Source: a virus. From it: 22,343 bases of DNA. Position 1 is the first letter of the stretch; every line of letters starts with the position of its first letter. Position numbers and translations under genes: made by a program. Below the pieces are notes generated by a model that was not told the DNA's origin, searched no databases, and saw nothing but the letters and a program-made list of their open reading frames with translations. The stretch covers positions 1 through 22,343 of the IMG/VR virus record IMGVR_UViG_3300042368_000869; one strand, given 5' to 3'. Positions 1 through 22,343 of the stretch are shown here, piece by piece.

Positions 1-1
1 T

Positions 2-1906
2 ACCATCCAACAGCAAGCCGACTATTTACCATCTTTTATTGCGATTACATTTGACCTTACCGATGGAATAGTAACTTCTAGTACTACTGTTTTTACTACA
101 GGTTTGACAAAAGAAGATTCAGCAACCAATAGACCTTTTATTGATGAGGAATTAAAACTAGCCAGAACTTTATCTGTTTATAATCAAAATGGTGCTGCAA
201 TATTTCCAGATACATTTACTTATAATCCTACAACAGGAATAGCAGAAAGAAGGCTATTAAGGGCTTATGATTGGGAATACAACACAACAACTAACCGACC
301 TCAAAGAGATGGTATAACTGATTTAAGAATGATTCCTAAAACTGTTTTTCGGCTTAGGGAACTAACCCAAATTGAAAAAGCAATGGTTTCATTCTTTCTT
401 GAAAAGCCAATCAAAGAATCAATTACAAATGACAACTGGAATGCAACTAATATTTATTTGCTGCCACTTCCAGAAGATTGGGTATTTGATTTTATAACTG
501 TTTCTTCAACAAAAAAACAACTTGCAGTTTCAAGTTCTAAATATGGTGTTTCATTTATTTTAGCAGGAATAAAGGTTTCTTCAAATTGGTATTTTCAAAG
601 GTTTGTCGATCCTGATTATACATCTGGAACACCTCCTGATTTAGCTTCAGGGTTAAGTGGAACAACACCATCTAATCCCGATACTGGAAAGCTTTATTCA
701 ACAGTTTACTACGACTTTGACCAATGCGAATTTGGAACTGTTGTAAATGAAGAGCCTTTTAATTTGATTATAAAGTCAAGCGATTCTTATCAAATAAATA
801 TTCCACAGGATTTTATTTTTGACCCGGCTATTGACCCAGAAAGCGACCAATTTCCTTACATTGGAATATTTGACTGCAATGGTAAATATTTGCAGGATAT
901 TGGAAGTTTAACTAAACCAGTAACTGTAACTTGTGAACCGTATGTATATTCTTATACCTATACTGAAGGTGATTTTAACTCACTAAGATTAGACATAAAC
1001 TCCAATATTTTAGATCCAGCACTTTATAATTTTGGTTTATCTGTTTTTAACTTTTTTGATGAAGCCCTTGTTTATGATAGTTTTCAAAATACTCCTGCTG
1101 ATAATTTAACAAATAAAGTTGCATTAATAAACTATATCAATAGTTTATCGGCAAGTGGATATCAGATTAATTGTGTAGAAAATTTAGATCTTTCAGTTAC
1201 TATAACTTTTGAAACTAATTTACTCCCATGTATTGAAGACGATTATATTGTAAATTTGCAAATAAAGTTAATTGCTGATGATGCTTTACCAACTGTACAA
1301 TTCACAAAAGTATCAGGTGGAACCCAAATTTTGTACTCATCTCAATACCAAGCCAGCATCACAATTCCACCATTAGCCAACGGCATTTATCGAATCGGGA
1401 TTTACAACACCTATTTTATAGATGAAGTAAACTATATCACTTTATTCGCTATGTCGCAACCTTTACAATTGGATAATTTTGAAACCTTTACTCAGATTCT
1501 GGAATATGGTTCAGCAAAAGATTCAATCATTGAAGGCTTTGAATATTTGAACGGATGGTTACAACGGATTAGGGTAGCCTTAAATGGTGCAGGTCAAACC
1601 TATGCTTTAGAAGAAAGTATTTATCGTAATTCTGATGGAACTTTTCAAAAACCTCAGAATAGTACCGATGAAATAATATATTTGCACACAGATTATTTTG
1701 ATTTAAAAACTCAAAGAGCAATGACCTCCGCCACGAGACATCCAATTTTTGTTTTAGCAAATCAAAATCTATCAGTTCAGGGAGATCTTGAAATCGCCAC
1801 AAATCAAGATTACACGACAAATCAATCTTTTAGGAAACTGCAGCAAATGCGGTTCCAGGCAAAAAATCAAGGCTATCAGCCGAATAACAATTCCTGTTTA
1901 GGATAA
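2..1906 (+). CDS. Large phage structural protein, 5' end missing
   Basis: The reading frame is open from base 2 of the window, so the gene begins upstream. The TTG at 104 is simply the first start-like codon and is preceded by 34 in-frame sense codons with no stop. At least 635 residues are present. The sequence is acidic and rich in aromatic and Thr/Ser/Asn residues. It has scattered Cys residues and repeated beta-strand-like blocks in its second half, for example a 'YRIGIYN' strand, which suggests several Ig- or fibronectin-like beta-sandwich units. There is no signal peptide or membrane segment in the visible part. It sits directly upstream of another beta-rich virion-type protein and the portal, in the same orientation and only 12 bases from the next start. 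This supports a tail or neck role, but I do not recognise the family. The role is inferred mainly from position. Confidence 0.6.
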   Translation, partial: TIQQQADYLPSFIAITFDLTDGIVTSSTTVFTTGLTKEDSATNRPFIDEELKLARTLSVYNQNGAAIFPDTFTYNPTTGIAERRLLRAYDWEYNTTTNRPQRDGITDLRMIPKTVFRLRELTQIEKAMVSFFLEKPIKESITNDNWNATNIYLLPLPEDWVFDFITVSSTKKQLAVSSSKYGVSFILAGIKVSSNWYFQRFVDPDYTSGTPPDLASGLSGTTPSNPDTGKLYSTVYYDFDQCEFGTVVNEEPFNLIIKSSDSYQINIPQDFIFDPAIDPESDQFPYIGIFDCNGKYLQDIGSLTKPVTVTCEPYVYSYTYTEGDFNSLRLDINSNILDPALYNFGLSVFNFFDEALVYDSFQNTPADNLTNKVALINYINSLSASGYQINCVENLDLSVTITFETNLLPCIEDDYIVNLQIKLIADDALPTVQFTKVSGGTQILYSSQYQASITIPPLANGIYRIGIYNTYFIDEVNYITLFAMSQPLQLDNFETFTQILEYGSAKDSIIEGFEYLNGWLQRIRVALNGAGQTYALEESIYRNSDGTFQKPQNSTDEIIYLHTDYFDLKTQRAMTSATRHPIFVLANQNLSVQGDLEIATNQDYTTNQSFRKLQQMRFQAKNQGYQPNNNSCLG

Positions 1907-1918
1907 AAAAAAATAATC

Positions 1919-2770
1919 ATGTATAACTTTGACTGCCCGGTTAAGCCGTGCTACGAAAACTTTCCTTGCGATATTGAAGAAAAAGGAAAGATAGTAGCAT
2001 TGGTTTTGGTTGAAAAGGGCGAAACAGTAGATAAGACAGATGGAGAATCAATGATTGATTCATTCACTTTGTTAGCAGTAAATGGCAAGGCTCAATTAAT
2101 CCTCAACATTGATGGAGAAAAGCCTAAGCCAGAAACGAATGAAGGACCGGGAAGAGGTCTTCAGGAAACTAAGATAATGGCATCCGTTCACACAATCAAC
2201 TGGATAGATTATCAAGGTGTTCCTAATATTCCTTTTTATAACAACATCAGAAGGAGTGGCCAGAACTATGATTTGTACTTCATTACACCGACATTGATTT
2301 ATGACGTGTCAGGCAACCAATGTACAGTCGTTGCTCCAATGGTAATTGATAGGGACTTGAAAACCTTTCAACGTGCTGATGGCACTCTAAAATGGTCAGC
2401 AAATGGAGATCCTTTGCCTCAGTCAGTTCCTGCAATAACAGTACAGGACTTTATGATTCCTTTGCAATATACTTTTGCAGTTGGTGAAACTTATGAGGAG
2501 TCAGTTGTTGAATTTGCTACGATTGCAGGTTTTTGGACCGCAACAATTAACAAGAGTTTGCCATCGGGTTCAGTTCCTGATGTGGTTTATTCTTTGATTG
2601 ATTTGCCAAATGATATTGCTAATTTGGGGATAATCTTTGACCCATTAACTGGTGAGTACGAAATAACTCCAACTCAGTTTGGTGTTTATTCTTTCACAGT
2701 ATTGGCATCTAGTGCAGAAAATTGCATTACTGGTAAATTGTTTGTGACCATTACAGTAACTCAAGTTTAG
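1919..2770 (+). CDS. Phage structural protein with C-terminal Ig-like (He_PIG-type) domain
   Basis: The product has 283 residues and the ATG is preceded by an A-rich stretch. Three Cys residues lie near the N-terminus (C6, C11, C17). Residues about 1-165 form a region I do not recognise. Residues about 205-283 resemble a putative Ig domain of the He_PIG/cadherin-like class. The signature 'IIFDPLTGEYEITP' followed by 'FGVYSFTVLAS' matches the family pattern of L-x-F-D-x-x-T-G-x-x-x-G-T-P then a G-x-Y-x-F-x-V strand. Ig-like domains of this sort decorate phage virion proteins and are thought to help surface attachment. The gene lies 7 bases before the portal gene and follows another structural gene, so a virion tail, neck or decoration role is likely. 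The exact role is unknown. Confidence 0.65.
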   Translation: MYNFDCPVKPCYENFPCDIEEKGKIVALVLVEKGETVDKTDGESMIDSFTLLAVNGKAQLILNIDGEKPKPETNEGPGRGLQETKIMASVHTINWIDYQGVPNIPFYNNIRRSGQNYDLYFITPTLIYDVSGNQCTVVAPMVIDRDLKTFQRADGTLKWSANGDPLPQSVPAITVQDFMIPLQYTFAVGETYEESVVEFATIAGFWTATINKSLPSGSVPDVVYSLIDLPNDIANLGIIFDPLTGEYEITPTQFGVYSFTVLASSAENCITGKLFVTITVTQV

Positions 2771-2777
2771 TATTATC

Positions 2778-4577
2778 ATGGAAAAAGTAACTCAGGGGCT
2801 TTCTAATTTTTTAAATAAGTCAAAATTTAGAGAGGGTAAAACAGATTTCATTAAAGAGATAAGGGAGAAAGCGGAATTGCTTAGTCCTCATTTTGAAAAT
2901 GACTACCCTGGGTTCCTTTTGAATGTTGTTCATCCTGGTGAGCAAATCCAGATGAAAAACCACAGGAAACTGAACTGGGAATCACCAACCATTGCAGCAA
3001 CTGGAAGAATACAAACAAGCTGCCAGAAGATTCAGCAGGCTGATGACTTTAGAATTATCTGGAATGATTCAGACTTGGAAACTGGTATCCCTTCAAGTAA
3101 TAGTTTAGAAAAGTATTGCAAAGAAAACCTCCCAAAATTCAAGAATCTTGAAGACTGGGCATTCTCGGTTTATCTTAGAAGTCTATTAGAGGATGCAAAC
3201 TCAGTTTATCTGATATTGCCTGACCTATCAGCCTTTATTGATAACCAATTACCGATTGATTGGACCTTGCCATTCCCTCAGTATTATGGTTCTGAAGATA
3301 TTATCCATCATAAGGATAACGAGTTAATAGTAAAGATTAATGACCTTGAAAAAGATGGAGAAAAGTTCAATAGGTTTCTGGCAATATCAATGGAAGGGAT
3401 TGTTTTGGCGGTTCAATTCAGACCTTATAACCCAAATGAAAATGCCTTTAACTTTTATCCGGTTGAATATCCATTTATAGATTTCCCGGTCGTTATTGCA
3501 GGTCAAAAAATCTATGAGTTAGAAGATAATGCAATCATTTATGATTCGTTTTTAGCCCCTTGTGTACCTTCATGGAATAGTGCTTTAAGACGTGCTGATG
3601 ACTTGGAAGTAAACTGGGCATTACATGCCAACCCTCAATACTGGAGGATTAAGAATAGCGAATGCAAGACCTGTAAAGGTGTTGGAAGGGTTCTTGTGAA
3701 AACTTCTAATGAGTTAAGGGAATGTTCTTCATGTGCCGGGACAGGTACAGGATCCGAGGGAAGCCCATTCAATCAAATTGAAATTACACTACCAAAATCA
3801 ACAATCACAAATCCAACTCCGCCATCATTCCCTTATAGTTCCCCTGCTGGCTATATTAAGAGGGATGACGATGCCATTAAGAATTTGAAGGTCGAAGTAT
3901 CAGACAAGATATTTGAAGGCTTCCAGGCGATTGGTTTGGAGTTACTTTCAATTGTCCCTGCTCCTCAATCAGGAATCGCAAAGCAATATGACCGAAAAGA
4001 GATTAATACTTTCTTTTATCAAATTGCAATAATGATTCAATATGGGTATTCCCATTCAGCTAAATTGATTTATAACCTCCGATATGCAGGCATCGCAGAT
4101 GCAGCAGGGTTAGATTATGAAAAAAGACTTGCCTCATTGCCTCGGATAACCATCCCTTCAGACTTTGACATCCTAACAATGGATATGTTAGCGGTTAATC
4201 TTAGCAAGGCCAAGCAGGACCAATATAACCCTGTTATCATTGCAGGAATGGAAAGGGATTATGTGGAAAAACTTTATGGAGAGGATTCGGATGAACTAAA
4301 ACTAATCAATATCATTTCCAGATTAGACCCTTTACCTAATAAGTCAGTTGATGAAAAGGTAATCATCAAAGATTCTTACGGATGTTCGGAGGTTGACTTT
4401 GTACTTTCCTGTTACATCAATTCATTTATTAACCAGTTGGTTGAAAATGATGAATATTGGTTGGATAAGAAACTGCCAGAGCAAAGAAAAAACCTTTTGC
4501 AATTAGCAACTGAAAAGCAAGCGGAAATCAAAAGGTCAATTGTGCCGATTACTACTGATGTCCGGGCTTTTGCTTAA
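2778..4577 (+). CDS. Portal protein with inserted zinc-knuckle pair
   Basis: The product has 599 residues, a usual size for a tailed-phage portal. The portal forms the ring at the head vertex through which DNA enters and leaves. Evidence is the size, the position before the scaffold and capsid genes, and a portal-like mixture: an N-terminal helical region, a central mixed region, and a helical C-terminal half with 'KQYDRKEINTFFYQIAIMI' and long amphipathic stretches. The odd feature is at residues 296-321, where two CxxCxGxG motifs (C296/C299 and C316/C319, separated by 16 residues) look like half of a DnaJ cysteine-rich zinc-binding domain. Bacteroidota phage portals are diverse, so the family call rests on context as well as sequence. 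A different large virion protein is possible but less likely. Confidence 0.65.
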   Translation: MEKVTQGLSNFLNKSKFREGKTDFIKEIREKAELLSPHFENDYPGFLLNVVHPGEQIQMKNHRKLNWESPTIAATGRIQTSCQKIQQADDFRIIWNDSDLETGIPSSNSLEKYCKENLPKFKNLEDWAFSVYLRSLLEDANSVYLILPDLSAFIDNQLPIDWTLPFPQYYGSEDIIHHKDNELIVKINDLEKDGEKFNRFLAISMEGIVLAVQFRPYNPNENAFNFYPVEYPFIDFPVVIAGQKIYELEDNAIIYDSFLAPCVPSWNSALRRADDLEVNWALHANPQYWRIKNSECKTCKGVGRVLVKTSNELRECSSCAGTGTGSEGSPFNQIEITLPKSTITNPTPPSFPYSSPAGYIKRDDDAIKNLKVEVSDKIFEGFQAIGLELLSIVPAPQSGIAKQYDRKEINTFFYQIAIMIQYGYSHSAKLIYNLRYAGIADAAGLDYEKRLASLPRITIPSDFDILTMDMLAVNLSKAKQDQYNPVIIAGMERDYVEKLYGEDSDELKLINIISRLDPLPNKSVDEKVIIKDSYGCSEVDFVLSCYINSFINQLVENDEYWLDKKLPEQRKNLLQLATEKQAEIKRSIVPITTDVRAFA

Positions 4578-4598
4578 CAAAAAACAAAAGGGTTAAAG

Positions 4599-4832
4599 CT
4601 ATGAACCTAGCAACTGATTAAATCCTTGTTCCTTGACATCTAAAAAAACTTTGTAATATTTACCATCGTTATCAAATTCTAGATACCCTTCTAAGAATTT
4701 ACCACCCATCCAATTTTTTTTGTGCCTTATGTTTCTAATAACATCTTCAACGGTTGTTTCAAAGACATCGTGCCAAGTTGTAATTTCTCCATCTGAACGT
4801 TGGCATATTAATTTTAATCCTGTTGCTTTCAT
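4599..4832 (-). CDS. Small hypothetical protein opposite the virion operon
   Basis: The product has 77 residues and an ordinary mixed composition (W19, W41, charged ends). It has no membrane segment or recognisable motif. It lies on the opposite strand between the portal and GT25 genes. A TAGTTTTG box at 4852-4859, 20-27 bases before the ATG, matches the Bacteroidota -7 consensus TAnnTTTG. The leader is A-rich, as for other genes here. The same extended promoter sequence precedes the ssDNA-binding protein gene, which supports it being a genuine, separately expressed gene. Function is unknown. An accessory or anti-host role would fit an insert in a virion operon, but nothing in the sequence shows it. 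Confidence 0.6.
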   Translation of the reverse strand: MKATGLKLICQRSDGEITTWHDVFETTVEDVIRNIRHKKNWMGGKFLEGYLEFDNDGKYYKVFLDVKEQGFNQLLGS

Positions 4833-4851
4833 TTTGTTTTTAAATTTAACC

Positions 4852-4871
4852 CAAAACTAAAACAACAAATT
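4852..4871 (-). promoter_or_regulatory. Promoter of the 77-residue gene, shared extended element
   Basis: On the minus strand this reads AATTTGTTG-TT-TTAGTTTTG. It ends in a Bacteroidota -7 box (TAGTTTTG), 19 bases from the ATG. It matches the element before the ssDNA-binding protein gene at 27 of 31 aligned positions once the A-rich flank is included. No TTTG is present at the usual -33 distance, so the upstream TTTGTTG and T-rich flank may replace it. Confidence 0.55.
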
Positions 4872-4923
4872 AAAATAAAAAATAATATTAATTCTTTGTT
4901 GCAGATATTCGAAAAACCGATAA

Positions 4924-4955
4924 TTTGAATATTCAAATTATTACATTTAACTTTG
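4924..4955 (+). promoter_or_regulatory. Bacteroidota-type promoter for the GT25 gene
   Basis: TTTG at 4924-4927, a 20-base spacer and TAACTTTG at 4948-4955 give a full match to the Bacteroidota housekeeping promoter (TTTG, N19-21, TAnnTTTG). The ATG begins only four bases after the -7 box, so the start point should fall at or very near the start codon and the message would be leaderless or nearly so. Confidence 0.7.
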
Positions 4956-4959
4956 TTGC

Positions 4960-5622
4960 ATGGTATTGCCATTTGACAAGATTTATTTTATCTCCCTGAA
5001 AAAATCAAGCGGATTAAAAAGGAGAATCTTATTAAATGAACAATTTGAAAAGTTATCAATAACCGACAAAGCAGGAAATAAACCTGAATGGATAATTGCC
5101 GAAAATGGCATGGTTGTTAATCATTCAATTGATAACTTATTCAGGAAAAAAAACCTTAGAAAGGGTTCAGTTTCTTTATCTGAAGTTGGTTGCTTTTCAA
5201 GTCACAGAAAGACCTGGTTAAAGTTTTTTGAATCTGGATTAGAAAGCTGCCTTATCTTAGAAGACGATGCCTTATTTGGGGATTTGTCAATATTTGACAA
5301 GTGGGAACAATTTCCAGAATGGGATTTTATAAACTTTGGATTTATTAAGAACAGGGCTTCCATAGTTGACAATTTAGAATTAATTATCAAATCTCAATTT
5401 CATGGCCTTTGGAAAGGATCGGGGATGTGGCTGACCCATGCCTATGCAATTAACCAAACAGCTTGCAAGATTCTTTTAAAAGAAACGCAAACGCAAACAG
5501 GAGGGTTAGACTGGCAATTGACTGGAATACAACCAATGTTTAAATCATTTGGATTTATGCCTTCCAGAATCAGCCAACAGCCTTTAAAGACTGCCCCATC
5601 TCAAATTCATCATACTCAGTAA
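4960..5622 (+). CDS. Glycosyltransferase family 25 protein
   Basis: The product has 220 residues. It transfers a sugar from a nucleotide-sugar donor to an acceptor in the cytoplasm; the acceptor cannot be read from sequence. Family 25 signatures are clear: an N-terminal 'IYFISLKK', then 'SLSEVGCFSSH' at 72-82, the metal-binding 'LILEDDALF' at 98-106, and 'THAYAINQTACKILL' at 159-173 with D184 following. The known family includes bacterial lipooligosaccharide galactosyltransferases and animal collagen galactosyltransferases. The gene interrupts the portal-scaffold-capsid run and carries its own promoter, so it behaves like a moron (an independently expressed insert). Possible targets are host surface polysaccharide, virion protein (a collagen-like fibre is encoded in this window) or another glycan. 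Confidence 0.85.
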   Translation: MVLPFDKIYFISLKKSSGLKRRILLNEQFEKLSITDKAGNKPEWIIAENGMVVNHSIDNLFRKKNLRKGSVSLSEVGCFSSHRKTWLKFFESGLESCLILEDDALFGDLSIFDKWEQFPEWDFINFGFIKNRASIVDNLELIIKSQFHGLWKGSGMWLTHAYAINQTACKILLKETQTQTGGLDWQLTGIQPMFKSFGFMPSRISQQPLKTAPSQIHHTQ

Positions 5623-5634
5623 TTATTTATTTAT

Positions 5635-6096
5635 ATGACTTTAGAACAATTAAAAAAGCTTGCGGAAACTAATCCGATGAAATTGGTAACTCTTCATAGA
5701 AAGAAGTCCAACCCTAAAACTGAAAAAGTAATCTGGGACACGATTGAAGTGATTGCTACCGTTGCATACAACAACCTCCGAAAGCCTTATGAACAAAAAC
5801 TAAGCGGATGGAAAAAAATCTATCTGGAAAGGGATAGCTCAGGTTCAATTGAAGAAGAATTTGTTTTCACTAAAAACTCCCTATCTAATCCTAACCTAAT
5901 TGAGCAATTGAAAGAAGCAGGATTTGTAAAGGTTGAAGCAACAAAGCCAGAACCCATCCCGGTTGTTGAAAAGTCTTTATCTGATTTTAGCGATGCTGAA
6001 CTTTTGGAATACCTAAAAAGCAAAGGTTCAATTCATGGAAAAGTTAAATTGAAAGGCGAAGAAGAAATCGAATCAAACCTAACCGACCCTCAATAA
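5635..6096 (+). CDS. Small phage protein between GT25 and scaffold
   Basis: The product has 153 residues, with a basic N-terminal half and an acidic C-terminal third. A proline-rich linker ('KPEPIPVV', about 104-111) separates an N-terminal domain from a short helical motif 'LSDFSDAELLEYLKSKG' that resembles a small helical protein-interaction unit. It starts 12 bases after GT25 and ends 1 base before the scaffold ATG, so it is co-transcribed with head genes. No family was recognised. A head-assembly or decoration role is inferred from position only. Confidence 0.6.
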   Translation: MTLEQLKKLAETNPMKLVTLHRKKSNPKTEKVIWDTIEVIATVAYNNLRKPYEQKLSGWKKIYLERDSSGSIEEEFVFTKNSLSNPNLIEQLKEAGFVKVEATKPEPIPVVEKSLSDFSDAELLEYLKSKGSIHGKVKLKGEEEIESNLTDPQ

Positions 6097-6097
6097 T

Positions 6098-6994
6098 ATG
6101 AAACTTACAAGCTTATTAAAGACCTTAGCTAAACAGGCAGGCATTGAAACTCAAAAGGATCTTAATGATTTTTTGGAAACCAATAAAGAATCTTTGGAAG
6201 CATTGGAATTGCCTGATGTAACTGGTAATTTGATGCAGGAAAATCTTTGGAATGAAGAGGTAGCCAAAACCAAAGGAACCCTAAAGAAACACTTTGCAGG
6301 TCTATTGTTTCCCGGTATTGAACAAGGGGCAAAGGAAAGAGCAATTGAAGCAGGTCTAACCAATGAAGAAGTAATCCAAATTCATCAATCAACTCAGGAT
6401 TCTGGCCAGAGGGTTAATAGTTATATTGAAGCCTTAAAATCTAAGCTTTCCAATGCTGGCAAAAATGCCAAAGGAAGCGATGAGATAATGAAACAGATTC
6501 AAGAACTTCAGACCAAAGCAATTGAAATTGAAAGGTCTAAAAATGATGAAATCAATTCCTTAAAATCAAATTTTAATTCTCGGATTGAAGACTTTGCTTG
6601 GAAAAATGAGGTTTCTAAAGTTAAATGGAATAAGGCAATTCCTGAATCTGTAAGGTCAATGGCATTAAAAGAAGCCATCAGAACCGAAGTAGAAAAAGAA
6701 AACGGCAAATTGATTTTCGACCCTGAAAGACAAACATGGGAGATCGTCAATAGTGCTGACCCGACAATGAAAGTTAGTAAGGCTGGAAAAATATTGGATT
6801 ACAATACTCTTTTTCCTTTAGCTTTGCAAGAACATAAACTTTTGGACATTGAACCTTCTGGTGGTGCAGTTGGTGCAAATCCTGGCAATCCTTTTTTTGT
6901 TCCTTCACAAGGGCAAGGCAATTCACCGATTCCTGAATACGTTCAGAGATCACTAGGTAGTGCGAATAAGCCTATCGACTTTTCACAATCTTAA
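6098..6994 (+). CDS. Probable capsid scaffolding protein
   Basis: The product has 298 residues, is highly charged, and is almost entirely helical by eye. A heptad-like coiled-coil stretch covers roughly residues 108-170. The C-terminus is Gly/Pro/Asn/Gln-rich and flexible, ending in a short tail. It lies immediately upstream of the major capsid gene (3-base gap), which is the usual place for a scaffold that guides procapsid assembly and is then removed. Charged coiled-coil composition and position together support the call. No protease motif is seen in it, so a separate maturation protease, if any, is outside the window. Confidence 0.65.
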   Translation: MKLTSLLKTLAKQAGIETQKDLNDFLETNKESLEALELPDVTGNLMQENLWNEEVAKTKGTLKKHFAGLLFPGIEQGAKERAIEAGLTNEEVIQIHQSTQDSGQRVNSYIEALKSKLSNAGKNAKGSDEIMKQIQELQTKAIEIERSKNDEINSLKSNFNSRIEDFAWKNEVSKVKWNKAIPESVRSMALKEAIRTEVEKENGKLIFDPERQTWEIVNSADPTMKVSKAGKILDYNTLFPLALQEHKLLDIEPSGGAVGANPGNPFFVPSQGQGNSPIPEYVQRSLGSANKPIDFSQS

Positions 6995-6997
6995 AAA

Positions 6998-8146
6998 ATG
7001 TCAGTAAATTTAGCATACGTTCAGGCTGCTTTGTTAATCTTAGCCTCGGACGATGGAATAACCAACTCTTTATCCGCACAAACGAATAGCGGACTTTTAG
7101 GTGCATTATTAACACCTGAAAACTTATCTTATGCAAGTCAAACAAGACTAGCCAACGACAACGGAACTGGTCATACTAGGGAAGTTAGAATTGCAACTAA
7201 GCAACGATTAACCGCAGATGATAATGAATTTCTTGAAATGGATGGCTGCGAGTTCGGAGATGAAATGCCGTACTTGGAAGAAACTGTAACAATCACTCAG
7301 CAATCAGCTGCAGGATTTACAATTTCAGAAGCACAAATCAGACTTTATCCTGATTTAGTTTCCAGACTTCAAGCGATTACAGGTACTAACATCCCTGCTC
7401 AGATGGTTATGATTGGCCGAATGATGCCAGAAGGCAGACAGATAATTCAAGCGATTAGAGAGGTAACTTTCAACTTCGCCTTGTCTTATAACTCTTTGGT
7501 TCAAAAAATGAACAAAATTCTTTTAAATGATTTTGTTTCAAAAGTTGGAAACTGGAGAGGTGGTGATTCAACCAAGAATTACGAAGTTCAAACCGCTAAT
7601 GCTTATGCTTCTGGAGGTGGTTCTGTTAATCCTGCTGGGTTGTTCAAATTCAAGCAAGATTTGAGGTCACAAATGTTACAAGGTAATGCCCACACCATTT
7701 CTGGATGGGGTGCTTTGGATCGTGTTGTTGCTCAAGATAGTGCTTTCTTTGGTCAAGGTGCTAATGGTGTTGAATACGGTTCTTTGGTAGCTAATGCCAA
7801 TCTAATCAGCAGATACTTTGTTGATGAAAACATCGCAAGTGTATTAGGTTCTGAGGACAAAGCATTAATCTTTATGCCTGGTTCTGCAAACTTACTTCCT
7901 TACTTAAAGTATGTTGGTACATTTGGCCGAATCGGAACAATGGATAGGTTTACAATGCCTGTTCCAATTGTCCCAGGTCTTGAAGTGGATGTTAAGATTC
8001 TTCCTAATGAGTGCGATGAGATTTATGAAATCAAATTCGGTCTTCATTACGAGTTATACATTCCTGAAATGGACCTTTTCAAGTCAACTGATTTGTTGGC
8101 TGGTGTAAACGGTACGCTTCAAGCGACTTTTACGCAAGGCTCCTAG
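6998..8146 (+). CDS. Major capsid protein
   Basis: The product has 382 residues, which suits an HK97-fold major capsid protein. An N-terminal helical arm-like segment (1-40) is followed by a mixed alpha/beta body. A long central helix region ('VMIGRMMPEGRQIIQAIREV', about 135-155) resembles the spine helix. The C-terminal half has many short strands and ends 'GTLQATFTQGS'. The gene follows the probable scaffold and is the last virion gene before a strong terminator. G/C use is higher at third positions than in the nearby glycosyltransferase genes, as expected for a highly expressed gene. The call rests on size, order and overall look rather than a diagnostic motif. Confidence 0.7.
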   Translation: MSVNLAYVQAALLILASDDGITNSLSAQTNSGLLGALLTPENLSYASQTRLANDNGTGHTREVRIATKQRLTADDNEFLEMDGCEFGDEMPYLEETVTITQQSAAGFTISEAQIRLYPDLVSRLQAITGTNIPAQMVMIGRMMPEGRQIIQAIREVTFNFALSYNSLVQKMNKILLNDFVSKVGNWRGGDSTKNYEVQTANAYASGGGSVNPAGLFKFKQDLRSQMLQGNAHTISGWGALDRVVAQDSAFFGQGANGVEYGSLVANANLISRYFVDENIASVLGSEDKALIFMPGSANLLPYLKYVGTFGRIGTMDRFTMPVPIVPGLEVDVKILPNECDEIYEIKFGLHYELYIPEMDLFKSTDLLAGVNGTLQATFTQGS

Positions 8147-8154
8147 ATAGTAGA

Positions 8155-8199
8155 GATTACAATTCAACGGATTACAATCCATTGGATTATAGTTAGATT
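8155..8199 (+). repeat. Three 15-base tandem units after the capsid gene
   Basis: GATTACA or GATTATA begins at 8155, 8170 and 8185, exactly 15 bases apart. Units one and two agree at 12 of 15 bases and the third is degenerate. They lie between the capsid stop codon and the terminator. No function is evident. They may be a remnant of coding sequence or a protein or RNA site in the 3' untranslated region. Confidence 0.5.
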
Positions 8200-8213
8200 T
8201 ATGAGCCTAAAAG

Positions 8214-8242
8214 AAAAAGCCCCGACAAAATCGGGGCTTTTT
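8214..8242. terminator. Strong bidirectional intrinsic terminator
   Basis: The stem GCCCCGA/TCGGGGC has a five-base loop (CAAAA). It is flanked by AAAAA on the left and TTTTT on the right, so it terminates transcripts from both strands. It sits between the convergent capsid gene and the minus-strand gene ending at 8263. Confidence 0.9.
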
Positions 8243-8262
8243 ACATTTTTTTACACCAAAAA

Positions 8263-8730
8263 TTAATCTTTCAAAGTTACTGTTATTCCAGTTTTGGACG
8301 TTTTGTAAGGAGGGAATATTTCGATTAACTCCCCTGTTTCTTCATCTAATATTGAGGTCTTTGATTTCAAAGATTTAAGGAAGGTTTCCCTGTCCTTTCG
8401 TTCAATATCCAACTTTTCAATATTAGATTTGATGCTGAAATATTTTGAATCATTTGATTTATCAAAGTGCCATTTAGAACCAAGTTCCTTAACTTCAATT
8501 CTTGCAGATTTAAACTCAAATGATTTGCCATGTTTCTCGGCCTCTGCAAGCGTTGTCGTTTCAATTGACTCTATTACTTGAGTTAGGGCAACCATGAAAG
8601 CCTTGCACCTAATATGCACATCTAACGAGTCAATACTTCCTGATTCAACTTGCTCAATAATTTCCTGAGCAAATGTTTGGGCCTGACTTTTGGAAGCAGG
8701 CCCACTAAATAAAATTGATTGATTTTCCAT
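8263..8730 (-). CDS. Hypothetical phage protein paired with the ssDNA-binding protein
   Basis: The product has 155 residues, mostly helical and charged. A long helical region (about 10-110) contains 'LDVHIRCKAFMVALTQVIESI', and the C-terminus is more beta-like ('KTSKTGITVTLKD'). There is no membrane segment. It starts 5 bases after the stop of the ssDNA-binding protein gene, so the two form one unit and probably act together in phage DNA replication or recombination. I do not recognise the family. Its DNA role is inferred from the neighbour. Confidence 0.6.
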   Translation of the reverse strand: MENQSILFSGPASKSQAQTFAQEIIEQVESGSIDSLDVHIRCKAFMVALTQVIESIETTTLAEAEKHGKSFEFKSARIEVKELGSKWHFDKSNDSKYFSIKSNIEKLDIERKDRETFLKSLKSKTSILDEETGELIEIFPPYKTSKTGITVTLKD

Positions 8731-8735
8731 AATTA

Positions 8736-9395
8736 TTAAAAAGGTAATGGTTCTAAGTCTTCTTTATCTGGAACTTGAAATTCTGCTACCTTTTGCTGAA
8801 CCTCTTCCATGTGCCGGATTTCAGGGGAAATAATTGTCTTGTATTCCTTTGACTGTCTGATTTTATCTTTCAAGAAATCAGGAAGGGAATCAAACTTATT
8901 TTGCTCAAAGTTTTCAAGAGTGAACTCAAAGCTTGGGTTAATCTGGGCAGGCATAACCACCCCTTTCATAACTGTTGAAACACTAGCGATTTTGTCATAA
9001 ATTCTGGATGGGTCTTTCTTACCCGGTTCATGAACTATTGAAAGCATACAAGACACACCTAGAAGCTTGGTGACATCAAAGGCTTTTGCTTCATCTTCTG
9101 TGAATCCTTTGCCCCTCCATGATGTCAGGAAGCCCCTTAGACTAGACTTCTCATGCATACTTAAAGTGAACTCCTTACTGATTGCTTGGGGTTGCAATCC
9201 TTTTTCTGGATTAAACACTTTCATTTCGGTAGGTAACTCCCATGTTATCCTAACCTTGTTTACATTTTTTTTAATTCCTTGAAACTCCTCTTCAACTGTT
9301 CCAATCTGAACCATTGAATAACACCTTGCCAGATAGGTTCCGGCAGGAATTGGTTCATAAGTCGAACCTCCACTATTTGTTGCTGTAATTGGCAT
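8736..9395 (-). CDS. Probable phage ssDNA-binding protein (DUF669-like)
   Basis: The product has 219 residues. The N-terminal two-thirds reads as a beta-barrel-like region: 'IPAGTYLARCYSMVQIGT' (16-33), 'NKVRITWELP' (46-55), 'KEFTLSMHEKSSLRGFL' (74-90), then 'GVSCMLSIVHEP' (113-124). This general pattern is seen in phage single-strand-binding proteins of the DUF669 or replisome-accessory sort. The decisive feature is the C-terminus, an acidic tail ending 'EDLEPLPF', much like the acidic Pro-Phe tip of SSB that recruits partner proteins. The ATG at 9395 was chosen over an in-frame upstream start because a -7 promoter box lies at 9418-9425, inside the longer frame. The role is to coat and protect ssDNA during replication or recombination. 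Confidence 0.65.
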   Translation of the reverse strand: MPITATNSGGSTYEPIPAGTYLARCYSMVQIGTVEEEFQGIKKNVNKVRITWELPTEMKVFNPEKGLQPQAISKEFTLSMHEKSSLRGFLTSWRGKGFTEDEAKAFDVTKLLGVSCMLSIVHEPGKKDPSRIYDKIASVSTVMKGVVMPAQINPSFEFTLENFEQNKFDSLPDFLKDKIRQSKEYKTIISPEIRHMEEVQQKVAEFQVPDKEDLEPLPF

Positions 9396-9417
9396 AAATT
9401 TTTTTGTTTTATGGCTG

Positions 9418-9437
9418 CAAATATAAGACAACAAATT
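9418..9437 (-). promoter_or_regulatory. Promoter of the ssDNA-binding protein unit
   Basis: On the minus strand a perfect -7 box TATATTTG (9418-9425) lies 22 bases before the ATG. It is preceded by AATTTGTTG and a T-rich flank, nearly the same as at 4852-4871. The predicted leader is short and A-rich. Confidence 0.65.
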
Positions 9438-9496
9438 GAAATAAAAAAACTGAATGAAAGAAATTTTATAATTTATAATTTTACAAAAAAAAGAAA

Positions 9497-10540
9497 ATGA
9501 ATTGTCTATTAAATTACGTTGGTATTCGTTCATGTGGAGTAGCACCTGAATCAGGAGTATTTATCAATCAGTTTCCGGGAATGTCAACCGAACTCATGGA
9601 TAAAATTGCCAGTCAAGACCAGGTTACATTCATCCAGGTTTGGAAGGACATCCAAAATTCTGCATACCTCCGCTTTAAGTCAGTTGTTCAGGATGCATTG
9701 GTTTCATTTGGTTCTGCAAGATTTGACCAGATTTTATATCAAACTCAAAAACCTTTTGTGCAGCAATGGGCAAAGGTTGAACCAAAGCCGGAAGAGGCTA
9801 TTTTTAGAGGTATCATTGCAACCATTACAGGTTCCCGGTATGTAGGACTAAAAGTAAAAAATATCCTTGTCTACAACTCTGGTAATACAGATGTTCAGTA
9901 TGTGGATGTTCGATTAGTTGAAACCCAAACAGGAAAAATCCTTTGGCAGGAAAGTATAACCATGCAGCCGGGCATGAATAAGATATTTGTCAATGAAACT
10001 TTCTTCAGCGATTGGAATGCCATCAATATTGCCTTGTTAGTTGATTGTACCAACCTGCCGACCTTAGATGGTACTTTCATGGACTACGGTGCTTTCGGTT
10101 GGGGAAACCTGATGGATTCCTGTCCTAGTCAATTCTCGTGTTGGGTTAATCAGGGGTATTCAATCTATCCAATAACGGCTGATCTTAATTATGAATCTGG
10201 CAATGATTGGAACAACGACAATACTCAATCGGGGGTTTATTGGGATGCTGAGTTAATAGCCTCACTAGATGCGTTTATTTGCAGCCAAAAAGAGGATCTA
10301 CTTGATGCATGGACTAACCTTTTATGCTATTACACCCTTTGGACTAAAATGTCATCCAATCGGGTTAATTGGTTCACTAATTCCAATCAGGAAATAACCA
10401 ACTCCAACATGGCCACTTATGATACTCAGTTCAAAGATGCGATTAAGATTTGGGCTAACCAGTTAAACCTGCAAGGGGAAGGAATGGCATTTAATTATGA
10501 AGATGCTGCCATTATTCAGAATCGGGGTCGAATGCCATAA
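9497..10540 (+). CDS. Lone phage structural-type protein
   Basis: The product has 347 residues. The N-terminus ('YVGIRSCGVAPESGVFINQF') followed by a helical block is a pattern I associate with Bacteroidota-phage virion proteins. The middle is a beta-sandwich-like segment (about 105-175, 'GLKVKNILVYNSGNTDVQYV'), and the C-terminal half is rich in Trp, Asn and Cys. There is no signal peptide or membrane segment. The gene is isolated: its neighbours on both sides are on the other strand and its own terminator follows. A neck, tail or baseplate function is likely but unproven. No clear TAnnTTTG box precedes it; the upstream region is simply A/T-rich. Confidence 0.6.
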   Translation: MNCLLNYVGIRSCGVAPESGVFINQFPGMSTELMDKIASQDQVTFIQVWKDIQNSAYLRFKSVVQDALVSFGSARFDQILYQTQKPFVQQWAKVEPKPEEAIFRGIIATITGSRYVGLKVKNILVYNSGNTDVQYVDVRLVETQTGKILWQESITMQPGMNKIFVNETFFSDWNAINIALLVDCTNLPTLDGTFMDYGAFGWGNLMDSCPSQFSCWVNQGYSIYPITADLNYESGNDWNNDNTQSGVYWDAELIASLDAFICSQKEDLLDAWTNLLCYYTLWTKMSSNRVNWFTNSNQEITNSNMATYDTQFKDAIKIWANQLNLQGEGMAFNYEDAAIIQNRGRMP

Positions 10541-10546
10541 AAAAAA

Positions 10547-10572
10547 CCAGACTTAAAATAAATCTGGCTTTT
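10547..10572. terminator. Terminator between convergent genes
   Basis: CCAGA (10547-10551) pairs with TCTGG (10563-10567), with possible extension inside by TTA/TAA past one mismatch. CTTTT follows on the plus strand and AAAAAA precedes it, so it could end both the 9497 gene and the minus-strand operon ending at 10608. Confidence 0.65.
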
Positions 10573-10607
10573 AGTCGTTCAATTACCCTAATTATGAAAA
10601 ATCACTT

Positions 10608-11177
10608 TTATTCTGTAAATATAAATCTATCTGCAATTTCCTTAAATTCTTCTTTTGGTATAAAATCAGAATTAGAATTTTTTTTCAAAACTGCAATTAC
10701 TTCCTTATCCGGATTTTCTTCTGAGTATGGACTTTTTTCTCCAACCTCTAAAAGATGGTAGTTACAAGCTAAAGCCAATTGTTCCCAAAAATCCATAGTA
10801 AAAAAAGAAACTCCATGTCCTGCATAGGTTCCTGTTTTTGGATTTGCATGAATCATTATACCTCCTTCTTTTGTCCAATTATGGCAATTAAGTAAGGCAT
10901 TGTATAAATCAGAAACGTGTTCAACAGTTCCAAAATCAGTTAACAAATCGGCTTCAAATCTTTTTTTGGATTCTTTGCTCAAATCAATTGGCAAGGCTCT
11001 GTTTTTACCATGAATGTCAATTGATTCAATATCAATCCCTTCTTTCTTGTAAAATTCATCAGACCTCATGAATTGGGTTTCTTGCCCAATATCCATTAAT
11101 TGATCGCCAAGTTCAATGATTTTCATTGATGGTGAGGCATATTTGTAAAAAAGATTATGAGTAATTGTATGTATCAT
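10608..11177 (-). CDS. SAM-dependent methyltransferase, class I
   Basis: The product has 189 residues. It probably transfers a methyl group from S-adenosylmethionine. Motif I-like 'MKIIELGDQ' (18-26) replaces the usual E/DxGxG with a weaker form. An acidic strand 'SIDIHG' (52-57) fits motif II. 'ADLLTDFGTVEHV' (76-88) fits motif IV with the post-I helix, and 'GGIMIHANPK' (105-114) is the typical late strand. This arrangement is like small-molecule or glycan methyltransferases (Methyltransf_11/23-like) rather than DNA methylases, and no NPPY/DPPY or PC motif is present. It is the last gene of the operon, 12 bases after three glycosyltransferase genes, so methylation of the glycan they build is the simplest reading. 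Confidence 0.7.
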   Translation of the reverse strand: MIHTITHNLFYKYASPSMKIIELGDQLMDIGQETQFMRSDEFYKKEGIDIESIDIHGKNRALPIDLSKESKKRFEADLLTDFGTVEHVSDLYNALLNCHNWTKEGGIMIHANPKTGTYAGHGVSFFTMDFWEQLALACNYHLLEVGEKSPYSEENPDKEVIAVLKKNSNSDFIPKEEFKEIADRFIFTE

Positions 11178-11189
11178 TTTGCAAATTAA

Positions 11190-11864
11190 CTACATTCCAC
11201 GCATCAAAAAAATAACCGATTCAGGAATCATGTAATTACCTGCATACATTGATAAATCACCTGGTTCATGAATCTTACATTCAAGTTGATTTAAGATAAT
11301 TGAAGCAGCCGATTGATCTTGCCTATGGTGTAGGAATCTATAATCTTTACTTTGACCATCATGCAACCTCGACCCATCAAAAACACCATCCTTTGCAGAT
11401 TGTAAAAATCTGTCAATAAATTCTTTTCCAATTGGGTTTGTAATGTTTATTCCAAACATTGAGGTACTAGCAATTTTCCAAGTTTCTGCTAAATCTCTTG
11501 AAACATTAAAATAATCCAAACATTTGTCTGAACATTCTTCGGCACAATTGTATCCATTTGACCAAAAATAATACCCTTGTTCATTGATAATGTCAAAGAT
11601 TGGATTAGGATCTTTTATTGCCCATACTGAACAATCTAACCAAAGAATATGAGTGTAACCTTGCTTAATAGCTTCCTCAAATGCTGATGCTTTTACGTTG
11701 TAATTGTTTTCAGTTCCAAAGGATTGATTAGGCCAATCATCCCAAGTTAATACATCCCAATTAAAACCATGAAAATTCAAGCTTTTTACAAGTCTTTTTT
11801 GACCTTGTGGATACCATGAACCAATTGCAGCATTTATTATACAAGCCTTAATTTTTGATTCCAT
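11190..11864 (-). CDS. Glycosyltransferase, GT-A fold
   Basis: The product has 224 residues. The core reads like nucleotide-sugar transferases with a single modified DxD region: 'KASAFEEAIKQGYTHILWLD' then 'CSVW' (58-81), where W-L-D-C-S-V stands at the metal-binding site. Later blocks include 'STSMFGINI' (133-141) and 'HRQDQSAASIIL' (180-191), typical of the acceptor side of the DUF616/GMA12-like or phage GT group. There is no membrane segment, so the enzyme should be cytosolic. The start overlaps the upstream glycosyltransferase by 17 bases, implying translational coupling. The sugar and acceptor cannot be read from the sequence. Confidence 0.75.
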   Translation of the reverse strand: MESKIKACIINAAIGSWYPQGQKRLVKSLNFHGFNWDVLTWDDWPNQSFGTENNYNVKASAFEEAIKQGYTHILWLDCSVWAIKDPNPIFDIINEQGYYFWSNGYNCAEECSDKCLDYFNVSRDLAETWKIASTSMFGINITNPIGKEFIDRFLQSAKDGVFDGSRLHDGQSKDYRFLHHRQDQSAASIILNQLECKIHEPGDLSMYAGNYMIPESVIFLMRGM

Positions 11865-12426
11865 ATTTTTGGTTATGTTCTTGAAATTTATACCTGTAAA
11901 AATAAAGAACTGAATCGATATAGACCTCAGTCTTTAATAATCCTGATAACTTTAATCTTTTTGCAAAGTCATGGTCCTCTCCATATCTAAGGTCTTTATA
12001 ACCAACTTTTAAACAGATACTTTTTCTAATTGGAACTTTTGGATAGGTTGTTCTAATGTATCCAAATCCATAAGCCTTTTCCATCCATGCCCTGTATTTT
12101 TTTGAAACTGATTCTGTTTTATAAGGAGTTCCTGAGCATTCTATTTTATGACCAATGCAATCAGGATTTGATTCTAAAGCCTTTAAAACTTCATCAACAT
12201 AATCGGTTGAAACCCAATCATCGGAATCAATCATTACAACATATTCGCCTTTGGCATTTTCAATCATTCTTTGACGTTTTGCCCCTATTGAAACTTCTTT
12301 GTTATCAATATCGGTTAATACTTCAACTGGCCTAAATTCAGATTGAACTTCTAAATAATCAACCAGTTTTTTAGTCATTTCTTCCCGGTCAAATGTTGAT
12401 GGGATAAGTATTGAAAGCTTAATCAT
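11848..12426 (-). CDS. Glycosyltransferase family 2 protein
   Basis: The product has 192 residues. Classic GT2 features are present: the opening strand 'KLSILIPSTFDRE' (3-15), 'GAKRQRMIENAKGEYVVMID' (48-67) leading into the DSDD metal site (67-70), and a later 'YGEDHDFAKRLK' block with the ED catalytic pair near residue 153. It is shorter than many GT2 enzymes but contains the whole GT-A core. Its start overlaps the upstream gene by ATGA, and its end overlaps the next gene by 17 bases. It probably extends a glycan together with its neighbours. It has no membrane anchor. Confidence 0.85.
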   Translation of the reverse strand: MIKLSILIPSTFDREEMTKKLVDYLEVQSEFRPVEVLTDIDNKEVSIGAKRQRMIENAKGEYVVMIDSDDWVSTDYVDEVLKALESNPDCIGHKIECSGTPYKTESVSKKYRAWMEKAYGFGYIRTTYPKVPIRKSICLKVGYKDLRYGEDHDFAKRLKLSGLLKTEVYIDSVLYFYRYKFQEHNQKYGIKN

Positions 12427-13103
12427 ATTGGGAATCCTTTTCTTTTTCGGTTATCAAAGTTTCTTTTATCTCGCAAATGAACTGATTTTGATTCAGTTTT
12501 TTGATATTGGGCATCATTTGGACCTTTTCCATAGGCAGGATGTAAGTGTTGAAAAATAATTGAATTTATAAATTGATACTTACCTCTACTTTTTGCAACC
12601 TCTTGACTTTCATTATCACACCAGACTGATACATACGAGGGATGGTAAATGTATTTATCCCTTTCATAATACTTCCTTCCAATAATTGACATGGTTGATA
12701 ATGCATCAATTGGGTCATGGTTTGAATCTCTGAAATGGACATAACCATCCAAATTTGGAAAACATTGTAAAAAGACATTTTTTATTTCAACATCAAATCC
12801 ATTTTTTACAAATATCTGGTCATCTGAAACATTGATTAAAATATCCCAAACTTTTAATCTTTCAACATCCCGGTTAATGGCATCTATTTTGTTTTTTGAT
12901 TTGCCAAAAAAGTAATGCATTTCAAGTAAAAAGTTATTGTTTATCCAGTCAGTAAATTCAGCATTATTGACCGTATTATCGTCTTCATCAAGAGTAAGGC
13001 AAATCAGATAATCGTTATCGGTTGCATTGTTCTGGATGCTTAATAGGGTTTCTTTAAGCCTTTCTGGCCTTGACCTGCTAGTGACTTTATAAAGTATCTT
13101 CAT
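12423..13103 (-). CDS. Glycosyltransferase, GT2-like
   Basis: The product has 226 residues. It starts with a strand 'MKILYKVTSRSRPERL' and has 'KIDAINRDVERLKVWDILIN' (72-91), followed by VSDDQIF (92-98), which supplies the metal-binding acidic residues. This is a common GT-A phage and bacterial glycosyltransferase pattern related to family 2. A later 'HPSYVSVWCDNE' block matches the acceptor-binding part of that group. Its start overlaps the 75-residue gene by ATGA. With two more glycosyltransferases and a methyltransferase downstream, it forms a glycan cassette appended to the helicase operon. No flippase or membrane partner accompanies it. Confidence 0.75.
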   Translation of the reverse strand: MKILYKVTSRSRPERLKETLLSIQNNATDNDYLICLTLDEDDNTVNNAEFTDWINNNFLLEMHYFFGKSKNKIDAINRDVERLKVWDILINVSDDQIFVKNGFDVEIKNVFLQCFPNLDGYVHFRDSNHDPIDALSTMSIIGRKYYERDKYIYHPSYVSVWCDNESQEVAKSRGKYQFINSIIFQHLHPAYGKGPNDAQYQKTESKSVHLRDKRNFDNRKRKGFPI

Positions 13104-13327
13104 CTGCTTTTCAAATAAGATTTCACAAGCTGCTCAATTGAAGCCCCTAACAACCGTTCGCCATTGTCCCGAAAATAAAGAAAGAATCTATTGAGTTCTT
13201 TTTCAAGTTCTTCTTGTTGCATTTCTTTGGCTTGTTCAATAAACTCATAAACCCACATAGGTATTTCTCCCATATCTTTGTTATCAATTTGTATTTGCAA
13301 CCATTCTACTGCTGTTTGTTCTTTCAT
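13100..13327 (-). CDS. Small helical phage protein
   Basis: The product has 75 residues. It opens 'MKEQTAVEWLQIQI' and continues as one or two amphipathic helices with many Glu/Gln/Lys residues ('QAKEMQQEELEKELNRFF'). Short proteins with this 'K-Q-TAVEWL' opening are common in Bacteroidota phages and have no known function. It lies 7 bases after the 43-residue gene and overlaps the next gene by ATGA, so it is a genuine operon member. Confidence 0.7.
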   Translation of the reverse strand: MKEQTAVEWLQIQIDNKDMGEIPMWVYEFIEQAKEMQQEELEKELNRFFLYFRDNGERLLGASIEQLVKSYLKSR

Positions 13328-13334
13328 ATTGTTT

Positions 13335-13466
13335 TTAATCTAAAATTTCAAGTATAATTTCTGCAAAAGCAAGTATATCTCTATTCCTTAAATCGCCTGA
13401 CTTTTGGAGTTTGATGAAAGCCAAAATGAAAGGCTTTAAATCATTTATTTGCTCTTCTGTTATCAT
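13335..13466 (-). CDS. Very small helical protein, coupled to the helicase gene
   Basis: The product has 43 residues, beginning 'MITEEQINDLKPFILAFIKL' and ending 'AEIILEILD'. Its ATG overlaps the helicase TGA (ATGA), a standard translational coupling signal, and it fills what would otherwise be a 135-base gap in a packed operon. It reads as one amphipathic helix pair without Cys or a membrane segment. Function is unknown. It could be a helicase partner or simply a small operon member. Confidence 0.6.
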   Translation of the reverse strand: MITEEQINDLKPFILAFIKLQKSGDLRNRDILAFAEIILEILD

Positions 13467-14797
13467 AAAAAACCTTTTTGTGAATAATCGCTAAACTTCA
13501 TTAATGGACCATTAAATTTAACCGGGAAGGTGCTTGTATCCCCATCCCGAAACTTTGCAATATCAACAATGCAAAGGTCTTTAACAGGATAGGAATCATT
13601 GTCAAAATCAACTGATTCAGTCATCTTGTAATATTCAGGTCGCATCAGGAATATAACCATGTTTGCATCCTGTTCAATTGAACCTGATTCCCTTAGGTCT
13701 GATAATTGAGGCATCTTAGAAGGTCTTGATTCAACTGCTCTGGACAATTGCGATAAGGCAATGATAGGAATATTTAAGTCCTTTGCCAATACTTTCAAGC
13801 CTCTGGATATCTCAGCAATTTCACCCTCTCTATTTTGGCCTTTTTTATTTTGCCCTCCCATCAATTGCAGGTAATCAACTACCAACAATTTAATACCAAA
13901 CTTTTTTTTCCACATCAAAGCCTTTGAACGTAGCTTCCTTATGTTTAGCCCTGCTTCATCATTGATTTGCAATGGCCAGTTTCTAACCCGATTTGCGGAA
14001 CTGTAAAGCCTTTCTCTATCGTAGTTATCTAAGATGTTTCTTTTAATCTTAAAGGCAAATACATCTGAATCCTGACTAATCATTCTTTCAATTAATTGCT
14101 CACTTGACATTTCCAGACTGAACATCCCGGTAGGTACATTGGCAATTGATAGGTTTCTAAGAATCGATAAGACAAAAGCCGTTTTTCCTTGCCCTGGTCT
14201 GGCAGCCAAAATGATTAAATCGGTATCAACTAAACCGCCTGTCTTTTCATCTACTATCTGAATGCCCGTAGACAGCCCTGCGAGGCCCGTAGCGTTGTGT
14301 TCTTGCCATTTCTGGCTTACATCATACACAACTGTTTGAATCGTCCTCTCGTCCTCTGTAATGACTTGCTTCATCAGGTCATCAAGTCCATCATGGATCT
14401 TTGCTACGGTATCGAATACGTCATCGGTTTCCGATAATGAGCAGTTCAAAAGTTTTGCACCCATCTGGCCAATTTCTCTTTTCAAAAAGTTTTCAAGAAG
14501 AATTGAAATGTGGACTTCGATGTGTGCAGTTGATGAAACCTTTTCTGATAGCTGTGTCAGCTTCCTAGCACCTCCGATTGATTTATACTGACCAATACTT
14601 TTTAATTCGTGGGCAATGGTTATAAGGTCAATTTTTTTTGAATCTTTAATGAAGTCGAGGAAAATGCCGGCCAGAATCCTATGGTTTTCTAATTCAAAGA
14701 CATTTACGGATTGAATACGATTTGAAAATTCTATCTGGGCTTCTTTGTCCAGTAAGACTGAGCCTAATACTATTTCTTCAATTATCTGATTTTCCAT
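13463..14797 (-). CDS. dnaB: DnaB-family replicative helicase
   Basis: The product has 444 residues, slightly shorter than E. coli DnaB (471). It unwinds DNA at the phage replication fork as a hexamer. The N-terminal DnaB domain covers about 1-120 and opens with 'EIVLGSVLLDKEA'. The RecA-like C-terminal domain begins near 170 and contains Walker A 'ARPGQGKT' (199-206), 'MFSLEMSSEQLIERM' (225-239), Walker B 'LLVVDYLQL' (304-312), 'IIALSQLSR' (345-353), 'DLRESGSIEQDAN' (367-379) and the late 'KFRDG' (415-419). All expected catalytic residues are present. Its start lies 20 bases inside the upstream DUF6291 gene, so the two are translationally linked, in keeping with an initiator/loader and helicase pair. 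Confidence 0.95.
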   Translation of the reverse strand: MENQIIEEIVLGSVLLDKEAQIEFSNRIQSVNVFELENHRILAGIFLDFIKDSKKIDLITIAHELKSIGQYKSIGGARKLTQLSEKVSSTAHIEVHISILLENFLKREIGQMGAKLLNCSLSETDDVFDTVAKIHDGLDDLMKQVITEDERTIQTVVYDVSQKWQEHNATGLAGLSTGIQIVDEKTGGLVDTDLIILAARPGQGKTAFVLSILRNLSIANVPTGMFSLEMSSEQLIERMISQDSDVFAFKIKRNILDNYDRERLYSSANRVRNWPLQINDEAGLNIRKLRSKALMWKKKFGIKLLVVDYLQLMGGQNKKGQNREGEIAEISRGLKVLAKDLNIPIIALSQLSRAVESRPSKMPQLSDLRESGSIEQDANMVIFLMRPEYYKMTESVDFDNDSYPVKDLCIVDIAKFRDGDTSTFPVKFNGPLMKFSDYSQKGFL

Positions 14798-15479
14798 TTT
14801 TAAAAGCTAATTTGGTTGATGTTAATTGTTGATTTTCAAAATTGGTAGGTACAGGTTTAAGATGGGTAATTGTATTTTTTAGTTTTAGTTTCCAGTTTTT
14901 AATCTTATTTCCATTCCCATCTTTCCAACCATCATCAATCCAAGTTTCAAATTTTGCTTTTACAGCAAACAGCCTATTGGGAAATTCTTTTTCTAATTCT
15001 GTTTTGTAGTAAGAAATAAATTCTTCTTCAGTTGGGATTTCTGTTTTAGCTAAAAGTTTTAAAAATTTAGGTTCATCAATAAAAATAACATTATCATTTA
15101 CATTTTCATTTACAGTATCACTAACAGTAACATTATCATTAACACTTACAGTTATGTTTGTTATCGGATTTATAACACTGTTATCGCTTGTTATACTTTG
15201 TTTTTCTTCGTTATGTTTTGCCCATCTGGATTCCATACCTTTTTTACCAGCTTCTGACTTTTGATTTTTTTTAAACTCCCAATCTTTTAAATTCCTTTTT
15301 AATTGTTGTTTAATTGGTTCAAATGCAATTTTAGTAATCCTATCTGGTGGCTCAGGATCTTCATCATTTACATACCTAAAAATGTGTTTAATTAACCTTC
15401 CTGCTTCATCATCGTCAAGTTCTTGAAACAAATGTGTTTGGTCGCAAAAAAGTATAAAAGACTTTTTATTATCAGCCAT
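14778..15479 (-). CDS. DUF6291-type phage replication protein
   Basis: The product has 233 residues. The N-terminus (about 1-70) matches DUF6291: 'KSFILFCDQTHLFQELDDDE', then 'GRLIKHIFRYVNDEDPEPP', then a basic 'AFEPIKQQLKRNLKDWE'. This domain is frequent in Bacteroidota phage replication initiator or replisome-organiser genes. Residues about 95-125 are a low-complexity Val/Asn/Asp linker ('ITVSVNDNVTVSDTVNENV'), followed by a C-terminal domain ('FAVKAKFETWIDDGWKDG'). Position directly before DnaB supports an origin-binding or helicase-loading role. The ATG at 15479 was chosen because the longer in-frame start (TTG at 15548) lies inside a structured leader that follows a promoter at 15590. 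Confidence 0.75.
   Translation of the reverse strand: MADNKKSFILFCDQTHLFQELDDDEAGRLIKHIFRYVNDEDPEPPDRITKIAFEPIKQQLKRNLKDWEFKKNQKSEAGKKGMESRWAKHNEEKQSITSDNSVINPITNITVSVNDNVTVSDTVNENVNDNVIFIDEPKFLKLLAKTEIPTEEEFISYYKTELEKEFPNRLFAVKAKFETWIDDGWKDGNGNKIKNWKLKLKNTITHLKPVPTNFENQQLTSTKLAFKNGKSDN
15087..15215 (-). repeat. Iteron-like repeats inside the replication gene
   Basis: Within the DUF6291 linker-coding DNA, GTTAT (plus strand; ATAAC on the coding strand) occurs at 15151, 15160, 15180, 15190 and 15210, spaced 9, 20, 10 and 20 bases and so on nearly one face of the helix. GTTATCG occurs exactly twice. The 12-base word AACATTATCATT is repeated at 15087 and 15129. Lambdoid phages place their origin iterons in the same position, inside the initiator gene. 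Low-complexity coding could also produce some repetition. Confidence 0.4.
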
Positions 15480-15585
15480 AAAATAAAGAAGCCCATCGTC
15501 AGGAGGTAGGAGTCTCCATCGGATAGGCTTTTGTTGGTTTAAAACCAATATTTTGTAACGGCTCCTACCCCGCTAGCCTTTCGGC
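15480..15585 (-). promoter_or_regulatory. Candidate structured leader RNA with a pseudoknot
   Basis: On the minus strand, from promoter to ATG, four pairings can be read. First is a 5' hairpin GCC-GAAA-GGC (15576-15585) with a GNRA tetraloop, which marks this strand as the RNA. Second is a 10-pair helix between 15562-15571 and 15503-15512 (GGTAGGAG with CTCCTACC, plus one G-U and one G-C pair). Third is a 5-pair hairpin at 15534-15548. Fourth is a 9-pair helix (one wobble) between 15522-15530 and 15489-15497, ending nine bases before the start codon. The second helix pairs the loop of the fourth with upstream sequence, so together they form a pseudoknot. It heads the replication-glycosyltransferase operon. 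I do not recognise the class. Confidence 0.5.
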
Positions 15586-15589
15586 AATG

Positions 15590-15619
15590 CAAATATAACA
15601 ATTAAAAATATAATGCAAT
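15590..15619 (-). promoter_or_regulatory. Promoter of the replication operon
   Basis: A perfect -7 box TATATTTG (minus strand, 15590-15597) has a -33-like ATTG at 15616-15619 after an 18-base spacer. Transcription should begin near 15583-15586, just at the GNRA hairpin. It overlaps the end of the gene ending at 15602. Confidence 0.6.
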
Positions 15620-16150
15620 CAACCAAAGTGCAAAAAAGCACAAAGTTGATGCCCATAGCATGAAGTTGTTGAATCTTAACTTGTCAATCAGTCTTTCAGA
15701 CTTTTCATTTTTGGTCATTTCCATGAGGGCGATTTTATCCAACTTTTCAAAGTTTGATTTGTACTCATTGGCATCAGCAGTTAAACGAATCTTATCCATT
15801 TCTAACTCATCAATCCTTTCCTTATTAGTCTTATTGGCAACATCTCGGAGGTTTTCGGATTTGGTCAGTTGTTCATCCAATTCATTGCACCGATTGAAGT
15901 ACCTTCTGCCATACTCGTATCTGGTTTTAGATTCTCTTTCTAGTTCTTCAACCCTTGCGATTTCTCGCAGGATTTGAGCAGAACTATAAAACACATCCCT
16001 GATAGGTCCATCAATATGTAGATGGTAGTTGATTGCCCAAATTTCTAATCCATCGTCTTTTACTTCTTTGTGGGATAAAACTAACTTTCCCCGGCCAACT
16101 CCAATGCGTAGTCCAGGCTTAAGTTCTAATGGCATATTTTTCTCTTTCAT
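15602..16150 (-). CDS. Coiled-coil protein with C-terminal membrane anchor
   Basis: The product has 182 residues. An N-terminal domain of about 60 residues ('GLRIGVGRGKLVLSHKEV', 'WAINYHLHI') is followed by a long coiled coil (about 64-155, Glu/Lys/Arg/Leu-rich). A single hydrophobic segment at the very C-terminus ('FMLWASTLCFFALWLIALYF') matches a tail-anchored inner-membrane protein with its bulk in the cytoplasm. The ATG at 16150 was preferred: a longer frame begins with TTG at 16177, but that codon overlaps the -7 box. Function is unknown. Possible roles are membrane tethering of replication, superinfection exclusion or a lysis accessory; none is proven. Confidence 0.65.
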   Translation of the reverse strand: MKEKNMPLELKPGLRIGVGRGKLVLSHKEVKDDGLEIWAINYHLHIDGPIRDVFYSSAQILREIARVEELERESKTRYEYGRRYFNRCNELDEQLTKSENLRDVANKTNKERIDELEMDKIRLTADANEYKSNFEKLDKIALMEMTKNEKSERLIDKLRFNNFMLWASTLCFFALWLIALYF

Positions 16151-16174
16151 TTTTTTTGTTTTTAAAATTTTGGC

Positions 16175-16207
16175 CAAATATAAATTAATATTTTAAAATG
16201 TTGCAAA
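16175..16207 (-). promoter_or_regulatory. Promoter of the tail-anchored protein gene
   Basis: On the minus strand TTTG (16204-16207), a 21-base spacer and TATATTTG (16175-16182) match the Bacteroidota consensus. The predicted leader to the ATG at 16150 is about 18 bases and strongly A-rich. Confidence 0.7.
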
Positions 16208-16211
16208 TGTT

Positions 16212-16634
16212 TCAAGATAAATAATTTTCAACTTCATAAATTACCTCATCAAGTGACCAACTAACTAAAACCTTGTATCCCCTCTTTTTGGCATTTTCTA
16301 AAAACATAATTTGATAATCCGTTGGTTTATTCTTTCCACATTTCAATTCAATAAAAAACCCTGCAAAACCTTTTCTGGGTTCAAAGATAAGGCAATCACT
16401 AACTCCCTTTTTAACTCCCTTTTTAGTCAGTAGGATGCCTTCCAGACTAAAGGTCAAACCTTTCTTTGTCGTGAATGTTTTGGTCTTTCTTTCGTTGGCC
16501 GGATGTGTCCACAAAAGCCCTTTAACATCGAGAAACCTAGCGACTGCAATTTGAAAAGAATCTTCGGTTCCTACATAAGGCTGAAAATTTGTTGGTTTCT
16601 GATTCTTAAGAAATTGCATAGAGAATGAATACAT
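16212..16634 (-). CDS. VRR-NUC domain nuclease
   Basis: The product has 140 residues, nearly all one VRR-NUC domain of the PD-(D/E)xK nuclease superfamily. The expected residues can be placed: E24 in 'TEDSFQIAVARFL', then 'GVKKGVSDCL' (73-82) with D80, 'FFIELK' (93-98) with E96 and K98, and Q108 in 'TDYQ'. Phage VRR-NUC proteins are stand-alone nucleases thought to process branched DNA or act in recombination or host DNA breakdown. The gene is divergent from the 16690 gene, and the TAATATTG -7-like box lies only 7 bases before the ATG. An internal ATG five codons in (16619) would give a normal leader and is also possible. Confidence 0.85.
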   Translation of the reverse strand: MYSFSMQFLKNQKPTNFQPYVGTEDSFQIAVARFLDVKGLLWTHPANERKTKTFTTKKGLTFSLEGILLTKKGVKKGVSDCLIFEPRKGFAGFFIELKCGKNKPTDYQIMFLENAKKRGYKVLVSWSLDEVIYEVENYLS

Positions 16635-16641
16635 TGTTTTG

Positions 16642-16673
16642 CAATATTAGAATTTGTTGCCTTACTTTGCAAT
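16642..16673 (-). promoter_or_regulatory. Weak promoter of the VRR-NUC gene
   Basis: On the minus strand ATTG (16670-16673), a 20-base spacer and TAATATTG (16642-16649) match the consensus with one mismatch in each box. It overlaps the plus-strand element at 16651-16669, so the two divergent genes probably compete for polymerase or share control. Confidence 0.4.
16651..16669 (+). promoter_or_regulatory. Third copy of the AATTTGTTG-type element, before the 16690 gene
   Basis: The sequence AATTTGTTG-CC-TTA-C-TTTG matches the elements at 4852-4871 and 9418-9437, with one base less between TTA and TTTG. It ends 20 bases before the ATG at 16690, the same distance as in the other two copies (19 and 22), which supports a promoter or operator role. 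Confidence 0.5.
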
Positions 16674-16689
16674 TATAGATAATAAAATT

Positions 16690-16920
16690 ATGGCAGAAAA
16701 ATGTATGCAATCCCTGACCTTTGCGGAGTTTTCCCGAAAGTACGGAATTGCAAGATTTACCCTATCAAAGAAAAAAGACTTATTCCAGATTGACCCGGGA
16801 TTCGATGTTGAAAAGCTAATTGATAACCGATTCAATCAGGAATTGGCAAAACAAATCATATCAACATCTCAGGTTAGACCCAATGCCAAAGGCAAATTAA
16901 AACCTCGAAAGAAGCTTTGA
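16690..16920 (+). CDS. Small basic protein with possible HTH
   Basis: The product has 76 residues. The ATG at 16690 was preferred to an in-frame ATG at 16654 that would lie inside the promoter element. The segment 'SLTFAEFSRKYGIARFTLSK' (8-27) reads like a helix-turn-helix, resembling the 'F-A-x-x-x-G-x-S-x-x-T-L-x-K' spacing of small DNA-binding proteins. The C-terminus is strongly basic ('KGKLKPRKKL'). It could regulate the divergent unit or bind DNA in a structural way. The HTH call is by eye only. Its stop overlaps the next gene's TTG start. Confidence 0.55.
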   Translation: MAEKCMQSLTFAEFSRKYGIARFTLSKKKDLFQIDPGFDVEKLIDNRFNQELAKQIISTSQVRPNAKGKLKPRKKL

Positions 16921-17180
16921 GAGGTCGATTACCTTTATTTCTAACTGGATTTGTGCAGGTTTATTTCGTGGCCGTAAATACCTATTTCCTTTCAAAAGAA
17001 ATGTATTTGGGAGTCTTTATTGCTGCCTTTATGATTAGCTTAATATGGTCGTTCAATGTCAAGAAGGTAGCTTTTGGGTCAATGACCGATAAAGTTGTTT
17101 ATTCCTTTGGTGCGACCTCTGGGAGTGTCTTTGGGTTATGGAGTAGTAAGTTTTTGATTACCTTGTTGAATCAGTTTTGA
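16917..17180 (+). CDS. Small multi-pass membrane protein
   Basis: The product has 87 residues. Three hydrophobic segments are visible at about 5-24, 29-46 and 64-83, separated by short charged turns ('NVKKVAFGSMTDK'). The only start that keeps the full first segment is TTG at 16917, which overlaps the previous stop as TTGA. Coupling would allow such a weak start. Proteins like this occur in other Bacteroidota phages without known function. It is too long and regular for an obvious holin, but a membrane role in lysis or exclusion cannot be dismissed. Confidence 0.6.
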   Translation: MRGRLPLFLTGFVQVYFVAVNTYFLSKEMYLGVFIAAFMISLIWSFNVKKVAFGSMTDKVVYSFGATSGSVFGLWSSKFLITLLNQF

Positions 17181-17189
17181 TATAATAAA

Positions 17190-17834
17190 ATGAGTGTTAA
17201 ATCGTTAATTATTAAAAAAATAACAAATGAGCAGGCTCAATCAATTGTAGTTAAAAATCATTATTTGCATAGAAAAGCCCCTTGTTCATTTGCTTTTGGA
17301 TTATTTGACCCTTTACAAATTGAATCTGGAAGATTATTTCAAGAAAGTAAAATTGTTGGTGTTGTTATGTATGGTACACCATCATCATCCCCATTAAGGG
17401 AAGGTATTTGTGGGCATGAAGAAAAGAATAATGTAATTGAATTAACTCGTTTATGGATTTCAGATGAAGTAGGTAAAAATGGAGAAAGTTATTTAATAGG
17501 AAACACAATCCCATTAGTTGGAAAAGAAATTATTGTTAGTTATGCAGAAATTCAACAAGGTCATTTAGGAATTGTTTATCAAGCTACTAATTGGATTTAT
17601 ACTGGATTATCAGCAAAAAGAACAAATTGGGATATAGAAGGCAATAAAAGCCATTCACAAACTCTTGCGGACCGATATACATCCAAAGAATTAAAAGAAA
17701 TGTTAGGAAGTTCTTTTAAGCAAGTTGAACGGCCTAGAAAACATAGATATGTTTATTTTAATTGTAACAAGTACAGAAAAAAGGAACTTATAGGAAAATT
17801 AAATTATCCTATTTTACCTTATCCTAAAAATTAA
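17190..17834 (+). CDS. mom: Mom-family DNA adenine modification protein
   Basis: The product has 214 residues. It resembles the phage Mu Mom family of acetyltransferase-fold proteins, which convert adenine in phage DNA to N6-methylcarbamoyladenine and so block host restriction enzymes. Matching blocks are 'NHYLHRKAPCSFAFGL' (23-38), 'KIVGVVMYGTPSSSPLR' (54-70), 'VIELTRLWISDE' (82-93) and 'YAEIQQGHLGIVYQATNW' (118-135), ending with 'RKHRYVYF'. The length is close to Mu Mom. In Mu, mom is tightly controlled to act late; here no such control is visible. It follows the small membrane protein by 9 bases and converges with the MuF gene 2 bases away. It is A/T-richer in wobble positions than the neighbouring MuF gene. 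Confidence 0.75.
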   Translation: MSVKSLIIKKITNEQAQSIVVKNHYLHRKAPCSFAFGLFDPLQIESGRLFQESKIVGVVMYGTPSSSPLREGICGHEEKNNVIELTRLWISDEVGKNGESYLIGNTIPLVGKEIIVSYAEIQQGHLGIVYQATNWIYTGLSAKRTNWDIEGNKSHSQTLADRYTSKELKEMLGSSFKQVERPRKHRYVYFNCNKYRKKELIGKLNYPILPYPKN

Positions 17835-17836
17835 AA

Positions 17837-18706
17837 TTATCTTAAGCCTGTTAATCCTCTTTTTTCTGCTGCTTTGTATTGTGTCTGGGTGCAGGCGTAC
17901 AGCTCATGCCGGCAATTAAAACCCCCTGCGAGGGAGAAAATAGTAGTCTTAGTTGTACCAGGCATCCTGCCTTGCCAGTTCCCTAAAGATGCCCATGCTT
18001 CAACCTCCGATTTCTTAAAGAACCTTCCTGCCCTGGCATCACAAAAAGGTCTGGAAGTATCTATTCGGGTTCCAACGTAGGTATAAAACTGAAGGTTCAA
18101 ATCATCGGAAACGACTGCATTGTATTCCCTTGAAAAAATCATTACTGAATCATTGGTAACTTGCTTGACATATCTTTCCAAGTATGCCCTTTGGTCTGGT
18201 GTTCCCTTTATAAACTCCCTGAGTACATTTTGCAGGTTGGTTCTGTTCGTATTCCCTGCAATGTTTTCCTTCAAGACCTGGGTAATGGCATTGTCAAAGT
18301 TTGACCTTATCTCGGCTCCCAAAAGTAGGTCGGTAGTTGTCTGGATGTTGCTTTCAAGTATCTGTTTATAAAGTTCTGATTTGGCAGAATAGCCATCAAT
18401 CAAAGCAGAATAATAAGAATCAGAAAGCTTTTTGATTTCTTTAAACCCTGTCAATACTTCTTTAACTGCAACCTGATAAGCGGTATTGTTTACAATCGCA
18501 TCAGCAATCTGGGTTTTTAGCTTTCTAAGTTTCTGCAAGTTTGCAACCCTTTCTTTGGCATCAAAAGAAAACTCATTGGAAATCTCTATTACCTGATTTG
18601 CAAGGTCTTTGAATATGGTTGGTAGCTTCCCATCCATATCATTGATTAACTTATCTTGTAAGTCTTGAATTGCCTTAATAATGTCAGATTGTTCCTTTGA
18701 TAGCAT
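17837..18706 (-). CDS. MuF-like minor head morphogenesis protein
   Basis: The product has 289 residues. A long helical N-terminal part (1-195) is followed by the MuF-type C-terminus: 'FYTYVGTRIDTSRPFCDARA' (207-226), 'GRFF' (227-230) and 'GGFNCRHELYACT' (261-273), with the conserved Cys, Gly and NCRH residues. MuF proteins sit inside the head near the portal and help assembly or ejection. In most phages the gene directly follows the portal. Here it is on the opposite strand, 13 kb away, beside the fibre genes. It ends 2 bases from the convergent mom gene with no clear terminator between. A -7 box lies four bases before its ATG. Confidence 0.75.
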   Translation of the reverse strand: MLSKEQSDIIKAIQDLQDKLINDMDGKLPTIFKDLANQVIEISNEFSFDAKERVANLQKLRKLKTQIADAIVNNTAYQVAVKEVLTGFKEIKKLSDSYYSALIDGYSAKSELYKQILESNIQTTTDLLLGAEIRSNFDNAITQVLKENIAGNTNRTNLQNVLREFIKGTPDQRAYLERYVKQVTNDSVMIFSREYNAVVSDDLNLQFYTYVGTRIDTSRPFCDARAGRFFKKSEVEAWASLGNWQGRMPGTTKTTIFSLAGGFNCRHELYACTQTQYKAAEKRGLTGLR

Positions 18707-18710
18707 TTTG

Positions 18711-18718
18711 CAAAATTA
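18711..18718 (-). promoter_or_regulatory. -7 box for the MuF gene, near-leaderless
   Basis: On the minus strand TAATTTTG is followed by CAAA and then the ATG, the same TAnnTTTG-N4-ATG geometry as the GT25 promoter. It overlaps the stop codon of the upstream gene. No convincing -33 box is present, so it may be weak, or MuF may be read mainly from upstream. Confidence 0.45.
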
Positions 18719-19180
18719 GCAAGCCAAACAATCAATTTTTTCCTTAATTGAAAAATCAATACTTACGAAATAACTTTCGAAGTTGAATTGGTCAATACCA
18801 AAGTAATTCTGGGCAATTGCCTTAGCATCGTTGTTGGTATCCCCTAATTGAACCTCCGATATACTATTGAGAATATAATTTAGATTATAATCATTTGAAG
18901 CAGTTTTGGAATTGGCTATCAATTTAAAATTAACCGTTCTGGAAAGAACCTGCTTCAAGCCTCTCCCATTCTCGTCATCAAGACTTGAATTTTCCCTGAC
19001 GAAGAACAGAACCAAGTCGTAATTGTCATCGACTGAGCAAGGCTTTTCTGAATCAATTGACCTATAGTTGAAACCTTGATTTTCTGTAATAACCTCATGG
19101 GATTCCCCATAGTTTAAAATCTTGATTTTCAAAAGTCTTTCGATTTCAGAACATATTGTTTTTAAAGGTCCGTTTTTCAT
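18716..19180 (-). CDS. Short paralogue of the fibre N-terminal domain
   Basis: The product has 154 residues and aligns over its whole length with residues 1-156 of the collagen-like fibre at 21010-22275. Shared blocks include 'SEIERLL', 'ITENQGFNYRSIDSEKPCSV', 'DDNYDLVLFFVRENS' and 'LIANSK', and both end their shared part at 'IDC'. The protein stops exactly where the fibre's Cys-rich joint and collagen start. It is therefore either a stand-alone virion adaptor made of the same domain or the remains of a second fibre that lost its shaft. The domain itself is unrecognised; being N-terminal on a fibre, it probably attaches to the virion or has a tail-completion-like fold. Confidence 0.7.
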   Translation of the reverse strand: MKNGPLKTICSEIERLLKIKILNYGESHEVITENQGFNYRSIDSEKPCSVDDNYDLVLFFVRENSSLDDENGRGLKQVLSRTVNFKLIANSKTASNDYNLNYILNSISEVQLGDTNNDAKAIAQNYFGIDQFNFESYFVSIDFSIKEKIDCLAC

Positions 19181-19191
19181 TTTAATAATAT

Positions 19192-19962
19192 TTAAACTCC
19201 ATAAAATCCTCTTTGGGAGGTGTAATTCTGCAAAATCTCACTTACACTTAATGCCCTGTCGTACATACTTACCCGATATATTTCACCATTGAATTGCCTA
19301 ACTGCTGCGGTTCCCCAACTGCCGACCCTGTAAGATCTATCTCCTGTTGTAGGATAGCCTGGGTTAATAATAAAAGCATTAGAAGCAGACAAAAGACCAT
19401 TGATATAAATATCCCTGGTTGCACCATTGAATCTTATTGCGACGTGAATAATAGTGTTTCTCGGTGCGCTGTTATTAGCCGATGTTATGGAAGCCGTAGA
19501 ACCATCTTGACCATAGTAAATAGCTGAGTTTAGCCATGAATAACAAAGCAGATAACCAGTCAAACCTATTTGACCATTTCCGGCCAATAGTGAACCTCCG
19601 ATGGCATCATTACTGTTTGGAACTCCTGTTGCTTTAAACCAGCAACACATGGTATAACGAGAAGGCTCAAAGGTAGTGCCAGTAAAATTGGAGTTTACGC
19701 CATTAAAAATTGGTACACCTCCCAAATTATTACTATGCACAACTGTCGCATTAGGTCGTGCTATTGAAGTCAATATGCCAACTGATTCCCATTCACCTCC
19801 TCTGGGATAGCTTAATATGTTATTGCCTACTAAATCAATGGCAAGGTTTTCTTTTACAAACTCTCCAGAAGGAAAAGAACTATTAAACCGATAATTCAAA
19901 GAACCTCGATTCAAAACAGTTGGAAAGGTTGGTAAAAAATTGGGAGTAGAAACTGGGAACAT
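19192..19962 (-). CDS. LamG-like (concanavalin A-fold) adhesin
   Basis: The product has 256 residues. From about residue 85 to the end it matches the laminin-G/concanavalin A-like jelly roll: 'SRYTMCCWFKATG' (101-113), 'RNTIIHVAIRFNG' (168-180), 'TRDIYINGLLSAS' (182-194), 'YRVGSW' (211-216) and 'FNGEIYRVSMYDRALSVSEI' (224-243). This domain binds carbohydrates or other ligands on cell surfaces, so receptor binding by the virion is the likely role. No signal peptide is present, as expected for a phage virion protein. It lies 1 base after the upstream gene in a cassette bounded by two copies of the fibre N-terminal domain. Confidence 0.8.
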   Translation of the reverse strand: MFPVSTPNFLPTFPTVLNRGSLNYRFNSSFPSGEFVKENLAIDLVGNNILSYPRGGEWESVGILTSIARPNATVVHSNNLGGVPIFNGVNSNFTGTTFEPSRYTMCCWFKATGVPNSNDAIGGSLLAGNGQIGLTGYLLCYSWLNSAIYYGQDGSTASITSANNSAPRNTIIHVAIRFNGATRDIYINGLLSASNAFIINPGYPTTGDRSYRVGSWGTAAVRQFNGEIYRVSMYDRALSVSEILQNYTSQRGFYGV

Positions 19963-19963
19963 A

Positions 19964-20647
19964 TTAAAACAGACTACCTCTTGCCGTTACCATTATCCTA
20001 TCCTGTGCGCCTGCATACACCGACTGAGTAAACCAAAGCTGATCACCAGAATTAAGAATGAATCCACCTGTAGGTGTAAGAGTTGAATTAGCACCTATTA
20101 CACTTACACTAGCTGTTGCAGTTGCAAGGGCAAATTCATTAATCAAAAAATAGGATGCACTTGTTACTTTTTTTCTAAAAACACAAATCGTTTGAGCAGA
20201 ACTTGCTGCCCTTGCTAATTGTGCAGACCTAACTTCTATTATATCAATTCGACCTCCTCCATTAAAGCCAGCGATTAGGTTGGCAGGAGATCCACTTAAA
20301 TCAATCAGAACATTACTACTGTTTAATAATTTGAAAGTAGCTGTGTCAGTTGTTACTGAAAAATCAGTAATTGTATATTCAGTATTTAATGAGGTTCCAG
20401 TAGCAGGTGTTCCACTAAGAAATACAATCTTATCACCAGGTAAAATGACTATCTGATTTGAAACAGAAATATAACTCCAATTAGAAATCGAAACAGTATC
20501 GGTAGTTGTATTGATGGTTACCGGAACTGTTTTCCAGGGCATCTCTACTAACTTAAAAAGTGTTCCTGTGCCATCTTTAGCGACATTGGCAACTCCACCC
20601 TCTGCTGATTCAATATAAGGTACTCGTCCAAATTGAGGAAAATTCAT
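19964..20647 (-). CDS. Beta-rich virion protein of the fibre cassette
   Basis: The product has 227 residues, rich in Thr, Ser, Val and Ala with alternating hydrophobic patterns that suggest beta structure throughout. It opens 'MNFPQFGRVPYIESAEGG'. A segment 'ILPGDKIVFLSGTPATGTSL' (68-87) resembles a fibre or baseplate insertion domain. The C-terminus ends 'AQDRIMVTARGSLF'. Its ATG overlaps the preceding stop (ATGA) and it ends 1 base before the LamG gene. The placement suggests a capsid- or tail-spike-associated decoration or connector for the adhesin. No family was recognised. Confidence 0.6.
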   Translation of the reverse strand: MNFPQFGRVPYIESAEGGVANVAKDGTGTLFKLVEMPWKTVPVTINTTTDTVSISNWSYISVSNQIVILPGDKIVFLSGTPATGTSLNTEYTITDFSVTTDTATFKLLNSSNVLIDLSGSPANLIAGFNGGGRIDIIEVRSAQLARAASSAQTICVFRKKVTSASYFLINEFALATATASVSVIGANSTLTPTGGFILNSGDQLWFTQSVYAGAQDRIMVTARGSLF

Positions 20648-21009
20648 ATTCCGTATTTATTTAAAAAGTTTATAAAAAATTCTTCAGTTACATCTTGAAA
20701 ATCAAATTTGGCAATCTCCGAACCATCAACCAAAAGTATCATATTAGGAAAGGTTCCAACTAATCCAACCCTTTCATTAATCAATTCTAATACCTTGCTT
20801 TCTGTTATCGGTGTTATCGGTTCTGGCTCCACAATTACAGGATTTATAATTGCACCTGCCTGAGTGCTTATCTCTGCCGTTTTTGTAACAAGGATCTCAT
20901 CAGATATAATGCTAAGTTCATTGGCCAATACCAGTTTTTCAAACTCATTCGCCAGGTTCAAATCAACCTTTTGAAGTAGTGTTAAAAGTTTTATTTGATT
21001 TTCAGTCAT
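20644..21009 (-). CDS. Small protein downstream of the collagen-like fibre
   Basis: The product has 121 residues. A helical N-terminal part ('IKLLTLLQKVDLNLANEFEK') and a Pro/Glu/Ile linker ('IVEPEPITPI', about 59-68) lead to a C-terminal domain ('NMILLVDGSEIAKFDF'). Its ATG abuts the fibre stop (TAAATG) and its own stop overlaps the next start (ATGA), so the translation of these genes is coupled. It could be a fibre chaperone or assembly factor, which often follows a phage fibre gene, but no motif proves it. Confidence 0.55.
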   Translation of the reverse strand: MTENQIKLLTLLQKVDLNLANEFEKLVLANELSIISDEILVTKTAEISTQAGAIINPVIVEPEPITPITESKVLELINERVGLVGTFPNMILLVDGSEIAKFDFQDVTEEFFINFLNKYGI

Positions 21010-22275
21010 TTAATTGAAGTTCAAAAAGTTAAATAAAAAGTTAGTTGTGTTTTCTCCGCTTACACCATTTGCACCTGCCGGCCCCTGTGGACCTGTTGGC
21101 CCTGCTGGGCCTTGTGGACCTATTGGCCCTTGCGGACCTTCCGGTCCTTGAAGCAATAAAGCAACAATTAAATTATGGTTGTTTGCAAAGTTCGTTGTTC
21201 CAGTCCCTCCAGAAGAAACTAAGGTTACAGGTAAAATCCAATAGTTATTTGTTCCAGTAATTAAAGTTGGAAGGGCATTAATTTCCCAAGTCTGAAAATT
21301 TGCACTTTGAGTTTTATCTTGAATGATTATGGTAGTTCCAACTATTATCAAAGCTAAAAAAACATCAATATCAATCGAATCATCTGTAAGATGTGAGATG
21401 TTTATCTGAGTGGAATTTATCTGTGTCGCATTATTCCAAAGTAATCGTCCAGGTGTAGGGTTTCCGCTTGTTGATGTTGTCCTTGCATTGTATAAGAATA
21501 AAGTAGCAGATTCACCGTTTTCGCCTGCTGGTCCCTGTGGTCCTTCTGGTCCTTGCGGTCCTTCTGGCCCTTGTGGACCTTGATCGCCTTGATCTCCCTT
21601 GTCACCTTTATCACCTTTGTCGCCTTGATCACCCTTGTCACCTTTATCCCCTTGATCACCTTTGTCACCTTTATCACCCTGATCACCCTTGTCACCTTTA
21701 TCCCCTTGATCACCTTTTGGACCCTGCGGCCCTTCTGGCCCTATTGGACCTTCTGGACCCTGTGGTCCTTGCGGTCCAGGTGGGCAATTGCATCCTGTTT
21801 CTGGAGGGCAAGAGTTTGAACAATCAATTAATTCAATCATTGAAAAGTCAATGGATAAAAAGTAAGTCGTAAAATCGTAATTGTCGATTCCAAAGTATGT
21901 CTGTGCAATTGCCCTTCCATCATTATTTGTGTTTCCAATTAATTGAACCTCTTTGATATTATTAAGAATGAAATTCAAATTGTAATCATTCGATTCACTT
22001 TTTGAATTTGCTATCAACTTGTAATTTACATTTCTCGAAAGCTTTTGTTTTAACCCTCGGCCCTGTTCAGTATTTGGAGTTGAATTTTCTCGAACAAAGA
22101 ATAACACTAAATCATAATTGTCATCAACTGAGCAAGGCTTTTCTGAATCAATAGACCGATAATTGAAACCTTGATTTTCTGTAATTACTTTGTGACTTTC
22201 GCCATAGTTCAGAACTTTAATATTTAAAAGCCTTTCAATTTCAGATGAGATTTTTGAAAGAAGGGTATTTTTCAT
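21010..22275 (-). CDS. Collagen-like phage fibre protein
   Basis: The product has 421 residues. Residues 1-150 are the N-terminal domain shared with the gene at 18716. A Cys-rich joint follows (C152, C156, C162, C164). Residues 167-256 are 30 uninterrupted Gly-X-Y triplets, 257-376 a globular beta-rich domain ('GRLLWNNATQINSTQINISH', 'YWILPVTLVSSGG') of the type found on phage collagen-like fibres, and 377-409 a second run of 11 triplets. The protein then ends abruptly with a short Asn/Phe/Leu tail ('NFLFNFLNFN'). It should trimerise through the collagen helix and project from the virion to contact host cells. The Cys residues could cross-link the three chains. The lack of a C-terminal knob after the second collagen run is unusual and may mean truncation. 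Confidence 0.85.
   Translation of the reverse strand: MKNTLLSKISSEIERLLNIKVLNYGESHKVITENQGFNYRSIDSEKPCSVDDNYDLVLFFVRENSTPNTEQGRGLKQKLSRNVNYKLIANSKSESNDYNLNFILNNIKEVQLIGNTNNDGRAIAQTYFGIDNYDFTTYFLSIDFSMIELIDCSNSCPPETGCNCPPGPQGPQGPEGPIGPEGPQGPKGDQGDKGDKGDQGDKGDKGDQGDKGDKGDQGDKGDKGDKGDQGDQGPQGPEGPQGPEGPQGPAGENGESATLFLYNARTTSTSGNPTPGRLLWNNATQINSTQINISHLTDDSIDIDVFLALIIVGTTIIIQDKTQSANFQTWEINALPTLITGTNNYWILPVTLVSSGGTGTTNFANNHNLIVALLLQGPEGPQGPIGPQGPAGPTGPQGPAGANGVSGENTTNFLFNFLNFN
21580..21714 (-). repeat. 27-base tandem repeats coding for Gly-Asp-Gln/Lys triplets
   Basis: Residues 188-232 of the fibre are four copies of GDQGDKGDK plus three further triplets, from four 27-base DNA units that differ mainly at wobble positions. 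Each contains GATCA. Such repeats can expand or contract by slippage or recombination, changing fibre length. Confidence 0.85.
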
Positions 22276-22343
22276 CTTGAAAGTTCTTTTTGAATTGCCT
22301 TGTTAATTGTCACTAAGGACTGTTTTAACTCTTGATCGGTCGG
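22272..22343 (-). CDS. Partial gene cut by the right edge
   Basis: The minus-strand frame is open from base 22343 to a TGA at 22272-22274, giving 23 visible C-terminal residues ('TDQELKQSLVTINKAIQKEL' is most of them). The stop overlaps the fibre ATG as ATGA, the coupling seen elsewhere in this operon, so this is very probably the end of an upstream gene. It reads as an amphipathic helix. Function cannot be assigned. Confidence 0.5.
   Translation of the reverse strand, partial: PTDQELKQSLVTINKAIQKELSR

Follow-up and report, generated by a model that had tools for sequence, protein, structure and literature searches.

Here we describe a structured leader RNA that precedes the replication genes in a viral stretch of 22,343 nucleotides (the window). 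On our best reading, it belongs to a family of phage "kissing-loop" leaders that would gate genes of DNA metabolism. Its fixed position between promoter and start codon, its U-tract and the G.U-rich covariation of its relatives make it very probable that it is a cis-acting leader RNA. Because of the U-tract, the best single account of its function is that the replication transcript opens with a cis-acting transcription attenuator, in which the kiss would prepare the hairpin; we put the probability of this at about 0.5. Comparison among related leaders supports the predicted helices, the kissing interaction, the promoter, the placement ahead of the ATG, the lack of ties to any one type of gene and, in most members, the U-tract.

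The leader upstream of DUF6291

Read on the minus strand from 15597 down, the sequence runs from a perfect -7 promoter box of the Bacteroidota type, TATATTTG (15597–15590), through CATTGCCGAAAGGCTAGCGGGGTAGGAGCCGTTACAAAATATTGGTTTTAAACCAACAAAAGCCTATCCGATGGAGACTCCTACCTCCTGACGATGGGCTTCTTTATTTT, to the ATG (15479–15477) of the DUF6291 gene (14778–15479, 233 aa; Pfam DUF6291, E 2.1e-23), after which comes a DnaB helicase gene (14797–13463; Pfam DnaB_C, E 1.1e-84). A candidate -33 element, TTG, lies at 15622–15620, and transcription probably starts near 15584. With gene and promoter both on the minus strand, a plus-strand reading of the leader is ruled out. The original prediction had placed such a box ahead of DUF6291, followed by a GNRA hairpin, a ten-pair helix, a small hairpin and a nine-pair helix; the box is there, and all four helices are found on the minus strand within the interval from TATATTTG to the DUF6291 ATG.

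The first of these, HP0 (GCC-GAAA-GGC, 15576–15585), is an extra 5′ module, shared with L076, L434 and L436 and present in altered versions in L002, L003, L157 and L263. It is followed by HP1 (TAGCGG, loop GGTAGGAG, CCGTTA; 15556–15575), whose loop holds the kissing strand P1a, GTAGGAG (15562–15568). P1a pairs with P1b, CTCCTAC (15512–15506). As a long-range helix the complementarity extends to ten pairs, one of them G.U, between GGGGTAGGAG (15571–15562) and CTCCTACCTC (15512–15503). A small A/T-rich spacer hairpin, TTGGTTTTAAACCAA (15534–15548), is retained in the four window-type leaders (window, L076, L434, L436) and is absent as a general feature of the family. The nine-pair helix, also with one G.U pair, joins P2a, AAGCCTATC (15522–15530), to P2b, GATGGGCTT (15489–15497), and ends 9 bases before the ATG. 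Between its strands sits P3, a hairpin with an internal loop (CGAT / GGAG-ACTCCTAC-CTCC / TGAC, 15498–15521), which carries P1b in its loop. The T-rich tail from P2b to the start codon, CTTTATTTT (15480–15488), is an imperfect U-tract. P2 and P3, the latter with an 8-base loop, both appear in the minimum-energy fold computed without a pseudoknot (z = -2.0). Two elements, HP1 and P3, had thus been missed by the original prediction. Its ten-pair helix holds as complementarity; the form found in the family is a 7-pair loop-loop kiss, and the full ten pairs would require the flanking stems to open.

With the crossing helices included, the window leader scores -35.2, compared with a shuffle mean of -22.8, and is matched by 2 of 100 dinucleotide shuffles. 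We take as decisive for the predicted pseudoknot that it recurs with unrelated sequences in many homologous leaders. Compensatory changes of the kind that the prediction had proposed to look for in such leaders are found, both in the AGUA subclass described below and in P2 of the window subtype, where an A-U pair in the window corresponds to G-C in L076, L434 and L436. Read by eye, HP1 also varies: its counterpart in L434 and L436 is AATCGG-GGTAGGAG-CCGATT, with two double changes relative to the window, and that in L076 is CAGCGG with CCGTCTG. The internal loop is CGAU/UGAC in the window, CGAU/UGAA in L434 and L436, and UGAU/UGAU in L076. P1a is identical in the four window-type leaders, and other complementary pairs take its place elsewhere in the family. 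Since the kissing strands are invariant within the subtype, the window's own kiss rests on homology.

Several other genes in the window deserve mention. A match to a PHROG Holliday junction resolvase (16212–16634, minus strand; E 2.4e-15) lies upstream of the leader in the same orientation. A Mom family protein (17190–17834, plus strand; Pfam E 2.3e-44) suggests DNA modification by this phage. Two minus-strand genes (18716–19180 and 21010–22275) are closely similar over their first ~130 residues, and the larger (21010–22275) runs on into a long collagen-like GXX repeat; the pair looks like a duplicated tail-region module.

A family of leaders with one architecture

Relatives were collected in viral contigs, using as queries the DUF6291 protein and an alignment covering its residues 1–85, and by a single scan of bacterial and archaeal genomes; together, the scans yielded the leaders of ~100 DUF6291 genes. 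The detector used only two crossing helices, the second ending at most 40 nt from the start codon, and called a leader positive when no more than 2 of 100 shuffles did as well and the score was -27 or lower. Because P1 and P2 are chosen as the best pairs available, only the shuffle controls count. By this measure 39 leaders, in 26 clusters below 70% identity, are positive and 58 are negative. Almost all loci from bacterial genomes fall among the negatives, as do the majority of isolated phages. The structure is missing from DUF6291 genes at most bacterial and non-leader loci.

Comparison of the window leader with ~60 related leaders reveals one common architecture. In order, it consists of a TAnnTTTG box, HP1 with the first kissing strand in its loop, an A/U-rich spacer, the 5′ strand of P2, an internal loop, P3 with the second kissing strand in its loop, the other side of the internal loop, the 3′ strand of P2, usually a U-tract, and the ATG. 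The 3′ end of the structure lies 9–20 nt ahead of the start codon throughout. The window leader has each of the defining parts: promoter, HP1, P2-P3 hairpin, loop-loop complement, and an ATG within about 25 nt. Positive leaders share nearly no sequence; the pairing is kept. Thus GGTAGGAG/CTCCTACC in the window corresponds to GGGTCACAG/CTGTGACCC in L003, GTTGCGG/CCGCAAC in L019, ACAACCAC/GTGGTTGT in L042, CTTCTCAC/GTGAGAAG in L044 and AAGATTGACA/TGTCAATCTT in L130, a Pedobacter genome. DNA similarity to the window leader in the phage collection was limited to a 30-base match to a Chryseobacterium phage gene (E 0.3).

The internal loop defines subclasses, namely AGUA/GAA, whose sequence resembles the loop E motif, UGAA/GGAU, and the window subtype CGAU/UGAC. 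Six larger leaders before DUF6291 (L052, L053, L090, L110, L113, L126), of ~130 nt and with crossing helices, probably represent a further subclass; they show a possible third long-range pairing, TTGAC/GTCAA. In L072 and L078, also before DUF6291, the loop strand finds its partner in a copy 3′ of the U-tract rather than in an upstream hairpin; in L078 GTGAGCA pairs with TGCTCAC, and a further AGCTCAC lies close to the start. The copy on the Pedobacter sp. Leaf170 chromosome (L130, upstream of 6001) has an unusually long P2 of 19 bp. At L106:1939, a UGAA/GGAU-type leader with promoter and kiss GCGTCTCAC/GTGAGACGC lacks any 40-codon reading frame within 60 nt, and a second, different leader precedes DUF6291 on the same contig.

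Covariation, kissing and the U-tract

Part of the MAFFT alignment of the family was misaligned, and it was set aside in favor of another alignment. For 22 AGUA/GAA sequences, covariation in P2/P3 is 0.570, compared with 0.205 when shuffled (0 of 500 as high); 79.1% of cells are paired, and both sides have changed in 72 cells against a shuffled mean of 21.1. Sliding the partners by 1–3 columns, as a control on the same subclass, lowers covariation to at most 0.135. P2 and P3 contain many G.U pairs, which favors an RNA of this strand. These pairs, together with the fixed distance to the next start codon and the presence of the structure before endonuclease and methyltransferase genes, make it highly improbable that we are looking instead at a DNA element, such as a replication origin structure, or at a free-standing small RNA, even though the element adjoins replication genes, carries a promoter of its own and ends like a terminator.

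For the kiss, we used a scan that ignores it, requiring the internal-loop motif, P3, P2 and U-tract. A kiss of at least 6 bp is present in 42 of the 43 non-redundant matches, where shuffling the upstream sequence gives 17% and mismatching the leaders 26%; three of the 43 (L314, L349, L370) look like chance matches in coding sequence. All 11 UGAA/GGAU matches have a kiss of at least 7 bp where 29% would be expected, a weaker test because the longer loops of this subclass raise the expectation. An HP1 stem of at least 5 bp is found in 25 of 36 leaders (13.0 expected); this stricter test replaced a looser one that was too permissive (50 of 53, with 86% expected). P2 length and spacer length are not correlated, which lends no support to a strict rod geometry.

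The promoter and U-tract, neither of which the detector uses, are likewise enriched. The TAnnTTTG box, ending 4–26 nt upstream of P1a, occurs in 23 of 26 positive clusters and in 9 of 58 negative leaders, and the ten bases after P2 contain on average 7.0 T in positives versus 3.3 in negatives. Three of the 26 clusters have four or fewer T after P2, and the tail of the window, CTTTATTTT, is also a weak U-tract.

That internal-loop motifs recur within variable helices raises another possibility, that a phage or host protein, or RNA polymerase itself, docks on the leader and sets antitermination or timing, and that the kiss merely presents the motif. The location of the leader, where early-type transcripts begin, fits, with HK022 put as precedent (PMC9378689). 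We nevertheless regard docking as very unlikely: the motif varies by subclass, no candidate protein was identified, and put RNAs consist of two stem-loops, have no described kissing or pseudoknot, and leave the terminator outside (PMC9378689).

Genes and phages carrying the leader

The subtype GTTGGTAGGACAATC is present in 81 viral stretches, and its ~60 non-coding occurrences all lie 80–92 nt before a DUF6291 start, except one at a contig end. Other members precede winged-helix or DnaD-like replication initiators (L002, L003, L157, L254, L263), other primosomal or O-like genes (L264, L358, L434), BT4734-like primases (L261, L323), an MT-A70 methyltransferase (L100), and NUMOD3, NUMOD4 and HNH proteins (L242, L252, L276, L284, L115 and tooticki6-1). 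The family is thus specific neither to DUF6291 nor to replication operons. Among isolated phages, it is carried by Cellulophaga phi19:3, Flavobacterium 11b, Olleya Harreka_1, which is without an integrase (PMC8776804), and Flavobacterium tooticki6-1, which is virulent (PMC7077304). A covariance model of the AGUA subclass gave no match in 395 Bacteroidia genomes, under strict filters (14 candidates scored per genome) that lose weak matches.

Turnover and repeats of the kissing sequences

Leaders and their flanks differ in conservation. Between L002 and L003, identity is 87% in the upstream flank, 93% in the gene and only 52% in the leader (random 46%); conversely, the window and L076 are 89% identical in the leader, 65% at the gene start and 53% upstream. 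A leader can thus move or be exchanged without its gene. Kissing sequences are diverse: the 53 kiss-bearing leaders use 41 different ones, and two leaders on one contig can differ (GGGTCACAG and GGGTGAAG in L003; GTGGAAG and GTGCAT in L100).

Such hypervariability could mean that specificity is exerted in trans, as with P4 CI or P1 c4. The terminated RNA would accumulate, pair with nascent leaders of the same type and enforce termination, and loop sequences would define self-recognition groups for copy control or heteroimmunity. The alike flanks and unlike leaders of L002 and L003, and the paired unlike leaders of L003 and L100, are what this predicts, and where a third copy of the kissing strand exists (see below) the order repeat - complement - repeat is like seqA-seqB-seqC of P4 (PMC4825925). 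Against it, the partner in cis would outcompete pairing in trans, and kissing 7-mers show no excess elsewhere in the contigs (15, with 19.9 expected), which argues for a partner in cis. The leader also precedes homing endonucleases. Its occurrence in the virulent tooticki6-1 (PMC7077304) and integrase-less Harreka (PMC8776804) disfavors lysogenic immunity as a general role, at least in simple form. We consider action in trans doubtful on balance. An equally doubtful extension is that Bacteroidota phages use hypervariable kissing-loop RNAs as exchangeable specificity cassettes, self-recognizing in cis and, through the terminated RNA, in trans. If so, the dose of DNA-metabolism genes would be set by them, and phage populations would contain many RNA specificity groups blind to one another, even in the absence of lysogeny.

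Six leaders (L068, L127, L247, L272, L286, L296) repeat the first kissing strand once more, immediately 5′ of the ATG. Such third copies occur in 5 of 35 motif matches, plus L127, against 0.6% expected from mismatched leaders. The upstream repeat and its complement are found in all leaders, the downstream repeat only in these six and not in the window. There, the P3-loop strand could pair with the third copy instead of with HP1, which suggests an effect on translation in those six leaders. This bears on the main rival to attenuation, a translation switch in which the P3 loop pairs with either the HP1 loop or the start-codon region, so that structure near the ATG sets ribosome access without termination. 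The end of the structure 9–20 nt before the start codon throughout the family also speaks for such a switch. Most leaders, however, including that of the window, have no third copy, and a translation switch needs no U-tract, yet the U-tract is strongly enriched. As a general account of the family, we judge it unlikely.

Discussion

We favor transcription attenuation, with steps that would be as follows. Transcription would begin just 3′ of the TAnnTTTG promoter, and HP1 and P3 would fold as they emerge, their loops pairing over 6–9 bp. The kiss would keep the P3 hairpin poised, and P2 would then zip beside the U-tract just ahead of the start codon. Zipped P2 may halt RNA polymerase or, failing that, hinder initiation, so that less of the downstream gene is made. 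Internal-loop motifs (AGUA/GAA, UGAA/GGAU, tandem G.A) may shape the rod or bind a factor. Termination as the output, the order of folding, a relieving signal and any action in trans are inferences. By eye, we see no alternative pairing of P2a; no antiterminator is visible, because the kiss and P2 draw on separate bases, so that both can form at once.

The leader had been thought to be a cis-acting RNA or a riboswitch-like element, of no known riboswitch class. It is indeed structured and linked in cis to its gene, and a search of Rfam release 15 (4227 families) at gathering thresholds with the window and 18 related loci gave no match; sub-threshold matches in the window leader are chance-like (best E 2.8). 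A riboswitch finds no support, since there is no conserved, ligand-like aptamer core: the internal loops vary from one subclass to the next, and the helices are hypervariable. The leader also contains hammerhead-like CUGANGA and GAAA strings, which were dismissed because the adjoining stem is unpaired and Rfam gives no match. HDV-like, pistol and twister ribozymes were rejected on a comparison of topology, and a type III toxin-antitoxin system was rejected because the downstream genes are not ToxN-like.

The family is apparently undescribed. No earlier description was found in the literature searched, although it may be listed unnamed in structured-RNA discovery surveys; no such element turned up in the passages searched of a paper on structured RNAs of the human microbiome (PMC8040213), and no mention of DUF6291 was found in the literature searched. 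If correctly interpreted, these leaders would form a broad cis-regulatory RNA group in Bacteroidota phages, whose gene regulation is poorly known, and one RNA device would link replication initiators, primases, methyltransferases and homing-type endonucleases. Because loops are freely swapped while the shape is kept, the family offers a clean test of loop-loop control of a start-codon hairpin and, possibly, a toolkit for orthogonal expression control. Its presence in sequenced isolates makes it testable now.

Several known systems invite comparison. Like riboswitch or ribosomal-protein-type attenuators (the cis-regulatory leaders of Rfam), the present RNAs are structured leaders with a terminator-like hairpin before the start codon; unlike them, they have no conserved ligand core, are almost fully replaceable in sequence, and precede genes without a common metabolite. 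With the CI / seqA-seqC leader of phage P4, and with P1 and P7 c4 and N15 CA, the present family has several features in common: the leader is untranslated and belongs to a phage replication operon, transcription ends prematurely (putatively so here), and there are short complements, in some members with flanking repeats. The P4 RNA pairs with repeats on both sides, terminating the replication operon (PMC4825925). In contrast, the complements here would form a cis kissing-loop pseudoknot inside a terminator-like hairpin without an Rfam match, virulent phages are among the carriers, and some of the genes that follow encode endonucleases or methyltransferases. We regard the resemblance to P4 as one of design, and claim no membership in that system.

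HK022 put, which suppresses downstream termination by binding RNA polymerase (PMC9378689), is likewise a structured RNA of ~70–100 nt with two hairpins at the 5′ end of early phage transcripts, and affects termination, as proposed here. It differs in that no kissing loops or pseudoknot are described for it (PMC9378689). The phages that carry put are, moreover, gammaproteobacterial. In the ColE1 system, RNA I and RNA II engage, with Rop, in intermolecular loop-loop pairing of 6–8 bp and variable sequence, which acts on the replication primer. Variable loop-loop pairing is common to the ColE1 kissing complexes and the leaders described here, and recognition by shape is conceivable in both; the difference is that here both partners reside in one RNA, upstream of an mRNA.
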